From Methanomassiliicoccus sp. (GTDB lineage: Archaea; Thermoplasmatota; Thermoplasmata; Methanomassiliicoccales; Methanomassiliicoccaceae): a stretch of 64,000 bases of DNA. The stretch lies in NCBI GenBank assembly GCA_012719175.1, contig JAAYAX010000004.1:496001-560000 (forward strand), read 5' to 3'. Position numbers and translations under genes: made by a program. This document shows, in pieces, positions 1 through 64,000 of this stretch (its first letter is position 1; each line of letters starts with the position of its first letter). The notes beneath the pieces are model-generated. The model saw nothing but the letters and a program-made list of their open reading frames with translations. It was not told the DNA's origin and did no database searches.

Positions 1-310
1 CAGTGGCCGTTCCCGAGTATACTTTTTTACCCGAGGCATCTAGTACGTAAGTAGGCGTGACCTTGTAAGTATATGCCGGAAGTTCAGTAGAGGATTCATC
101 ATAGGGATCGATGGTCACTTCAGAAGAATCGTTCGACAGAATCACAGAGCTGTCGGAGAGCGTCCCTACGACATCCTTGCTACCCTTCGCCCCTATATAG
201 ACAAGAGTCGAAGCGGCAAGGAAAACACCGATAACCAAAATAGCAACGAATTGCTTCGTTCTATTTCTATAATTAAGATATTTTTTTATTTTATTGTATT
301 CCTTTACCAA
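1..310 (-). CDS. Secreted surface protein, N-terminal part (cut by window edge)
   Basis: Reading leftward from a TTG at 310, an open frame runs off the window edge. A GAGGTGG ribosome site sits a few bases upstream of the TTG. The roughly 103 visible residues are a basic start (VKEYNKIKKYL), one hydrophobic helix (FVAILVIGVFLAASTLVYI), a Ser/Asp-rich linker, and then YKVTPTYVLDASGKKVYSG. That last part resembles the opening of the beta-helix module in the window's other secreted proteins, so this is probably another member. The helix could be a signal peptide or a membrane anchor; I see no clear cleavage site. The upstream region is AT-rich, as for its relatives. The function of the missing part is unknown. 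Confidence 0.7.
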   Translation of the reverse strand, partial: MVKEYNKIKKYLNYRNRTKQFVAILVIGVFLAASTLVYIGAKGSKDVVGTLSDSSVILSNDSSEVTIDPYDESSTELPAYTYKVTPTYVLDASGKKVYSGTAT

Positions 311-1176
311 TATTACCACCTCATTTCTTTAATCACCTTCTCACTTGGAAGACAAGCCTTCTCGTTTTTGCCTCACTCATGCAAATCGCCTTACTGGCTT
401 AGCAGCAATGTATCCGGCGAGATGCAGCCTGCTCCTTCGAGTGATGCCATTACTTAATCATTGATAAAGGTTTCAGTTCTAGTATTATTATTAAAAGCAT
501 TTACAGAACTTTTTATTAATATAGTAAAAATTCTATAAATAAAATATTTCATAATAAATATCCTTTATAAATCGTCAATGGACGTATAGGTGGTCAGAAA
601 TTTGCATTAGTCTGAATATTGTGCACCTTTTTCCCCTTTTTTCATCAGGTCGATATCACGAATAATGGTTGCGAATCGCGTAAATCATCAATTGATTTGG
701 CTGAAAATCGATTTTATTTTTCCATAATTCAAGCCTTAAGTACTGTTATGATACGACAAACCCCAGGTTTAACCGGGGTTAACATGTTTTACGATGTTGT
801 TTTACGATTGACGTTTCCCAAAATCAATAAGAATTGATTATTTTCTAGGGCGAGAACAGTAAATTAGATTCATTCCTGCGCTCCCGTTGCCGTTAGGGAC
901 TAATGCCGATCTTGCGGGTCCCTTTAGTATCATACTAACGGCTAACTCCGTTGGTTTTTTACGGGGAACATCCAACTCGGATTTTGAAAACGTACACCGA
1001 ACCCTATTAACGCTCCTTCACAGGACATTATTAGAGGCTTGATAATCGATTCGTTCAAACCTCATTCGTTTGTACATTCTTTCTGACTAATCACAATCAA
1101 ATAAACAGTTGAGTGAGATCGCACAGTGTTTTCATCACAAGAATCCGACGGGTCGGGGTGAAGTAGCCTCCGGACC
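311..1176. other. Long AT-rich intergenic region with hairpins
   Basis: No convincing gene is seen. The part next to the left surface protein (about 470-600) is very AT-rich and probably holds its promoter. It contains two structured spots. At 759-780 AACCCC and GGGGTT face each other around GGTT/AACC. At 889-960 there is a nested set of inverted repeats ending in a T run, described separately. Short open frames at 251-457 and 619-837 have no coding character. Confidence 0.6.
889..960 (+). ncRNA. Candidate structured RNA or attenuator-like element
   Basis: GCCGTTAG at 889-896 is the exact complement of CTAACGGC at 935-942, and inside them GGGAC (896-900) can pair with GTCCC (918-922). The 3' arm can instead pair locally, AACGG (937-941) with CCGTT (948-952), and that alternative hairpin is followed by GGTTTTTT. 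These are two mutually exclusive folds, one terminator-like. No gene lies directly downstream on this strand, so a free small RNA or a decayed leader is possible. No known RNA family is recognised. Confidence 0.35.
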
Positions 1177-2217
1177 TCATATCTCGATTGTTACTTCCTG
1201 TTGAAGCTGCTTGCCGGTAGGCATCCACGCCTTCCTTTCACTGCAGTACTGCAGTATCTTCTCGTACAACCTCAGAGTGTCCCCCTGCATGTTGGTATTG
1301 TGCCAAAGAATGCCCATCGTCCCTCTCTGGGCCTCCACCACATCGATCAGCTCCTTCACGAGGTCCCAGGCCCCCCGTACATCGAGCCTCATGTAGTTCT
1401 GGAAGAGGGAGGCGTCCATAATGACCAAGGGGATCTCCCGAATATCGATGGTGCTGCCGGTCCCGAGATCATATGGGAAGAAGGGGTGGCACATGCCTCC
1501 CCTGAAACCAGCACAATCAGCATAACCTAGGGTGGTATCGTACTTGAACCCGGCCTGCTGCAGCAGATTCCAAGTCAGCGGAACCTTGAACCTAAGAAAA
1601 TGGTTCCTGTATCCCACAACCTCTTTTCCCAGGGCCTCTTCGAGCAGAACCTTCTCCTTTTTCATCCGTTCTAGGTCGGCATGCGCGGCCTGACTTCCAT
1701 GAAGGCCCACCTCCCAACCTGAGCCATCTATGAACTTGAGGTCGTCCTTTATATCCTTGATATCGTAGGACCGGTCAGGTCCACCCTCCACCGCGATGAA
1801 GTAGAAGCTGGAACGTGCTCCATATCTTTCCTCCAAGGCCATGATCTCTCTGCTATCGAGGAACGGGCGGACCACCCTTGGTCTACTCAGTTTATCGATA
1901 GTTCCTCGGAAATCTCCGACCATGAACGAACGTATCGAATCCAGTTCCTTTCGAAAGTAGTTATTTGGGCAGAGAACGTCCACATCGTGGGAAAGGCAGA
2001 CGGCGAACTTATGACCATCCGGGTACTCTACCCGCATCCCCCGGTTGTTGAGATATCGCGAAACTGTAGGCTCACGGATGTTCCTTTCCTCACTGGCATA
2101 GTACGGGAACCTACCGAAGCTGTCGCGAAGCCCCTCGCGATACTCTTCCTCACGGGCGAACATATTCAAAAGCGACCGGTCGCCGCGAAGTAGGTCCAAC
2201 ATCCCGTCTTTATTCAT
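1177..2217 (-). CDS. Polysaccharide deacetylase-like (NodB/CE4) protein
   Basis: This 346-residue protein belongs to the NodB-homology deacetylase group, metal enzymes that remove acetyl groups from N-acetylated sugars. Visible motifs are SHDVD at 76-80 in place of the usual TFDD, GLHGS at 171-175 (metal histidine 173), GYRNHF at 202-207, and a late histidine in LWHNTN near 306. The first about 65 residues form a non-catalytic extension. There is no signal peptide, so it probably acts on lipid- or nucleotide-linked sugars in the cytoplasm. It is divergent from the FemAB-like gene that follows and lies in the glycan locus. The exact substrate is unknown. Confidence 0.8.
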   Translation of the reverse strand: MNKDGMLDLLRGDRSLLNMFAREEEYREGLRDSFGRFPYYASEERNIREPTVSRYLNNRGMRVEYPDGHKFAVCLSHDVDVLCPNNYFRKELDSIRSFMVGDFRGTIDKLSRPRVVRPFLDSREIMALEERYGARSSFYFIAVEGGPDRSYDIKDIKDDLKFIDGSGWEVGLHGSQAAHADLERMKKEKVLLEEALGKEVVGYRNHFLRFKVPLTWNLLQQAGFKYDTTLGYADCAGFRGGMCHPFFPYDLGTGSTIDIREIPLVIMDASLFQNYMRLDVRGAWDLVKELIDVVEAQRGTMGILWHNTNMQGDTLRLYEKILQYCSERKAWMPTGKQLQQEVTIEI

Positions 2218-2316
2218 TCGATACTCGATAAAAATCAGGTTATTAATAGATGGTGGCCGAGAGCCACGAACTTGCTGATTCCGTCCTATCCCTTCTTTTT
2301 TCCCAGGAGCCTACGA

Positions 2317-2325
2317 ATAAATATA
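2317..2325 (+). promoter_or_regulatory. TATA-like box before the FemAB-like gene
   Basis: ATAAATATA ends at 2325. A start of transcription about 25 bases on, near 2345, would leave only the GAGGAGG (2342-2348) and the ATG at 2352 in the message. This supports 2352 over the longer frame that opens at 2250. Confidence 0.45.
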
Positions 2326-2351
2326 TGGTCTCCATTGAAGTGAGGAGGATA

Positions 2352-3353
2352 ATGTCCGACAGGACTAAATACAGAGAACTTTGCATGGCCGAGCCCACCA
2401 TACCCATATTCTCACAGGACTGGTGGCTGGATGCGGTGTGCGGAGAGGCCAATTGGGATGTCATCACTCTAGAGAAGAACAATGACATCTACGCCACCTT
2501 GCCCTACTATTTCCAGAACAAGCGGGGTTCCCTGTATATTACGATGCCTCTGCTGACCCAGACGCTGGGTCCATGGATGAGGCCGACCAAGGCACAGAAG
2601 TACAGGACCAAACTAGGCAGCGAGATGGACACGCTGAGCAAGCTTGTCGAGGCCATACCTCCCTTCAAATCCTTCGAGCAATATTTCCATCATTCTATCA
2701 CCACCTGGCTGCCGTTCTACTGGAACGGCTACCGGCAGACCACGCGTTACACGTACATTTTTCCGGACCTCACCAACCTGGACAGGATATACGAGGATGT
2801 GGACCATGGAGTCAGGAAGTACATCTCCAAGGCCAAGGATGAGATAGATGTGGTGGAGACCGAGGACCTGAGAAGGTTCTATGAGATCAACACCGCGGTA
2901 TTCACCAAGCAGGACCGAAAGGTCCCCTACAGTTATGAATTCCTCTCCCAGCTGGATGGCACCCTCCGGAGGAGAGGTAAGCGGAGCATACTGTTTGCTG
3001 TGGACAAGAGCGGAGAGCTTCGAGCAGGGTTGTACCTGGTATGGAGCGGGGATTGTACCTACTCCCTCATGTCGGGGATAGACCCCAAGTTCCAGAATGA
3101 CGGAGCCCTCCGACTCCTGTTCTGGGAAGGGATAAAGAACGCCAGCAAGGTGACCAGGACGTTTGATTTCGAGGGGAGCATGCTGAAGCCGGTGGAAAGG
3201 AACTTTCGGAAGTTCGGGCCTATCCAGACCCCGTACTTGCACGTCTACAAGAAGAACACCTTCCAGGACAAGCTGACCAAGAGCTTGTCAGACCTGAGGC
3301 ACGGAAGGCGAGGGTCGTCAAAGCCCAAGGCAGATACTGATGCAGAGTCATGA
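2352..3353 (+). CDS. FemAB-like / BioF2-type acyltransferase
   Basis: A protein of about 333 residues with the GNAT-like fold of FemAB/FemX and BioF2-like transferases (Pfam Acetyltransf_6 type). In bacteria these move aminoacyl or acyl groups onto cell-wall precursors or sugars. The opening IFSQDWWLDAVCG and the later WSGDCTYSLMSGID and RTFDFEGSM segments are typical. The frame extends upstream to an ATG at 2250, but GAGGAGG just before 2352, a TATA-like box at 2317-2325 and the family's usual start all favour 2352. The SD spacing (3 bases) is short. An archaeon without peptidoglycan probably uses it to decorate surface glycan. The substrate is unknown. Confidence 0.8.
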   Translation: MSDRTKYRELCMAEPTIPIFSQDWWLDAVCGEANWDVITLEKNNDIYATLPYYFQNKRGSLYITMPLLTQTLGPWMRPTKAQKYRTKLGSEMDTLSKLVEAIPPFKSFEQYFHHSITTWLPFYWNGYRQTTRYTYIFPDLTNLDRIYEDVDHGVRKYISKAKDEIDVVETEDLRRFYEINTAVFTKQDRKVPYSYEFLSQLDGTLRRRGKRSILFAVDKSGELRAGLYLVWSGDCTYSLMSGIDPKFQNDGALRLLFWEGIKNASKVTRTFDFEGSMLKPVERNFRKFGPIQTPYLHVYKKNTFQDKLTKSLSDLRHGRRGSSKPKADTDAES

Positions 3354-3904
3354 AGTTCACATGCATGTCCGGGAGAACAACGCTGCGTAGCCTTGCTCAA
3401 TTAACTCCCTTACCCCCTACTTCTATTATCATATAGTATAATGATAACAGCAAAAGAGGGCAGGACGATAGCTTGAAATTTCCTGAGTGAATTTTGTGAA
3501 GACGTGGGGTCTCGGTCACAGAGCACGCCTCGGGATCGGACCGACCCGTAGATGAGAGTCTTCGTTGTTGTATCTGGGTTGGGGACAAAATGGCCGCGGG
3601 AGGCAAACCAATGAGGGCCCTGTCGAGCACGGCCAGCATCCACGATCCTTATGATCGGCGGACCATGGATGTTCATAGGCCTGATTATAAATCTATCTAT
3701 ATAGATAATAATAATTTATATATTGAACAACAGTGTTTGGATTGATGTAGCAGGATACCAAACAGTTCAATTGCCCCAATAGAATCTTAAAAATAGGCAT
3801 TAAAAATGACTGTTTCTTAGCGTGGGGCGGGGTATATACAAACTTTACTATAAAAAAGCACACAAGATAGCTTAATATAAATGATATTATCAATCACTAC
3901 TCCG
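3354..3904. other. Intergenic region with AT-rich promoter
   Basis: No supported gene; two overlapping minus-strand frames around 3400-3680 show no family resemblance and I left them out. The right part is AT-rich and includes a perfect 14-base palindrome, TATCTATATAGATA, at 3694-3707. Two TATA-like boxes follow, at 3849-3856 and 3872-3880, placed to serve the epimerase gene. Confidence 0.6.
3872..3880 (+). promoter_or_regulatory. TATA-like box for the epimerase gene
   Basis: TTAATATAA lies 25 bases before the ATG at 3905, the spacing expected for a leaderless archaeal message. A second box, TATAAAAAA near 3849-3857, has the same spacing to the ATG at 3881, so both starts may be used. Confidence 0.45.
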
Positions 3905-4891
3905 ATGCCTCAGAGAGTAGTAGTAACGGGCGGAGCAGGCTTCATCGGTTCCAATATAGTGCATGAACTCCTTGACAAGGGTTACGTAGTCAATATCATC
4001 GACGACCTATCTACCGGTAGGTTCGAAAACATCGCACCCTATGTAGATCGGGGGGAGGTGAACTTCTATAGAGGGTCCATTTTGGACTGCAATCTCTTGA
4101 AGTCAGCGTTCAGGGACGCTGATTATGTGCTGCACCAGGCAGCCTTGCCGTCGGTCCAGCGGTCCATCGAGAACCCCCGGGCGACGAACGACGTCAACGT
4201 CACCGGCACGCTCAACGTGCTCATGATGGCCAAGGACGCTGGCGTAAAGAAGGTGGTCCTGGCCTCATCCTCATCGGTGTATGGGGACACCCCTGTGCTG
4301 CCGAAGGTTGAAGACATGAAGACCAATCCCAAGTCCCCATATGCAGCTACCAAGCTTATGTGTGAGAACTATGGCTCCTCCTTCACTGATATATTCAACC
4401 TACCTGTGGCCTGTCTGAGGTACTTCAACGTCTACGGGCCCAACCAGAACCCAAACTCCAACTACGCTGCGGTAATCCCGCTCTTCATCAATGCCGTCCT
4501 CAAGAACCAGAGCCCGAGGATCAACGGTGACGGCAGCCAGACCCGTGACTTCACTTACATCAAGGACGTGGTGGACGCCAATCTCCTGGCTATGAAGTCC
4601 TCGGCTACCGGCGCGTTCAACATCGCCTACGGCTCCCAGGTCAGTATCCGCGCTCTTGCGGAGAAGATCATGGATATCGTGGGCAACTACCCGGAGCTGA
4701 AGTTCATCGATGCCCGTAAGGGTGATGTCAAGGACTCGCTGGCCGATATCACCCGGGCCAGGAACGGCTTCGGCTACGATCCGCACTACAGCCTGGATAG
4801 AGGTCTGAAGGCCTCGGTGGAGTGGTACGAGTCTCGGTCCAAGGTGGACATCTGCGCCCCGTCCAAGCTGATGGCCGTCTCCACGCACTAA
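3905..4891 (+). CDS. NAD-dependent sugar epimerase/dehydratase (GalE/WbpP type SDR)
   Basis: An extended short-chain dehydrogenase acting on nucleotide sugars. The NAD loop VVTGGAGFIGSN comes right after the start, a catalytic serine/threonine region SSSSVYG follows at roughly residues 121-127, and the YxxxK pair is in PYAATKLMCE. NVYGPNQ and RDFTYIKDVV are diagnostic of UDP-hexose 4-epimerases, with WbpP-like UDP-HexNAc 4-epimerases the closest match by eye. About 328 residues is normal for the family. The ATG at 3905 gives the usual short lead to the NAD loop; an in-frame ATG at 3881 would add eight residues. It probably supplies a UDP-sugar for the neighbouring glycosyltransferases. Confidence 0.88.
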   Translation: MPQRVVVTGGAGFIGSNIVHELLDKGYVVNIIDDLSTGRFENIAPYVDRGEVNFYRGSILDCNLLKSAFRDADYVLHQAALPSVQRSIENPRATNDVNVTGTLNVLMMAKDAGVKKVVLASSSSVYGDTPVLPKVEDMKTNPKSPYAATKLMCENYGSSFTDIFNLPVACLRYFNVYGPNQNPNSNYAAVIPLFINAVLKNQSPRINGDGSQTRDFTYIKDVVDANLLAMKSSATGAFNIAYGSQVSIRALAEKIMDIVGNYPELKFIDARKGDVKDSLADITRARNGFGYDPHYSLDRGLKASVEWYESRSKVDICAPSKLMAVSTH

Positions 4892-4933
4892 ACCCTTAGT
4901 TTTTAGTCTTCAGAACGAGAGGGTGGATGATCT

Positions 4934-4950
4934 CCCCCAATACTAGGGGG
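4934..4950. terminator. GC hairpin between convergent genes
   Basis: CCCCC (4934-4938) faces GGGGG (4946-4950) between the ends of the epimerase and the glycosyltransferase. A T-rich stretch follows on the plus strand near 4991-4998. It is a plausible end for the rightward transcript, but the distance to the T-rich stretch is long. Confidence 0.3.
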
Positions 4951-5029
4951 GTGGGGGGACATCACCTCTCTATACTCATTTCTCCGCAGGTTATTTTTAA
5001 ATTGGTGCTGGGTGGCGACGGCTTTCAGC

Positions 5030-6145
5030 TCATCGACGCTTGATCTCGTCGTAAACCCCAAGGGTCATGTCGGCGATGCGGTCCCAGGAGTATTCTGAAT
5101 CTGCCATCACCTGTCCGCGCTGGCCCATCTCCTGGGCCTCGGAGCAGTTTTCGGCCATGTGGACGATGGCTTTCTTGAGAGCGGTAACATCCGCAGAAGG
5201 CACAAGGAGACCGTTCACACCCTCCTTGATTATCTCCGGCAGGCAGCCGACGGTGGTGGATATCACTGGCTTCCCTAACCCTAGGGCGATCTGGACGACC
5301 CCGCTCTGCGTAACCTCGATGTACGGCAGCACCACGGCCATGCAACGGCCGAAGATCTCCGGGACCTCATCGTCGGCCACATAGCGGTTGATCACCTCGA
5401 ACCACGGGCGATCCTCCATATCCTCTTTGTAGGGGCTGAGGTCTCCCTCTCCTGCGATGATCAGTTTTAGATCATGGCCCTCTGCGTTGAGCTCGTTGAT
5501 CGCCTTCACCAGGTAGCCGATACCCTTGTACTCGGAGATCCGGCCGAAGAACAGGAAGGTCCGCTCCGTTCCCTCGACGCAGGTCTGGCCACAGGAGAAG
5601 AAGGAGTAGTTACCGTGGGGGACGATCCTCACTATGCCCTTGTCCACGTTCCGGATGTTGTCCCTGGCATACTCGCCATGGACGATGACCCTGTCGGCGT
5701 ATGAAAGAAGCATGTCGCGTACCGATTGCACATCGGTCCTACTGCTCCCTGGATGGGGCACGATGTCGTGTATGGTCATCACTGTGGGTATATCATCGAT
5801 GAACGGCAGGATGAAGTTCATCCAGGGGTAGCATCCATTGAAGTGCACCACGGACGGCCGGCGGTCCCTTATGAACAATATGAGCTCGATGATCTTCCAG
5901 AACTCCACGGTGTTCTTGATGAAGTTCTTCTTGGTGTTCCCGATGTCCATCTCCCTAACGTTGACCTTGGAGGAAATGTGCTCAAGCTCGCTCCCCCGTG
6001 GCAAGATCAGGTCCACCTCGGCCTTTTGGCCCAGGGCGTTCGAGAGCTGAGTAATGTAATGATGCAGTCCCCCTCGGGTGTTGAAGGAGACCACGACGAT
6101 CCGTTCATTCCTGTGTCCGTCATTTCCGTTCATATCGGCCCACAC
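5030..6145 (-). CDS. Glycosyltransferase family 4
   Basis: A GT-B fold sugar transferase of 371 residues. The N-terminal half has the acceptor-side pattern NTRGGLHHYITQL, and TIHDIVPH follows at about 120. The C-terminal half carries the donor domain: FFGRISEYKGIGYLVKA, IAGEGD, and the late segment GKPVISTTVGCLPEIIKEG. It probably adds a nucleotide-activated sugar to a lipid-linked glycan at the inner face of the membrane. It follows the DUF2206-like gene by 65 bases on the same strand and is likely co-transcribed. The first codon is GTG at 6145, with ATG at 6133 as the alternative. Confidence 0.87.
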   Translation of the reverse strand: MWADMNGNDGHRNERIVVVSFNTRGGLHHYITQLSNALGQKAEVDLILPRGSELEHISSKVNVREMDIGNTKKNFIKNTVEFWKIIELILFIRDRRPSVVHFNGCYPWMNFILPFIDDIPTVMTIHDIVPHPGSSRTDVQSVRDMLLSYADRVIVHGEYARDNIRNVDKGIVRIVPHGNYSFFSCGQTCVEGTERTFLFFGRISEYKGIGYLVKAINELNAEGHDLKLIIAGEGDLSPYKEDMEDRPWFEVINRYVADDEVPEIFGRCMAVVLPYIEVTQSGVVQIALGLGKPVISTTVGCLPEIIKEGVNGLLVPSADVTALKKAIVHMAENCSEAQEMGQRGQVMADSEYSWDRIADMTLGVYDEIKRR

Positions 6146-6210
6146 ATCTCCAGGTCATTGGTCGAGGACTATCATCGAGCTTCATCATGCTCAGAAGCCA
6201 CCAGCCTCCG

Positions 6211-8385
6211 TCAGGTGGACTGGACAAGGCTATGCTGGTTATTGTACACTGTGGAATATTTGTACAGATCATATGGCACATAGGTGTACGGGAAGACCGC
6301 GTTCCTGGTCAAACTATGCTCGATGTTGTACGAGCCCAGGTATATCAGGCTTCCTTTTTTCGCGGTGGAGATGAAGTCCAGGTCATCAACCCCCCAGAAA
6401 AAATACTCATGGAACACCGGGGAACGGTAGGAGTCGGCGTACGCGGTACCTACCTTTTCGGCCACGATCCACTTCTGGCCCATTACCTCGAAGTCGTTGT
6501 ACCGGACATAGTCCAGGTCTAGATCGAGGGCGAAGGAGGTATGCTGTGTCTTCTCCACCTGGTATATGAGGCCGGTGTTGAACATCAGGAACACTGACAG
6601 GAAGAGCACTACAGAGGCTGTGATCCACCTGGACGAGTACCTCAAAGGCTTCCGCTTGGTTATCCAGGCAGTGAAGGCCCTCCACAGGTTGAAGAAGTAG
6701 AATATCCCGGCGACAGACATGGGGGCAAGGACCAGCAGCATGACCTGAATGATCCTGCTGGTGTTCAGGGAGCTGGCGAAGTTAGGCACGGCGATGCAAG
6801 CTAGCAATACCAGGAAGGCCGCCACTGCCATGTTGGTGTAGGCCGCGGGGAAGTGGTACCTGCTCTTCTTGGAGAAGAGCGATAGTAAGCCTAGACCTAT
6901 CAGGCCCTGCGCTCCCAGCTGCACTACCTTTCCCACGGAGTGCAGCGGAGTGTTCGCTTCTCTGGTGATTATCTCCATGCCCTGTGCGGCCGAGGGACTG
7001 AAGAGGTCCGTCCACATGGACTCGGCGATGTTGAATACGATGTTGACGATGCTCTTGAACGCCGAGGCGTTGGTGACCGAGGTGTACCAGAGTATGGTCA
7101 TGAAGGCGACCGCCAGGAGCAGACCCAGATTAAGGATCAGCGGACGCTCCATCCTTCGAAGCGCGGGGACCGTTTCCTTCTTGATGGCCCTGCCCAGTTT
7201 CAGCAGGATGAACCTTCCCAGGTATACGAACAGAGCTATTATCCACAGCAGCAGGAACATGTAGGTGGTGCCGTAGTGGGAAACGATCAGGCAGAAGCTG
7301 AACACGCCGGTGAGCAGCAGCTTCGCTCTTCCGCTCATCTTGAGACTGGTGTCCATGAGCAGAGCCAGGACCAAGGTGAAGAACAACAGGGCCACCTCCT
7401 GCCTCCCCAGCTGGGGGAACTCCTGATAAAAAGCGTAAAAGGACACGGCGAAGGTCAAGGACATGAAGGCGAACCACCTGGACGAGTACCTCGATATCAG
7501 CGGGAACAGGGCCAGAGGTGCAAAGGCGAACAGCATGGGGCAGATGAGCTTGAACACCGTGGTCAGGTCCAGATTGCTTATCAGCGAGTAAGTAGGAACG
7601 AGGACCACGATGCTCAGCATGGCGTTGATGTTGGAGTAGAAGTTGAAGTCCCATCTGGCGTTCTGGATGACGGTGCTGGCGATGTAGTACTCCTTGTGAA
7701 TATCCCAGCCCCAGATGTGGGAGGAGATGAACGAGGTGTGCAGCAGTAGGCCCAGGGCGATGCCGTACAGGAGCCAGGGATAGGCCCGATCATCCCTGGA
7801 CCTTGAAAGTCCAGCGTAGATTATGGCAGCGAAGATAAGGGCGAGGGCGATGTACTGTACGAAGGTGTTCTGGTACTCGGTGGCGATAAGTGATCCCAGG
7901 GCTGTGACCACGGGGATGAGTATGGCCAGGTAGATGAAGGGGTCGCTCCAGTTGACCAACTTCTTCTTCGTGTAGGTGATGGTGGGACAGTCACAGAACA
8001 GGTACACCAGTATGATGATGTTCAGTAAGCATAGTATCACCAGAAAGAGGTTGGAACCGGTGATGACCCCGGTGACCCCGGTGAGGAAACCTATGGACAT
8101 CAATATCAGGCCGCAGGCGAAGATGAAGAATATGCTCAGGCCCACGATCATGACCACGGCCATGGTCAGGTCCAGCTCCTTGATGCGGAAGAAGCCTAAA
8201 AGGAACGTCCCCGGGATGAAGGTCAGCAGGAAGACGAAAGCGATCTGCCTCACGATCTCCAGCGGAGCGTAGAGGTCGGACATGAAGATGGAGTAGACGG
8301 CGACTATCTGCAGGACATAGGTCACCACCAGCAATGTCCGCAAAGGGAAGGCCTTCTGATTGGCCCTCTCGTGTGTCCACATCAT
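6211..8385 (-). CDS. Large multi-helix membrane protein, DUF2206-like
   Basis: 724 residues with about a dozen or more hydrophobic helices over the first 600 and a soluble tail of about 100 residues. The stretch around 230-270 (WGWDIHKEYYIAS, then NINAMLSIVVL) looks like the archaeal DUF2206 family, as does ARQE-like RQEVALLFF near 345. DUF2206 has no proven role. The loop residues after the first helices and the gene context suggest a GT-C type glycosyltransferase or a glycan polymerase acting outside the membrane. A GAGGG ribosome site precedes the ATG at 8385. It leads a two-gene unit with the GT4 gene. Confidence 0.72.
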   Translation of the reverse strand: MMWTHERANQKAFPLRTLLVVTYVLQIVAVYSIFMSDLYAPLEIVRQIAFVFLLTFIPGTFLLGFFRIKELDLTMAVVMIVGLSIFFIFACGLILMSIGFLTGVTGVITGSNLFLVILCLLNIIILVYLFCDCPTITYTKKKLVNWSDPFIYLAILIPVVTALGSLIATEYQNTFVQYIALALIFAAIIYAGLSRSRDDRAYPWLLYGIALGLLLHTSFISSHIWGWDIHKEYYIASTVIQNARWDFNFYSNINAMLSIVVLVPTYSLISNLDLTTVFKLICPMLFAFAPLALFPLISRYSSRWFAFMSLTFAVSFYAFYQEFPQLGRQEVALLFFTLVLALLMDTSLKMSGRAKLLLTGVFSFCLIVSHYGTTYMFLLLWIIALFVYLGRFILLKLGRAIKKETVPALRRMERPLILNLGLLLAVAFMTILWYTSVTNASAFKSIVNIVFNIAESMWTDLFSPSAAQGMEIITREANTPLHSVGKVVQLGAQGLIGLGLLSLFSKKSRYHFPAAYTNMAVAAFLVLLACIAVPNFASSLNTSRIIQVMLLVLAPMSVAGIFYFFNLWRAFTAWITKRKPLRYSSRWITASVVLFLSVFLMFNTGLIYQVEKTQHTSFALDLDLDYVRYNDFEVMGQKWIVAEKVGTAYADSYRSPVFHEYFFWGVDDLDFISTAKKGSLIYLGSYNIEHSLTRNAVFPYTYVPYDLYKYSTVYNNQHSLVQST

Positions 8386-8731
8386 CTCAAGCCCTCACTG
8401 CCCAGAACAAGCATGCACCGCTCTTCTTTTGATATTCATCTGCAAATATTATTGGAGACTGCATTAGGTTCAGGGGCCATAAATATCTATGCCTCATTAG
8501 CCCCTCCTTAACGGCCCTACTGGCACCTGTTTTCTACCTTTGTGAGAATAGATAAACACGGCCAATTTCGAAAGCTAGGAAGATGGCATAGAGGAGAGGT
8601 ATCTAAGGTGGCGGGACGCTTTAATGGCGGAAGCAGGACCACTCCCTGTAAGAACTACTGATGTATTCCATCAGGAACATAGATTTAGAAAAAACGATTT
8701 ATAAATCATGAACAATGGAGAACACGTTCCC
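8386..8731. other. Divergent promoter region
   Basis: No gene is seen. It separates the DUF2206-like gene (leftward) from a glycosyltransferase (rightward). For the leftward gene, an AT box lies at 8478-8488. For the rightward gene, TTTATAAAT at 8698-8706 is an obvious TATA box. One copy of TAACGGC at 8509-8515 matches the inverted-repeat motif noted elsewhere. Confidence 0.5.
8698..8706 (+). promoter_or_regulatory. TATA box of the 8732 glycosyltransferase
   Basis: TTTATAAAT is immediately followed by an ATG at 8708. That codon would lie upstream of the expected transcription start near 8728, so it cannot be the start if this box is used. The next in-frame ATG, at 8732, fits a nearly leaderless message. 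Confidence 0.55.
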
Positions 8732-9994
8732 ATGGACAAGGTCCTCATAGTATCCCATTTCTTCGCCCAGTGCCGGCATTTCCGCAGCACCCGCATCAAT
8801 GGCCTGGCCCGGTATCTGCCGCAGCAGGGTTGGAGCCCCGTGGTCCTGACGTCGGCGGTGGCCCCGGAGGTCACCGGCGACTTCACGTCGGTGGAGGTCC
8901 CCTACGAGGATTACCTCAGGCACTGGAAGGAACGATTGGGACTTAAGGCGGACCAGCCTCTGAAGGAGCAGGTCGAGGAGGGTAAGGCGGGAAAGCGCAG
9001 CCTCGCGGACCGTGCCCTGACCACCTGGGAAAGGGTCTATGGGTTCCCGGACCCCACGCTGTCGTGGGTGGGACCCGCGGTGGAGGCGGGCAGGAAGCTC
9101 ATGGCCGATGGGGACGTCAAGGCCATCATCAGCTCCTCCGGGCCCGGGGCCTCGCACATCGTGGCCAGCAAGCTGAAGGAGGAGAGGGACGTGCCCTGGG
9201 TGGCCGACTTCCGGGACCTATGGGCCTGGGACCACAACGACGTCCGCTCACCGGTGCGGAGATTAATGAACGAAAAGCTGGAGCGGGACACACTGCGGAA
9301 TGCGGATGTCCTCACCACCGTCTCCGATCCCCTGGCCGAGAAGCTGAAGGAGATACATCACAGGGACAGGGTCATCACCATCCCCAACGGGTTCGATCCC
9401 GTGGACATGCCCTCCCAGGCGGTCGATCTTGACCGTAAGTTCTCCATCAACTACACGGGGAAGGTGTACCGGAAGGGTATGGACCCCGCGCCCCTGTTCG
9501 ATGCCCTGGGAAAGCTGTTCACGGAGGGGACTGTAGACCGCAGGGATGTGGATGTGAACTTCTACGGTGATCGGAACCCCTGGTTCATGACCGAGATCGA
9601 GGGGCGGGGCCTGGGGGACGTGATCAAGGTGCACGGCACGGTTCCCCGACAGCAGTCGCTGGACATTCAGAAGCGCTCTCAACTGCTCCTCATCCTGGCC
9701 TGGGACAACAAGAAGGAGAAGGGCGTGTACACCGGGAAGATATTCGACTACCTGGCGGCGAAACGGCCGATACTGTCCATAGGCTCCTCGGAGGACGTCA
9801 TCAGCAAGCTGCTGGCCAGCACCGGAACGGGTCTGATCGCCACCGACGACCAGGGGCTGCAGCGTATCCTGGTCAGCTCCTACAAGGAGTACAAGAGCAT
9901 GGGAGCGGTAGGGTACAAGGGAGATATGCCCAAGGTCATGGAGTACAGCCACGCCAACATGGCCAAACGGTTCGCCGATCTCCTGCGGCCGTAG
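8732..9994 (+). CDS. Glycosyltransferase (GT-B, family 4-like)
   Basis: About 420 residues. The start, MDKVLIVSHFF, and RINGLARYLPQQGW are typical of this group's acceptor domain, and the middle has VADFRDLWAWDHN. The donor domain contains IPNGFDP, YTGKVYRKG, and KIFDYLAAKRPILSIG, the usual sugar-nucleotide pocket. It is a cytoplasmic or membrane-associated sugar transferase of unknown specificity. I place the start at 8732 because the TATA box at 8698-8706 excludes the ATG at 8708 from the message. It converges on the flippase gene, with 16 bases between the stops. Confidence 0.85.
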   Translation: MDKVLIVSHFFAQCRHFRSTRINGLARYLPQQGWSPVVLTSAVAPEVTGDFTSVEVPYEDYLRHWKERLGLKADQPLKEQVEEGKAGKRSLADRALTTWERVYGFPDPTLSWVGPAVEAGRKLMADGDVKAIISSSGPGASHIVASKLKEERDVPWVADFRDLWAWDHNDVRSPVRRLMNEKLERDTLRNADVLTTVSDPLAEKLKEIHHRDRVITIPNGFDPVDMPSQAVDLDRKFSINYTGKVYRKGMDPAPLFDALGKLFTEGTVDRRDVDVNFYGDRNPWFMTEIEGRGLGDVIKVHGTVPRQQSLDIQKRSQLLLILAWDNKKEKGVYTGKIFDYLAAKRPILSIGSSEDVISKLLASTGTGLIATDDQGLQRILVSSYKEYKSMGAVGYKGDMPKVMEYSHANMAKRFADLLRP

Positions 9995-10010
9995 CCATTT
10001 ATCGAGATCT

Positions 10011-11540
10011 TCACTGATCGGACGCCTTCTTCCCTCTTTTCAGGAAGGAGAACACCATGGCCTTCATCTCAGCATCGCGGTAGATGTATATCGCGTAGTA
10101 CACGATAGCGACGGCAACGCCGACCACTATCATCAGCAATGAGGATAGGTTCAGCACATATTGGCAGAGCGCCACCACGGCGATCAGCATGAGGGCTATG
10201 CTGACATTACCGGATATGGAGCGTAACAGATGCATGATGGAGACATTGGCCGTCTTCAGGATCCACACGGTCAGGACCAGTCCCGATAGGCCGCTGGCCA
10301 CGGAGAACAGGGTCAGGCTGAGATAGATGTCGCCCATCTCCCCGCCGTAGGCCAGCGATGCGGTCCGGAGCACAATGAGGATGGCATTGTAGAGCAGCAC
10401 CATCCTCATCTTCTTCAGAACGTTGAGGACGGAACTTAGGGGCGTGGAGACGAACACGATGAGCGTCCAGAACGAGAGTATCTCGGCGTACACTCCCGCC
10501 TCCGACCAGTGCGCTCCGAAGAAGATGGTGAACAGGTCCTCGCCGATGAACATCAGCAACAGGATCGGCAGGAATCCGATGGAGACCAGCTGCTTGGTGA
10601 CCTTCTCCACGATGGCCCCCATCTTCTCCATGCTCTCGTGGAACGCCGCTGCCGCCCTCTGATAGAAGACCTTGGATATGGCCGTCCCCACCAGACTAGC
10701 TGGCAGCTGGACGGACATCAGCCCCCAGGAGTAGTAACCGACGATCTCCTTGGTGAAATAGAAGCTGAGGATGAAGACGGGTATCTGCAGGGACAGGACG
10801 TTGATGAATCCAGAGCCCATATCGAACAGGGGGAAGTCACGGTACTCCCTCATCTTCTCCCGCATCACCTTGCGGTCCAGGGACCTCTTGAAGAAATCCC
10901 AGTACTCATGAAATATCCGTATTCCAAGTGTGAAGGTGGCAACGGCCTGGCCGACGATGTTGCCCGCGATGAGGGAGCCGCTGGAGGCGTAGCCTGCATA
11001 GCCAGCGCCCAGCTGCGTGGCCGAAAGCGCGGCCGCCTTAGAGACCTGGGTCGTGGACAGACGTCCGAACTGCCTCTTCCTGGAATTCCAATAGTTGATG
11101 GCATTGTAGGACCCGGTAAGGAACACAGACAAGGGGACGAGCCATAGGTACTGCGCCAGCTCGGGGGTGTTCAGCATAGAGGCTAGATCGTTGCCTAAGA
11201 ACCACAGTATGGGGACAAGGGCCAGGCTGAACACCAGGTTGATGATTAGGCTCAGCGCCAGGAGGTTGATGGCCTCCTTGTCGGTCTTGGGGAGCATTAT
11301 CGAGAACTCATATCTCAGGCAGGAGGCCACCACCAGGGTCGTGACCAGGGCAGTGAAGAGGGAGGCGAGACCGACCATCTCGGCCTGGTACAATCGGGCA
11401 ACGAGCAGGGCCGACAGGATGGTGATTATCTGGGCTATAGTGGTCCCGCCGACTATGGTCACCACATCGGTGGCGAACGATCGGCCCGGTACCTTATGCT
11501 TCTTCCCATGCGGCTCTTTCGTATCCATAGGGCTTACCAC
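10011..11540 (-). CDS. Wzx-type lipid-linked oligosaccharide flippase (paralog 1)
   Basis: 509 residues with about 12-14 helices, of the polysaccharide transporter (MOP/PST) superfamily. The opening FATDVVTIVGGTTIAQIITI and CLRYEFSIMLPKTDKEA are nearly repeated in the flippase at 42427. Such proteins turn undecaprenyl- or dolichyl-linked sugars from the inner to the outer face of the membrane. The first codon is GTG at 11540; ATG at 11528 is also possible. Two further flippases in the window (30335, 42427) suggest more than one glycan is exported. A basic tail (SFLKRGKKAS) ends the protein. Confidence 0.85.
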   Translation of the reverse strand: MVSPMDTKEPHGKKHKVPGRSFATDVVTIVGGTTIAQIITILSALLVARLYQAEMVGLASLFTALVTTLVVASCLRYEFSIMLPKTDKEAINLLALSLIINLVFSLALVPILWFLGNDLASMLNTPELAQYLWLVPLSVFLTGSYNAINYWNSRKRQFGRLSTTQVSKAAALSATQLGAGYAGYASSGSLIAGNIVGQAVATFTLGIRIFHEYWDFFKRSLDRKVMREKMREYRDFPLFDMGSGFINVLSLQIPVFILSFYFTKEIVGYYSWGLMSVQLPASLVGTAISKVFYQRAAAAFHESMEKMGAIVEKVTKQLVSIGFLPILLLMFIGEDLFTIFFGAHWSEAGVYAEILSFWTLIVFVSTPLSSVLNVLKKMRMVLLYNAILIVLRTASLAYGGEMGDIYLSLTLFSVASGLSGLVLTVWILKTANVSIMHLLRSISGNVSIALMLIAVVALCQYVLNLSSLLMIVVGVAVAIVYYAIYIYRDAEMKAMVFSFLKRGKKASDQ

Positions 11541-11638
11541 ATCGCGGCCTGATCATTCCCCTGATCCCAGGTTCCAGGGCCGATAGCTACCATCGGGGAT
11601 AGTAGTCCGGTAAGGATTGGCCGCCTGTTATTTAACTA

Positions 11639-11713
11639 TCGTTCGTAGCTCAGTCGGAGAGAAATGACCTCCGGCTCGACCTCATCGGGCATCCGGCCCC
11701 AGACAACGAACGG
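11639..11713 (+). pseudogene. tRNA-like remnant (5' half of a tRNA)
   Basis: TAGCTCAGTCGGAGAG (11646-11661) is a near-perfect tRNA positions 8-24 block, with A14, G15, G18-G19 and a D stem with three of four pairs. The seven bases before it, TCGTTCG, can pair with CGAACGG at 11707-11713 (one G-U), giving an acceptor stem exactly 75 bases end to end. No TTCGA-type T loop and no convincing anticodon stem can be drawn between them. I read it as a decayed tRNA gene or a tRNA-derived fragment. It lies between two leftward genes. Confidence 0.35.
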
Positions 11714-11733
11714 GCGGAGGTGACGTTAAGGTG

Positions 11734-12237
11734 TCAACCTTTCTCCCCATAATTGGGCAGCGTCTTGATGACCTTGGCGGGTACACCGCCGATGACGCAG
11801 TTGGACGGAGAGTCCTCAACTACGACCGCTCCTGCGGCGACGATGGTGTGCTCCCTCAGATGCACCCCTGGGAGTATGACGCAGTTGGCCCCCAGCCAGC
11901 AGTTATCGCCGATCTTGATCGGCCCGGCCGGTTCGTGCTTGTCAAAATCGTTCAGATCATGATTGGCGGAGACGATGGTGACTCCGGGTCCGATGATAAT
12001 GTTCTTGCCCATCTCTATGCCGTTAATGGCTTGTATGTAGCAACCCGGTGACGCTCCAGGGATGGCCCACCGGTCGGCCCGGACGATCTTGTCCCACCCC
12101 TTCACCTGGCTGGTGGGATGCACCTTCCATGGTACCTTGGAATTAATCCGGAGGATGCGCTGCATCGCGAAAAAGAAAAAGCACTTACGCCAGCCAAAAT
12201 ATCGGAGGTCCTCCCTGAAGTTGGAAATAAAACCCAA
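11734..12237 (-). CDS. Hexapeptide-repeat acetyltransferase (LbH fold)
   Basis: 167 residues. From about residue 65 to 150 it shows the imperfect six-residue repeats of left-handed beta-helix acyltransferases (MGKNIIIGPGVTIVSANHDLN, IKIGDNCWLGANCVILPG, HTIVAAGAVVVED), ending in VIGGVPAKVIKTL. The histidine in SANHDLN is at the usual catalytic position. These enzymes form trimers and move acetyl from acetyl-CoA to a sugar hydroxyl or amine. The N-terminal 60 residues are basic and aromatic, as in WbbJ-like and colanic-acid O-acetyltransferases. It is cytoplasmic and probably decorates the glycan. Confidence 0.87.
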   Translation of the reverse strand: MGFISNFREDLRYFGWRKCFFFFAMQRILRINSKVPWKVHPTSQVKGWDKIVRADRWAIPGASPGCYIQAINGIEMGKNIIIGPGVTIVSANHDLNDFDKHEPAGPIKIGDNCWLGANCVILPGVHLREHTIVAAGAVVVEDSPSNCVIGGVPAKVIKTLPNYGEKG

Positions 12238-12307
12238 TGCTTTCCCTTCCCTGCCATTCTATCATGAGCGGGCGTTATGTCGCCAGGCGACTTTCATATC
12301 ATGCACC

Positions 12308-12329
12308 GTATATAACGGTTATTCCGTTA
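12308..12329 (-). promoter_or_regulatory. Hairpin overlapping a TATA-like box
   Basis: TAACGG (12313-12318) and CCGTTA (12324-12329) form a perfect six-base inverted repeat with a five-base gap. Read leftward, TTATATAC partly overlaps it and lies about 70 bases before the acetyltransferase start at 12237. An operator on a promoter, or an RNA hairpin after the upstream GNAT gene, are both possible. Confidence 0.3.
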
Positions 12330-12367
12330 ACGATAAGGCGGAGGGTCACGAAGAAGCGCCCCTGAAA

Positions 12368-12928
12368 TCATCTAAGGTTCAGGTCCATGACGTTGCACGT
12401 CTTCCCCTTCCCACAAATGTTCTCCTTGGTACCTGTGATCAAGAACCCGTGCTTAAGGTAGAGGTTGACCGCAGGCTTGTTGTTCACGTCCGCGTAAAGC
12501 CGGATACGATGCACGTTGTTCTTACGGAGGTCCTGGATGCAGTCCTCCAGGAGAGTGTTGCCCAGCCCCTGGCCTTGGAACGCGGGATCGATGGCGATGG
12601 AATAAATTGCAGCGATCTTGCGAAGATGCATGCCTTGGAGCTCCAATCTCAGGTAGCATACGCAATAACCGATCACCTGCTCTGAGGGACCTTCGATTAT
12701 GTAGAAGATGTCATCGAACAAGGAGCTGTATCCTTCGATGACCTTCTCCGATCCCCCCTCGAAGTTCTGCCTGTAGATCTGCAGCACCCGCTCCAGATCG
12801 CCCTTCTTGAAGGACCTCGTCCTCTCCTTGTGGTCCTGGAACCTCCACATAGAGGCCTTTCCCAGCAGATCATTCGTTCGGCGGCGCGTGCGCGTGAGCA
12901 GTCCCGGGCCCTTTCCTGTGCCTGCCAT
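12368..12928 (-). CDS. GNAT-family N-acetyltransferase
   Basis: 186 residues. The GNAT core spans about 40-180: IYSIAIDPAFQGQGLGNTLL is motif A with the acetyl-CoA pyrophosphate loop (QGQGLG), and IRLYADVNNKPAVNLYLKHGF is motif B, as in RimI-like enzymes. Substrates in this family range from protein N-termini to amino sugars; the location between glycan genes suggests an amino sugar, but that is inference. The first about 30 residues are basic and may not all be translated. It lies 130 bases upstream of the LbH acetyltransferase on the same strand. Confidence 0.83.
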   Translation of the reverse strand: MAGTGKGPGLLTRTRRRTNDLLGKASMWRFQDHKERTRSFKKGDLERVLQIYRQNFEGGSEKVIEGYSSLFDDIFYIIEGPSEQVIGYCVCYLRLELQGMHLRKIAAIYSIAIDPAFQGQGLGNTLLEDCIQDLRKNNVHRIRLYADVNNKPAVNLYLKHGFLITGTKENICGKGKTCNVMDLNLR

Positions 12929-13041
12929 CGTGGCCGGAAGGTCGCTTATCGATTATCATTGTGTCGCTAATCCCCGCACCGCGAGGAGGTCCTGGGCTAG
13001 GAACGATTAAAGCCCCTCGCTCCCTTCATGTCACGGTCCAG

Positions 13042-14034
13042 ATGAGGAAGGCCACTATCGTCATAATCGCCCTGATCGTCGTCGCATCTGTGTCCGTAGC
13101 GGCAGTATACCTCCCACGGTCCAACGATGGTCCGTCGGACACTACGCCTCGGAACGAGACGCCCACGGACGGCGTGGTCGTGTACGATCCCTACGCATCT
13201 GGCGGTCAATGGTTCAAGGGCCAGATGCACTGTCACTCCACTCAGTCGGACGGGGCCTTGGCCCCCCGGGACGTGGTCTCGCGGTACGCCGACCTGGGTT
13301 ATGACTTCATCGCGCTGACCGACCATGAGAGGATCACCAAGGTCACCGGGAGCATACTGGTGTTGGGCCAGGAGTATGGCAAGGGTTCTGCGGAATCGAC
13401 CGGGGAGACGCACATGAATGGCATCAACATCTCCTATGTTCCGTACAAATATGCGTTGGAGCAGGAGAGGGTGGACAACATGACCGCCCAGGGAGGCATC
13501 GTCACCCTCAACCACCCTGCGTACTACAAATATGCGTACGAGGACGAGGTCATGGCCGAGCTCACCAACTACACCTGCCTGGAGATAGCCAACGGCTACT
13601 ACGTCTCCATGACCACCATCGAGTGGTGGGATGACGCGCTGACCTCCGGCAAGACGATATGGGGGCTGGCGGCGGACGATGCGCATGGTGTGTCGGACTA
13701 CGACAAGGGATGGATAGTGGTCCGGACCTCTGAAGATCTAACTACGGACAGCATCATCGATGCCATCAAGCGGGGCTCGTTCTACGCGTCCACGGGTGCG
13801 ATCATAGATGACGTCGTTGTCGCAGGCTCGAACATCACGGTCAGCACTCCGGGAGCGGACAACATCCGGTTCTTCGGTTCCGAGGGAAAGCTGCTGGCAG
13901 CGTTCAATGGTTCTCAAGCCACATATCATTTCAACGGCACCGAGGGGTATGTTAGAGCGGTGGTGGGAGCGAACGACGGATGGGGGTGGACGCAGCCGAT
14001 ATTCGTCGGTGCGAAGGTAAGCGTACAAGGGTAG
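13042..14034 (+). CDS. Exported PHP-domain metallohydrolase
   Basis: About 330 residues. An N-terminal hydrophobic helix (residues 4-24) with a basic start marks export, probably as a membrane-anchored protein facing out. The PHP core follows: MHCHSTQSDG (His63, His65), LTDHE, TLNHP and ADDAHG are the metal-binding histidines and aspartates of the family, closest to CehA/McbA-type or polymerase-type PHP hydrolases. The C-terminal about 80 residues look like a beta-sandwich. PHP enzymes cleave phosphoesters, but the target outside the cell is unknown. I chose the ATG at 13042 because a GATTAAAG box at 13005-13012 and the export signal fit it; a GTG at 12961 opens the same frame. Confidence 0.75.
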   Translation: MRKATIVIIALIVVASVSVAAVYLPRSNDGPSDTTPRNETPTDGVVVYDPYASGGQWFKGQMHCHSTQSDGALAPRDVVSRYADLGYDFIALTDHERITKVTGSILVLGQEYGKGSAESTGETHMNGINISYVPYKYALEQERVDNMTAQGGIVTLNHPAYYKYAYEDEVMAELTNYTCLEIANGYYVSMTTIEWWDDALTSGKTIWGLAADDAHGVSDYDKGWIVVRTSEDLTTDSIIDAIKRGSFYASTGAIIDDVVVAGSNITVSTPGADNIRFFGSEGKLLAAFNGSQATYHFNGTEGYVRAVVGANDGWGWTQPIFVGAKVSVQG

Positions 14035-14239
14035 GCGCGCATCACCTGCGCCCTCCTGATCAACTATGTGGATGAGAGATTCACAGCATCTCCTAACTGG
14101 ATGCTGACTGGCGATGATGACCTCCTGGTCCTTCACTGCTCTCGAAACCATCCGTTGACGTATGCATATATAACCATGTGAATTGATATTTTCCAAAGAC
14201 CTTGTATCTTAAGAACGATCGAGGACGGCTGGTAACGAA

Positions 14240-15391
14240 TTGAGGACCATTCTGATAACATCCCCTGAGGAGATGGACGATCATATAGAACAGTGGGAGG
14301 CCCTGAGAGGACGAGCAGGGGGGAATGCCTACAGCTGCTGCCAGCTATCGAAGGTATGGCTGGAGACGTTCCAAGCCTCCGCCTCCCCCCGTCTGGTCCT
14401 GGTAGAGGACCAGGGGGACCTGGTCGGCATCGCCCCCCTGGCCACTTCCGATTTTCGAATGAAGGGACTGGCTCTCAAGACCTTGTCCCTCGTTGGTGGC
14501 ATCCCTCAATGCCTCAGGCTGGTCACCAACTCCATAATGTACGAGCCGGGCCGCAAGGACGTCCTGGAACGGATGATCGCAGAGATGAAGCGCCTGAAGT
14601 GGAGCATCCTGTGGACCCAGAACATGGAGGATACAGCTGATATTCGCACATACATCGGTGCTGCCCATGATAGCTGGAACGCCGAGGACCAGACGCCCAA
14701 CGTCAATCTGACGCTTCCCATCCGGCAAGAAGGGGACATAACCGAGACCTTCAGCAAGCATGCCCGCAGGACGCTGGGGAAGACCTTGAGGATGATAGAG
14801 CGTGAAGGCCACCACCTAAGCTTCCGGAAGGTCCCCTCTGAAGATATGAAGAAGGCAGTGGAGGTTTACGCGGAACAGCATATCCAGCGGTGGTGCACCA
14901 GGGGCGGCAGCTCTTTCCTCAGGCCTAGGAACTGCGAGTTCCTCGCCAAGGCCTCCACGATCGCCCATGATGGGTGCGAGGGTTTCGCCTACGAGAGCAT
15001 CCTTGATGGTGAGGTCGCTGGCCAGCTCTTCGGTTTCCTCGATGCGAGCAATGCTTACATGTACCGTCTGGGGATGAATGACTCGCTCATGAGGTTCTCT
15101 CCAGGGTGGTTGGTCACCTACCATGCACTGAACGACCTGCGCGAGCGTGGTACCACCTTCACTGTCTGGGGCGGTGGGGAGCAGCGATATAAGTACGAGA
15201 TGGGCTGTCAAAAGTCCATGCTTGTGGGTATACAGGCTACCAGGGGGGCAGCCTCCATGATGAGCAATTTACTGCGGTCCCGCCCTGTCCAGAAGTTGAA
15301 CGACAGGTTCGGTCTGCAGAGGAAGGTTCTGGCCAAATTGTCAGTCCAACGAACTGAACTGGACCCATCGCAGGCCGATTGCGACATGTGA
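14240..15391 (+). CDS. BioF2/FemAB-like acyltransferase (paralog A)
   Basis: 383 residues, a CelD/BioF2-type GNAT transferase (Acetyltransf_6). FSKHARRTLGKTLRMIEREG, then AYESILDGEVAGQLFGF and WGGGEQRYKYEMG are the family's signature blocks, the last with the conserved YK near the C-terminus. These enzymes acylate or acetylate sugars or lipids at the membrane. It is paralogous to the gene at 37824, with matching order of every block. The start is TTG at 14240: the paralog also starts with TTG followed by AG at the aligned position. A CATATATAA box at 14165-14173 is the likely promoter. Confidence 0.82.
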   Translation: MRTILITSPEEMDDHIEQWEALRGRAGGNAYSCCQLSKVWLETFQASASPRLVLVEDQGDLVGIAPLATSDFRMKGLALKTLSLVGGIPQCLRLVTNSIMYEPGRKDVLERMIAEMKRLKWSILWTQNMEDTADIRTYIGAAHDSWNAEDQTPNVNLTLPIRQEGDITETFSKHARRTLGKTLRMIEREGHHLSFRKVPSEDMKKAVEVYAEQHIQRWCTRGGSSFLRPRNCEFLAKASTIAHDGCEGFAYESILDGEVAGQLFGFLDASNAYMYRLGMNDSLMRFSPGWLVTYHALNDLRERGTTFTVWGGGEQRYKYEMGCQKSMLVGIQATRGAASMMSNLLRSRPVQKLNDRFGLQRKVLAKLSVQRTELDPSQADCDM

Positions 15392-15968
15392 ACACAGATC
15401 GAAATTATCCGATCATTGTGTGTCTCAGCGTATAGAAAAACATCAATCGGACGAACACATTTCAGAGCATCTTTTCAAAATAATATATTAGGTATGTTCA
15501 TAGCAGATATTTCCTAGCATATTTTAACAGACCCCTATTGAAGATGTCATTCTTTTATGCTAAACCGCTGATCGAGTTCGGCAAACCATCTACACATCTT
15601 AATCCATGTTAACTGGCTCAGTGATACGGAGTAACCAAAACCAATACGGGTAATCGATAATTGCTATACAATTATTATCAAAATAGATACCATAAATAAT
15701 TCATGACCCCCAGTATTTAGAAAATATTATATATGTTTTTTTTAATAAATATACATCTAAAATAAATATAATATATTAGATAATATTTATGAGCCAGTTC
15801 CCATTTTCGATATCGTAATAAATACTATTTTAGGTGAAATTTTCGTTATTATGATCATGTAAAATTGAAAGAAAAAATGGAAAAAAAGGAGTAAGAAGAT
15901 GGAATGAAAAAACAGGAATGAAAGATCGTCAACACCAACAAAAGAAGGTGAGAGAAAAAGGTGTGAAC
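15392..15968. other. AT-rich leader region of the first beta-helix gene
   Basis: No gene is seen. From about 15470 the sequence is extremely AT-rich, with an inverted repeat AAATATTAT (15722-15730) / ATAATATTT (15780-15788). Purine-rich AAAAAATGG and AAAAAAAGG stretches follow just before the gene. The same style of long AT-rich leader precedes the other surface proteins (17640-17790, 39180-39440, 63420-63690). Confidence 0.5.
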
Positions 15969-17402
15969 ATGGGAAGAATTTTTAGCAACTTGATGAAAAG
16001 AAATAGGTTGCCCTTGATGGTAGGGCTGATCGCCGCATCATTCATGATGATGGCAGTGATGTCCCCTATCGTCACGGAAAATGCCAGTGCGGCCACGACC
16101 TCGACATCGTACAAATACTTGGTCTATCCCTCTGGCAGCACCTATTATGTTAAGAATGCCAACGGAGCTGTTGTGTACTCCAGCACCAATGCGGCATCCG
16201 CAATACAGAAGGCCATCGACTCCCTGACCTCAGGGAGGACCACGAAGGAGACCGTTCTGCTTCAGGGAACGTTCACCCTGACCAAGGCCATCCAGATGCG
16301 GAGTTACACTATCCTACAGCTCAGCGGCAAGATCACGATGGGAACCAACTCCAATACCCACATGGCCACAGCGAGCGGCATAAGCAACTTCGAGATCGTG
16401 GGAGGAGAGTGGAATGCTAACCAGGCAGCACAGAGCCTAGGAGGGGTGGAGCGCCGGGCGCTCGACTTCGCCTCGTGCAAATATGCCACGATAAAGAACC
16501 TCAAGGTCCATGATGCCGCCTACGGCAATGTCGTGTTCTACAAGAGCAGTTACATCACCATATCTAACGTGGAGACGTACAATGCTGGAAACAAGGCCCG
16601 GGGCAGCGCCTGGCTGGGGCATGGGATCTTCATGTATGCATGCAACAACTGTGTGGTCGAGAACTGCAATATCCACGATACCGCTGCCGGAGGTTGCTAC
16701 TTCTACACTGAGAACGATAAGGTGGTCCAGACCATCAACAACAACGTGATGCGCGGCAACCTGGTACAAAGGACCCAGACCTCCGGTCTGAGCATCAGCC
16801 TGCGCGGCACGGAGGACAAGGGTGTTGGCAACCTCATCGAGAAGAACACCATCATTGACAGCGGAATTGATGGGGTTCACTACGGAATAAACCTGGGGTA
16901 TGGGGTTCCAGGCATGTTCGCGGACAAGTGCACGGTGCGTAACAACGTTGTGTATGAGACTGGGAAATACTACTCCGGTACCGGTGTCGGTGGCGGCATA
17001 GTTGCCATATGCCACAACAGCCTCATCACCAAGAACATCGTGCATGACACCACGGATGTGGGCATATGTGTCAGGGGCACCTACAACACCATAAGCTACA
17101 ACGACGTGGATGTGGTGCGGAACAAGTACTACCCTGGGATCCAGATAGTTGATGGATCTAGAAACAAGGTGCTGTACAACACGGTCTCCAACTGCGTGAA
17201 CGGCATATCCGTCCATATCTCCAAGACCTCGGGCAGTAGCTACAACCAGATAGCGTACAACACGATCGAGAACATTGCCCAGTACGTTGTTTCCATTGCC
17301 AATCCCGGCAGCACTGGGAACATCATCGAGTACAACAAGTTCGTCGGCAATCATGCCATCGGCAACAAGGGAACGGGCACCATCATCAGAGGGAACACCT
17401 AG
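15969..17402 (+). CDS. Secreted right-handed beta-helix protein (no Ig domain)
   Basis: About 477 residues. The signal peptide runs over residues 1-40, with hydrophobic core LPLMVGLIAASFMMMAVMS and a likely cut at ASA-A. Next comes a cap module (YLVYPSGSTYYVKNANGAV, then AIQKAIDSL and VLLQGTFTL), then a long right-handed beta-helix with stacked asparagines (NNCVVENCNIHD, NNVMRGNLVQ, NTIEN), as in NosD and pectate-lyase folds. HDTAAGGCYFYTEND and GIDGVHYGINLG are strongly conserved with the next two genes and may form the active or binding groove. It is the simplest of three tandem paralogs. ATG at 15969 follows GGTG; an ATG at 15918 adds 17 basic residues. Confidence 0.82.
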   Translation: MGRIFSNLMKRNRLPLMVGLIAASFMMMAVMSPIVTENASAATTSTSYKYLVYPSGSTYYVKNANGAVVYSSTNAASAIQKAIDSLTSGRTTKETVLLQGTFTLTKAIQMRSYTILQLSGKITMGTNSNTHMATASGISNFEIVGGEWNANQAAQSLGGVERRALDFASCKYATIKNLKVHDAAYGNVVFYKSSYITISNVETYNAGNKARGSAWLGHGIFMYACNNCVVENCNIHDTAAGGCYFYTENDKVVQTINNNVMRGNLVQRTQTSGLSISLRGTEDKGVGNLIEKNTIIDSGIDGVHYGINLGYGVPGMFADKCTVRNNVVYETGKYYSGTGVGGGIVAICHNSLITKNIVHDTTDVGICVRGTYNTISYNDVDVVRNKYYPGIQIVDGSRNKVLYNTVSNCVNGISVHISKTSGSSYNQIAYNTIENIAQYVVSIANPGSTGNIIEYNKFVGNHAIGNKGTGTIIRGNT

Positions 17403-17792
17403 ACGATTGGCTTAGCAACATCCCCAATGCTCGATCTGAGGATGAAAACCTTTTCGAAACCCATCTTTTTTATTGATCCGTACTAAGCCTGAACGGGGTC
17501 CCTGGCCCCCTGAATCTGATGGCAAGTAGAAGATGTCTACACTTTTACATTCATTTATTATTTTTATTGTCCTTGAAAATGGACCTTCCGGAGAAATGCT
17601 AAGAACCACATCCCACTTTCGAACGGCCCTTTATCAGAATCTATCTTAATTATAAATATTGATAGTCAAATTATAATGCATAGTTTATAATTCTATTTCT
17701 TCATTATTATTTATTATTCTATTGGTGAGCTAGTTTATAACAATATAATAATTATTGAATAAAACATTGAAAAAGAGCGGAAGGTGGTTTAA
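17403..17792. other. Intergenic spacer between beta-helix genes
   Basis: No gene is seen. A T run (CTTTTTTATT, around 17463-17473) soon after the first beta-helix gene could end its transcript. The right half is very AT-rich and ends in AAGGTGGTTTAA before the TTG start of the next gene. Confidence 0.5.
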
Positions 17793-20294
17793 TTGTTTAG
17801 AGTGCCAGGAAAAAAATTGTTACTAACTTCCATTATCGCATGTGCTGTGGTGATCGCGGTCTTGGGTTCATCGGTCCTTGCCCCGATAACATCCACATCT
17901 AATACGGACCTTCGTTCCTATCTGAGCAAGAAGATCAGCACCTCGATCGTTCTAACTCCCGAGGGATCTGAAAACCGCGTCGGAACCAACGTTCACATCG
18001 ATGGTATGCTCAACGGGACATCTGGCATCAGCGATGCGAAGGTGGGCATCAAGATAATCCCCCCTAATGGTACATTGACCTACCCTGTGCAGGGTCCGAC
18101 GGTCTACACGACAAACGATGGTCGTTTCGATTTTGATTTCATACCCTGTGAAGCCGGATCATACTACCTCATCACCATCTTCTCAGGCACCGTAAAATAC
18201 TCCCTGGCCTCCAAGAGCATGTCCTTGAACGTGGAAGAGGCTTTGATCCCCGAAGAGGAGGGACCGCAGCCTATGGTCAAGAGCAGCTCTCTGATCACGT
18301 TGACCGGTGTCTCGTCGACCGTGGATGTTGGGATAGCTGTTCGGGCTGATGGGCTTCTGAGCTCTGGGTCCGGGATCGCCGGGGCCAATGTCGATCTTCA
18401 GATAGTATTACCTGATGGTACCATGGCCGTCCCTGATCAGGGGGCCCAGTCGATCACTGACGCGGATGGAACGTTCTCCATCGACCACACGCCGGTGGCC
18501 CCAGGGACATATCGCTACATCGCTACGTTTGCCGGTAACGATATCTACAACGCCTCGGAAGCCAACGTGACCTTCGTGGCCGAGATGCCGGTGCCCTCTT
18601 CAAAGGCCAGGACATCCTTGTCCCTGACCGGGGATGCCTCCGTTCTTGTGGGAGGGACGGAGATAGTTACTGGGACCCTTCTTGATGATGATGGAAAGGC
18701 CATCACTGGGGCCACAGTAACTGCGTATACCGTCCGCCCCAACGGGGTCCAGACCGCCTCCTCCAACTTCGTCTTGGATGCCAACGGGCAGTTCACCATA
18801 ACCTACCGCCCCTCCATGGAGGGCGTTTACGTGGTGTACGCTTCCTACGCCGGGGATGATAGCTATGAATCATCGAGCGATTCCATGAGCTTCGCGGTCA
18901 GCTCCCCTCCCATCGTAGATGATGACGATGATGATGCCAAGTACACCATCACCAGCTCAGGGAGCACCTACACTGCCACCGATGCTAATGACAACGTCCT
19001 CACCTCTGGCAGCAACGCTGCCACCGTCATACAGTACGCGCTCGACCGCTTGACCTCCGGCAGAACCGTCCAGGAGAAGGTCCTGCTGAAGGGTCAGTTC
19101 GTCCTCACCACCAGCATCAAGCCGTCCAGCTACACCACGATAGAGCTGGAAGGGAAGGCGACCACCTCCAGCACCTCCATTACCCACATGATCTATGCTA
19201 GCGGCAAGAGCTTCGTGACCATCGAGGGGGGGGAGTGGGACAACAACATGCTCCACACCATCTACAGCTCTGATGGAAAGGCCACCGGCGAGATCGTCAA
19301 TCCCAACGGTAACCCCAATGGAGGACTGGCACGCGATGCTTTCTTCTTTGAGTCATGCAACAACGTGCTCGTTCAGAACCTGAAGGTGCACTCCTCCCCG
19401 TTCGGCAACATGGAGTTCCTGAGCTGCAGTTACTGCACTCTCTACAAGGTAGAGAGCTACGACAGCGGGGACATGTACACCACCGTCAACGCTGACAGGG
19501 GAATCTCCATCATATTCGCGTACTGCAGCAACTGCGTCGTGGACAGCTGCTACATCCACGACAGCGCCCGTGGAGGCTGCTACTTCTACACCGAGGACGA
19601 TGGATCGGTCCAGAGCATCAACAACAACGTGTTCAGGAACAACCGCGTGGAGCGCACCGAGTGCTCCGGCCTGAGCCTCAGCACCAGGGGCAAGGAGGAC
19701 ATCTGCAACGGTGGCCTCATCGAGAACAACACCCTGGTGGACTGTGGCATGGACGGGGTCCACCCCATGATCAATGTTGGCTACAGCGACTCCTCGGGCG
19801 CTAGGTTCACGAGCAACGTGATCGTTCGCGACAACCTCTGCTATGAGACCGGCACGTACCATGCCAGCAAGGGCAGCAACGGGGGCATCTTCTGCTCCTC
19901 CCATGACGGTCTGGTGACCCGCAACGAGGTCCGCAACATCACCGACTTCGGTATGCTCCTCTACGGGGACCGCATCACCGCCAGCTACAACAAGATAGAC
20001 CAGCCCAAGACGCTGTGGGCCCCCGCGATCGTGATCGTGGACTCCAACTACGCCGAGGTGGTGTACAACGAGATCTACGATCGGGCAGGGTCCGCGAGCC
20101 GGGACAGCATAGTGGTGTACGGGCCTAACAGCTACAACCACATCGCCTTCAACCACATCGAGAACTCGGTCCGCTACGCCGTGGACATCTCGGCGTCCTC
20201 ATGCGTGGGGAACATCGTGGAGGGGAACGACATCGTGGGCAGCGGTACCATCCACAACGTGGGCACCAGCACTGTGGTCCGTAATAACACTTGA
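17793..20294 (+). CDS. Secreted protein: three Ig-like domains plus beta-helix
   Basis: 833 residues. A basic start and hydrophobic helix (about 6-32) give export. Three Ig-like (bacterial Big/carboxypeptidase-regulatory-like) repeats follow at about 50-150, 165-265 and 270-370, each with VG..V...G.L and a late GTYRYIATFAG-like strand. An Asp-rich linker (DDDDDD, about residues 375-381, possibly calcium-binding) leads into the cap module and a right-handed beta-helix (about 385-833) paralogous to the neighbouring proteins, with HDSARGGCYFYTEDDG. The start is TTG at 17793 behind GGTGGTT. It is likely a surface-exposed adhesin or glycan-active protein; no C-terminal anchor is seen. Confidence 0.82.
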   Translation: MFRVPGKKLLLTSIIACAVVIAVLGSSVLAPITSTSNTDLRSYLSKKISTSIVLTPEGSENRVGTNVHIDGMLNGTSGISDAKVGIKIIPPNGTLTYPVQGPTVYTTNDGRFDFDFIPCEAGSYYLITIFSGTVKYSLASKSMSLNVEEALIPEEEGPQPMVKSSSLITLTGVSSTVDVGIAVRADGLLSSGSGIAGANVDLQIVLPDGTMAVPDQGAQSITDADGTFSIDHTPVAPGTYRYIATFAGNDIYNASEANVTFVAEMPVPSSKARTSLSLTGDASVLVGGTEIVTGTLLDDDGKAITGATVTAYTVRPNGVQTASSNFVLDANGQFTITYRPSMEGVYVVYASYAGDDSYESSSDSMSFAVSSPPIVDDDDDDAKYTITSSGSTYTATDANDNVLTSGSNAATVIQYALDRLTSGRTVQEKVLLKGQFVLTTSIKPSSYTTIELEGKATTSSTSITHMIYASGKSFVTIEGGEWDNNMLHTIYSSDGKATGEIVNPNGNPNGGLARDAFFFESCNNVLVQNLKVHSSPFGNMEFLSCSYCTLYKVESYDSGDMYTTVNADRGISIIFAYCSNCVVDSCYIHDSARGGCYFYTEDDGSVQSINNNVFRNNRVERTECSGLSLSTRGKEDICNGGLIENNTLVDCGMDGVHPMINVGYSDSSGARFTSNVIVRDNLCYETGTYHASKGSNGGIFCSSHDGLVTRNEVRNITDFGMLLYGDRITASYNKIDQPKTLWAPAIVIVDSNYAEVVYNEIYDRAGSASRDSIVVYGPNSYNHIAFNHIENSVRYAVDISASSCVGNIVEGNDIVGSGTIHNVGTSTVVRNNT

Positions 20295-20534
20295 TCCGAG
20301 GGCATCTCGATGAAGTATGGCCTAGGCGGCTGCACGCGCATCAAACCCCTTCCCCTTCCTTTTCCGGCCATGGGGGCGGCGATTGTCGCCCTTTCGAAAG
20401 CTGGCAGATATATTTATTTCAGATATTATTAGAAAGTTATAATAATGGTGAGCTCCCGATATAGACAAACATTATCCGAGTGAAAACGGATACCGTTCCC
20501 GCGTCACAGCCCGGGTGTATCGAGGAGGGCATCA

Positions 20535-22259
20535 GTGCGTAGTTCGAAGAATCACCTCAGCAAGACCGTATCGTTGACCATAGCTGTGATGTTGATCATC
20601 GTCATGGTCATCGCTGCGCTGGGCGTGGTCCTGTCCTCCAGGAGCTCGTCGTCCATCAGTCTGATGCCTGACTCCACCTCCACCGAGGTTGGCACCAAGG
20701 TGCATGCTGCAGGGCTCTTGCGTGGCTCCAGCGGCATCGCCAACGCATCGGTGAGCCTTAAGGTGGCCTTGCCGGACGGCAGCTTCTCCTACCCCCTTCA
20801 GGGACGCACCGTCGATACCTCCGCCGAGGGAGCTTTCTCCTTTGATTACGTGCCCATCATGGCGGGCGAGCATGAGCTCATAGCGACCTTCAACGACGAC
20901 GGCACGTACGGATCAACCGTGACCAGCGCCAAGATAACCGCTGAGGTCCCCACCAACCATGATGTGCCCAGCTTTGTTGTCGTCAGAGACGATGAGACCT
21001 ACCGCGTACAGAACAGCTCCGGCATCTACGTCTACAATGACACCGACGCCGCATCGGCCATACAGATAGCCATCGACTCTCTGACCCCAGGGAGGGATAC
21101 GAGGGAAAAGGTCCTGCTGCGGGGCACTTTCGTCCTAAAGGATGCCATCAACATGCGGAACAACACCGTCATTCAACTGGATGGTAAGGTGTTCATGGAG
21201 GATGGGTCGAACACGCACATGGTGGTGGCGGAGAATGAGAGCGAGTTCGAGATCGTGGGCGGGGAATGGGACGCGAACCAGGCCGGCCAGGAGTACGGAG
21301 GTACGGACCGTGATGCCTTCCAGTTCATGTACTGCAACAACTTCACCGTCAGGAACCTGGCGGTCCACGACTCCCCGTACGATAATGTAGCGTGCATCCG
21401 GTGCTACAACGTGACCATCTCCGGCATCGAAACGTACAACGCCGGCAACATCGCCAAGGGCACGGGATGGCAGGGGCACGGCCTGATGCTGGTGGAGTCC
21501 AACAACTGCTCGGTCATCGGCTGCCACATCCACGACTGCGCCGCTGGCGGCTGCTACTTCTACTGCGAGAACGACAGCATCGAGCGGAGCGTTAACAACA
21601 ACGTATTGCGTGGTAATCGAGTGGAGAGGACGGAGACCTCTGGTCTGAGCATCAGCCTGCGCGGTACGGAGGATCAGGGCGTTAACAACCTCATCGAGCA
21701 GAACACGATCGTGGACTGCGGGATCGATGGGGAGCACTACGGCATCAATCTGGGCTTCGGGAACCCGCTCGTCTATGCCCAGAACTGCACCGTCCAGAAC
21801 AACCTGGTGTACGAGACCGGGGACTTCTACTCCATCGGAGGGGTGGGCGCCGGCATCGTGGCCATCTCCCACCGCTCCTGCATCGCCAACAACGTCATCT
21901 TCGACACCACCGACGTTGGGATCTGCATCATTGGAGATCATAACATCGTGAGCTTCAACAGCGTGGATGTGGTCCGCACCCCCTACTATCCGGGCATCCA
22001 GATCGCGGACGGGTCATACAACGAGGTGGTCAACAACACCATCACCAACTGCGAGGAGGGCATCACGGTAGAGACCACGTGGACGAACGAGAGCAGCTAC
22101 AACCTCATAGCGTACAACCGCATCGAGAACATGGCCAAGTACGTGGTGATGGTAAGCGGGGCCGAGGACGTCGGCAATATGATCGAGCACAACACCTTCG
22201 TGGGTTCCCGGACCATCATCGACCGGGGAACAGACACGTTGATACGGTTCAACAACTGA
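20535..22259 (+). CDS. Secreted protein: one Ig-like domain plus beta-helix
   Basis: 574 residues, third member of the tandem set. GTG at 20535 follows GAGGAGG (20522-20528) by six bases. It has an N-terminal helix (about 8-33), one Ig-like repeat (about 40-140, TEVGTKVHAAGLLRGSSGIA), the cap module (YRVQNSSGIYVYNDTDAASA) and a beta-helix (about 160-574). HDCAAGGCYFYCEND and the GTEDQGVNNLIEQNTIVD block match the other two nearly position for position. The Ig count differs between the three (0, 3, 1), so Ig domains seem to be gained or lost as units. Surface location is inferred; the function is unknown. Confidence 0.82.
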   Translation: MRSSKNHLSKTVSLTIAVMLIIVMVIAALGVVLSSRSSSSISLMPDSTSTEVGTKVHAAGLLRGSSGIANASVSLKVALPDGSFSYPLQGRTVDTSAEGAFSFDYVPIMAGEHELIATFNDDGTYGSTVTSAKITAEVPTNHDVPSFVVVRDDETYRVQNSSGIYVYNDTDAASAIQIAIDSLTPGRDTREKVLLRGTFVLKDAINMRNNTVIQLDGKVFMEDGSNTHMVVAENESEFEIVGGEWDANQAGQEYGGTDRDAFQFMYCNNFTVRNLAVHDSPYDNVACIRCYNVTISGIETYNAGNIAKGTGWQGHGLMLVESNNCSVIGCHIHDCAAGGCYFYCENDSIERSVNNNVLRGNRVERTETSGLSISLRGTEDQGVNNLIEQNTIVDCGIDGEHYGINLGFGNPLVYAQNCTVQNNLVYETGDFYSIGGVGAGIVAISHRSCIANNVIFDTTDVGICIIGDHNIVSFNSVDVVRTPYYPGIQIADGSYNEVVNNTITNCEEGITVETTWTNESSYNLIAYNRIENMAKYVVMVSGAEDVGNMIEHNTFVGSRTIIDRGTDTLIRFNN

Positions 22260-22292
22260 AGCCTCGCAACGAAGCTCTTCGATTGGGTCTGG

Positions 22293-23705
22293 TCACTTTT
22301 CCTCCACCTCGCTGAAGGCTCTGTCGAAGGGGTCCCCCGAGATCTGGCTTATGACCCTGCGCTTCTTCCCGGCCCCGGAGGCGTGGATCGTGCCGACCTT
22401 CTCGACCCGTATCGTAATCTCCTCTCCCAGTGCGGATGTGAACATTTGTTGCAGGAGCTCCTCGTCCTCAGCGGAGAAATCCTCCAACGGCACGATCCTC
22501 ACAGTCAGGGAGTCGATGGAGCCCTGGACGATCTGACCTTCTAGCACGTTCCGGGCGCTCTTCAGCAGCGAGGTGATCGCCAACGGGGTCACGATCCTGC
22601 CAGAGGGAGTGATGATGAGGTCGTCGGCCTTGGACTCCACGGGGTGAATGGTCGGTGTTCTCCTACCACAGCTGCAATCCTCGCCGGTGTACCCTGTGAG
22701 GTCATTGAGCTGATAGCGTATCAGGGGCATGGCCTGGTTGGCCAGCGCTGTCACCACCGTGGACCCGCGCTCCCCTTCTCCCACCTGCTCACCGTTGTTC
22801 ACGATCTCCAGGACCCCGTCCAGCATCGCCAGATGGTAGCTGCCCTTCTCGCACTCCGCCGCCGTGACCGCGTGCTCGATCTGGCCGTAGAAGCCGAATG
22901 CTCTACATTGGAACCTATCCTCGATCAGCTCCCTCTCGAAGCCATGCAATGGTTCGGAGCTGTACAGCACCGCCTTGAGGGGGAGGTGCTCATCGTATCT
23001 CTCTAGAAACTTTGCGAGTATGTATCCAGCGGACGGGTAGCACTGCAGTATCTGCACCTTGTTGTTCTTCAAACTGTCGAGGATGCGCCGGGAGGTCTGC
23101 ACAGAAATGCATTTGGAAGAGTAGAGAAACCTGTTCATGACGAAGGACCTGCGATACAGGGTCGTATCCGCGCAGTCAGTGATGGCCTGGTCGCCCACGA
23201 ACCGAGCTGCCCTCTCCCCACGATATCCTGCCCAGTGGTCTCGTAGCAGGGAGCTCGCCCGGTTGAGCTTGATGGCATCAGTGGATATCCTGACCTTCAA
23301 GGGAGATATTGTTGTGCCGGACGTGTACTGGACCTTTGAGCGGACGCTCTTGCGCGACTGAAGATCGTCGTAGTTGATACGCACGTCCTCCTTGGTGATC
23401 ATGGGCAGCTTGTCCAGGTCCTTCACGGTGCGAACGCTCTCGACGTCCACCCGTTCCTGATCGTAGAGCCGCCGGTAGAAGGGGACGTTATCATATGCGT
23501 ATCGAACCACCTGCCGCAGCTTCGTGCTCTGGTACCTGTCCAGCTCCTCCCTGCTCCAGGACTGCACCGCCTTCAGCTGTTCGAGGTATCGTCCCGTTGT
23601 CGGGGACCGGTCCAGGGCCCAGCTTGTGGTCTCCACAAGATTGATGCCGATCGTTTGAAGGGACCGCGGGCATGCTCTGTACGCTTTCATCATCGCATTC
23701 GCCAT
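22293..23705 (-). CDS. PaaK/CapK-like adenylate-forming protein (paralog 1)
   Basis: About 470 residues of the phenylacetate-CoA ligase-like (PaaK/CapK, COG1541) group. RYAYDNVPFYRRLYD is the family's opening block. QYTSGTTISPLKVR is the ATP-binding P-loop-like region, followed by SSEPLHGFERELIEDRFQCRAFGFYGQIE (here with GQIEH) and the hinge RYQLNDLTGYTGEDCSCGRR, a Cys-containing turn. Members linked to capsules are thought to activate an acyl group for transfer to the glycan, but none is well proven. The start is ATG at 23705 (or 23708) after AAGGAGGG. It is divergent from the GINT1-like gene, the same layout as at 48802/50515. Confidence 0.82.
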   Translation of the reverse strand: MANAMMKAYRACPRSLQTIGINLVETTSWALDRSPTTGRYLEQLKAVQSWSREELDRYQSTKLRQVVRYAYDNVPFYRRLYDQERVDVESVRTVKDLDKLPMITKEDVRINYDDLQSRKSVRSKVQYTSGTTISPLKVRISTDAIKLNRASSLLRDHWAGYRGERAARFVGDQAITDCADTTLYRRSFVMNRFLYSSKCISVQTSRRILDSLKNNKVQILQCYPSAGYILAKFLERYDEHLPLKAVLYSSEPLHGFERELIEDRFQCRAFGFYGQIEHAVTAAECEKGSYHLAMLDGVLEIVNNGEQVGEGERGSTVVTALANQAMPLIRYQLNDLTGYTGEDCSCGRRTPTIHPVESKADDLIITPSGRIVTPLAITSLLKSARNVLEGQIVQGSIDSLTVRIVPLEDFSAEDEELLQQMFTSALGEEITIRVEKVGTIHASGAGKKRRVISQISGDPFDRAFSEVEEK

Positions 23706-23905
23706 CATCAACCCTCCTTGCCCGTCAGCATCCGATACAAGCTCGTCCTTCTAGGATGAGACCCCGACCTCAGTATGCACATATTTACCCTTGGCAAGCC
23801 TGCCGCCTCCTCCATGAACGAGGACTGGCAGACCTTGAATCTCCGATGGTGGTAATTCCTGCACCCAGAGGCATATGTCTGAAAAATTTCCATTCTGTAA
23901 TAACA

Positions 23906-23947
23906 TAACGGCCAATTTTTATTACCTCGGGAGGCATATTGCCGTTA
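23906..23947. promoter_or_regulatory. Inverted repeat around the GINT1-like start
   Basis: TAACGGC (23906-23912) and GCCGTTA (23941-23947) are exact inverted copies. They flank an AT box (AATTTTTATTA), a GGGAGG ribosome site at 23929-23934 and the TTG start. An operator for a regulator is one explanation. The same pair of seven-base arms occurs at 889-895 / 936-942. Confidence 0.35.
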
Positions 23948-25612
23948 AATGGGCGGTTCAGGATGAGGCCCAAGTTAAGGATCGGAACGTTATCTGCTGG
24001 TCAAAGAGTTCCTTATTGGGCCGCCAGGATGATGGAGAGGATAGGAACGTCGTCCTATGCCGAGATCGGCCTGCATGTAACGGTCGGAACGAGCGACAGG
24101 GAAGGCCATCGCCCACCATCAAGCCGGTCCCTGCTCTACCGTGCCCACGAGGCCGCCGACGAACTGGTGTGTAAAACCCCACTCCTCATGGGCGGCTCGG
24201 GCCGACCTGATCCCTTCAAGCACGAGGACCTGCCAGCGGTGCTGGATGGGGTTGAGCGGTTCCATCTAGGCGACGGTCAACGCCCTGTCAAGGCATCTCC
24301 GGACGTTTTCGATAGGCTGAAGAGAAAGGACCTCGACGTCCTTGTCGATGCCGGCAGTGAGCTCGATCTGGATGACATCTCCGCGGCTTCCAGGTACGGG
24401 GTGCTTTCCTTCTTCCCGGGGGATTGCATGAGGTACGACGGCAGGAGCGCCGGGTTCTGGGAGATCTATGACGGCGCCCTGGCCACCAGCTCCCATGTGA
24501 GGAGGACGCACGGCGGTAGAACTTTTCCCGTCTATCTCTCCTACTCCCGCACGGTCAACTGGTCCGAGAAAAGGAATCGGGAGCAGGCGTACCTCAAGGG
24601 AATATCGTTCATCCCCCGGGTGCTCGAAGCTCTCTGCCATGGGGGTGAGGAGGCCATCTCACCGGTCACGGACGAGGGCGCCGCGTGCGCTTCATCGTCA
24701 AGGCCTTCACCCGGCAACCTAGACGTGGTGAAGTTTCATTTTCGTAACCTGCCCCGGAACGCCCGGATCATCATCAGGAAGACGCTGTATCGGGAGAGCT
24801 GGGCCATCCGTTACAAGCTGGGGGAGAACATGCCCACCTCGTTCGAGGACTTCGTCGCCATGGAGCCTCCTAAGGGGGTGTGGTGGGGGGACCCGCATGT
24901 TGCTAGACATGGTGATGATCTCCTCATCTTCATCGAGGAGCTGCAGCTGCCCTTCGGGAAGAACCATGGGCACATCTCCGTGATAAAGATGGACCCTCAA
25001 GGAAGGTATGAGCGGCCAGTTAAGGTCCTGGAGAGACCGTACCACCTTTCGAACCCTCTCGTCTTCGAGTGGGAGGGGAGACGCTTTCTCGTTCCCGAGT
25101 CAGCGCACGGACGCACCATCGAGCTGTACGAGGCCGTTGAATTCCCCTACGGGTGGAAGCTCGTGAAGAACATCATGACCGACGTCCACGCCGTGGACAC
25201 CACCATCGTGCGCAGGGACGGCCTGTGGTGGTTGTTCTGCAACATCAAGGAGAACGAGGGGGCGCCCCTCAACGATGAGCTGTTCCTATTCTACGCCGAT
25301 GATCTGTTTACGGATAGTTGGACGCCACATCCCCTCAACCCGGTGATCACGGATGTGAGGCGCGCCCGGCCAGCGGGGGCGTTCTTCGAGCAGGACGGGG
25401 TGCTGTACCGTCCCTCACAGGACTGCTCTGTATGCTATGGATACGCGATCAACATCAACAAGGTCCTGAGGCTGGACAAGCAGCACTATGAGGAGGAGCA
25501 GGTCGGTTACATCGAGCCCGGCCGGTTCGGGGGCGCGTCCCGGGTGCACACCATGAACCACGTCCCCGGGATCACCGTGGTCGACACCTTCGCTGACCTG
25601 CCCAGGTTCTAA
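23939..25612 (+). CDS. GINT1-like protein: formyltransferase-like domain plus beta-propeller
   Basis: 557 residues. The N-terminal about 200 (LRIGTLSAGQRVPYWAARMM, YGVLSFFPGD) resemble a methionyl-tRNA/sugar formyltransferase fold but lack a clear folate-site HPSLLP. The C-terminal about 300 residues resemble a five-bladed propeller like GH43 and the N-terminal domain of plant GINT1 glycosyltransferases: WWGDPHVARHGDDLLIFIEE, GHISVIKMD, FLVPES, TDVHAVDTTIVRRDGLWWLFCN, RPAGAFFEQDGVLYRPSQDC. The last is highly conserved in the paralog at 50515. The function is unknown; sugar formylation or glycan binding are guesses. TTG at 23939 follows GGGAGG; ATG at 23963 is possible. Confidence 0.7.
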   Translation: MPLNGRFRMRPKLRIGTLSAGQRVPYWAARMMERIGTSSYAEIGLHVTVGTSDREGHRPPSSRSLLYRAHEAADELVCKTPLLMGGSGRPDPFKHEDLPAVLDGVERFHLGDGQRPVKASPDVFDRLKRKDLDVLVDAGSELDLDDISAASRYGVLSFFPGDCMRYDGRSAGFWEIYDGALATSSHVRRTHGGRTFPVYLSYSRTVNWSEKRNREQAYLKGISFIPRVLEALCHGGEEAISPVTDEGAACASSSRPSPGNLDVVKFHFRNLPRNARIIIRKTLYRESWAIRYKLGENMPTSFEDFVAMEPPKGVWWGDPHVARHGDDLLIFIEELQLPFGKNHGHISVIKMDPQGRYERPVKVLERPYHLSNPLVFEWEGRRFLVPESAHGRTIELYEAVEFPYGWKLVKNIMTDVHAVDTTIVRRDGLWWLFCNIKENEGAPLNDELFLFYADDLFTDSWTPHPLNPVITDVRRARPAGAFFEQDGVLYRPSQDCSVCYGYAININKVLRLDKQHYEEEQVGYIEPGRFGGASRVHTMNHVPGITVVDTFADLPRF

Positions 25613-25624
25613 GAAGCATGACGT

Positions 25625-26881
25625 TCAGTCTTTCGTCTCCCTGCCCATAATCTCATCGTAAAGGGCTGAGAGCTGGGAGACTATGTTCGTCCACGTGTAC
25701 CTCTGCGCGTGCTGTGAGATCCTTTCTACGCTCCACTCGCGCCCTAGGGCTTCGTTGATCGCCAGCGCCAGGCCGTGCGGGTCCGAAGGCTCGCATAGGA
25801 CACCCATCTCTCCGGTTATGACATCAGGTATTCCCCCCACCCAGGTCCCAATGAACGGCCTGCCGCATCCCAGGCACTCGAACATCACCGTGGGGTTGCC
25901 CTCCTTGAGGCTGGGGAGTACGAAAATATCGGCGGCGTTCATCCAGTCGGCCACCTGCGCCGATGTTATAGGGTCATAAAGGAAATGGACGCGGTCCTCC
26001 AGGCCCAGCTTCTTTACCTGCTCTGCGAGCGCATCCCTGAGAGAACCGTTCCCGATGATGTAAAGGCGAACATCCTGGTGCTGGGCGGCGACCTCTCTCA
26101 TGGCCTCGATGAGGTACCGGTGGCCCTTCACCTCCTCCAGGTACCCGACGGTCACCAGCACCCTTCCCTCGGGTGGTATGCCCGCCTCCTTCCTCGCTTC
26201 CCCTCGCTCGATGGGTCGGAAGGTGCGGGGATCGAAGCCGTTGGGAACGGAGACTATTTTCTTGTCGGGTCCGGCGATATCTTGGAACGCTTTTATCCAG
26301 GAGGGCGAGGTGACGATGATGGCATTGGTCTCCTGCAACGTCCTGCGGACGAGGTATTTGACCGTAGCGCTGCCGTTCTGGTAGAACTCTATAAAGCCAC
26401 CTCCATGAACGTGAACGACCGTGCGAACCCTGGAGATATGTTTGCTCCACATAACATATGGGACGTTGCGCAGGAAGCTGTAGTACGATGCGGTATGAAC
26501 GTGCACGATCTGGGGACGTCCTTTCCTAGACCTTCTGAAATACCGCAGCACATCCCGGAGGTCCTGGATAAAAAGCGTGCTGGTGGACGGTCTTTCTCCC
26601 GCCGGCCCCGTCCGATACACCTCGATCTCGTACCTACCTTCGGATGGGAAGCCATCCCGGACCTTCTCCACGAAGTTGGCCACGCCTCCCCGGGGAGGGG
26701 GCAGGGGGCCTATCATCAGAACGGCGGTCCTCCTGTCTGCAATGACAATGGGACCGTCGGGTTTCTGCTCCATTACAGCCTGGGCATTGGTCGAATGGAT
26801 ATATCTTGATACCTTCGGCGTTCGGGTCTGGGTCCCGCTAACCGATGACCGCGGCGACCGTGTCCATCCGGACGCCATCAT
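25625..26881 (-). CDS. Glycosyltransferase family 4
   Basis: About 418 residues. The opening MIGPLPPPRGGVANFVEK is the classic GT4 acceptor-domain loop, VHVHGGGF follows near 160, and SVPNGFDPRTF starts the donor half. There TVGYLEEVKGHRYLIEAM, IIGNGS and the E-x7-E block EGNPTVMFE are seen. The start overlaps the upstream membrane-protein gene as ATGA (26881-26878), so the two are translationally coupled; a GTG at 26905 and an ATG at 26773 are alternatives. It is likely cytoplasmic, adding a sugar to the glycan handled by its membrane partner. It converges on the GINT1-like gene with 12 bases between stops. Confidence 0.87.
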   Translation of the reverse strand: MMASGWTRSPRSSVSGTQTRTPKVSRYIHSTNAQAVMEQKPDGPIVIADRRTAVLMIGPLPPPRGGVANFVEKVRDGFPSEGRYEIEVYRTGPAGERPSTSTLFIQDLRDVLRYFRRSRKGRPQIVHVHTASYYSFLRNVPYVMWSKHISRVRTVVHVHGGGFIEFYQNGSATVKYLVRRTLQETNAIIVTSPSWIKAFQDIAGPDKKIVSVPNGFDPRTFRPIERGEARKEAGIPPEGRVLVTVGYLEEVKGHRYLIEAMREVAAQHQDVRLYIIGNGSLRDALAEQVKKLGLEDRVHFLYDPITSAQVADWMNAADIFVLPSLKEGNPTVMFECLGCGRPFIGTWVGGIPDVITGEMGVLCEPSDPHGLALAINEALGREWSVERISQHAQRYTWTNIVSQLSALYDEIMGRETKD

Positions 26882-28605
26882 ATCTTCCAGTAGACCATCC
26901 AGCACCCGTTGTTGTAGATGTTTCCTACGGGCTCGACCCGATCCAGCCTGACGAAGTCGTCAACAGTGAACTTATTGATCGGCGTCCAGGTCCTAGTATA
27001 AGCATCGACGTCGAAGGTGGAGAACACCAGGTAGTCGGAGTCCCCTCTATCGCTGGAGTTGTAGTACGAGGCGAAATGGGCGGTGGTGGCGTTGATGTTC
27101 CATCTGAAGGCGAGATGCTCTTTGTTATACTCCGCCCCATAGATCATGTCGGCGAACCTCCAGGGCACGGACTGTAGTATATGCGTCCTCAGCAGCTCCG
27201 GCCTCTCGTTGATGAACCAGTTCGCGCCCGCCACGTCGGACCTGCTGATGGAGCCATTGGGGGTCTTCTGCATCGGGTCGGAGTAGACGGCGAAAACGGT
27301 AGCCACCAGCGAGATCGCGATCAGAACGGTCACCAGAAGCGTTAGGACGCGCTTGCCGTCCTTCCTGTAGGTGAAAAGAAGGTACCCCACCAGAGGCACG
27401 GCGAATATCATTATGAAGTTCAGGTTGATGATGCGGTTGATGTTGTGAGCGTAGGTGAGCAGGGCTGTAGCCCCGAAGAAAATGGTGCCCGCGAGGAAGC
27501 AGGCCATGACCACGGTCATAAGATGCGGCCTCGATCTCCTCTTAAATATCATGACCCCCACCGCGATGGCCATTATTGCGTAGATGATATCGTCTATCAC
27601 GCAGGCCAGCATGGACTGGAGAACCCACAGTATGCCTAGCTGTGAGGCCGTCCCCTGGGCCGCTCCGATGGTGGTCCTCCCCTCGACCACCCCCAGCAGC
27701 ATCTCGATGTTGGCCTCCACGTTCTTGGTCAGGACGGCGTTGCTGAACACCCAGATGAACAGGGCCAGGATGCTGAGCAGCAACAGCGGAGGTGTGACCG
27801 TGCGGACCGGCCGCTTCAGCAGAGTCTCGGTGATGATTATGGTGGCCAGGATGACCACGATGCCTACGGCCACCAGGGGATGTCCGAGAGTGAAGAACAC
27901 TATCATCACCGCGGCCAGTATCTTGTACCGGTTGCTGTTGCCGCACCTCCATAGGATGTAGAAGAACAGGGGTAGCATCATGACCATCATGGTCTGGTGC
28001 ATGATCGTGGGGATGTAGCCGGCGAACAGGATGGGGAGGGAGGCGACCATCATGGAAGGAGCGAATAGCGGATGGTCGGAGATCGCCCTCGCCCAGCACA
28101 GCATGCCCACGATGTAGGCGGTGAGCATGAGGGCGGGGAAGAGCTGAGACATGAGATAGATGCTCTGATCGAGCAGCTCCCCGGTGGAGGCCATCATGAT
28201 CGAGCCCATGGGGTAGTAGTTCGTTCCTGGGAAGTGGCCGGACTGCACGATATCCTTGGCATAACCGACTATGGACATCGAATCGAACCTGTCGATGTAC
28301 ATGAAGCCCTTGACCTGGTAGAACGATACCAGGAGGTAGTTGGAGAACAGGATCTGGAACAGCCCCAGCCCCCACATCGCCCTGCTCTTTCCGTAGTACA
28401 CGACGAACAGCAGGATGCCTACGGCGAGCCCGGTAATGATGGCGATCCAGAAGACGAGAGGAGTGCTCTCATAGACCGAGTACTCGTACCCCTCCATGGG
28501 AGACAAGTACACGGCGATGATGGCAAGTGTCAATAGGAGGAACGAGAGCGTCGCGACAAGGACCAGGAGCCTGTGGGTCCCAGCATCCTCATTTTTCAAA
28601 ATCAT
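26878..28605 (-). CDS. Multi-helix membrane protein, GT-C-like candidate
   Basis: 575 residues. About 12 hydrophobic helices fill 10-455, and an extracytoplasmic soluble tail covers 456-575 (NGSISRSDVAGANWFINERPE onward). The first external loop has YIDRFDSMSIVGYAKDI and FPGTNYYPMGS, the kind of acidic/aromatic loop seen in GT-C enzymes that use lipid-phosphate sugars. I do not recognise a named family. It is upstream of and coupled to the GT4 gene; a similar pair occurs at 45702/47428. It is probably a transferase or polymerase acting outside the membrane. AT boxes near 28671-28680 may serve as promoter. Confidence 0.62.
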   Translation of the reverse strand: MILKNEDAGTHRLLVLVATLSFLLLTLAIIAVYLSPMEGYEYSVYESTPLVFWIAIITGLAVGILLFVVYYGKSRAMWGLGLFQILFSNYLLVSFYQVKGFMYIDRFDSMSIVGYAKDIVQSGHFPGTNYYPMGSIMMASTGELLDQSIYLMSQLFPALMLTAYIVGMLCWARAISDHPLFAPSMMVASLPILFAGYIPTIMHQTMMVMMLPLFFYILWRCGNSNRYKILAAVMIVFFTLGHPLVAVGIVVILATIIITETLLKRPVRTVTPPLLLLSILALFIWVFSNAVLTKNVEANIEMLLGVVEGRTTIGAAQGTASQLGILWVLQSMLACVIDDIIYAIMAIAVGVMIFKRRSRPHLMTVVMACFLAGTIFFGATALLTYAHNINRIINLNFIMIFAVPLVGYLLFTYRKDGKRVLTLLVTVLIAISLVATVFAVYSDPMQKTPNGSISRSDVAGANWFINERPELLRTHILQSVPWRFADMIYGAEYNKEHLAFRWNINATTAHFASYYNSSDRGDSDYLVFSTFDVDAYTRTWTPINKFTVDDFVRLDRVEPVGNIYNNGCWMVYWKI

Positions 28606-29076
28606 GACCTCTCCTTTCTTTTTTCTCTACGATGACCAACCTTGACAGGGGACTATGGATATGGTCTAGCGCATATATTATTTGTGTAATGAGAGTACCA
28701 GCCAGGAACTCCTGGTGAGCGTTGACATGGTCAAGTAGATCATTATCTTATCATGCCCCTTCAGTGACCGGGCTGGTGGAGCGCACTATGCTGGTATCCG
28801 ATGCTTGTGCTCATAGGATGCGTTTTCGGCCGTCCCTCGGAGATGATGCATGTATTGTCGAGAGTCACATCATCATACTTCCATCATGATGACGGAAAGA
28901 AGCTTATCCGTTCGAGTGCGATACATGCCAATAGGAAGAAGAGCGGTAATTCTGTTAACGGGAAGTCATTCTTAGCGTGCAGGGTGATGGTGTGAAGGTT
29001 TATCAATATCCATAATCATGTTCGCGCAAAAGAACCGTGTTATTGACGCATTGGTGGAGAATCCTGGGGAGATATT
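28606..29076. other. Divergent intergenic region
   Basis: No supported gene; the frame at 28801-28995 has no clear features. TCATCAT near 28870 and ATGATGA near 28886 form a short hairpin. GTTTATCAAT near 28998 is a plausible TATA box for the 2-epimerase. Confidence 0.5.
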
Positions 29077-30213
29077 TTGACAAGGTCAAAGGGTCAGATC
29101 GGCAAGATCGTTTCGGTAATAGGCGCAAGGCCCCAGTTCATCAAGTGCGCGGCCCTCTCCAAAGAGCTGAGGAAGAGGCATGAGGAGGTCATCGTACACA
29201 CCGGCCAGCACTACGATCACGGCATGTCCGAGATCTTCTTCCAAGAGCTGTCCATACCTCATCCAGACTACAACCTAAACGTTGGTTCTAACACTCAAGG
29301 CCGGCAAACGGGCGATATGCTGTCCTCCCTGGAGGGCGTTCTTATCAAAGAGCGGCCGGACCTGGTGCTGGTGTTCGGAGATACCAACTCCACGCTGGCC
29401 GGGGTGCTGGCAGCGTCGAAGCTGAACATGAGGATCGCCCATGTGGAGGCGGGCCTGAGGAGTTTCGACCGAACCATGCCCGAAGAGATCAACAGGGTGG
29501 TGGCGGACCATCTTTCCAACCTTCTGTTCGTCCCGACGGTAAACGCCGCGAACAACCTGCACATGGAGGGGATCTTTGAAGGGGTCCATGTGGTGGGGGA
29601 TGTGATGGTCGATGCCGTCCTGATGAACCTGGCCATAGCCAAGGAGAGGTCGACCATCTTGGAGAGACTAGATCTCGAGGAGAAGGACTATCTGGTGGCC
29701 ACCATCCACCGCCAGAGCAATACCGATGACATCAACGCCCTGTCGAGCACCATAAGAGCGATGGGGCGTTCGCAGAGAAAGATAGTGTTCCCCGTGCACC
29801 CCCGGACCAGGAACCGTTTGGTGGCCGCAGGCATGTGGGAAGGGCTGCCGTCGAACATCGTCCCCACCGAGCCGCTAGGCTACCTCGATATGCTGAGGCT
29901 CATGAGCTCCGCGGACAAGATCGTCACCGACTCCGGGGGGATGCAGAAGGAGGCCTACGTCCTGAAGGTCCCGTGCATCACGGTCCGGAGCAACACGGAG
30001 TGGGGCGAGACCATCGAGGACGGGTGGAACATTTTGGTCGGTTGTGATCCGGAGCGTCTGCTGGAAGCCATATCCTCGTTCCGACCGGCACGACCTCAGA
30101 GCGACCCCTACGGGCGCGGGGACGCGGCCGTCAACATCGCCAAGATCATCGATGGGGTATCCGAGGTGCAAGAAGGGTTACCGTCGGAGCCTGCAGTGGC
30201 GAACCATACGTAA
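29077..30213 (+). CDS. wecB: UDP-N-acetylglucosamine 2-epimerase, non-hydrolysing
   Basis: 378 residues, the family's usual length. It interconverts UDP-GlcNAc and UDP-ManNAc. GARPQFIKCAAL at about 16, HTGQHYD near 42, FGDTNSTLAG near 95, HVEAGLRSFD near 117 and VTDSGGMQKEAYVLKVPCITVRSNTEW near 290-315 hold the catalytic acids, the His and the UDP pocket. The start is TTG at 29077 behind GGGGAGAT. No UDP-ManNAc dehydrogenase (WecC) is visible in the window, so the ManNAc may be used directly or oxidised by an enzyme elsewhere. Cytoplasmic. Confidence 0.92.
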   Translation: MTRSKGQIGKIVSVIGARPQFIKCAALSKELRKRHEEVIVHTGQHYDHGMSEIFFQELSIPHPDYNLNVGSNTQGRQTGDMLSSLEGVLIKERPDLVLVFGDTNSTLAGVLAASKLNMRIAHVEAGLRSFDRTMPEEINRVVADHLSNLLFVPTVNAANNLHMEGIFEGVHVVGDVMVDAVLMNLAIAKERSTILERLDLEEKDYLVATIHRQSNTDDINALSSTIRAMGRSQRKIVFPVHPRTRNRLVAAGMWEGLPSNIVPTEPLGYLDMLRLMSSADKIVTDSGGMQKEAYVLKVPCITVRSNTEWGETIEDGWNILVGCDPERLLEAISSFRPARPQSDPYGRGDAAVNIAKIIDGVSEVQEGLPSEPAVANHT

Positions 30214-30334
30214 GGTGAGAGAGATCGACCGACAGTGGCTGACCTCATGCGCCATTCGTCCTTACCCGTGAAGCGACCTCAGCGTTCTGTCCCTCTCTAA
30301 TCCAATACAATATTTGAGCTCTAGCCGCCCCCCA

Positions 30335-31603
30335 TCATGGATTGACGGGCAGAGGTCCGCTCCTTCCCCTGGTGTACCTCATGTACGCAATTCCTACAAG
30401 GGCACCCAGGGCGAAGGAGAAGACCCAGGAATAGCCTATCCCGTCCTTGCCGATGGCGCTGGCCAAGATGACACTGAGAGCGAGGAATGAACCGGAGTTG
30501 ACGGCGCCCATGAGGACAACCCCCCGTATATGCTCCTTGACCTTGAGATAGGTGCTCACCTGCTGGAACAAGGTGAAGAATATGCCTGACACCAGCAGAA
30601 TGTTCAGTATGCCCAGGCCCTCGGACCGGTACTGGGCTCCCAGGATCCCCAGTATGAACGGTCCCAGGAGCATGAATATGATTATGCACGGTACGAGGAT
30701 GGCGTAGGTGATGGTCAAGGACCTCCGAAACGTCTTCGTTAGACTTTCCCCGTGGCTGCCCTCCACGTATAGCGAGGTGTTGAAAGTCGCCGGTATCAGG
30801 AATACGATCGCCGCGATGGACAGTGCCATGTAGTAAATGGCGGCCTCGGCCGCTCCGATCAGGGAGAACACCAATATCGGCATCGCCATGGTAGGGAGCA
30901 TGTTGAGGATGGTCGCAACATAGTTGCCAGTGGAGAACCAGAAGGCCTTCCTGAGAAAGCTCCAATCGATGGTTCCCAGCCTCAAACCGGACCGGAAAAG
31001 TAGAAGGCCGGAGACCGGCAGGGTGATCGCGTAGGAGACCAGCATCGCTATGAGGATGCCCAGGTCCTGAAGGGTCACGAAAGCGATGAGAAGGAGCACA
31101 CGCACCCCCAATATCATATTCTGGTACCAGCCGTTCTGGGCGTTCCTGCTTCCCACGAACGCGGTGTGTGCGATGTAAGCGACGCTCGTGGCCCCGATCA
31201 GCAGTATGAACAGGATGTGGACGATGTCGGAAGCGACCAGGTCCGGCATCCAAAGCGATGATCCGAGGATGAACACCGCCCCTATGGCCATGGCCAGGGG
31301 CGCGGCTATCTTTACCACGCTACCCAGGATCATCGACCGGTCCAGGACCGGGAAGTACCGGATCATGGACTGGTCCATCCCCAGCATCCCCAGGGCAACG
31401 ATAAGGCCGGAGGTGGAGATGAGGGTGGAGGCCACCCCCACGCTCTCTATGTCATAGTACCAGGCGGCCACCATCCAGAACAGCAGGCCGAAGCCAGACG
31501 ATGTGATGGAGGACAGAAAGATGTAGAAGGAGTTGCGCAAGAACGTGTCCTTAAAGAGGCCTTTGAGCCTGGTCAGGGACAGTTGCGCCCTAAGCTTCTC
31601 CAT
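30335..31603 (-). CDS. Wzx-like flippase, divergent type
   Basis: 422 residues with about 12 helices, of the oligosaccharide-flippase/MOP superfamily. FYIFLSSITSSGFGLLFWMVAAWYY is the typical first helix pair, MDQSMIRYFP gives the family's first internal loop, and SLYVEGSHGESLTKTFRRS lies mid-protein. It is not closely similar to the other two flippases, so it may move a different lipid-linked glycan. It is shorter than those two, lacking about the last two helices. It is transcribed leftward, divergent from the DUF354 gene by about 250 bases. Membrane location is certain; substrate unknown. Confidence 0.82.
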   Translation of the reverse strand: MEKLRAQLSLTRLKGLFKDTFLRNSFYIFLSSITSSGFGLLFWMVAAWYYDIESVGVASTLISTSGLIVALGMLGMDQSMIRYFPVLDRSMILGSVVKIAAPLAMAIGAVFILGSSLWMPDLVASDIVHILFILLIGATSVAYIAHTAFVGSRNAQNGWYQNMILGVRVLLLIAFVTLQDLGILIAMLVSYAITLPVSGLLLFRSGLRLGTIDWSFLRKAFWFSTGNYVATILNMLPTMAMPILVFSLIGAAEAAIYYMALSIAAIVFLIPATFNTSLYVEGSHGESLTKTFRRSLTITYAILVPCIIIFMLLGPFILGILGAQYRSEGLGILNILLVSGIFFTLFQQVSTYLKVKEHIRGVVLMGAVNSGSFLALSVILASAIGKDGIGYSWVFSFALGALVGIAYMRYTRGRSGPLPVNP

Positions 31604-31856
31604 GAAACGCGCCTCGTGTTGCCTCTCCAGATCATCCCTCCACCCTTTTAGGTGCGTGCCGGCATCCCCTTTCCAGAGGATGGTAACGCCTCATGATCGA
31701 AGGAGACATACGATGCGACTTAAGAACCGAACCTGGGGCAACACGTTCCAATGCCCTCTGAATAACGGTCCTTACTATATACGCTCCCCTCACGGAATTA
31801 GGATGATGTTCCGAGAGAGACGCTCGTCATCGACTCTGAAGTTTTAAGTTCAGGAC

Positions 31857-33029
31857 ATGGCATATGACCGGAGGGGTCAGTTCCTGCTTAACGGTAGTAA
31901 AGACAAAGACGTTGGGATATTCGTCAATACTCCCGCGCAGGTCCACTTCTTCCGCAACATAGTCAGAGAGTTAGAGAAGAGGGGGAGGGCCACCCACATC
32001 GTGGCCAGGGACTACGGGGAGACCGTGCCCTTGCTGGAGGAGATGGGGATCGATCACTTCCTCTACTCCACCCCCAGTTCCTCAAAGGCCGGCAAAGTAA
32101 CTTCGATCCCCTCCGATGTCATCAAAGCCACCAGATGGCTGAAGAGGTTCGACATCGGTCTGATCACAGGATTCGGGAGCTATGATACCTACGCATCGAC
32201 GTTGATGGGTCTTCCCAACCTCATCTTCAACGATTCCGAGTTCACCATCAGCACTCTGTACTACATCCTGGAGTTCAAGCTGGTGATGCCCTTCGTGGAC
32301 CACATCATTACCCCTTCCTACTTCCGCCAGGACCTGGGAAGGAAGCAGCTGCGGGTGAACAGCCTCAAGGAGATGGCGTACCTGCATCCATCATACTACA
32401 CGCCGGACGAGGGGGTGCTCGACCTCCTGTCTGTGTCCAAGGACGAGCCTTACTCTATCCTGCGCTTCAACGCCTTCGATGCCATCCATGACAAGGGCGT
32501 ATGGGGCTTCGACGATGATTCCAAACGCGAGCTGGTAAAAAGATTGGAGGAGCACTCCCGGGTCTTCATCTCCTCGGAGAAAGGCGTCCCCCCGGAGCTG
32601 AGGTCCAATGTGATAAACATCCCAAGGTACCGAATCCATGACGCCCTCTCCTACGCCCGGCTCCTGGTCACTGACACCCAGACCATGGCCACCGAGAGCG
32701 CCATCCTGGGGACCCCCACGGTACGGTGCAACTCCTTCGTGGGTCCGACGGACATGGGCAACTTCATCGAGCTGGAGGAGAAGTATGGGCTCATCGTGAA
32801 CCTCTCCGACCGCGGCAGGGCGATCGACAGGGCCGTGGAGCTCGTTCAGGACAAGGGAGCGAAGGTGGAGTGGAAGAGGAAGCGGTCCCGTCTACTGGAC
32901 GATTACGTGGACATCACCGCCCTGATGGTCTGGCTAATCGAGGATTACCCTCGCAACATGGAGCGTTTGATCGCCGATCCTGAGACCGTGTCGGGCTTCA
33001 GGTTCAAATCCCCCCGTCCCCTTATCTGA
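31857..33029 (+). CDS. DUF354 family protein (putative GT-B glycosyltransferase)
   Basis: 390 residues. VGIFVNTPAQVHFFRNIVRELEKRG and THIVARDYGETVPLLEEMGI are the hallmark start of the archaeal DUF354 family. The N-terminal fold resembles MurG and UDP-GlcNAc 2-epimerase, and the C-terminal half has the donor-site like TDTQTMATESAILGTPTVRCNSF. No activity is firmly assigned to the family; it is usually in surface-glycan clusters. It is only five bases from the next gene, so they form one unit. No export signal; likely cytoplasmic. The start is ATG 31857, with no other good candidate. Confidence 0.82.
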   Translation: MAYDRRGQFLLNGSKDKDVGIFVNTPAQVHFFRNIVRELEKRGRATHIVARDYGETVPLLEEMGIDHFLYSTPSSSKAGKVTSIPSDVIKATRWLKRFDIGLITGFGSYDTYASTLMGLPNLIFNDSEFTISTLYYILEFKLVMPFVDHIITPSYFRQDLGRKQLRVNSLKEMAYLHPSYYTPDEGVLDLLSVSKDEPYSILRFNAFDAIHDKGVWGFDDDSKRELVKRLEEHSRVFISSEKGVPPELRSNVINIPRYRIHDALSYARLLVTDTQTMATESAILGTPTVRCNSFVGPTDMGNFIELEEKYGLIVNLSDRGRAIDRAVELVQDKGAKVEWKRKRSRLLDDYVDITALMVWLIEDYPRNMERLIADPETVSGFRFKSPRPLI

Positions 33030-33034
33030 ACGCC

Positions 33035-34279
33035 ATGACCCCGACCTCCGCCGGCAATGACAGCGGAACCAAGAGAACTACGCTGGATGCGGAGAACGTA
33101 TACAACTCCATATCTCATCTGGAGAGGTGGATCGATGGACGGTATGAGGGATGGGACCCATATGATGGCCTGAACAATTTCAAGGTCCAGAACATCAAGC
33201 TTGGCAGCCCCTATGTCCAGATGGGATTGGTTCAGCTCCATAGGCTCTCCCCCATCAACCTCCGGGCGCTCTTCGGGGTGGAGAAGGGCGTGGACACCAA
33301 GGGCCTTGCCGTTTTCGTCCAGGCGTACCTCACGCTCCACTCGGCGACGGGCGAGGAGAGGTACCTTCGTCAGGCGACCGAGCTGAGCGAGATGATAATT
33401 GGCAACTCCTTGAAGAAAAGCGTGGGGGACCATGCCTGGGCCTCTCACTACTTCCCGTTCATAGCGGCGGACAAGGGCGCTCTCACACCATCGGTGCCGG
33501 ACATCATAGGCACCAGCAATGTCCTGAAAGCCCTCTCCCTACTCCAGCTGACCGGAAGGGAGGAGCGTCTGGACGAGGTGATCGGCAGCTGCCAGGCATA
33601 TCTGCGCAGAATGGTGGAGCACAGGGACAGCCACGCGTACTTCATGTACACTCCCGAATGGAAAGGGAAGATCGTCCCCAACGCCTCGGCGGAGGCCCTC
33701 GGCGCTATCGCCTCCTCGCTTAGAGCGAGACCGAACGATGAACTTCGCGTTTTATGTGATGAGGTCCTGCAGACCGTACTTCGACTCCAGAGGGAGGATG
33801 GCTCATGGGTCTATTCCATATACCCGAACGGCAGGGAGTACCTCCAGCATGATTTCCATCAAGGGTACATGATCAGTGGTCTCCTCTCATACAGGGACCT
33901 CGCCCCGGCGGAGCTACGAGATGATATTGACAATGCCATCGGACGGGCGCTGACATTCTACAAGGGCCTTTTCCTGGAGGACGGGCGGTCGTTATACCGC
34001 GCCCCCCAGAGGTTTCCCGTCGACATACACAACCAGTCCCAGGGGATCATCACCTTCACTCAGGCCGCTGAGTTGAAAGGAGACATCGTCCGCATCGACA
34101 TGGCCCATACCATCGCCGAGTGGACGATCAAGAACATGCAGGACAGGAATGGTTTCTTCTACTATCAGAAGTGGCCTATGGTGACGAACAAGATACCTTT
34201 CATGCGCTGGTCGCAAGCATGGATGCTCCTCGCCCTCGCGTCATTGTTTGCTCATGAGAGGAACGGTAGAATCCTCTGA
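33035..34279 (+). CDS. Alpha/alpha-toroid protein, unknown function
   Basis: 414 residues, soluble, made of regular helix pairs such as LAVFVQAYLTLHSATGEERYLRQATEL, VLKALSLLQLTG and FTQAAELKGD. This periodicity and motifs like REDGSWVYSIYPNGRE and YYQKWP fit the (alpha/alpha)6 toroid fold of glycosidases, lyases and C5-epimerases. I cannot point to a catalytic acid with confidence. It starts five bases after the DUF354 stop and so is coupled to it; the two may act on the same sugar. Some databases call relatives delta-aminolevulinate dehydratase, which the fold does not support. No signal peptide. Confidence 0.6.
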   Translation: MTPTSAGNDSGTKRTTLDAENVYNSISHLERWIDGRYEGWDPYDGLNNFKVQNIKLGSPYVQMGLVQLHRLSPINLRALFGVEKGVDTKGLAVFVQAYLTLHSATGEERYLRQATELSEMIIGNSLKKSVGDHAWASHYFPFIAADKGALTPSVPDIIGTSNVLKALSLLQLTGREERLDEVIGSCQAYLRRMVEHRDSHAYFMYTPEWKGKIVPNASAEALGAIASSLRARPNDELRVLCDEVLQTVLRLQREDGSWVYSIYPNGREYLQHDFHQGYMISGLLSYRDLAPAELRDDIDNAIGRALTFYKGLFLEDGRSLYRAPQRFPVDIHNQSQGIITFTQAAELKGDIVRIDMAHTIAEWTIKNMQDRNGFFYYQKWPMVTNKIPFMRWSQAWMLLALASLFAHERNGRIL

Positions 34280-34611
34280 GATAGATGATTGTCCCCCTTC
34301 TCGAGGACGAGCCGGGAAGGTCTGATTTTGACAGAACTACACCAAAATAGACCCTATTCGTCATTCTTTACATAATGGGCCGTTCGGGGACGGCATTACC
34401 ACAACATCCTTGATCGGAGGGATATCTTCGTCATGCTGATGCTATAAAAATAGAGCGTGTTGGAACACCGTACTTAACTATCGAATACTCTAATATTTCT
34501 GGCCAGACGCACCGGGGTACATTATAACCTTTCTAAATTTATAGAAATAACTAAGCATATATGAATATAGGCCTTTATCCTAAACAAGAAATGCCCGGCA
34601 AGGAGGGGGGC
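34280..34611. other. Intergenic region with two TATA-like boxes
   Basis: No gene is seen. GCTATAAAAATAG at about 34441-34453 is a textbook TATA box, but its expected transcript start near 34472 has no start codon nearby. A second AT box near 34535-34545 fits the dehydrogenase gene better. Confidence 0.5.
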
Positions 34612-35616
34612 ATGGACGTCGGCGTGATCGGACTAGGAAAGATGGGTCTGTTACATGCGGCTATCTTTAACCGACTGGATGGTTGCCGTGTGACCGCACT
34701 CTGTGATGTCAATGAGCTCATGCTCAAGATATTACGGAGCGGTAACGACGACGTCAGGACCTACACGGACTTCCAGATCATGCTCGACGAGAACGACCTG
34801 GACATCGTGGTCGTGGCCACGCCGGTCTTCCTCCATGGCTCTATGGCCACCACAGCCCTCAAGAAGGGCATGCATGTCCTGATCGAGAAGCCCATGGCCA
34901 AGACCACCGAGGAGTGCTCCACCATCATCGGGAACGCCAACGGCTCCAAGAGCCTGGTGGGTTACTGCCGCCGCTTCATGCCGACCTACAACAGCGCCAA
35001 GAAGTTGATCGAGGAGGAAGAGTTGGGTAAGGTGCTCTCCTTCAGATCGCACTTCTACCTCAGCCAGGTCGATAAGCGAATGGAAGGATGGCAGTTCGAC
35101 CCCTACAAGGGCGGGGGAGGGGCCCTCATAGACCTGGGCTGCCACGCCCTGGACATGGTCCACTACATCCTCGGGCCCATGCGTTCCGTCTCCTGCAGGA
35201 CCGAGAGGGTAATATCCGAGAGCGTCGAGGACGTCGCCAGGTTGGAATTGACGCTGAATAGCGGCGTCAGGGGTAATCTCGCGGTCTCCTGGGTGGAGTC
35301 CGGTTACCGCCTCCCGGAGATGATGCTAGAGGTCACGTGCGAAAAGGGCGTGGCCAGGGTCGCGGAGAAGTACCTGGAAACGGTGTCGAACGATGGTACT
35401 GTCAACAAGAGATTCAAGCAATGCTTTCCCGACCCCATCCCCTTCAACATCGGGGGGAGGGAGTACACTGCCGAGGACCTCCACCTCGTTGAGAGCATTC
35501 GCGACGCGCAAAACACGAAGTGTGACATCAAGGTCGGCAGCATGCCTACCTCCGTGATCGATTCCGCCTACCTCTCCGCTCGCGACGGTCAACCCCAGAA
35601 AGTCCGTTACCTGTGA
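34612..35616 (+). CDS. Gfo/Idh/MocA-family sugar dehydrogenase
   Basis: About 334 residues. DVGVIGLGKMGLLHAAIF is the NAD(P) loop, VVVATPVFLHGSMATTALKKGMHVLIEKPMAKT holds the EKP motif (the Lys is catalytic), and the C-terminal half has GGGALIDLGCHALDMVHYILG with the family's His. It oxidises or reduces a nucleotide sugar or a free polyol. GGAGG at 34602-34606, five bases before the ATG at 34612, fixes the start; an ATG at 34561 would add 17 residues not expected in the family. The stop overlaps the next gene's ribosome site, so the two probably act in one step sequence. Confidence 0.88.
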   Translation: MDVGVIGLGKMGLLHAAIFNRLDGCRVTALCDVNELMLKILRSGNDDVRTYTDFQIMLDENDLDIVVVATPVFLHGSMATTALKKGMHVLIEKPMAKTTEECSTIIGNANGSKSLVGYCRRFMPTYNSAKKLIEEEELGKVLSFRSHFYLSQVDKRMEGWQFDPYKGGGGALIDLGCHALDMVHYILGPMRSVSCRTERVISESVEDVARLELTLNSGVRGNLAVSWVESGYRLPEMMLEVTCEKGVARVAEKYLETVSNDGTVNKRFKQCFPDPIPFNIGGREYTAEDLHLVESIRDAQNTKCDIKVGSMPTSVIDSAYLSARDGQPQKVRYL

Positions 35617-35621
35617 TCCCT

Positions 35622-36473
35622 ATGAACCTCATCCTCGGGCACAACCAGTTCGTCGGCATCTCCCACCTATCCGAGGAGAGGAGCGAGGAGATGAACAGCC
35701 GGTTCACCAGCCCCCAGAGGATCATGGAGGTGGTGGAGGCGGCGTACGACATCGGCGTCCGCTCCATGATCGTGGAGACGCACCCCCGGATGCTGGACTT
35801 CCTCAAGTACTACTCCAAGGTGGACACGGTGGACATGTCCTTCATCCTGCAGATCCCCAATGTCCAGGAGTACATCAGGACGATGAACAACAAGGGCATC
35901 GAAGGCATGGCCATGGACATCATCCGGGGCTCCAGGCCGACTATGCTCATCAAGGGCGCCATGCGCTCGGTGAAGGACGTGGTCCAGAACAACTACGCAT
36001 ACGTGGCCACCACTGGGCTGGAACTGATCGCGTCCCCATACTACAACTATGACATCACCCACGTGATGGTGCACAACGTCATCACCGATTTCCTGCTGGG
36101 CCTGGGCATGGCCGACGTGCTCATGGCCGCCAAGGAGAGGATGGAGGACGACTATGAAGTTCCGGTGGGCTTCGTCACGCTGAACCTGCCCATGTTCCTG
36201 GAGGACTTCGAGGAGTACAGGGGCCGGCTTAACATCATGACCCCGGTAAACCCCCTGGGGTACGACATGAACGATTCCAAGGAGGAGGTCGAGGATCGTA
36301 TCCGGGCGACCGACCACCACATCATGGCCATGAACATCCTGGGCGGAGGGTCCATTCCCATCACTGAGGCTATAGATTACATCAAGAGCCTGGGCAAGAT
36401 CGAGGACTGCATCATCGGGTCCTCCAACCCAGAGCACATCAGGGAAGCCTATATGCTTCTGAACGGCAAGTGA
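35622..36473 (+). CDS. Conserved barrel-like protein of unknown function
   Basis: 283 residues, soluble. MNLILGHNQFVGISHLSEER opens the protein. VEAAYDIGVRSMIVETHPRM, FILQIPNVQEYI and IMAMNILGGGSIPITEAIDYI recur with the spacing of a TIM barrel, and the last is like the phosphate-binding end of such barrels. I do not recognise a named family; an aldolase, an isomerase or an aldo/keto reductase-like enzyme are options. GTGAT at 35613-35617 overlaps the dehydrogenase stop and acts as ribosome site for ATG 35622; a GTG at 35613 is the alternative start. Coupling suggests a shared sugar pathway. Confidence 0.6.
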   Translation: MNLILGHNQFVGISHLSEERSEEMNSRFTSPQRIMEVVEAAYDIGVRSMIVETHPRMLDFLKYYSKVDTVDMSFILQIPNVQEYIRTMNNKGIEGMAMDIIRGSRPTMLIKGAMRSVKDVVQNNYAYVATTGLELIASPYYNYDITHVMVHNVITDFLLGLGMADVLMAAKERMEDDYEVPVGFVTLNLPMFLEDFEEYRGRLNIMTPVNPLGYDMNDSKEEVEDRIRATDHHIMAMNILGGGSIPITEAIDYIKSLGKIEDCIIGSSNPEHIREAYMLLNGK

Positions 36474-36541
36474 GTCTGTCCCCGTTTCTTTGGCTGTCTC
36501 ACAGTAGCGCAGCGCTATTGTCCACAAGTTTTTTTTCATGA

Positions 36542-37219
36542 TCATTTTTCCGGCGAGGGGACTGCCTTCTCTGATAACCTATTGTAACCAGGAACGCGGA
36601 CCCTTTTCATTTGCTTGATCGGCACGAAGCCGACCTTCATGAAGGACCTCTGGGACGGCAGGTTATCATGCTCCACGACAGCTGTAGCTCGCACATAGTT
36701 CTGCTGGGCAAGGTAGTTCAGCGAGTATTTTATCAGCGATGAGCCATAGCCCTTCTTGCGGCGGTCGGCGACGACGTACAGGCCATAGATCATTGATGTT
36801 GACGGACCAAACTTAATGTTCATCTCGATGGCAGGCTCGTACTTCTCTTCCTGCAGACAGGCCCATATCCATCCCACGACCTCTCCCTTTTCCAGAGCCA
36901 GGAAGCCCACGTCGCCCCTGTCGACCCTGCTGGTGATCTCATCCATTCGCACCTTCCGGATGGACTTGTACTTGTTCTTGATGGTCTTGTAGCCGGGCGA
37001 CACGAAGAAGATGTCCGGGATCGTGCCTTGCTCCAGGATCAGACGGATATTGCTCTTGTCCAGCGTCTTGAATGCTAGGTCCGCCTCTATGGGCATCTCC
37101 TGGTAGTTATCCAACGACCTCTCAAAGTAGACCAGTATCGATCGCTTGAACCCGGCGCGCCTGCCCACGTATCTGATGAACATCACCGGCGGCTGTCTCG
37201 ACAAAACCAAATCCGTCAC
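36542..37219 (-). CDS. GNAT-family N-acetyltransferase
   Basis: 225 residues. The GNAT core lies in the second half: GDVGFLALEKGEVVGWIWACL, then IYGLYVVADRRKKGYGSSLIKYSLNYL (motif A, with RRKKGYG binding acetyl-CoA), and ATAVVEHDNLPSQRSFMKVGFVPIK (motif B). The N-terminal about 90 residues are a less conserved lid. Its substrate is unknown; an amino sugar made by the nearby enzymes is plausible. It converges on the barrel-like gene, so it is not in that operon. Confidence 0.83.
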   Translation of the reverse strand: MTDLVLSRQPPVMFIRYVGRRAGFKRSILVYFERSLDNYQEMPIEADLAFKTLDKSNIRLILEQGTIPDIFFVSPGYKTIKNKYKSIRKVRMDEITSRVDRGDVGFLALEKGEVVGWIWACLQEEKYEPAIEMNIKFGPSTSMIYGLYVVADRRKKGYGSSLIKYSLNYLAQQNYVRATAVVEHDNLPSQRSFMKVGFVPIKQMKRVRVPGYNRLSEKAVPSPEK

Positions 37220-37404
37220 CCTTGGGAACCATCGACCGTCTTTGATAGCATCAACGCTTGATCACTGGCAACCACATTATTTGTTGGCATGTTCTTAATA
37301 GTTATCGAAAGGCCCTCTTCTGCGATGGAGATCGAAACTGGTCCCGGACAACCTTATTGGGCTTGTATCCAAAATGGAACGGATCGGTCGGGAAGGTCGT
37401 TAGG

Positions 37405-37647
37405 CTACCGTGGCTTTTGGGGAAGACCCCAAACCGTCAGATAGATCAATAGACAAAGTGCGCTAAAAACAAAGCTTCCAGCTCCCATCAAGCCGAACGA
37501 TATCCCTGGAACATCGTAGATGAAGGGATCGAAGACGATGTGGTCGTTGGTGATTATCCTAACTGAAACATAGAGCCATATCAGCAAGCTATAGAACCAA
37601 GAGACCAGTAACAGAGCTCGCAGGAAATCGGATATTCTTATCAGCAG
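37405..37647 (-). CDS. Small two-helix membrane protein, start unclear
   Basis: The frame reads RISDFLRALLLVSWFYSLL, then IWLYVSVRII, a polar DPFIYDVPGISFG loop, a second helix and YLTVWGLP. It aligns by eye with the proteins at 52522 and 52844. No ATG or GTG opens the frame: a TAG stop lies near 37666, ATGATG sits in the neighbouring frame at 37664-37659, and only CTG codons at 37647 and 37644 come before the first helix. A TTG at 37587 would cut that helix. So either a rare start codon is used or a one-base frameshift broke the start. A TATA-like box (TAAATATAA, 37688-37680) supports a real gene. Confidence 0.45.
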   Translation of the reverse strand: MLIRISDFLRALLLVSWFYSLLIWLYVSVRIITNDHIVFDPFIYDVPGISFGLMGAGSFVFSALCLLIYLTVWGLPQKPR

Positions 37648-37823
37648 TACACCGTGCTCATCATCCTACTTTTCCTTATTTATATTTATCAATAAAAAGG
37701 CATTTGCTCATTGGCCTTCATAAAACATGACGAGTGCCCGATATTAGCATAACTTTATTAATGAACTACCATATTATTACTCATAGTCCGATAAAATTAC
37801 TGTATCAGTTTGATGGTGGCCGA

Positions 37824-38939
37824 TTGAGACCTATCGTTGTTACAACCACACAGGATTTGGATGATTACTCCGACAGGTGGGAGGGTTTAAGAAGAGCGTC
37901 AGGCGGGAATGTTTATAATAACCTGGACCTGATTAAGATCTGGCTCGAGACCTATCAAAAGGCGGCAACCCCTAACATAATTCTGATCGAGGAGGGCAAG
38001 GACCTCGTGGGGATCGCCCCCCTGGTAAACTCCGTATATCGTACCAAAGGACTGCCCCTGAGGACATTGTCCCTAGTTGGCGGTGTGCCCAACTGTATGA
38101 TGCTTCTCAGCAACTCCATCTTATTCCTGCCTGGACGCAAGGACGCCCTGGAGCTGATCGTGGGGGAGATGAAACGTCTCAAGTGGAGCGTTCTGTCGAC
38201 CAAATTCATGGCCGATGGTGACGCCGTACGGCAGTTCACACAAATGGCCCACTACACTTGGCACACTGTGGATGAACCTTCCAGCACCATGATGAACGTT
38301 CCAATCAGAGATTCTGGAGATATCACCGAGGGCTTCGACAAGCATGCTCGAAGGACGATAAAACGCACCCTGCGACTGATCGATCGCGAGGGGCACCATA
38401 TACAGTTCCGTAAGATCGCCCTTGATGACCTTGACCGTTCGGTAGGGGCTTACGTTCAGCAGCACATCGAGCGTTGGGGATCCAGAGGTGGCAGCATCTT
38501 CCTCGATCCCAATAACACGAAATTCCTTAGGAAGGCGTTGAGAATCAGGTATAACGGAGGCGGGGGTTACGCGTACGAGCTGCTGCTCGATGGTGAGGTG
38601 GCCGGTCAGCTGTTCGGCTTTCAAGAGGGGGATACCGCCTTTGGTTTCAGATTGGGAATGAACGACTCCTTTTCCAAGTTCTCCCCTGGCTGGTTGGTCT
38701 TCTACCATGCGTTCCTTGACCTCCGGGAGCGGGGAGTTAGGTGGTGCGCTTTGGGCGGCGGTGAAGAGAAGTATAAGTTCGAGATGGGGAGTAAGACCAT
38801 GCCGCTCGTGGGAATAACGGCGACCAGGGGCATAGTCTCCGTGGCGAACAGGATCTCTAGGATCGGCCGGGATCATCAGAAGAAGGGCGATGCTGAGGCG
38901 ACGGAAGGTCCGGGTAGGGAACCGGTATCCAATCCTTAA
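37824..38939 (+). CDS. BioF2/FemAB-like acyltransferase (paralog B)
   Basis: About 371 residues, paralogous to the gene at 14240 along its full length: RRTIKRTLRLIDREGHHIQF, AYELLLDGEVAGQLFGFQ and LGGGEEKYKFEMGS match its blocks in order. A GNAT-like transferase that probably adds an acyl group to glycan or lipid. The frame opens at an ATG at 37734, but GGTGG at 37815-37819 and alignment with the paralog put the start at TTG 37824, shortening it by 30 residues. The C-terminal about 20 residues (KKGDAEATEGPGREPVSNP) are disordered and not shared. Confidence 0.82.
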   Translation: MRPIVVTTTQDLDDYSDRWEGLRRASGGNVYNNLDLIKIWLETYQKAATPNIILIEEGKDLVGIAPLVNSVYRTKGLPLRTLSLVGGVPNCMMLLSNSILFLPGRKDALELIVGEMKRLKWSVLSTKFMADGDAVRQFTQMAHYTWHTVDEPSSTMMNVPIRDSGDITEGFDKHARRTIKRTLRLIDREGHHIQFRKIALDDLDRSVGAYVQQHIERWGSRGGSIFLDPNNTKFLRKALRIRYNGGGGYAYELLLDGEVAGQLFGFQEGDTAFGFRLGMNDSFSKFSPGWLVFYHAFLDLRERGVRWCALGGGEEKYKFEMGSKTMPLVGITATRGIVSVANRISRIGRDHQKKGDAEATEGPGREPVSNP

Positions 38940-39451
38940 AGGTCATTATCCCCCCGCTCATCCCTGAACGGCCCACTGGGGCCTCCGGTTTTTGACAAAA
39001 AATGGGGGGGGACCCCTTGTTATCTCAAAATCTCCAATCTTGACCATCTCGATGCCTAGGGTGGATCGCATCGCCCTATCTTATGGGATGGGAACAGACA
39101 ATCACGAACCATATCCTAGGTGTGTTAACCCCTGCTCCAATCATGACCTGCTGAGATTGCCATTCCTCATTTTCATTTTTTAATAATTACACTACTAAAT
39201 ATTTTAATAAATAAATTATATGAAAGGTTATACATATAAATAATAAGTCAAGAAATAAAAACTAATCCAGATTACTATTCTTGATATTAAGATAGTAACC
39301 TTTTTTATGTCATTTTTTCGTCCTTTCATCTGTCTATAAAACAATTATATCCAATAATATTATCTTATTAGATAATAAATAATTAATATTATAGACAAAT
39401 AAAAAAAATGGTGCTGGTCTGAATCTATGAGATGAGGTAGAGGTGAGTTGG
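38940..39451. other. Intergenic region: terminator then AT-rich leader
   Basis: The left end holds a GC hairpin and T run (described separately). From about 39180 it is extremely AT-rich and leads into the GGTGA ribosome site of the large surface protein. A 63-codon frame at 38992-39183 has no family features. No other gene is seen. Confidence 0.5.
38970..38993 (+). terminator. Hairpin plus T run after the BioF2-like gene
   Basis: GGCCC (38970-38974) faces GGGCC (38979-38983), then TCCGGTTTTT. This is a plausible terminator for the rightward transcript that ends at 38939. Confidence 0.5.
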
Positions 39452-42124
39452 ATGCATAAAAAAAATGGTGTTTTTAAACGATCTATTGGAGGTGGAATTG
39501 GGATTATTGCTGTTATTGCAATGGTCCTTGTCGCCGTAATGGTGATCCCCATCTCCTCAGACAGCGTTACGGCTGCTCTGTGGAAGAGCAGAACGACCAC
39601 AAATATTTCCCTCACGATGAGTTCATCGGACATAGAGGTCGGCGAGAAGGTGCATGCTGACGGTGTGCTCTCCTCAAGCATAGGGATAAGGTATGCCAAG
39701 ATCTATCTGAAGGTCACACTGCCTGACGGGACAACCGCTTACCCCAACCAGGGTTCATCAACGACCACGACCAGCGGCGGTAAGTTCAGCATGGATTACA
39801 CTACTAAACAGTCTGGCATGTACAAGTTCACCGCCACATATTATGGATCGTTTGTATATTCATCATCGACGAAGAGCGTTTCCTTCGATGTTGTCGAACC
39901 AAATGAGGAGCCGACACCGATCCCAAGCGCTTCGACCATAGCACTGAACCTGGCGTCATCGACCATAGAGGTCGGCCAGAGCATACACGCTGATGGATCG
40001 CTGAGCGGCACTGCAGGATTGGCTAGCCGAACTGTGGACCTAAAGGTCACCATGCCCGATGGATCCATCAGGACGCCAACCCAAGGAGCAAAGGCTGTTA
40101 CCGATTCTACTGGCTCCTTTGACATGGACTTGATGACTACGGTGGCGGGCAGATACGTGTTTACCGCCTCTTTTGCTGGTGATGCTGAATATACTTCATC
40201 ATCCAGTAACGTGGCCTTTACGGCCTATGTCCCCGAAGAGCCTAAGGAGGTTCCGACGATCGTCTCCACCACCATGACCCTGACCAGCGACGGTAGCGCC
40301 CTGGTCGGCAGTGATGAGATGGTCGCAGGAGCCCTTAAGACCGGGAGCGGGGTGGCCGTCCCTGGAGCCACCATAGCCATGCAGGTGACGAATCCTGACG
40401 GCAGCAAGTCCGCCTCCACAAGCGTGACCACGAGCTCGTTAGGCCAATTCTCCTACGCCTACAGGCCCACAGTGGCCGGCAAGTACACCGTTTCCGCATC
40501 CTTCGCTGGCAGCTCCAGCTACGCATCCTCCTCATCGAGCGTGAGCTACGAGGCCACTTCCGCAGTGGTGGTCCCTCAGACCACCTATGACTACATCGTG
40601 TCGAGCAATGTCGTCAAGAGCTCGTCCGGAGCAGCAGTGTACACCGCCTCCACCTTTGGCGACGCTCTCAGGTGGGCGACCTCCCAGGCGGGTAAGACCA
40701 CGTACGTTCCTGAGGGCACGTACACCATCACCGGGCTGGACGCTCAGTGCATCAAGCCCTTCGCGGACGATGTGACCCTAGTGGGTGACGGGCCCACCAA
40801 GACCGTGTTCAAGTTCGTGTGGACCGGCACCTTCCAAGACCACCGGAACACCGACACCTATTACTGGAACTTCGGTCTCAGGGTGGAGGATCACAGCGGC
40901 GTCACCATCAAGCAGCTGGGCATCACAGGCGATGGCAGCATCGCCTTCCGCACCAACTCCGGGACGACATCCGATAACCGCGTCGAGGATGTCAGGATCT
41001 TTGACACCAGCCACCACAATATGGGAGCCTTCGGGGTCTCTGTTGCCGATGGCACCAGTGCCAACGACTACAAGTTCTACCGATGCGTCGCCTACAATGT
41101 CGGTGGGGATGGGTTCGACCTTATGGGTGATTCAACGACCACCTCCGCCGGTTACATCAACCGCCCCTACTATGAGGACTGCAAATCGCTGTACGCTGGT
41201 TACTCATACCACCGGTGGAACTGGGCGGTGGGTTTCAATCTACGAGAGGAGTGCCAGGTAAAGAGCCCGACCTTGCTCCGCTGCGAGGCCTCCTACTCCT
41301 GGGAGAGCGGCTTCCACTTTGAGTACGAGCCTATCAGCCTGGGGACCGTCACCATGACCAACTGCGTGGCCAACTACAATGGCCAGAAGTACTCCCAGGC
41401 CCTCGGGGCCTGTTGGGGATTCGGGATGATGTCCGGCCATTACTACGGTGACTACCCCAACGACGGTAGCCACTACGTTGTAACCGGGCTCACCGGAGTG
41501 GGCAACGCGGGCGGGCTTGAAGGTGGCAGCTACCGGTATACGGGCGCTGAGAGCGATTCCGTCGTGGGCTATACCTACGTCATCAAGAGCGGCAACAACA
41601 ACGTGTACGCTTCGGACGGAACGACCGTAGCCTACGCTGGGTCTAGCGCGACCAACGCGGTCCAGTGGGCCGTGTCCCACGCCAACGCCGTGGTCTGGCT
41701 GAGGGCAGGCACCTATGCCCTGACAGGCTCGATCCAGCTTGCCAGCGGGGTCTGCCTCATCGGGGACCTGCCCACCTGGGACCGTCCCCTGTCGGCGACC
41801 TACCTTACCTTCCCCAGCACGGGGACCAGCGGTCTGGTGATCAAGGACGTGGACAACGTTAGGGTGTACAACATCGGCATCAACTACGGGAACGTGCAGA
41901 TAACGGCCTCATCAGGTACGGCCAGCGGCGTGGATCTGAAGGGCGTGACCTTCTATCAGACCTCCGCCTCCCGCGTGGCCGCGATGAGCCTGACCGCCTC
42001 CAGCGGCGCGACCATAGGCGATACCTTCCTGGGCAATGTCCGCTCCACCTCCAGCGCCGTAGTTGGGTATGTGGCGAGCGGTTCAGTCTCAGGCACGCAG
42101 AAGGTGCTATGCATCGGCCTCTGA
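39452..42124 (+). CDS. Large secreted surface protein: three Ig-like domains plus beta-helix
   Basis: About 890 residues. Basic start and hydrophobic helix (about 12-37), then Ig-like repeats at about 50-150, 155-260 and 265-370, each with IEVG..VHADG.LS and a GMYKFTATYYG-like strand. A right-handed beta-helix follows (about 380-690). Then a second cap module (YVIKSGNNNVYASDGTTV, AVQWAVSHA, WLRAGTYAL) starts a shorter helical C-terminal part. The first helix has an unusual aromatic groove (WTGTFQDHRNTDTYYWNFG, YSYHRWNWAVGFN). GAGGTGA and ATG 39452 fit best; GTG 39443 is the alternative. It is likely exported and surface-held, for glycan binding or cleavage. Confidence 0.8.
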   Translation: MHKKNGVFKRSIGGGIGIIAVIAMVLVAVMVIPISSDSVTAALWKSRTTTNISLTMSSSDIEVGEKVHADGVLSSSIGIRYAKIYLKVTLPDGTTAYPNQGSSTTTTSGGKFSMDYTTKQSGMYKFTATYYGSFVYSSSTKSVSFDVVEPNEEPTPIPSASTIALNLASSTIEVGQSIHADGSLSGTAGLASRTVDLKVTMPDGSIRTPTQGAKAVTDSTGSFDMDLMTTVAGRYVFTASFAGDAEYTSSSSNVAFTAYVPEEPKEVPTIVSTTMTLTSDGSALVGSDEMVAGALKTGSGVAVPGATIAMQVTNPDGSKSASTSVTTSSLGQFSYAYRPTVAGKYTVSASFAGSSSYASSSSSVSYEATSAVVVPQTTYDYIVSSNVVKSSSGAAVYTASTFGDALRWATSQAGKTTYVPEGTYTITGLDAQCIKPFADDVTLVGDGPTKTVFKFVWTGTFQDHRNTDTYYWNFGLRVEDHSGVTIKQLGITGDGSIAFRTNSGTTSDNRVEDVRIFDTSHHNMGAFGVSVADGTSANDYKFYRCVAYNVGGDGFDLMGDSTTTSAGYINRPYYEDCKSLYAGYSYHRWNWAVGFNLREECQVKSPTLLRCEASYSWESGFHFEYEPISLGTVTMTNCVANYNGQKYSQALGACWGFGMMSGHYYGDYPNDGSHYVVTGLTGVGNAGGLEGGSYRYTGAESDSVVGYTYVIKSGNNNVYASDGTTVAYAGSSATNAVQWAVSHANAVVWLRAGTYALTGSIQLASGVCLIGDLPTWDRPLSATYLTFPSTGTSGLVIKDVDNVRVYNIGINYGNVQITASSGTASGVDLKGVTFYQTSASRVAAMSLTASSGATIGDTFLGNVRSTSSAVVGYVASGSVSGTQKVLCIGL

Positions 42125-42426
42125 GCACGACCTGCTAGGCCTTTGCTAGCAAGGGATGACCGATGGAGCATACGACAAGGGGCCATGGGCCCCTCTTCCC
42201 ACCTTTTTTTTACTTTTCCTCCCCACTGTTCTACGTTCGCTGCCGACCCCCATGCCTCGCCGCCCGCCGGACGCGGCATCGCTGAGTGACCGGAGCACAC
42301 ATCGGGCTACAAAGTGAAAAATACCCATTATCGAGTTCCTTCTCCAGATAAGAGTGCTGATGATCAAGAGCGGACCGAGCTACGGCGCCTGTATCGGGAT
42401 CTGGTCGTGAAAGAGCACAGGACGGG
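42125..42426. other. Intergenic region with a strong terminator
   Basis: Holds the hairpin and T run described separately, directly after the large surface gene. The rest (42215-42426) shows no gene and no clear TATA box before the flippase. Confidence 0.5.
42179..42211 (+). terminator. GC-rich hairpin plus eight-T run
   Basis: GGGGCC (42179-42184) and GGCCCC (42188-42193) pair around ATG; ten bases later TTTTTTTT runs 42204-42211. It ends the transcript of the large surface protein. Confidence 0.6.
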
Positions 42427-43950
42427 ATGATGAAGAAGAAGCGGTTGGTCCCCGCGGACCTGGGATCGGGCGCACCCGGTGAGAGCGGGTCGTTCGCATC
42501 GGACGTCGTGACCCTGGCCAGCGGAACGATAGTCGCCCAGATCATCGCCATTGTGACCTCACCCATCATAACACGCATATACGGCGCGGAGGCCTACGGG
42601 GTGTCCGCCCTGGTCCTGGCCATCGCTGCTACGATCGCTGTCATCGCCTGCCTCAGGTATGAGTACTCCATTCTGCTGCCAAGGACGGACGAGGAGGCGG
42701 CGAACCTCCTCGCTCTCTCCCTCCTCATATGCCTTCTGATGGGCTTGGTGCTCATCCCCGTGATGTTGTTGTTCGGCGATGACCTGGCCTCCCTGCTCAA
42801 CGCACCGGAGATAAATCCCTTCCTCTGGGTCGTGCCCGCCATGGTGTTCCTGCTGGGGTCCTTCTCGGCCATCAACTACTGGAACTCCCGCAAGAGAGAG
42901 TACGGCCGCCTGTCCAGGACGCAGGTGGCCACAGCCGTCTCGACCGCGGGGACCAAGCTGGCCGTCGGTTTCGCGGGGTACCCGTCCGGCGGTGCTCTGG
43001 TAGGCGCGCAGGTCATAGGTCAAGTGGTGGCATCCTCCACTCTTGGTTACCAGGCTTGGAGGACCGACGGACCCTTCCTTAAGAGGAGCGTGAGATGGGT
43101 GGGGATTAAAGCGGGGCTTCACAGGTATCGCAATTTCCCCCTGTTCGATTCCTGGTCCGCCCTGCTGAACACGTTCGCTCTGGAGATGCCCATCTTCATC
43201 CTGTCCGCGTTCTTCACCTCCACCATCGTAGGCTACTATTCCCTGGGGCTGATGATACTGCAGCTCCCTCTGACTTTCGTAGGCTCCACCATAGGGCAGG
43301 TGTTCTTCCAGCGTTCAGCGAAGGCCTTGCACGAGGGGAAGGCCCAGCTGGCCATGGTGGTCGAGAACACCGTCTCCCGCCTGGTCCTATGGGGGTTTCC
43401 CCTGATACTCCTCATCGCCATAATCGGCAAGGAGGCCTTCATGGTGGTCTTCGGAGCACAATGGGCGGAGGCCGGGGTCTACGCTCAGATCCTCTCCTTC
43501 TGGATACTGGTCTCCTTCGTGTATGCCCCCATCAGCGGCCTGTTCAGCATATTGGACAAGCTGAAGATCATGCTCCTCCTGAACATCGCCATGTTCGTCA
43601 TCCGCTCCGGGCTGCTGGCGCTGGGTGGCGTTCAGGGAGATGTCTACCTCGCCCTCATGCTTTTCTCCGCCTCCGGCGGACTTCTTCTCATCACCGTGGG
43701 CGGGTGGATCCTCCGCGAATCGGGCGTCTCCCTTCTCAGCCTCCTGAGGTCCATCTCCCGGCCCATGAGCCTAGGCCTGCTGCTCCTGGCCGCGGTCGCC
43801 CTAGTAGAGCATTTTATGAATCTCGATCCGCTACTGATCACTCTGGTGGGGGCGGCCGCCATCGTGCCCTATTACTTTATCCAGTTCAGTAGGGACGAGG
43901 AGATCAGATCCCTGGTCCTCCGCTTTCTGCACAAGGATGGTTCAGGTTAG
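42427..43950 (+). CDS. Wzx-type lipid-linked oligosaccharide flippase (paralog 2)
   Basis: 507 residues, about 12-14 helices, paralogous to the flippase at 10011. SFASDVVTLASGTIVAQIIAI and CLRYEYSILLPRTDEEAANLL match its first helices and loop, as does NYWNSRKREYGRLSRTQ. It moves a lipid-linked glycan across the membrane, by family. The start at 42427 is an ATG preceded by CAGGACGGG; the second ATG follows at once. Its partner genes to the right are the GT4 at 44439 and the membrane-protein/GT4 pair. The two paralogs suggest that the cluster was duplicated and specialised. Confidence 0.86.
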   Translation: MMKKKRLVPADLGSGAPGESGSFASDVVTLASGTIVAQIIAIVTSPIITRIYGAEAYGVSALVLAIAATIAVIACLRYEYSILLPRTDEEAANLLALSLLICLLMGLVLIPVMLLFGDDLASLLNAPEINPFLWVVPAMVFLLGSFSAINYWNSRKREYGRLSRTQVATAVSTAGTKLAVGFAGYPSGGALVGAQVIGQVVASSTLGYQAWRTDGPFLKRSVRWVGIKAGLHRYRNFPLFDSWSALLNTFALEMPIFILSAFFTSTIVGYYSLGLMILQLPLTFVGSTIGQVFFQRSAKALHEGKAQLAMVVENTVSRLVLWGFPLILLIAIIGKEAFMVVFGAQWAEAGVYAQILSFWILVSFVYAPISGLFSILDKLKIMLLLNIAMFVIRSGLLALGGVQGDVYLALMLFSASGGLLLITVGGWILRESGVSLLSLLRSISRPMSLGLLLLAAVALVEHFMNLDPLLITLVGAAAIVPYYFIQFSRDEEIRSLVLRFLHKDGSG

Positions 43951-44174
43951 GTTCCGCACCGATACCTGGATATCATAAACAAGTTCTAGTGGAGGGTTAA
44001 GAGCTCATATGGCCGATCCGGCATCATTGGACCCCATTATTGTTCATCCCCCATTAATTGCTGGACCTGCCTGAGGAGAATTTAGATAATATTTTTAAAT
44101 AGTAAGAAATTGGGTATTCATTCCATCTTTATCGAACGGCATGTTGAACGATGGAGCTATGAAGCCGTCAGAGG

Positions 44175-44366
44175 ATGATAAACACGTTGGATGGACTTGG
44201 CGAAGTGGGAATTGCGATCAGTGCCCTGCTTATCATCTCCCTGTTCCTGAAAGTGCTGCTCCTTACATCGAAGGTGAAGATGCCAAGGTTGAACATCGTC
44301 CTCAATATCGCGATAGTTCCGCTGTTGGTCCTGTTCCTGTTGAACTTTGTTCTAGAGCTGATCTGA
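44175..44366 (+). CDS. Small two-helix membrane protein (second type)
   Basis: 63 residues: a short start, helix 1 (VGIAISALLIISLFLKVLLL), a basic turn TSKVKMPRLN, and helix 2 (IVLNIAIVPLLVLFLLNFVL). The layout and the phrase IAIVPLL resemble the protein at 59344. A TATA-like box (TTTTTAAATA near 44092-44101) precedes it. ATG at 44175 lies directly on a GAGG, so a TTG at 44187 may be the real start. It lies between a flippase and a glycosyltransferase. The function is unknown; a small partner of a membrane glycan protein is a guess. Confidence 0.5.
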   Translation: MINTLDGLGEVGIAISALLIISLFLKVLLLTSKVKMPRLNIVLNIAIVPLLVLFLLNFVLELI

Positions 44367-44408
44367 CAGCCTACCATATTGCGGCCATCTTATGACTGGA
44401 GGAACGAA

Positions 44409-44418
44409 GTTGTTTTTT
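44409..44418 (+). promoter_or_regulatory. TATA-like box of the 44439 glycosyltransferase
   Basis: GTTTTTTATC is about 25 bases before the ATG pair at 44439/44445, the spacing of a leaderless archaeal message. Confidence 0.4.
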
Positions 44419-44438
44419 ATCAATAGTCCGATACAAAC

Positions 44439-45677
44439 ATGAAAATGAATATTTGCTTGTCAATAATTTCCGATGGGTGGGGGGGAGCGGAGACCGTCGT
44501 TCACGAGCTCGCCCAACGGCTGAGCGCAAGGGGGCATACGATCACCCTCCTGCTCAACGATGAGATCTCACCTTTTTTCAAGGACATCGAGGGCGTCTCC
44601 CTGATGACCGTCGGCCGTGTCTATTGCTTCTCATATATGTCCCGGGAGGTGCTGGGGATAAGGCAGCGCAGAGAGGCCGCACCCCTTGATGTCAAGGACT
44701 CAGGATGGCGGTTCTCCCTGGACAACGTGCTTCGCAGCCAATATTTCAAAAGGATCAGGAAGAGCGTGGTCGAGGAGTTGAGACGTAGGAACATAGATGT
44801 GATACACTCCAACCTGGAGAACTCCGATATCCTTATCGGCATGCTCGATGCCGCAGACATCGGAAAATTGACCACCATCCACGGACGCCACCTGCCCATG
44901 CTTCTGGAGAGGGGGGGCAAGACGTACCTGGAACACGCCCTCGACAAGCTCAAGGGAAAGAGCCTCAGGGATTCCATGAAAAAGATGGACCGGGTGATGT
45001 ACGTCAGCAACTGGATGAGGGAGCAGTTCGCCGAGCATGTTCCGAGAGATGTTTCCCAGGCCGTCATTTACAACGGGATCGACCTCTCTCTATTCGATGT
45101 GGGAGATATGGAACCACTGCCGCTCGATGGAAGGTTCAAAGTACTGTTCCCCGGTGGGGAGAAGGTGGGGAAGGGGATCGAGGCGAGCATTTCCTCCATC
45201 CCTTTAGTGAAGGAAGCCATCCCCGACGTGGTCCTTTATATCGTCGGGGTCGAGGAGCCGTCTCCCCGCATCCGGGGGCTGGTCTCCGCGCTTGGGATGG
45301 AGAAGAACGTTCGCTTCATGGGAAGGCTGCCGCCTCGTGAGTACCGGCGGCTCCTGAGATCGGTGGACGTCCTGTGCATGCCCGCGAGGGAGGAGGCCTT
45401 CGGGATGGTGTTCCTGGAGGCGATGGCCATGAGGAAGCCCATCATAGCGACTGACCTGGGTGGCATACCCGAGGTGGTCACTGAGGGAAGGAACGGGCTG
45501 CTGGTAAGGCCGGAACCGGAACCCATAGCATCGGCATTGATCACATTGTTCAGGGACGATGAACTGAGGTCAAGCATCGAGAGGAACGACGCTGTGGATG
45601 TCGAACGCTTCACCTGGGACGTCACCGTGGCAGGTTACATCGAGAGCTACCAGGCCTGCTGTGGACGCTCCCGGTAG
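44439..45677 (+). CDS. Glycosyltransferase family 4
   Basis: 412 residues with both GT-B domains complete. DGWGGAETVVHELAQRLSARGH is the acceptor-side GGAE loop, and MYVSNWMREQF and IYNGIDLSLF cross to the donor side. There the glutamate pair is in EAFGMVFLE (E-x7-E), followed by GGIPEVVTEGRNGLLV. It is an inner-face sugar transferase of unknown donor. Starts at 44439 or 44445; a TATA-like box 25 bases upstream supports a leaderless message. It converges with the leftward membrane-protein gene. Confidence 0.87.
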   Translation: MKMNICLSIISDGWGGAETVVHELAQRLSARGHTITLLLNDEISPFFKDIEGVSLMTVGRVYCFSYMSREVLGIRQRREAAPLDVKDSGWRFSLDNVLRSQYFKRIRKSVVEELRRRNIDVIHSNLENSDILIGMLDAADIGKLTTIHGRHLPMLLERGGKTYLEHALDKLKGKSLRDSMKKMDRVMYVSNWMREQFAEHVPRDVSQAVIYNGIDLSLFDVGDMEPLPLDGRFKVLFPGGEKVGKGIEASISSIPLVKEAIPDVVLYIVGVEEPSPRIRGLVSALGMEKNVRFMGRLPPREYRRLLRSVDVLCMPAREEAFGMVFLEAMAMRKPIIATDLGGIPEVVTEGRNGLLVRPEPEPIASALITLFRDDELRSSIERNDAVDVERFTWDVTVAGYIESYQACCGRSR

Positions 45678-45701
45678 CATTGGGATACTCTTGTGCAGGG
45701 G

Positions 45702-47438
45702 TCATCCCCTGTACAATATGGTGGAGCTGACCATCGTGTAGACCTTGCTCAGCGAGGGGTTTCTCTCCATGGCCATGTACTCCGTGCCGTAACCCTCGAT
45801 CTGCATGTTGAGCTTGGGGGTGTAGATCATCAGGTTCATGTCCTCGAAGGTGGAGGTATTATCGATCTCATCTATCTCAGTGAAGCGGTAGAAGCCGTAG
45901 GGAGCGTTGCTGACCGGATACAGGCTCTCGGCCAGGAGCACGTTGTCTGCCGACGGGACCGTGGTGTCGGCGAACCTGCCGACGGTGTTGGACCGAACGT
46001 CGTCCATGAACGGCGCCCCGGACATGGACTGGTTCACGATGTTGTTCGAGAGCAGTACCACAGGGGCACAGATCACGAGCAGAGCAAGCACCGCGCCCAC
46101 GAGCCTGGTCCTCAGCTCCGGGGCCGAGAAGGCCTTGGAGACGGGCATCACCATGACCTGCACCGACCTCTGGCCCAGGAAGATGGAGAAGAGTCCTACG
46201 ACATACAGGAATCCCGACCACAGGATAAGCCATATGTCCAGGGATTTGACCTCTTTACGAGCGCGTGGGTACCGGACCATGAGGTAGAGGAAAAGGAGGG
46301 CGAAGGTGACCAGGCACAGCTTCGTCCCCCAGGAGAAGATATTATAGTACTGTGATAGAGAAGGGAAGAACAGGGGGTAGAAGGAGGTGGAGGACGACCC
46401 CCCCACGGCGGAGAACAGCGAATCCCAGGTCTCCCCTCCGGTCGTACCTATGATATCAATTAGCAGCTGCACGCTGTTCTCAATGGAGAAGAACTGGTAA
46501 AGGAAGCCGGAGATATAGATCACGATCAACAGCATGATGATGTTGACCATCGCCCGACTGTCGATGGAGGTTACATGACCGGGGACCCTCCGGTTCCTTA
46601 TGGCCTTGGAGAGGAAATCCCCCATGATGGGGGCCAGGGCGAAGATGAAGAAGAACGGATGGGTGAACGTGAGGGTAAAGTACGCTATAATGAATAGGAA
46701 CAGGTACGTCGACGTCTCCCTGGTGTTCAGGTCCATGAGCTTAACGTACAGCCCCATGACCAGGAAGAAGAGGACCAGCGCCATGGTCTGAGGTGCGAAC
46801 TGGTTCACGATGAACATGTACGCGATGAGGATGTAGACGATCGGCGGAATGATCGAGTACTGGTGCTCTCCGTTCTCCCCGCTCTTCTTGAAATAGAGGA
46901 GCAGGAACAGGGGCACCATCATGTTGAAGGAGAGTATGCCCACGTGTAGGAGCTGGCTGATGGAGACCCCGGTGATATTGATGAGCGTCTTTGAGAAAAC
47001 GAAGAAGATGGGCCATTCGAAATAGTCGTTCATGGTGATGGCCGACTCGTCGATGTGGGATGAGTCCGCAATTATGGATATGAACGTGGAGATGGACTTG
47101 TCCGTCTGCTGGTAGGGCGATATGAAGAAGAGGTTGGGGGAGTACAGTATGAAATAGAACAGTGCCACCCCGAGCATTATTTGGAACGGTGATCTGGCCC
47201 TGGAGAAAAGAAGCCACCACAGGACGGTCAGGGTCAGGATGAGCGCCCAGAAGAGGACGGGGATCTGGAAGTACACCGCCACTTCGTCCGAGAGGCGTAT
47301 GGGGTATGAGGAGTGTATCGTCAGGATGAGGAGGTCCAGTACGACGAAGAGAAGGATCCATAGGACCTTCCTGTAGCGTGACGAGACCTTCGGTCCCTGT
47401 GCCTCACGATGCCCAAAAGCCCTCATGTCAAACCGCAT
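45702..47438 (-). CDS. Multi-helix membrane protein, GT-C-like candidate
   Basis: 578 residues. About 12 helices (20-450) and an outside soluble tail (about 460-578, VNQSMSGAPFMDDVRSNTV onward). An early loop has SPYQQTDKSISTFISIIADSSHIDE and MNDYFEWPIFF, acidic and aromatic as in GT-C enzymes. It is not clearly homologous to 26878 by sequence, but both couple to a GT4 gene. Its start overlaps that gene's stop by 11 bases; ATG 47426 just after the stop is the alternative. Probably a glycan transferase or polymerase; this is inference from layout. Confidence 0.6.
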   Translation of the reverse strand: MRFDMRAFGHREAQGPKVSSRYRKVLWILLFVVLDLLILTIHSSYPIRLSDEVAVYFQIPVLFWALILTLTVLWWLLFSRARSPFQIMLGVALFYFILYSPNLFFISPYQQTDKSISTFISIIADSSHIDESAITMNDYFEWPIFFVFSKTLINITGVSISQLLHVGILSFNMMVPLFLLLYFKKSGENGEHQYSIIPPIVYILIAYMFIVNQFAPQTMALVLFFLVMGLYVKLMDLNTRETSTYLFLFIIAYFTLTFTHPFFFIFALAPIMGDFLSKAIRNRRVPGHVTSIDSRAMVNIIMLLIVIYISGFLYQFFSIENSVQLLIDIIGTTGGETWDSLFSAVGGSSSTSFYPLFFPSLSQYYNIFSWGTKLCLVTFALLFLYLMVRYPRARKEVKSLDIWLILWSGFLYVVGLFSIFLGQRSVQVMVMPVSKAFSAPELRTRLVGAVLALLVICAPVVLLSNNIVNQSMSGAPFMDDVRSNTVGRFADTTVPSADNVLLAESLYPVSNAPYGFYRFTEIDEIDNTSTFEDMNLMIYTPKLNMQIEGYGTEYMAMERNPSLSKVYTMVSSTILYRG

Positions 47439-48660
47439 CGCCGTACGCCTTTTCGATCTCCTTGGAAATGATCTCGAAGGTCCTGTTGGTCATGACCCAG
47501 GAACGGCCACCGCCCCCCATATTTATAAACAGGTTTTTTTGATTATCGTGGATGGTAATCATCCTCTCCATCGCCCCGGCGATGCCTTGGACCGAGTACT
47601 CTGTCAGGACCCCGCACCCGGCGGCGGACACCACCCGGCGGTGCTCGGGCAGCTCTACGTTGGCTATTACCGGTCTTCCCATGGCCATGTACTCGAAGAC
47701 CTTGCAGGGCGAGCTCACGCGGTAGCAGTTCAGAGGCCTGATGATCGACAGCCCCACGTCCGCCGCGGCGATGTGGTCCGGAACCTCCCCGTAGGGGACC
47801 CTGCCCGTGAAGGTCACCCTGTCGTCCAGCCCGTACTCCTTCGCCTGTCTCCTGAGGTCCTCGAGCGCCTCCCCGTCCCCCACCAGCATCATCCTCACGC
47901 GAGAGTGCCGCTGGGCAACCTCCTTGAAGGAGCTGATGAGGATGTCCAGCCCCCTCATCCTGGCCATCGAGCCTACGTAGATGAGCACCAGGTCCCCGGA
48001 GGGGATGCCGTACCTCTCCCTCAAGCCCCTGCCGGTGTGCCCCTCGTTGAAGACATCGGTGTCGGCGCCCAGTGGCAGGGGGTGCATCTTTTCCTCGGGT
48101 ATGCCCGCAGCCTTGAACTCTTCCAGCATCTCCATGCTGATAGGCAGGACGATGTCCGCCCCCCTCAATATGATGTTGACCAGCAAGAACTGCATGAGCC
48201 TGTAGTAGAGCAGCTTCACGGAGCTCATGCCAAAGTATTGGCGTTGGTTCAGGGCATCGGCATAGTGTGGGTAGGACTTGTTGTACGCCAGAGCTACACC
48301 GTTCAGTCTCTTTTGCAGCAAGGCGTTCATGGCGGACAGCTCGTCGTCCCTGACCTGCACGATGTCGTACTCCTTGCCCCTTAACTGGGAGGACATCAGC
48401 AAGAGGAGCCTCAGCTGGTAGACCATGGATGAGACCAGGAACACAACGGGATTGCTGCTCCTGCTGAAAGGGATGAGGAACAAGGTGCAGCTGTGGAACG
48501 AGGTCTTCCTCACCGGTCCAAACATGGGGGCGCGCTCTGGCATCACCCAGTCGATCTTGTGCCCCCGGGCCGGGAGGTGCTTCCCGTACACGCTCATGAC
48601 CTCCGGCCAGCTGGGCATGGACGGATCGTAGAGGTTTGTTAGGATGAGGAGCATCCTCAT
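47428..48660 (-). CDS. Glycosyltransferase family 4
   Basis: 410 residues. The start LLILTNLYDPSMPSWPEVMSVY and LPARGHKIDWVMPE are a GT4 acceptor half; GTGRGL-like RGLRERYGIPSGDLVLIYVGSM begins the donor half, with LVGDGEALEDLRR, and the sugar pocket is VSSPCKVFEYMAMGRPVIAN. The second Glu of the usual E-x7-E is present in KVFEYMA. It acts on the inner face. It is upstream of and overlaps the membrane-protein gene, a second example of the GT4/membrane-protein pairing (here GT4 first). Confidence 0.85.
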   Translation of the reverse strand: MRMLLILTNLYDPSMPSWPEVMSVYGKHLPARGHKIDWVMPERAPMFGPVRKTSFHSCTLFLIPFSRSSNPVVFLVSSMVYQLRLLLLMSSQLRGKEYDIVQVRDDELSAMNALLQKRLNGVALAYNKSYPHYADALNQRQYFGMSSVKLLYYRLMQFLLVNIILRGADIVLPISMEMLEEFKAAGIPEEKMHPLPLGADTDVFNEGHTGRGLRERYGIPSGDLVLIYVGSMARMRGLDILISSFKEVAQRHSRVRMMLVGDGEALEDLRRQAKEYGLDDRVTFTGRVPYGEVPDHIAAADVGLSIIRPLNCYRVSSPCKVFEYMAMGRPVIANVELPEHRRVVSAAGCGVLTEYSVQGIAGAMERMITIHDNQKNLFINMGGGGRSWVMTNRTFEIISKEIEKAYGDAV

Positions 48661-48801
48661 TCTAGCACCCTGACCGCCTCGGCATCATGACTACACCATC
48701 CCGCTTCCCCAGCATGCATCGGTACCTTCTGTGGTTGTCAGCCGTTGTCATCTATTTAAATTTGCGACCACAGTATCGGCGCCTGGTCGCCTCGTCACCC
48801 T

Positions 48802-50217
48802 TCACTCCTCGTCCAGGAGCTTGGCTATAGTGCCCGAGGTCAGTCTGGACTCCACGAGCTTCCATTTCCTCTGCCCGGGGAAGGAGTCCAGGAACCTCAC
48901 CTTCACCTCGGCGTCCTCTCCCAGTATCGCCCTGAAGGCAGTGCTGATCAGAGCAGTGTCCTCCTCGGTCATCCCCTCCCTACGGAACAACTCGATGGTG
49001 TATGCATCCCTGCTCTCCTGGACCAGCCTGAAGAAGTCGGGAACTCCCTTGAGATGGGGGAGAATGTTCTTGTCATAGTGATTCTCCACTACCATTCCGG
49101 AGATGGTCTTGCCCCTGGCGATCACAAAGTCGGTCGACCGCCCCTCGATCGCCTTCACGGCCAAGTGATGCCGTCCACAGGGGCATTCCGCATCGTCCAG
49201 CATCGCCACGTCCCCGGTCTCGTAGTTGATGAACGGCATGGAGTAGTTCCACAGCCCGGTGCCGATGATGCTCTCCTGCCCCCAGGCGTCCTCCTCCACC
49301 CTCATGATGCCCGTCTCCATCACCTGGTGGTACCGGCCCTCCCGGCACTGGCCGATGGAGACCACGTACTCGGACTGGGCGTACCAGTCCAAGACCTTCG
49401 TCCCGAAGGCCCTCTCGATGGTGTCCCTCATGTACTGGGGCAGCTGCTCTGAGGAGGTGTGCACCAGGATAGGGGTGAACTCCAGGTTCCTTCCTGACCG
49501 TTCCATGGCCTTACTGAAGACATAGAGGCAGTGAGGATACCCCCTGACCCCCTGAGGCCGGTAGCGGTTCAGCTTGTCGAGCATCCTCCCGATGCTCCCC
49601 TGGTCCAACCTGTAGGTGTTGAAGGACAGCTCTCCCAGCTTGGGGTCCCAGCGCCAGAGGGGGCCGTCCTGGTCATCTACGAAGTCCCCTCGGAAGCTGG
49701 CCATGCGGGCGTCCAGGCCCTCGAGCCCGCCCCATGCGTAGCTCCTCCACACCGAGGCGTACTCCATCTCCCGGTTCTGCTGGTCCAGGAGGAACCGGAG
49801 GGGCCTGCCGCTGGTCCCGGAGGTGGAGGCTTTCCCTGGCAGGTGTTCCGCAGCATCGGACGATGTCAAATCGGCGTACCTTCTCGTGATGGTCTCCCGG
49901 TCCAGGTGGGGTATGCGCCTCAGCGATGACAGGGAGTTTACGTCGGAGGGGTGAACCCCCTCCCTGGTGAACAGGTCGTGGTAGTATGGGACGTTCCTAT
50001 AGGCGTGCTCCACCAGCGCCTTCAGTCGCTTCAGCTGGAACGCCTCCAGCTCCTCCAGGGACCATGTGTCGGACCCCATGAGGAACTTTAACTTGTCCTG
50101 GAAGCCTCTGCCCAAGAGGACCCTCCGGGGGACCGGTCTTAGGGCCATACCGATGGTCCTTTTCACCGCCGGCGGCATCCTCTTGTACAACCTTATGCTC
50201 GAACTGTAGGATGACAT
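48802..50217 (-). CDS. PaaK/CapK-like adenylate-forming protein (paralog 2)
   Basis: About 471 residues of the PaaK/CapK group. VEHAYRNVPYYHDLFTREGV opens the core, GKASTSGTSGRPLRFLLD holds the ATP loop, GTKVLDWYAQSEYV carries the mid motif, and NYETGDVAMLDDAECPCGRHHL matches the paralog's Cys-Gly turn. It may activate an acyl group for glycan decoration. The open frame extends to 50304, but ATG 50217 fits the paralog, and an AT box near 50263 leaves room for a leader. Its promoter region is shared with the divergent GINT1-like gene at 50515, as at 23705/23939. Confidence 0.82.
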   Translation of the reverse strand: MSSYSSSIRLYKRMPPAVKRTIGMALRPVPRRVLLGRGFQDKLKFLMGSDTWSLEELEAFQLKRLKALVEHAYRNVPYYHDLFTREGVHPSDVNSLSSLRRIPHLDRETITRRYADLTSSDAAEHLPGKASTSGTSGRPLRFLLDQQNREMEYASVWRSYAWGGLEGLDARMASFRGDFVDDQDGPLWRWDPKLGELSFNTYRLDQGSIGRMLDKLNRYRPQGVRGYPHCLYVFSKAMERSGRNLEFTPILVHTSSEQLPQYMRDTIERAFGTKVLDWYAQSEYVVSIGQCREGRYHQVMETGIMRVEEDAWGQESIIGTGLWNYSMPFINYETGDVAMLDDAECPCGRHHLAVKAIEGRSTDFVIARGKTISGMVVENHYDKNILPHLKGVPDFFRLVQESRDAYTIELFRREGMTEEDTALISTAFRAILGEDAEVKVRFLDSFPGQRKWKLVESRLTSGTIAKLLDEE

Positions 50218-50514
50218 CCTCCAACCTTTCCCGTCTTGTTCCACCGCGGTATCACGCTGCCTACTACTATACTTTCCATGACAAAGCTGGGGAGCAATAA
50301 TCACCGAGGCATGTACCTGAAGGCTCTGTTATCGATACCATCTCATTAAAAATGGACAAATGTTCCATCTGCGTGACATGCCTGGTACGGAGCGGAGGAC
50401 TCGGCATTCAGAAATATTTGATCACTATCAATATTAAAGAATACTGACCATTTGAATTTAATATCATGCTAAATATTCGTTATGAACGCTGGTGGGATAT
50501 AGATAGGGTCCAGG
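50218..50514. other. Divergent promoter region between PaaK-like and GINT1-like genes
   Basis: No gene is seen. An AT box around 50467-50473 (CTAAATATTC) suits the rightward gene, and GTATAG near 50263-50269 (reverse strand) the leftward one. Confidence 0.4.
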
Positions 50515-52146
50515 TTGAGGATAGGGCTGCTTCTGGAGCGCGATGTCGTTCCCTACTGGGCCGCGATGGCCATCGAGAGGATACGGGCGTCGCAGCAGGC
50601 TGAAGTCGCCTTGTTGATCCAGGACCATGGGCCGTTTCTGGACCATGAGGAACGTTCCTTCCGCGGCTCCCCCCTCTACCGCATCTACACCTGGTACGAC
50701 CAGTCAAGGCACAGGGGCGGGCAGGACCCCATTCTCGATGTGGGGATCCCCCCGGACCTGGAAAAGGTAAGCAGGATGCGCCTGGGCCGCAGGGAGGACA
50801 CTCCCCGGTCCCTCACCGAGCTTGATATGTCGGCTATAAAGGGCCAGGACCTCGATGTCATCCTGGATATCGGCGGGGTGACCCCACTCAAGGAGATGTC
50901 GGAGTGCTCCCGTTATGGGACGCTGTCGTTCCAGCCATGCGATGGGGGGTGCTATGACGGCAGGTACACGGGATTCTGGGAGACCGTCGACCGCGTCCCC
51001 GTCACCGGCTCCCACGTCACGAGGGTCAAGGACGGGGTGGCGACTGTGATCTACCGCTCCTTCTCCCACACCATAACCTGGTCGGAGAAGAGGAATCGGG
51101 AGCAAGTATACCACAAGGGCATCTCCTTCCTACCGCGGTCGGTGGAAGGTCTGTACCATCGGGGGGAGGACGCGATCACATCGGACGAGCTGATCCCTCT
51201 AATCGATGGGGCGGTCCCCTCCCGCCCCGCGCCCGGGAACTGGGACATCCTCCGCTACTTCGCGCGTCTGGCCCCGATGAACGCCAGGAACATCACGTCC
51301 TCCATCATATACGAGGAGCAGATAGCGGTCCGTTACCGGCTCGGCGATGATATCCCGGAATCCTTCGAGGGGTTCACCACCCTGATACCGCCGAAGCACC
51401 TGTGGTGGGCGGACCCTATCGTCACCAAGCAGGATGACGACTTCTACATCTTCATTGAGGAGCTCACACTGCCCAGGAGCAGGAACCTTGGGCACATATC
51501 GGTGATCAAGGTGGATTCCGAAGGAAGATACCAGGCTCCGGTCCCGGTGCTGAAGCGACCGTACCACCTCTCCTACCCCTTCATTTTCCAGCACGACGGC
51601 AGGCACTACATGGTCCCTGAGTCCTCGGGCGCGCACACCATCGAGCTGTACGAGGCGGTGGAGTTCCCCTACCGGTGGGAGCATGTCATGGACTTCATGA
51701 AGGACGTGCACGCTCATGACACCACCCTGGTCAGGAGGGACGGGCTGTGGTGGATGTTCACCAATATGATGGAGAACCCCGGGGCGCCTGTGGACGATGA
51801 GCTGTTCATCTTCCACTCTCAAGACCTGCTTTCTGATGAGTGGGTCCCGCATCCGATGAACCCGGTGGTCTCGGACGTGCGCACCGCCCGGCCGGCGGGA
51901 CCGTTCTGCGAGCGCGACGGCGTCCTATACCGTCCGTCTCAGGACTGCTCCATCTGCTACGGTCACGCGGTCAACATCAATCGGGTGGTGGAGCTGAACG
52001 AGAGGAACTACCGCGAATCGTTGAGCAACCGGATCGAGCCTAGCCACTTCGAGAACGCCACCCGGGTCCACACCTTCAGCCACATGAGGGGGTTCACAGC
52101 GGTGGACACCTTCTTCATGAGGAGGCGTCTGCGCCCCGGCCGTTAG
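50515..52146 (+). CDS. GINT1-like protein: formyltransferase-like domain plus beta-propeller (paralog 2)
   Basis: 543 residues, full-length paralog of 23939. RIGLLLERDVVPYWAAMAI opens, GTLSFQPCDGGCYDGRYTGFW lies near 140, and the C-terminal propeller has WWADPIVTKQDDDFYIFIEE, GHISVIKVD, YMVPES, KDVHAHDTTLVRRDGLWWMF and RPAGPFCERDGVLYRPSQDC. These acidic-aromatic repeats recall GH43 and plant GINT1 N-terminal domains. No signal peptide. The start is TTG at 50515, aligned with the paralog's first domain strand. Role unknown; it is conserved as the divergent partner of a PaaK-like gene in both copies. Confidence 0.7.
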   Translation: MRIGLLLERDVVPYWAAMAIERIRASQQAEVALLIQDHGPFLDHEERSFRGSPLYRIYTWYDQSRHRGGQDPILDVGIPPDLEKVSRMRLGRREDTPRSLTELDMSAIKGQDLDVILDIGGVTPLKEMSECSRYGTLSFQPCDGGCYDGRYTGFWETVDRVPVTGSHVTRVKDGVATVIYRSFSHTITWSEKRNREQVYHKGISFLPRSVEGLYHRGEDAITSDELIPLIDGAVPSRPAPGNWDILRYFARLAPMNARNITSSIIYEEQIAVRYRLGDDIPESFEGFTTLIPPKHLWWADPIVTKQDDDFYIFIEELTLPRSRNLGHISVIKVDSEGRYQAPVPVLKRPYHLSYPFIFQHDGRHYMVPESSGAHTIELYEAVEFPYRWEHVMDFMKDVHAHDTTLVRRDGLWWMFTNMMENPGAPVDDELFIFHSQDLLSDEWVPHPMNPVVSDVRTARPAGPFCERDGVLYRPSQDCSICYGHAVNINRVVELNERNYRESLSNRIEPSHFENATRVHTFSHMRGFTAVDTFFMRRRLRPGR

Positions 52147-52521
52147 GCCGCGAGGGCGTCACCGTTCTCGTCCAGCGTTCCAATTATAAATAATACATAC
52201 AAAATATTAATTAGTGGTTCCCCCTATAATAGCGTCCGTTCGGTCGGAAGGGGTCCTTGGCGCGGCCGCGGACATGCCTCGTTCCGGACGATATGCCGGG
52301 GTGCCAGAGCATTAATGGAGTGGACCGCAAGTCCATGTTCGATGGTGCAACTCCATCCCCCGGCCCCACAATTCCCCTTGAGGTGACCTCATTATAGAAC
52401 ATGCAACTATGATGGAGCTGCGTGGCATCGTGCGGCCAGAAGGGGGTCGGGACCGTTCTTCCTGTTCAGATCATCATATCGATCCCTCTCGAGCTATCCA
52501 TTCGATCCGGGCGTGCGGATC
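52147..52521. other. Intergenic region with tRNA-like element
   Basis: An AT-rich stretch (52180-52215: TTATAAATAATAC and onward) could be a promoter. The tRNA-like element sits at 52295-52368, about 80-100 bases downstream of it. The rest shows no gene. Confidence 0.5.
52295..52368 (+). tRNA. tRNA-Cys(GCA)-like element, copy 1
   Basis: A complete 74-base cloverleaf can be drawn. Acceptor GCCGGGG pairs 7/7 with CCCCGGC, then C and an encoded CCA. The D arm is CCA/TGG with loop GAGCATTAA. The anticodon arm is GTGGA/TCCAT (one G-U) with loop CCGCAAG, giving GCA at 34-36. The variable loop is GTTC. The T arm is GATGG/CCATC with loop TGCAACT. T8, A14, G15-C48, A21, A26, T54, C56, A57, A58 and T60 are as expected. 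Odd are C33 instead of T33, no G18G19, G55, and C73 (Cys tRNA has T73). It may be a degenerate or specialised tRNA-Cys. Confidence 0.5.
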
Positions 52522-52806
52522 ATGGGGGCGGACAGCGTGGTGAACCGTACCCTGAGGGCACTGGTGATGGCCACTGGGTTCCACTCCGCGCTCCTGTTGA
52601 TGTACGTGGTCGCCAGGATCACCCTCACCAGCGCCTGGGCGGGTCTGGACGATCCCTTCTTCTTCGAGATACCCCAGCTCACGTTCCTGGCCGTGGGTGT
52701 CCTGAGCCTTGCCCTCTGCGCAGCGTGCGTCGTCATCTACCTTGTACTATGGAGGTCGCAGAGCGATGGACGGTCCACCTCTGGACCTGGGGGGCCGATG
52801 CCATGA
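52522..52806 (+). CDS. Small two-helix membrane protein (first type)
   Basis: 94 residues. RTLRALVMATGFHSALLLMY is helix 1, then a polar stretch with GLDDPFFFEIPQLTF, then helix 2 (LAVGVLSLALCAACVVIYLVLW) and a disordered tail. The pattern RA, helix, DPF..xI...F, helix, Y(L)xxW recurs at 37405 and in the next gene. GTG at 52513 is an alternative start; no strong ribosome site is seen. It lies between two tRNA-like copies. The function is unknown. Confidence 0.5.
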   Translation: MGADSVVNRTLRALVMATGFHSALLLMYVVARITLTSAWAGLDDPFFFEIPQLTFLAVGVLSLALCAACVVIYLVLWRSQSDGRSTSGPGGPMP

Positions 52807-52843
52807 TCGTCGTCTTGAACGCGCGTTGTATGGAGGTTGGCGA

Positions 52844-53092
52844 TTGAACGCAGATATCGTCAGTAGATCGACTGTGTGGGGTCGTGCCGTCCTCGCGGTA
52901 TGGCTTCTCAGCCTGCTGTCATGGTGCATCATCGTGGCGTGGATCCTGTCCGGCGGCTGCGCCTGTGATCTGCATACCCCGTTGTTCGGTGACATCTCGT
53001 ACTTAAGCGCGGTCACTACAGGCATGGCCACGTTCTTCCTCAGCTTCGTGAGCATGTTCGCGTACCTGGCGTGGTGGTGGCGGTCAAGCTAG
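52844..53092 (+). CDS. Small two-helix membrane protein (first type)
   Basis: 82 residues. The start is TTG at 52844 with a clear GGAGG (52832-52836) seven bases before. WGRAVLAVWLLSLLSWCIIVAW is helix 1, GGCACDLHTPLFGDISYLSA the loop, and MATFFLSFVSMFAYLAWWW helix 2. It is like the gene 38 bases upstream in layout and motif, a tandem pair. The loop has two or three cysteines (CACD), not shared by the others. Probably an integral membrane protein, perhaps a helper of the neighbouring surface machinery; this is inference only. Confidence 0.55.
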   Translation: MNADIVSRSTVWGRAVLAVWLLSLLSWCIIVAWILSGGCACDLHTPLFGDISYLSAVTTGMATFFLSFVSMFAYLAWWWRSS

Positions 53093-53182
53093 TACTGGTG
53101 ATCCTCCGCATCGAAGCGTAGCCGAAGGTGATGAAGAATTGCCAAGTGATATTACCATCATGGACCATTGTTACGAAGGTTT

Positions 53183-54106
53183 ATGAGAACGAAGTACGCC
53201 GCCATAGGCATGGTCGTTGTCCTCCTCGCCACCGGTTCTGCCGCTGTGTTACTGACCAAGGAATGTGACCGGCCGGGTTACGACCCCCTTGTCGCCGACA
53301 TGGTCCTGAAGATCGATGAGGGCGAGATATACAGCACCATCTACGACCTGCAGAACTTCACGTCCCGCTACTACGGATACTCGGGAAACGAGCTGGCCTC
53401 CGTTTACCTCTTTGAGAGGATGAGCAGCATCCCGGGGCTGCAGGTGGAATTTCAGGGAGGGGCCTACCGCAATGTAATCGCCACCCTGCCGGGTACGGAC
53501 GATGCTTCGACCAAGCTGTTCGTCATTGGAGCGCACTACGACAGCGAGAGCTCCGAGGACCCTGGATACGCCCCGGGGGCCACTGATAACGGCGGGGGTG
53601 CGGCCATCGTCCTGGAGCTGGCCCGGGTCATGAGCCAGTACATTTTCGACCACACCGTGGTGTTCGCACTGTGGAACGCTGAGGAGGGGGGCGCGGAGGT
53701 CATGGGCAGCAAAGTCTACGTGCAGGAGGCCAAGGCGAGCGGCCTGGACATAGCGCTGTACCTCAACTTCGACTCCGCCTGCTACGATCCCGACGGCTCC
53801 ATGGTGCTGGATATAATGTTCGAAGAAAGCACGCGATGCGTCGCTGGCCTCATGAGCGAGAGCAACCAGCTCTACAAGATAGGATTGAAACTGACGTACA
53901 ATGTCCACACCTGCGGCAGCGATCATCGGGCGTTCTGGGCGGAGGGTTATCCCGCGGTCATGACGCATCAGCCGGAGCATGGCCCGGCACACACCGCGAA
54001 CGACACCGTGGACCAGGTCTCGACGCTGTTCGCCAAGAGGAACGGCCAGCTGGGTATGTCGGCGATGGCACACCTGGCGGGCGTTCATGCCATGGCGGAT
54101 GAGTAG
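53183..54106 (+). CDS. Exported M28-family metallopeptidase
   Basis: About 307 residues. A basic start and hydrophobic helix (about 5-24) give export. The zinc peptidase core has GAHYDSE (His and Asp), PGATDNGGGAAI (metal Asp), NAEEGGAEVMGSKVY (catalytic and metal Glu), NFDSA (metal Asp) and HTCGSDHRAFW with the later HTANDT region. This is the aminopeptidase/glutaminyl-cyclase-like M28 set with all ligands in place. It probably cuts peptides outside the cell or at the surface. ATG 53183 follows AAGG; TTG 53168 opens the frame five codons earlier. It lies within the stretch bounded by the tRNA-like copies. Confidence 0.84.
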   Translation: MRTKYAAIGMVVVLLATGSAAVLLTKECDRPGYDPLVADMVLKIDEGEIYSTIYDLQNFTSRYYGYSGNELASVYLFERMSSIPGLQVEFQGGAYRNVIATLPGTDDASTKLFVIGAHYDSESSEDPGYAPGATDNGGGAAIVLELARVMSQYIFDHTVVFALWNAEEGGAEVMGSKVYVQEAKASGLDIALYLNFDSACYDPDGSMVLDIMFEESTRCVAGLMSESNQLYKIGLKLTYNVHTCGSDHRAFWAEGYPAVMTHQPEHGPAHTANDTVDQVSTLFAKRNGQLGMSAMAHLAGVHAMADE

Positions 54107-54227
54107 GGGCTTAGACGTTGGCAGAGGAACTGGGATGTTGCGAACTCACAAGACAGCGATGAAATGTAGGACGCTGGCCATGATAGAGCGCTATCGCCCA
54201 TAGAAATAAATACTAACTGTTAAATTA

Positions 54228-54234
54228 TTATAAA
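54228..54234 (+). promoter_or_regulatory. TATA box of the carbamoyltransferase
   Basis: TTATAAA is about 25 bases before the ATG pair 54255/54261, so a leaderless message is expected. Confidence 0.5.
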
Positions 54235-54254
54235 CATATTCTTGCGTAGGATGG

Positions 54255-55967
54255 ATGGATATGAACATTCTCGGCATCAATTACTATTTCCATGACTCGT
54301 CGGCATGCGTGGTCAGTGACGGCAAGCTCGTGGTGGCCATAGAGGAGGAGAGGCTGACGCGGCAGAAGCATACTGACGCCTTCCCCGAGAGGGCGATCGC
54401 GCGCTGCCTCCAGATCGCCGGCCTCCAGGCTGGGGACATCGACCACATCGCCATATCCATCCAACCGGGGTTGGACCGCGGCAAGAAGTTCACCTATGGG
54501 CTGAGGCAGGGCCGCAGCATGTTCAACTTCTTCAAGATCGAGACCGAGGTAGCGTGGTCGAAGAAAGGCATCCTCAGGTCTTGGCTCAGCAGGACGTACG
54601 ATGGTGCGAAAAGGCCGCAGGTGCATTTCGTCCCCCACCACACCTCGCACGCCGTGGGCACGTTCTTAGTCAGCCCGTACGAGAGCGCCGCGGTGCTGTC
54701 CATCGATGGATCGGGAGAACTGGCCACCATCTTCAAGGGCGTGGGCAAGGAGAACACGTTCCAGTGCCTGTCCCAGGACTACTACCCCTACTCGCTCGGA
54801 ATGGTGTACGAGGCGGCCACGGAGTTCTGCGGCTTCAAGCGCAACTACGACGAGGGTAAGACCATGGGCCTGGCGCCGCTTGGCGATCCCCGGACCTATG
54901 GGAGCGTGGTGGAGAAGATGTTCTGGGTAAACGACGACATGTCCGTGGGCGTGGACCTCTCCTACTTCGGCCACACCTACGGCGCTCCACGGTGCAACGA
55001 GAAGTTCGTCCAGACCTTCGGTCAGCCCCGGCCGGCGGTGAAGACGGCCAAGTTCGAGCAGAACCACCTGGACGTGGCGGCGGCGTTCCAGAAGCAGCTG
55101 GAGGAGTGCATACTGAAGATGGCGCGCCTGCTGCACGAGCGCACCAAGGAGGACTACCTGGTCATCTCCGGAGGGGTGGCCCTCAACAGCGTGGCCAACG
55201 GCCGGCTGGTCAGGGAGAGCGGCTTCAAGGACCTGTACGTGATGCCGGCGGCCGGGGACAACGGCACGGCCATCGGGGCCGCGTACTACGTGTACAACAG
55301 CGTGCTGGGTCAGCCGCGCAACTACGTGCACGACGATCCATATGTCGGGACCGAGTATGGGAACGATGCTCTCAGGCGCCTGCTCGAGGAGTGCAAGCTC
55401 GCGTACCGCCAGCTTCCGGACGGGGAGCTGGAGAGGGAGGCGGCGATGCTGCTGCACCGAGGCGACATCCTGGGGTGGTTCCAGGGCCGCATGGAGATCG
55501 GTCCCCGCGCACTGGGCAACCGCAGCATCCTTGCGGACCCGACGCTACCAGGTATGAAGGACAAGATCAACGCTCAGGTGAAGCATCGTGAGGCGTTCCG
55601 ACCGTTCGCCCCCTCCTGTCCCATCGAGGACACGCCCCGCTTCTTCGAGCAGAACGTGGCCGACCCGTTCATGCTCAAGGTGTGCATGGTGCTGCCTGAG
55701 AAACAGAGTATGATCCCGGCGGTGACGCACGTCGACGGCACGGCGCGCCTGCAGACCATCCACAGGGAGACGAACCCGCGGTTCCACCAGCTACTGAAGG
55801 AGTTCGAGAAGGTAAGCGGCGTCCCGGTGCTGCTGAACACCTCCTTTAACGTGATGGGCGAGCCCATCGTGGAGTCGCCCATGGACGCCATCCGCTGCTT
55901 CTACACCACCGGCCTCGACCACCTGGTGCTGGGTAACTACGTCGTCAGCAAGAACAACTCCGGATGA
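54255..55967 (+). CDS. Carbamoyltransferase (NodU/TobZ family)
   Basis: 570 residues, usual length. NILGINYYFHDSSACVV and VAIEEERLTRQKHTDAFP are the first part of the Kae1-like domain, HFVPHHTSHAVGTFLVSPYE and SIDGSGE the metal site, LVISGGVALNSVANGRL the nucleotide loop. FQGRMEIGPRALGNRSILADP with HREAFRPFAPS is the YrdC-like C-terminal tail. It transfers carbamoyl from carbamoyl phosphate, via carbamoyl-AMP, to a hydroxyl, most often on a sugar. Its codon use is more GC-rich than the flanking radical SAM gene. The start is ATG 54255 or 54261. It probably decorates the glycan. Confidence 0.9.
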   Translation: MDMNILGINYYFHDSSACVVSDGKLVVAIEEERLTRQKHTDAFPERAIARCLQIAGLQAGDIDHIAISIQPGLDRGKKFTYGLRQGRSMFNFFKIETEVAWSKKGILRSWLSRTYDGAKRPQVHFVPHHTSHAVGTFLVSPYESAAVLSIDGSGELATIFKGVGKENTFQCLSQDYYPYSLGMVYEAATEFCGFKRNYDEGKTMGLAPLGDPRTYGSVVEKMFWVNDDMSVGVDLSYFGHTYGAPRCNEKFVQTFGQPRPAVKTAKFEQNHLDVAAAFQKQLEECILKMARLLHERTKEDYLVISGGVALNSVANGRLVRESGFKDLYVMPAAGDNGTAIGAAYYVYNSVLGQPRNYVHDDPYVGTEYGNDALRRLLEECKLAYRQLPDGELEREAAMLLHRGDILGWFQGRMEIGPRALGNRSILADPTLPGMKDKINAQVKHREAFRPFAPSCPIEDTPRFFEQNVADPFMLKVCMVLPEKQSMIPAVTHVDGTARLQTIHRETNPRFHQLLKEFEKVSGVPVLLNTSFNVMGEPIVESPMDAIRCFYTTGLDHLVLGNYVVSKNNSG

Positions 55968-56064
55968 GGGACGATCGAACGAAGGGGGACCATGGCGTTC
56001 CATGGCCCTGTGCTTTCTTTTTCTGTATGTTCCATCAGAGCGGGTTAGTAGTTAGAGACATCAT

Positions 56065-56138
56065 GCCGGAACACCAGAGCATGAATGGAGTGGACCGCAA
56101 GTCCATGTTCGATGGTGCAACTCCATCCCCCGGCCCCA
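56065..56138 (+). pseudogene. tRNA-Cys-like element, copy 2
   Basis: 69 of 74 bases equal copy 1, and similarity stops at exactly the tRNA-like ends including CCA. Changes are GG to AA at acceptor positions 6-7, TG to CA at 8-9, and T to G in the D loop. The acceptor stem therefore has two A-C mismatches, and T8 is lost. The anticodon, variable and T arms are identical. It probably does not work as a normal tRNA. It lies in the same direction as copy 1, 3.7 kb downstream, before the radical SAM gene. Confidence 0.5.
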
Positions 56139-56242
56139 AATCGATCTTTGATTTATCAATTGTATAGTAAACGTCGATCCTCCCATACGGTTACGGTTGT
56201 TCTCGAAACAATAATTACTCGCTGATTGGCATCATTAATCAT

Positions 56243-57292
56243 ATGCGTCCTTCCAAAGATGTGCGGGAGATCGTCAAGTGGCCCAGAAGGCTAAAGCTCG
56301 GCTGTCCATTGAGCGTCGCACAGTTTGGATCCGGCCTCTATGGCAACCTCAGAGCCTTGAAGCCTCTACCGTGGAAGCTGCTGGAGGACGAGCCTCCCAT
56401 GAACTTGGCATTCACCCTATCGGAGTTTTGCGATGCCAACTGCACCTTTTGCTGCCATCGTAAGACTACGCCGAGGAACATGATGAGCGACGAGGTGTTC
56501 CGAAAGGCAGCGAGTGAGTACCATGATATGGGCGGTACCAGGATATGGCTGAACGCGATGACCGGCGAGCCCTTGCTCGATCCTTTGTTCTTCGAAAAGA
56601 CCTCATATCTCCGCTCCCTCGGTGGTTTCGAATCGGTGACCCTGACGACAAATGGCATCAGGATGGCAAAGGACCATATCGTCGATTCCCTCATAGAATC
56701 GGGGGTTACCCGGATCCTGGTAAGTACAGCCGGGTTCGAGAAGGAGGCTTACGAGCGGTACATGGGGGTGAAGCGTTACGATGAGTTCCTCTCCGGCCTG
56801 GTGAAGCTGCTCAAGAGGAATATCGAAACCGGAAATCACTTGGATGTTCAGATCGAGGTCAGGGGAGTTCTGGACGTCCTAGATACGTCAGACTTCAATA
56901 CCAAGGTCCTACCCTTGGTGAAGGAGAGCAAAGGGAAGGTCACGGTCAATTTCCTGAGGCTATATACGGACTGGATAGGCCAGGTCGAAGAGGAGGGCCT
57001 GCCTGAGCACTGCGGCTTCAGCCCCAGGATACGGGTGAGCACGTCGCCATGCTTCCTTACGTTCAACCTGGGCGTACTGGCTAAGGGGGATCTGCGATTA
57101 TGCAACTGCAACTACGGCGAAAAGGGAAGGATGGATGATCTGAGGATCGGCAACATAATGGAGGGATCGCTTCCGGAGATATGGAGATCGGAATTTACCA
57201 AGAAGGTGAGGAGATCTACCTATGGGCATGATTCCAACGACATGTGTCGCAGCTGCCTGATCTACTCCCCGTTGATAAGGAGGTTTCAATGA
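56243..57292 (+). CDS. Radical SAM protein with SPASM-like C-terminus
   Basis: 349 residues. LSEFCDANCTFCCHRK holds the CxxxCxxC iron-sulfur motif (Cys63, 67, 70); TGEPLLDP and LTTNGIR follow as SAM-binding strands. The C-terminal third has clustered cysteines (LCNCNYG and CRSC near 335-338), fitting an auxiliary SPASM/twitch cluster, with DLRIGNIMEGSLPEIW typical of SPASM proteins. Such enzymes modify peptides or sugars by radical chemistry; no small precursor peptide was found beside it. An AT box (AATAATTAC, 56209-56217) supports a leaderless start at 56243. Cytoplasmic. Confidence 0.86.
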   Translation: MRPSKDVREIVKWPRRLKLGCPLSVAQFGSGLYGNLRALKPLPWKLLEDEPPMNLAFTLSEFCDANCTFCCHRKTTPRNMMSDEVFRKAASEYHDMGGTRIWLNAMTGEPLLDPLFFEKTSYLRSLGGFESVTLTTNGIRMAKDHIVDSLIESGVTRILVSTAGFEKEAYERYMGVKRYDEFLSGLVKLLKRNIETGNHLDVQIEVRGVLDVLDTSDFNTKVLPLVKESKGKVTVNFLRLYTDWIGQVEEEGLPEHCGFSPRIRVSTSPCFLTFNLGVLAKGDLRLCNCNYGEKGRMDDLRIGNIMEGSLPEIWRSEFTKKVRRSTYGHDSNDMCRSCLIYSPLIRRFQ

Positions 57293-57455
57293 TCTCAAAT
57301 ATCCTAGAGCGTTCGTCTACAACGAAGTTATATCATCTTGGGCTGGAATGAGTTGTACTAGTTAGTTATGCTTCGGAGGACAACATAGATCGAATCAGAG
57401 AATCTACTATCATTCCCTGCATCGCCGAACATAGTAGGACTGGAGGCAATCTAGT

Positions 57456-59333
57456 TTGTTAGAGAGCAGACTGAGGATCACGACCAGGTTACTGACCCTA
57501 GTGTATGTGCTGGGGGGGCTGAGTGCGTTTCTCTTTTCGTTTTTAATGGGGGCGCACAGGGAGGCCTTCGCCCTCGCTTTTCTCTTTGGGGTGGTCCTAT
57601 CGATGGTGTCAGTCTCAAAGAATTACTCGCAGCATGTATCAAAACCATTGAGATCGAGCAAGGTACGGATGATGACCACGGGAACATTGTTCTTCATCTT
57701 CCTGACCGCGGCGATATTGGTCTTTGCCGATGACCGATCACGTCAAGTCTTATCCATTTCGTTCTTCCTTATCGTCGGTGCCTGCCTGGCGCTCATCGCC
57801 ATCCAGATACTGTTCCTGCTTGAGGAGAGCACGAAAGGACAGTACTTCGTGCTCTTCGAGATAGCTATCTTGTCATTCGTGGTGAGCTGCTCCTTCCTAT
57901 TGCTATACCCCGGATACCAGGGGGGAGACTCCGCGTACCATATCGGCTTCATCAATAGCATTCTGAGCAATGGTAACTTCAACTCCTGGTTCGGTCATTA
58001 CAACCACTATCCGTTCTATCAGATACTTTTCGTGGACGCCATCTCCATTGTCGGACTGTCCATAAGAGAATCTCAGATCATTTTGGCCCTGGTGCAGATA
58101 CTCTTCCTGATCTTTCCCTTTCTTCTGATGAGGCGCTTCTTCGGCCCCACCGCTGGGCTCCTTGCCGCCCTATTCCTATCGATGGCCCCTAACCTGTTCG
58201 GTCCGAAGTTCACCTTCTTCCCTGGAGCGTTCAGCGCCATACTTATCATACTCACTCTATTCATCATGCTCTACCCTACGGAAAAGAACCCGGAGATATT
58301 CTTATGCCTCATCATAGGCCTTATCGCCACTGTGCTGGTCCATCCTCTGAGCTCCTTCTTCATCGTGGTCATCATGGCTATCATCGTGACCATGCAGAAG
58401 GCGCTCAGAGTTAAGTCGATCCGGTGGGCTTACCCCATAGGGCTTTTAATTATGGTGATGACCATCATTATGTGGACAAGGCCCCTGGTGGAAGGAGGTG
58501 ATCTCTTCTCATTGGTCACCAATTCATTCTTCGACTCCTTGTTCACCGTTGACGTGAGCGGGATCGACAAGGCCACGTTATCACAGCAAGTCAATTGGGC
58601 GGATATGCTCATGAACGACCTGGGACTAGCGATCCTGATCGCACTTGGCATAATCGGGGCCTTCATGATCCTCCGGACGAATGCAACCTCCCGGAACAAG
58701 GAGGGGCTGATCGATGACTTCAGCGTTATACTGTCAAGCATCGCGTTGGTGATAATCCCCATTCCCTTTGTGCTCACCATTGTTTATCCTGACGGGTTGC
58801 CCAACAGATGGTTCGTTCTCGTGGAGATCCTGGCCAGCATGACCGCATCATTAGCAGTGATTTTTATTGTTAGAAGGGGACGGAGGAAAGTACTGGTACG
58901 TTCAGGCCTGGTGGCGATGATCTCGCTCATGCTGATGCTGATGGTCACAAGTCCGATGGCCAATCCCAGTACCAAGGTATTCTCTTCCAGCCTATCTAAC
59001 GACCCCGCGGCCAGGATGACCGAGATCACGGGAGCGGGCTTCATGAACGCGCAACATTACGAAAAGGTGGCTTCGAGCTCATGGTACTCCAATGCTATTT
59101 CGATCTACAACACGTGGCTAGGGCCGCACAGTTGGATAAATCCTGAGGTTCCTTTATCTTATGAGGGTCTCAGCATTATCATCAGCGATAACGACCTCCA
59201 GAACGGGTTCATAATACCGCTTTATGGAGCTGGACAACTTCTGGAGACAGTATATCCTGATGATCGTCTTCGATCGTACCTCCACGATGCCAGCAAGATT
59301 TATTCCAACGAGAACTCGTGGATCTATCAGTAA
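57456..59333 (+). CDS. Multi-helix membrane protein, GT-C-like candidate
   Basis: 625 residues, about 13-14 helices in 10-500, then an outside tail (about 510-625). FLLLYPGYQGGDSAYHIGFIN and HYNHYPFYQILFVDAIS are the early loop, with an Asp of the kind seen in GT-C enzymes and DUF2206-like proteins. MRRFFGPTAGLLAALFLSMAPN lies later. It is probably an outside-facing glycosyltransferase or polymerase; I cannot name the family. The start is TTG at 57456, nine bases after GGAGG. No glycosyltransferase is coupled to it directly, unlike 26878 and 45702. Confidence 0.62.
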   Translation: MLESRLRITTRLLTLVYVLGGLSAFLFSFLMGAHREAFALAFLFGVVLSMVSVSKNYSQHVSKPLRSSKVRMMTTGTLFFIFLTAAILVFADDRSRQVLSISFFLIVGACLALIAIQILFLLEESTKGQYFVLFEIAILSFVVSCSFLLLYPGYQGGDSAYHIGFINSILSNGNFNSWFGHYNHYPFYQILFVDAISIVGLSIRESQIILALVQILFLIFPFLLMRRFFGPTAGLLAALFLSMAPNLFGPKFTFFPGAFSAILIILTLFIMLYPTEKNPEIFLCLIIGLIATVLVHPLSSFFIVVIMAIIVTMQKALRVKSIRWAYPIGLLIMVMTIIMWTRPLVEGGDLFSLVTNSFFDSLFTVDVSGIDKATLSQQVNWADMLMNDLGLAILIALGIIGAFMILRTNATSRNKEGLIDDFSVILSSIALVIIPIPFVLTIVYPDGLPNRWFVLVEILASMTASLAVIFIVRRGRRKVLVRSGLVAMISLMLMLMVTSPMANPSTKVFSSSLSNDPAARMTEITGAGFMNAQHYEKVASSSWYSNAISIYNTWLGPHSWINPEVPLSYEGLSIIISDNDLQNGFIIPLYGAGQLLETVYPDDRLRSYLHDASKIYSNENSWIYQ

Positions 59334-59343
59334 AGTGGCCCTG

Positions 59344-59574
59344 TCACTGTATCTGAGCCAACACTTTGAGCATGACCACGGCGAGGAATATGGCGAGCAG
59401 GGGGACGATGGCATATAACAAAGCCTTTCTCAATTTCTCTGGGCCTTCCTTATTCACCACTAGCATGGAGTATATCGAGAGGAATATTGCTAGTAAAAGG
59501 CCTATGAACAAAATAAGATCGCTCCCCCATAGAGAAATATCTATATCCTGAAGGTCCAGGCCGAGATGGTCCAT
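59344..59574 (-). CDS. Small two-helix membrane protein (second type)
   Basis: 76 residues: an acidic start (MDHLGLDLQDIDISLWG), helix 1 (SDLILFIGLLLAIFLSIYSMLVV), a basic-acidic turn NKEGPEKLRK, and helix 2 (ALLYAIVPLLAIFLAVVML). The layout and AIVPLL match the protein at 44175. GGTGG lies six bases before ATG 59574; an ATG at 59580 is two codons earlier. A TATA-like GATATAG about 25 bases upstream fits a short leader. It converges on the membrane protein with 10 bases between stops. The function is unknown. Confidence 0.6.
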   Translation of the reverse strand: MDHLGLDLQDIDISLWGSDLILFIGLLLAIFLSIYSMLVVNKEGPEKLRKALLYAIVPLLAIFLAVVMLKVLAQIQ

Positions 59575-59730
59575 GTTCATCCACCGAAATGCATGATTTC
59601 TATATCTAGCGCAACATACATTTTACTATGTCGATTAATACGTTTTTCATATTTTGTTATTTATTTTATCATCCCAAGGTCCTGCCATCGGCCAATCCCG
59701 ATCCCCACTAGCCTTCGATCCCTGAGCGTT

Positions 59731-60642
59731 TTAAAGTAGTTCACCTTTGATCCTATTTCCTTCAAAGACCGACCTCAAGGTCGTGATGAGATCCCTCCTC
59801 GAAAGATATTCCACTACCTCCTGGTCCTTAATTTTCTCCTTATCTAAAACACCCGATAGGTATCCGGTAATCATGGCGAGGTACTGATAGTGAGGAGGAA
59901 ACCTAGAGTAGTAGAGGGAGAAGAGCAGCGCGTACAGGGGAGGGTAACCTATTGAATATAGACCCCGGCCCCTCTGCATGTTGCCCTTCCATTGACCAAT
60001 CTTGGTCCCCCCCTGCCGCTTCGTGGTGAAGGAAACCTGGGGGAACACTTGGGTCCTCATTCCCCTGACTATGGCCTTGACCAGCAGCACCGTATCAGGT
60101 TGATAACAGATCGGGTAGCCACCGACGTCCCGAAGGAAGCTCCTACGGTACAACCTAATATCATTAAATCCCACCAGGGGATCATCCCTGCCACTGGAGA
60201 TCGAGTAGCGATGGCTACGGATTTCCATGTTCTGGATACCGCAGCAGATCGCAAGATTATTATCCCGCTGCATCTCGCTGATCAGTATCTCGAAGTAGTT
60301 GTGGTCCAGCGCAACGTGGGCATCGGTCTTTCCAATATATTCAACGTCATAGGTCATCGCTCTGTCAAGGGCAGCGTTCACCGTCCTAGCAAAGCTCTGG
60401 GGGCCGTAACCCTCAGAAGCAGGGGTGGAGCTCTCCACGACCTCTATCCATTCCTCAGAGCCCAGCAGGGTTTGCGCACTTTCGTAACTGCCATCAGTGC
60501 TATTGGAGTCCACGGCCACCACCCACGATACCGGCCTCACCGTCTGAGCCATAACCGTGTCCTTCAGGCGAATGATGTTATGACATTCATTTCTCAGAGG
60601 AGTTATCAGAACGTAGCGGGGTGTTCCATGTCCTCCTAGCAT
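59731..60642 (-). CDS. Glycosyltransferase family 2
   Basis: About 303 residues. The GT-A fold has YVLITPLRNECHNIIRL, then WVVAVDSNSTDGSYE (nucleotide-binding), then EYIGKTDAHVAL with the metal TDA (DxD-like), and later VGGYPICYQPDTVLLVKAI. The C-terminal about 60 residues have an aromatic hydrophobic stretch (SIGYPPLYALLFSLYYS) that may touch the membrane. It adds an unknown sugar. TTATAAATAAC (60665-60675, reverse) lies about 25 bases before ATG 60642, so the longer frame opened by TTG at 60660 is unlikely. Confidence 0.86.
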   Translation of the reverse strand: MLGGHGTPRYVLITPLRNECHNIIRLKDTVMAQTVRPVSWVVAVDSNSTDGSYESAQTLLGSEEWIEVVESSTPASEGYGPQSFARTVNAALDRAMTYDVEYIGKTDAHVALDHNYFEILISEMQRDNNLAICCGIQNMEIRSHRYSISSGRDDPLVGFNDIRLYRRSFLRDVGGYPICYQPDTVLLVKAIVRGMRTQVFPQVSFTTKRQGGTKIGQWKGNMQRGRGLYSIGYPPLYALLFSLYYSRFPPHYQYLAMITGYLSGVLDKEKIKDQEVVEYLSRRDLITTLRSVFEGNRIKGELL

Positions 60643-60664
60643 CAATATTGTATTTCCCAATCTA

Positions 60665-60675
60665 GTTATTTATAA
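60665..60675 (-). promoter_or_regulatory. TATA box of the GT2 gene
   Basis: Read leftward, TTATAAATAAC ends about 25 bases before the ATG at 60642, the usual archaeal spacing for a leaderless message. Confidence 0.5.
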
Positions 60676-60776
60676 GCACGTTCACTCACCCTTCCGTATT
60701 CTCGTTCCCCTGACTAAATATCCGGGCCAGGAACGAGAAGGGGTTTCATTGTTGGAAGCCGCTTGCCCTGGAAAAT

Positions 60777-61754
60777 TCATTTTTTTCTATCAAAGAAGGG
60801 TATGGTTTCTCTCAGGGTGACGAATTCGAACCCTTTCTGCTTGCCTAGTTCCAGTACCCTCCTTAGTCTCTCGAGGATCGCCCTGGCCCTCTCTTCGGTC
60901 CTGGATGCAGGACTTGCGCCAGGTATTATCTCCATGCTATGGAACATCAGGTTCACGACCACGGTGGTGTTCTCGCCCCCTCTCCTCATTATGTGGTTGA
61001 TGCCGTACATCATTCGCACAAAATCGCTGGTTGATGGGGAGATCCAGACGCAGTATAGCATGTCCGGTAGCGAGCATAGGGAGCCCTTCATCCTCCGGCT
61101 GAGCTGGTCCAAGAGCCTTTGGTAGGGGTAGGGGACGATGGACACCGGTATCTCCAAGATTTCCGCTTCTCCCTTCTTGGTGATGTCCTCATAGCTCGGA
61201 TGATAAGGCTGATCGCACGCGGAACGGAAGTCCGCCCTCCCCTCCTTATAGTTCCACAAGATTCCGGGGGTGACACTGGAGTCCACGAGGTAGCCCAGCT
61301 CCTCGAGCAAGGTTATGGTGTTAGGTCCTGCTCCAAATCTGCCAGCCCGAAATGATATTGGCGACGTTCCGAACGCTCTCTGGAAGTGCTGGGTGAGGTT
61401 GCGCAGCTTGCCTCCCTCCACCTCGCGGCTGTAAGAGCACTGCATCTCCCGAATGTACTGGTTCTTAACGTCAAGGAGCGTCCTCTGAGGCTCGACCACA
61501 TCTCCGTGAAGGTGCGTCCCCAGCTCGCAGGATGGGGTTTGCCTCAGTACCTCCACGCACTCCTCCTGCCTGATCACCTCATCGCTCAGAAGGTAGGTTG
61601 GTCGGGCACCTACTTTTTCGAACAACGGTGTCAGCAGGTTCGGTATCCCGTGAAGGACCGACCTATAGGTCTCCGTCCCCGGATTGGTCCAGTCGGGGGA
61701 CTTGTCCACCTCGGTATCTATGGTCACAGCCATAAGCACAGTTAGATCACTCAT
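60777..61754 (-). CDS. Polysaccharide deacetylase-like protein (second type)
   Basis: 325 residues of the NodB-homology group. AVTIDTEVDKSPDW near 9-22 is the first metal motif, LGTHLHGDVVEP (His81, His83) the second, and SFRAGRFGAG near 134-143 the third, then YLVDSSVTPG. The acidic catalytic pair is in DTE. Deacetylases of this shape often act on polysaccharides linked to a lipid or outside the cell, but no signal peptide is present here. It differs from the first deacetylase (1177) in all motifs, so it is not a recent copy. It shares its direction with the GT2 and the Cys-rich gene. Confidence 0.82.
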   Translation of the reverse strand: MSDLTVLMAVTIDTEVDKSPDWTNPGTETYRSVLHGIPNLLTPLFEKVGARPTYLLSDEVIRQEECVEVLRQTPSCELGTHLHGDVVEPQRTLLDVKNQYIREMQCSYSREVEGGKLRNLTQHFQRAFGTSPISFRAGRFGAGPNTITLLEELGYLVDSSVTPGILWNYKEGRADFRSACDQPYHPSYEDITKKGEAEILEIPVSIVPYPYQRLLDQLSRRMKGSLCSLPDMLYCVWISPSTSDFVRMMYGINHIMRRGGENTTVVVNLMFHSMEIIPGASPASRTEERARAILERLRRVLELGKQKGFEFVTLRETIPFFDRKK

Positions 61755-61849
61755 CGTGGTCCCGCGAGGCCTCCGAAAGAATAGTCGGCACCTGTTTGAA
61801 CTATGTGAGGCTCAACCTATTAAGGACTTATCACGCCCAATAAGACCAC

Positions 61850-62386
61850 CTAAATCTTTTCCAGCCACTCCCTCTTCCATAGGAAGAAACACGAGCGGTC
61901 GCACCCATTGTGCCTGCTACCGTCGCAGTACGCTCCGCCCAGGGAATAGGTCGGTGATCTCATAATCCTCATCTCCCCCGTGGACTCTAGAAGCAGCCGC
62001 TCCACCTTCTTGTGGACACGGAACTCTTGGTTGCACAGGTCGTACATCTCCGGCATCAGGAGCAGACCGCGCAGCCTTCCATTCTTATCCAATGTCGCCC
62101 TTATCTCGTCCTCTGGTCTTACCCTGACAAGGTCACCCGGCTCCAGGTCTGCATGATCGATAATGACAGCCTTCTCCTTTGACTTAGTGACTGGTCCGGG
62201 GCGTGCAAGTAACATCGATCTGAACAAAGTCATAGTCCAGGGCAATCGGAACATTATTGTATGACCTGCTATTGATCTCAACATGGCAGGAGGGATGACC
62301 TGACCCTTTGCGAGTGAAGAGCAACGTACGCCGTTATAGAAAGTGAAGTTACAGGCCTCCCATCTTTTCTCCATAGTATCTCTCAT
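61850..62386 (-). CDS. Conserved Cys-rich protein of unknown function
   Basis: About 178 residues. An N-terminal hydrophobic patch is followed by a small beta domain, DLEPGDLVRVRPEDEIRAT, and RGLLLMPEMYDLCNQEFRVHKKVERLL. The C-terminus has several close cysteines in AYCDGSRHNGCDRSCFFLWKREWL, a likely metal or iron-sulfur site. I recall similar C-terminal patterns in proteins of bacterial polysaccharide loci but no firm name or function. Start: ATG 62386, with GGTG eight bases before; TTG 62392 and ATG 62374 are alternatives. It lies between a deacetylase and a FemAB-like gene and may work with them. Confidence 0.5.
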   Translation of the reverse strand: MRDTMEKRWEACNFTFYNGVRCSSLAKGQVIPPAMLRSIAGHTIMFRLPWTMTLFRSMLLARPGPVTKSKEKAVIIDHADLEPGDLVRVRPEDEIRATLDKNGRLRGLLLMPEMYDLCNQEFRVHKKVERLLLESTGEMRIMRSPTYSLGGAYCDGSRHNGCDRSCFFLWKREWLEKI

Positions 62387-62509
62387 TATCAATACACCAC
62401 TTGGACTTACATTATTCTTTGTCTGATCGGTCCTCCTCTATGGAAGGTCATAATATGCTCAAGAGTGACACACCAGGCCCTTCGATCATCGTCCTTACGT
62501 GTTCTGAGC

Positions 62510-63265
62510 CTAGCGGTGAGTTATCTTGTTCCATAGCCCTGCCGTCCTCCTCCCGGCCTTTAACACCGCTGAGTAGTCCTTGAGGTAGGAGTGGCGTGCG
62601 GTGACCTGGCCCCCAAAGCCTCTCTTGAACCTGTTAATCCTCTCCATCTCCGGGTCTGGATGCGCGTCCGAGTAATATCCTCCCAGATCGAAGCTGCTCA
62701 ACCCCTTGTTGTATGCATAGTTGATCGCCTCCCAGACCAGCAGTCGGTTGCCGAAGCTGATCATCTTCTGAATGCTCTCATCAGTCTCCAATCTTCGGGA
62801 GACCGCCTGCAGGCCTCGCATGTACTTATCATCATGTATCGCTAAATAGCCACAGAGTATCTGGCCATTTAGCTCGGCAGTGAACAATGTCCCATGATCT
62901 CTGATGAAGTCCTCAGAGTAGTTATACGGGGCGAGCTTTTTGGATCTTCTGAAGTCCTTATTCATCTGGATGAACTCTACAATATGCGCGTTCCTGTTGA
63001 CCGTGAAACCCTCTTTCTCCGAGCGCCGGATGAACTTCCTGCAGTCCCCGGCCATGTTCTCCCAAACTGGATCCAATCCATGGGAGAGGTCCAGGACCAG
63101 CGTGGACAGTGTTTCACGAGAGAACCCTTTGGCATCTACCACGTCTATGCAGTGGAGATGGCAGATGCTATCTATGCCCTCATCATCATAAGGCCTGTCG
63201 CTGAACCATACTGTGCGCAGCTTGAACATTGATATTTTTTTATCGGTCACCAGAGGCATGATCAT
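62510..63265 (-). CDS. FemAB-like GNAT acyltransferase (short form)
   Basis: 251 residues with only the second GNAT-like half of FemX-type enzymes: KFIRRSEKEGFTV, LFTAELNGQILCGYLAIHDDKYMRGL, then LLVWEAINYAYNKGLSSFDLGGYYSDAHP and INRFKRGFGGQ. FDLGG and KRGFGG are the family's end motifs. It may add an acyl or aminoacyl group to a surface glycan. The open frame starts at ATG 63265; a shorter start at ATG 63229 (MFKLRTVWFSDRP) is also likely. It is distinct from the longer paralogs at 2352, 14240 and 37824. Confidence 0.78.
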   Translation of the reverse strand: MIMPLVTDKKISMFKLRTVWFSDRPYDDEGIDSICHLHCIDVVDAKGFSRETLSTLVLDLSHGLDPVWENMAGDCRKFIRRSEKEGFTVNRNAHIVEFIQMNKDFRRSKKLAPYNYSEDFIRDHGTLFTAELNGQILCGYLAIHDDKYMRGLQAVSRRLETDESIQKMISFGNRLLVWEAINYAYNKGLSSFDLGGYYSDAHPDPEMERINRFKRGFGGQVTARHSYLKDYSAVLKAGRRTAGLWNKITHR

Positions 63266-63696
63266 GTTCCGCGGAGCGGTCCATCAAAGATAGAAGTCTA
63301 GCTGCTCCCTATTTGTAATTAGGGAATCGCCTAGGATTACGAGTGCTGCCTAGGGGTGGGAGAACCACGATACAGTGACTTATGAGAATGATTTTGTGAA
63401 CAAATTTCCAAAATGGGCATTTCTAAAATGTCATATTAATTTTATTTTAAATTAATAAAATTAAAACTAATAAAGTAATGCAAAATAATATAATATTAAC
63501 TGAAATCAATTTAGATAATCAGTATTGATTACGAGTCTCAAAAGTATAAAGTATAAGCTCGCGGTTTAGCCGCCAAACGGTCACATAAATATTGTGGATA
63601 GAAGAAGTTGACCGGTAAGTGGAGAAAACTACCCTTCTAGAGAAAACTATCTAAATATAGGAACAAAGAGGGTGAAAAATCTATCGAGATGATAAG
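63266..63696. other. Intergenic region: AT-rich leader of the right surface protein
   Basis: No gene is seen. TTAATTTTATT (63436-63446) and AATAAAATTAA (63454-63464) are a perfect 11-base inverted repeat around a seven-base spacer. The right part is purine-rich (GAGGGTGAAAAAT, then GAGATGATAAG before the ATG). Confidence 0.5.
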
Positions 63697-64000
63697 ATGG
63701 ATAAAATATATAATAAAAAGAATAGAAATAGGAATATTCGTTTTATCGCGATAATCGTCGCCTCCATCATGTTGTCATCAGCGACCTTGGTCTTCCTAGG
63801 CACCGATGAGGCGGCCGCGGCTCCAGACTATTCCTATATCGTGAGTAAGAACACGAGCGGAAAGACAGTTGTAAAGAGCGCCTACGGTTACACTGCGTAT
63901 TCCTCATCAACCTCCAACAAGGCGATCCAATGGGCCATAGATCATAGCGCCAGCGGTAAGACCGTCCTGATAAATGCTGGAACCTATGCCTTGATGAGCG
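63697..64000 (+). CDS. Secreted beta-helix surface protein, N-terminal part (cut by window edge)
   Basis: 101 visible residues. Basic start MDKIYNKKNRNRN, hydrophobic helix FIAIIVASIMLSSATLVFL, and a likely signal cut in EAAAAPDY. Next is the cap module: YSYIVSKNTSGKTVVKSAYG, AIQWAIDHSASGKTVLINAG, TYALMS. This aligns with the modules of the proteins at 15969, 17793, 20535 and 39452, and most closely with the second module of 39452 (AVQWAVSHA, RAGTYAL). No Ig domain lies before the module. It is a further surface protein of the same set. GAGATGAT upstream acts as ribosome site. The rest is outside the window. Confidence 0.72.
   Translation, partial: MDKIYNKKNRNRNIRFIAIIVASIMLSSATLVFLGTDEAAAAPDYSYIVSKNTSGKTVVKSAYGYTAYSSSTSNKAIQWAIDHSASGKTVLINAGTYALMS

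Follow-up and report, generated by a model that had tools for sequence, protein, structure and literature searches.

What is an RNA that looks like a tRNA-Cys, down to an encoded CCA, and lacks bases that ordinary tRNAs keep? The question is raised by two elements in the window, a stretch of 64,000 nucleotides (G000:C4:496001-560000) from a 2.42-Mb, 99.6% complete genome of the genus Methanomassiliicoccus (G000). A sequence-only reading of the window had proposed three options: a dying tRNA, a tRNA with a special use, or a tRNA-shaped mobile or regulatory RNA.

Two copies of a tRNA-Cys-like RNA

The two copies and the parts of copy 1 are as follows.
52225-52230, + strand: TATA-like box TATAAT at -70 of copy 1, a weak putative promoter
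52295-52368, + strand: copy 1, tRNA-Cys-like RNA with an intact cloverleaf (20/20 pairs) and an encoded CCA (fold, ARAGORN, alignment)
52295-52301, + strand: 5' strand of the acceptor stem, GCCGGGG, which pairs with CCCCGGC at 52358-52364 (sequence, fold)
52304-52318, + strand: D arm with a 3-bp stem and a 9-nt loop, GAGCATTAA, that lacks GG
52320-52336, + strand: anticodon arm, loop CCGCAAG with C33; compensatory TA>CG change of the stem in G005
52327-52329, + strand: GCA at the anticodon position (ARAGORN, sequence)
52341-52357, + strand: T arm with the stem GATGG/CCATC (in relatives GAAGG/CCTTC, compensatory) and the loop TGCAACT with G55
52365-52368, + strand: discriminator C73 and encoded CCA, as in the normal tRNA-Cys of the genus
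56065-56138, + strand: copy 2, probably decaying, with A6-C67 and A7-C66 mismatches, C8, A9, and G19

The copies lie on the same strand and share 69 of 74 bases, as had been read from the letters, and their likeness starts at base 1 and stops exactly at the encoded CCA, which bears out the claim that they end at tRNA borders. The five differences are G6A, G7A, T8C, G9A, and T19G. Copy 2 has lost pairs 6-67 and 7-66, the two acceptor mismatches that had been pointed out, and also U8; no TATA-like box was found upstream of it, and it looks like a decaying duplicate. ARAGORN calls copy 1 a tRNA-Cys(GCA), in agreement with the full cloverleaf described earlier, and makes no call for copy 2. The Rfam tRNA model (RF00005) matched neither copy at E<=5 in the window, nor any of the copies at E<=10; the model gives about 52 bits to normal tRNA-Cys genes without introns from the same order.

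Held against an elongator tRNA, copy 1 has the 7-bp acceptor stem, the 5-bp anticodon and T stems, and the CCA, and lacks U33, G18G19, and T54-U55-C56 (it has C33, no GG, and UGC instead). U33 makes the U-turn of the anticodon, and G18G19 and U55 join the D and T loops at the elbow of the L-shape. The unusual C33 and G55 and the absent G18G19 are indeed present in the copies. Both U33 and a D-loop GG stand in every one of the 35 other distinct tRNAs that the genome yielded. GG is likewise absent from the D loops GAGCAUUAA, GAGCAUCAA, and GAGCACUAA found among these odd RNAs, in which positions 17-20 cannot be numbered unambiguously. Pair 51-63 is U-A or A-U in the odd RNAs versus G-C in the normal tRNA-Cys, and pair 49-65 is G-C. 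A D-loop GCA (within 52304-52318) is complementary to the T-loop UGC (within 52346-52352) in all seven odd RNAs, and the two might form a non-standard elbow pairing that replaces G18G19:U55C56.

Conservation and relation to the normal tRNA-Cys

We found the odd RNA in five of seven genomes of the genus (G000, G002, G004, G005, and G006), with two copies in G000 and one in each of the others; the remaining two, G003 (97% complete) and G001 (67% complete), gave no match. One divergent copy lies outside the genus, in a genome from another family of the same order (G132), and no further ones came up when 400 genomes of the class were searched by pattern. Weak DNA matches to bases 26-46 in other genomes were rejected as not tRNA-like in the loci checked. 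C33 occurs in all six sequences from the genus, and G55 and the loss of G18G19 in all seven odd sequences. In the G132 homologue, conservation is letter for letter in the T arm and over most of the D loop. Its anticodon loop is about 4 nt long, CCA is not encoded, and one additional C precedes the acceptor; this copy may be in divergence or decay. MAFFT places one of its anticodon-stem bases wrongly, and its acceptor was not counted as compensated because of the one extra base there.

The RNAs of G000 and G004 are identical at 74 of 74 positions, in flanks that have diverged and beside proteins that are 62-82% identical. G002, G005, and G006 have a neighbourhood of HD-domain and/or gamma-carbonic-anhydrase-like genes in common (proteins 80-86% identical), and their flanks have drifted except for a AGGTTTTAT-like box at -76 to -84. 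Normal tRNAs of G000 have TATA-like boxes nearer to the gene, roughly at -25 to -40, so a longer 5' leader is possible for the odd RNA, with the boxes as weak promoter evidence; that the RNA is transcribed is what we infer.

Compensating changes in relatives had been named as the support to look for, and they were found in both the T stem and the anticodon stem. G005 differs from copy 1 by five changes, four of which make up two compensated pairs (27-41 TA>CG and 49-61 TA>AT, counted along the 74 bases); in simulations with randomly placed changes, two compensated pairs with none broken arose at about 1e-4. The T-stem compensation also occurs in G002 and G006, and G002 has one anticodon-stem mismatch. 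Across six sequences, the formal pair count is modest (two pairs changed on both sides), and the covariation score is reached by 11 of 500 shuffles. RNAfold, whose model leaves out tertiary contacts, places rod-like folds about 1-5 kcal/mol below the cloverleaf; in relatives, the rod of copy 1 has 2-3 of its 25 pairs broken and the cloverleaf keeps 19-20 of 20. Because the RNA is conserved despite diverged flanks and carries compensatory changes, we are confident that copy 1 is a real, conserved, structured RNA gene derived from tRNA-Cys, and not a dying one.

A search of the genome for a normal tRNA-Cys, suggested at the outset, found one: an intron-containing gene at G000:C4:283461-283564 with U33, GG, TTCAAAT, C73, and an intron of about 30 nt. 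It escaped the Rfam tRNA search of G000. A pattern requiring U73 yielded tRNA-Thr and chance matches only, and missed the tRNA-Cys of the genus because the latter has C73 and an intron; another pattern match (L045) was rejected as a chance match that is no tRNA. In most genomes of the order, a covariance model built on the odd RNA retrieves the canonical tRNA-Cys as well. In one genome, two identical canonical tRNA-Cys genes form a tandem pair 122 bases apart (L127:275-348 and 471-544, G041:C223). C73 is found in the canonical tRNA-Cys of the family f1 genomes aligned (A3, L120-L139) and of some other families of the order. U73 is a major cysteine identity element (PMC9976931), and C73 had been counted among the rule-breaking bases of the odd RNA; that count was mistaken. 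Judged by the local canonical tRNA-Cys, which carries it too, C73 is lineage-typical and no defect.

The odd RNA and the canonical tRNA-Cys of G000 are alike in mature length (74 nt), the 3-bp D stem and 9-nt D loop, the 4-nt variable loop, the GCCGGG start of the acceptor, C73, CCA, GCA, U8, A14, G15, and C48. The intron, U33, GG, and U55 of the canonical gene are all missing from the odd RNA, which also has A37 for G37 and another T stem. Among the tRNAs of G000 tested, tRNA-Cys is nevertheless the nearest (47 of 74 bases in common without gaps, same arm lengths), and because it is the closest we take the odd RNA to be its paralogue. CysRS has a single full match in G000, at C4:275693; Thermoplasmata lack SepRS and SepCysS, save for SepRS-like proteins in two lineages (PMC8762117).

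Possible roles of the odd RNA

A tRNA with a special use is the best supported of the three initial options: a normal tRNA-Cys is present, compensating changes keep the stems, and the bases used in translation are lost in every copy. Use outside translation is likely. The parts that CysRS would read are kept and those for decoding and the elbow are lost, which leads us to favour a cysteine-carrying RNA that would be held out of translation. The gene is intronless and of tRNA-Cys origin, and its RNA folds as a cloverleaf whose acceptor stem is normal, with C73, CCA, and GCA in place; because these are kept, and G15 with them, CysRS would probably charge the RNA with cysteine. Without U33, G18G19, U55, and the strong G51-C63 pair, the charged RNA should fit the elongation factor and the ribosome poorly, and its most likely use would be to hand cysteine to a non-ribosomal enzyme that uses aminoacyl-tRNA. 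The cysteine-donor role is a reasoned guess from sequence, and we give the whole reading (a tRNA-Cys paralogue, probably charged by CysRS, kept from translation, and serving to donate cysteine) somewhat less than an even chance. Several findings speak against it, among them the rod-like folds preferred by RNAfold, the lack of a neighbour gene common to all loci, and the distribution of the FemAB-like gene described below. The G132 homologue, with its short anticodon loop, extra base, and missing CCA, would be an unfit substrate for CysRS unless it is decaying, and the odd RNA has A37 in place of G37, which in its methylated form is a determinant for the CysRS of Methanosarcina mazei (PMC9976931).

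A candidate user of the charged RNA is encoded in the window, and three genes there have orthologues at the G004 locus.
53168-54106, + strand: peptidase M28 gene between the copies (context); the G004 orthologue (63% aa identity) lies beside the RNA
54255-55967, + strand: NodU-type carbamoyltransferase gene between the copies (context); the G004 orthologue (82%) lies near the RNA
62510-63265, - strand: FemAB-like protein, a candidate aminoacyl-tRNA-using enzyme; the G004 orthologue lies near the RNA

In G004, a single 216-aa membrane protein (L090:7215-7862) corresponds to two overlapping ORFs that lie in different frames at 52513-53092 (+ strand); these may be either two genes or one frameshifted gene.

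The FemAB-like gene lies about 6 kb from copy 2, inside a polysaccharide-type archaeal gene cluster that is common to G000 and G004, and its G004 orthologue is 65% identical. Among solved structures, the protein comes closest in sequence to 9wqy, an 'aminoacyl-tRNA-dependent peptide synthase' (E 4e-5); FemA (1lrz) is a weak match (E 0.03). The gene had no match at E<=1e-20 in the other carriers (G002, G005, G006, and G132), and the attempt to link it to the odd RNA across carriers failed, with only G000 and G004 having both. Every one of the six carriers has FemAB-like genes of PF13480, as do 28 of 141 other genomes (e.g., G003), a distribution confounded by kinship. The specific version, in which the RNA is charged by CysRS, barred from translation, and consumed by the FemAB-like or another transferase, for example in cell-surface modification, is one candidate and somewhat unlikely.

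The main rival is a regulatory RNA or decoy that would bind CysRS, a processing enzyme, or another tRNA-binding protein, or would sense charging, and would donate no cysteine. The conservation and structure data speak for it too, and it suits the G132 homologue, in which the T arm and the greater part of the D loop survive unchanged despite the loss of the anticodon loop and CCA, as well as the TATA-like boxes that suggest a long 5' leader. The loci differ between lineages and no neighbour gene is common to all of them, so such an RNA would act in trans. GCA, C73, CCA, and the acceptor stem are present in every intact copy of the genus, whereas a decoy would need them less strictly, and we regard this role as fairly unlikely.

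Lineage-specific loci, sharp ends, unrelated flanks, and the two copies in G000 could also mark a mobile or parasitic repeat of tRNA shape, spreading through genomes. Such a repeat is improbable: the other four carriers in the genus have a single copy each, G002, G005, and G006 keep one neighbourhood, phage and plasmid collections hold no match, the pattern search found none in viral contigs, and no mobile-element gene is among the neighbours examined. The initial option of a mobile or regulatory RNA keeps some probability: the differing loci fit it, and against its mobile half stand the neighbours examined, free of mobile-element genes, and the lack of virus, phage, or plasmid matches.

It is less probable still that the odd RNA is a divergent tRNA-Cys isodecoder that translates at low efficiency or under special conditions, although ARAGORN accepts copy 1 and its anticodon, acceptor, and CCA are intact. 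The genome has its normal tRNA-Cys, the other 35 distinct tRNAs tested all keep U33 and GG, and three separate hallmarks have been lost together, with the losses conserved across species.

In favour of a dying tRNA-Cys pseudogene, or a fragment left by integration, copy 2 is damaged and G003 lacks the RNA; integration-derived fragments are commonly mis-annotated as archaeal tRNA genes (PMC9897764). The option of a dying tRNA fits copy 2 and fails for copy 1, which is intact in several species, identical in two of them, and altered by compensated changes in others. It also resembles its nearest tRNA (tRNA-Cys) over the full length at 64%, with no near-identical 3' fragment, which leaves this explanation very improbable. 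Decaying copies without conserved stems, beside a normal tRNA-Cys, were part of the refuting outcome named at the start; the normal tRNA-Cys is there, and copy 1 is not decaying and has stems conserved in relatives. It is extremely improbable that the block encodes a short peptide (MPGCQSINGVDRKSMFDGATPSPGP...) and folds incidentally. One frame stays open through the genus copies, and an in-frame ATG precedes copies 1 and 2 and the RNAs of G002, G005, and G006, but G004 and G132 have none; the downstream sequence differs at every locus, and both the compensation in the T and anticodon stems and the way acceptor pairing sets the ends speak for an RNA and not a protein.

Comparison with known aminoacyl-tRNA donors

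The non-proteinogenic tRNA-Gly of Staphylococcus aureus are the donors of cell-wall pentaglycine used by FemXAB; to our knowledge, dedicated non-translating tRNAs are known mainly from such staphylococcal cell-wall synthesis, and archaea lack bacterial-type peptidoglycan. We found no prior description of the odd RNA in the literature searched, which was mostly other than subscription literature. PEARLs are aminoacyl-tRNA-dependent peptide-forming enzymes, among which TglB uses Cys-tRNA-Cys (PMC12945691). FemXAB and PEARLs are the kind of partner that a cysteine donor outside translation would require, and the window encodes a FemAB-like protein close to copy 2; unlike in those partnerships, no linkage to the odd RNA conserved across carriers was found.

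In the S. aureus tRNA-Gly, GG18-19 is changed to UU or CU and the 51-63 pair is weakened (PMC4052509). The odd RNA resembles them as an extra isoacceptor beside the normal set (here the normal tRNA-Cys at G000:C4:283461), in its replaced G18G19, and in its weakened 51-63 T-stem pair. The S. aureus tRNAs have weak EF-Tu pairs at both A49-U65 and A51-U63, whereas 49-65 is still G-C in the odd RNA, which is moreover archaeal and of cysteine type, has C33 and G55 as well, and has a partner that is only a candidate. A conserved archaeal paralogue that has lost the signature for the ribosome and kept that for the synthetase would show the reassignment of a tRNA out of translation, and would suggest that a methanogen carries out a reaction with cysteine that has gone unrecognised. 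If the cysteine-donor reading is true, the odd RNA would be a non-proteinogenic tRNA of independent origin, from a different domain of life than the tRNA-Gly of S. aureus and with a different amino acid.
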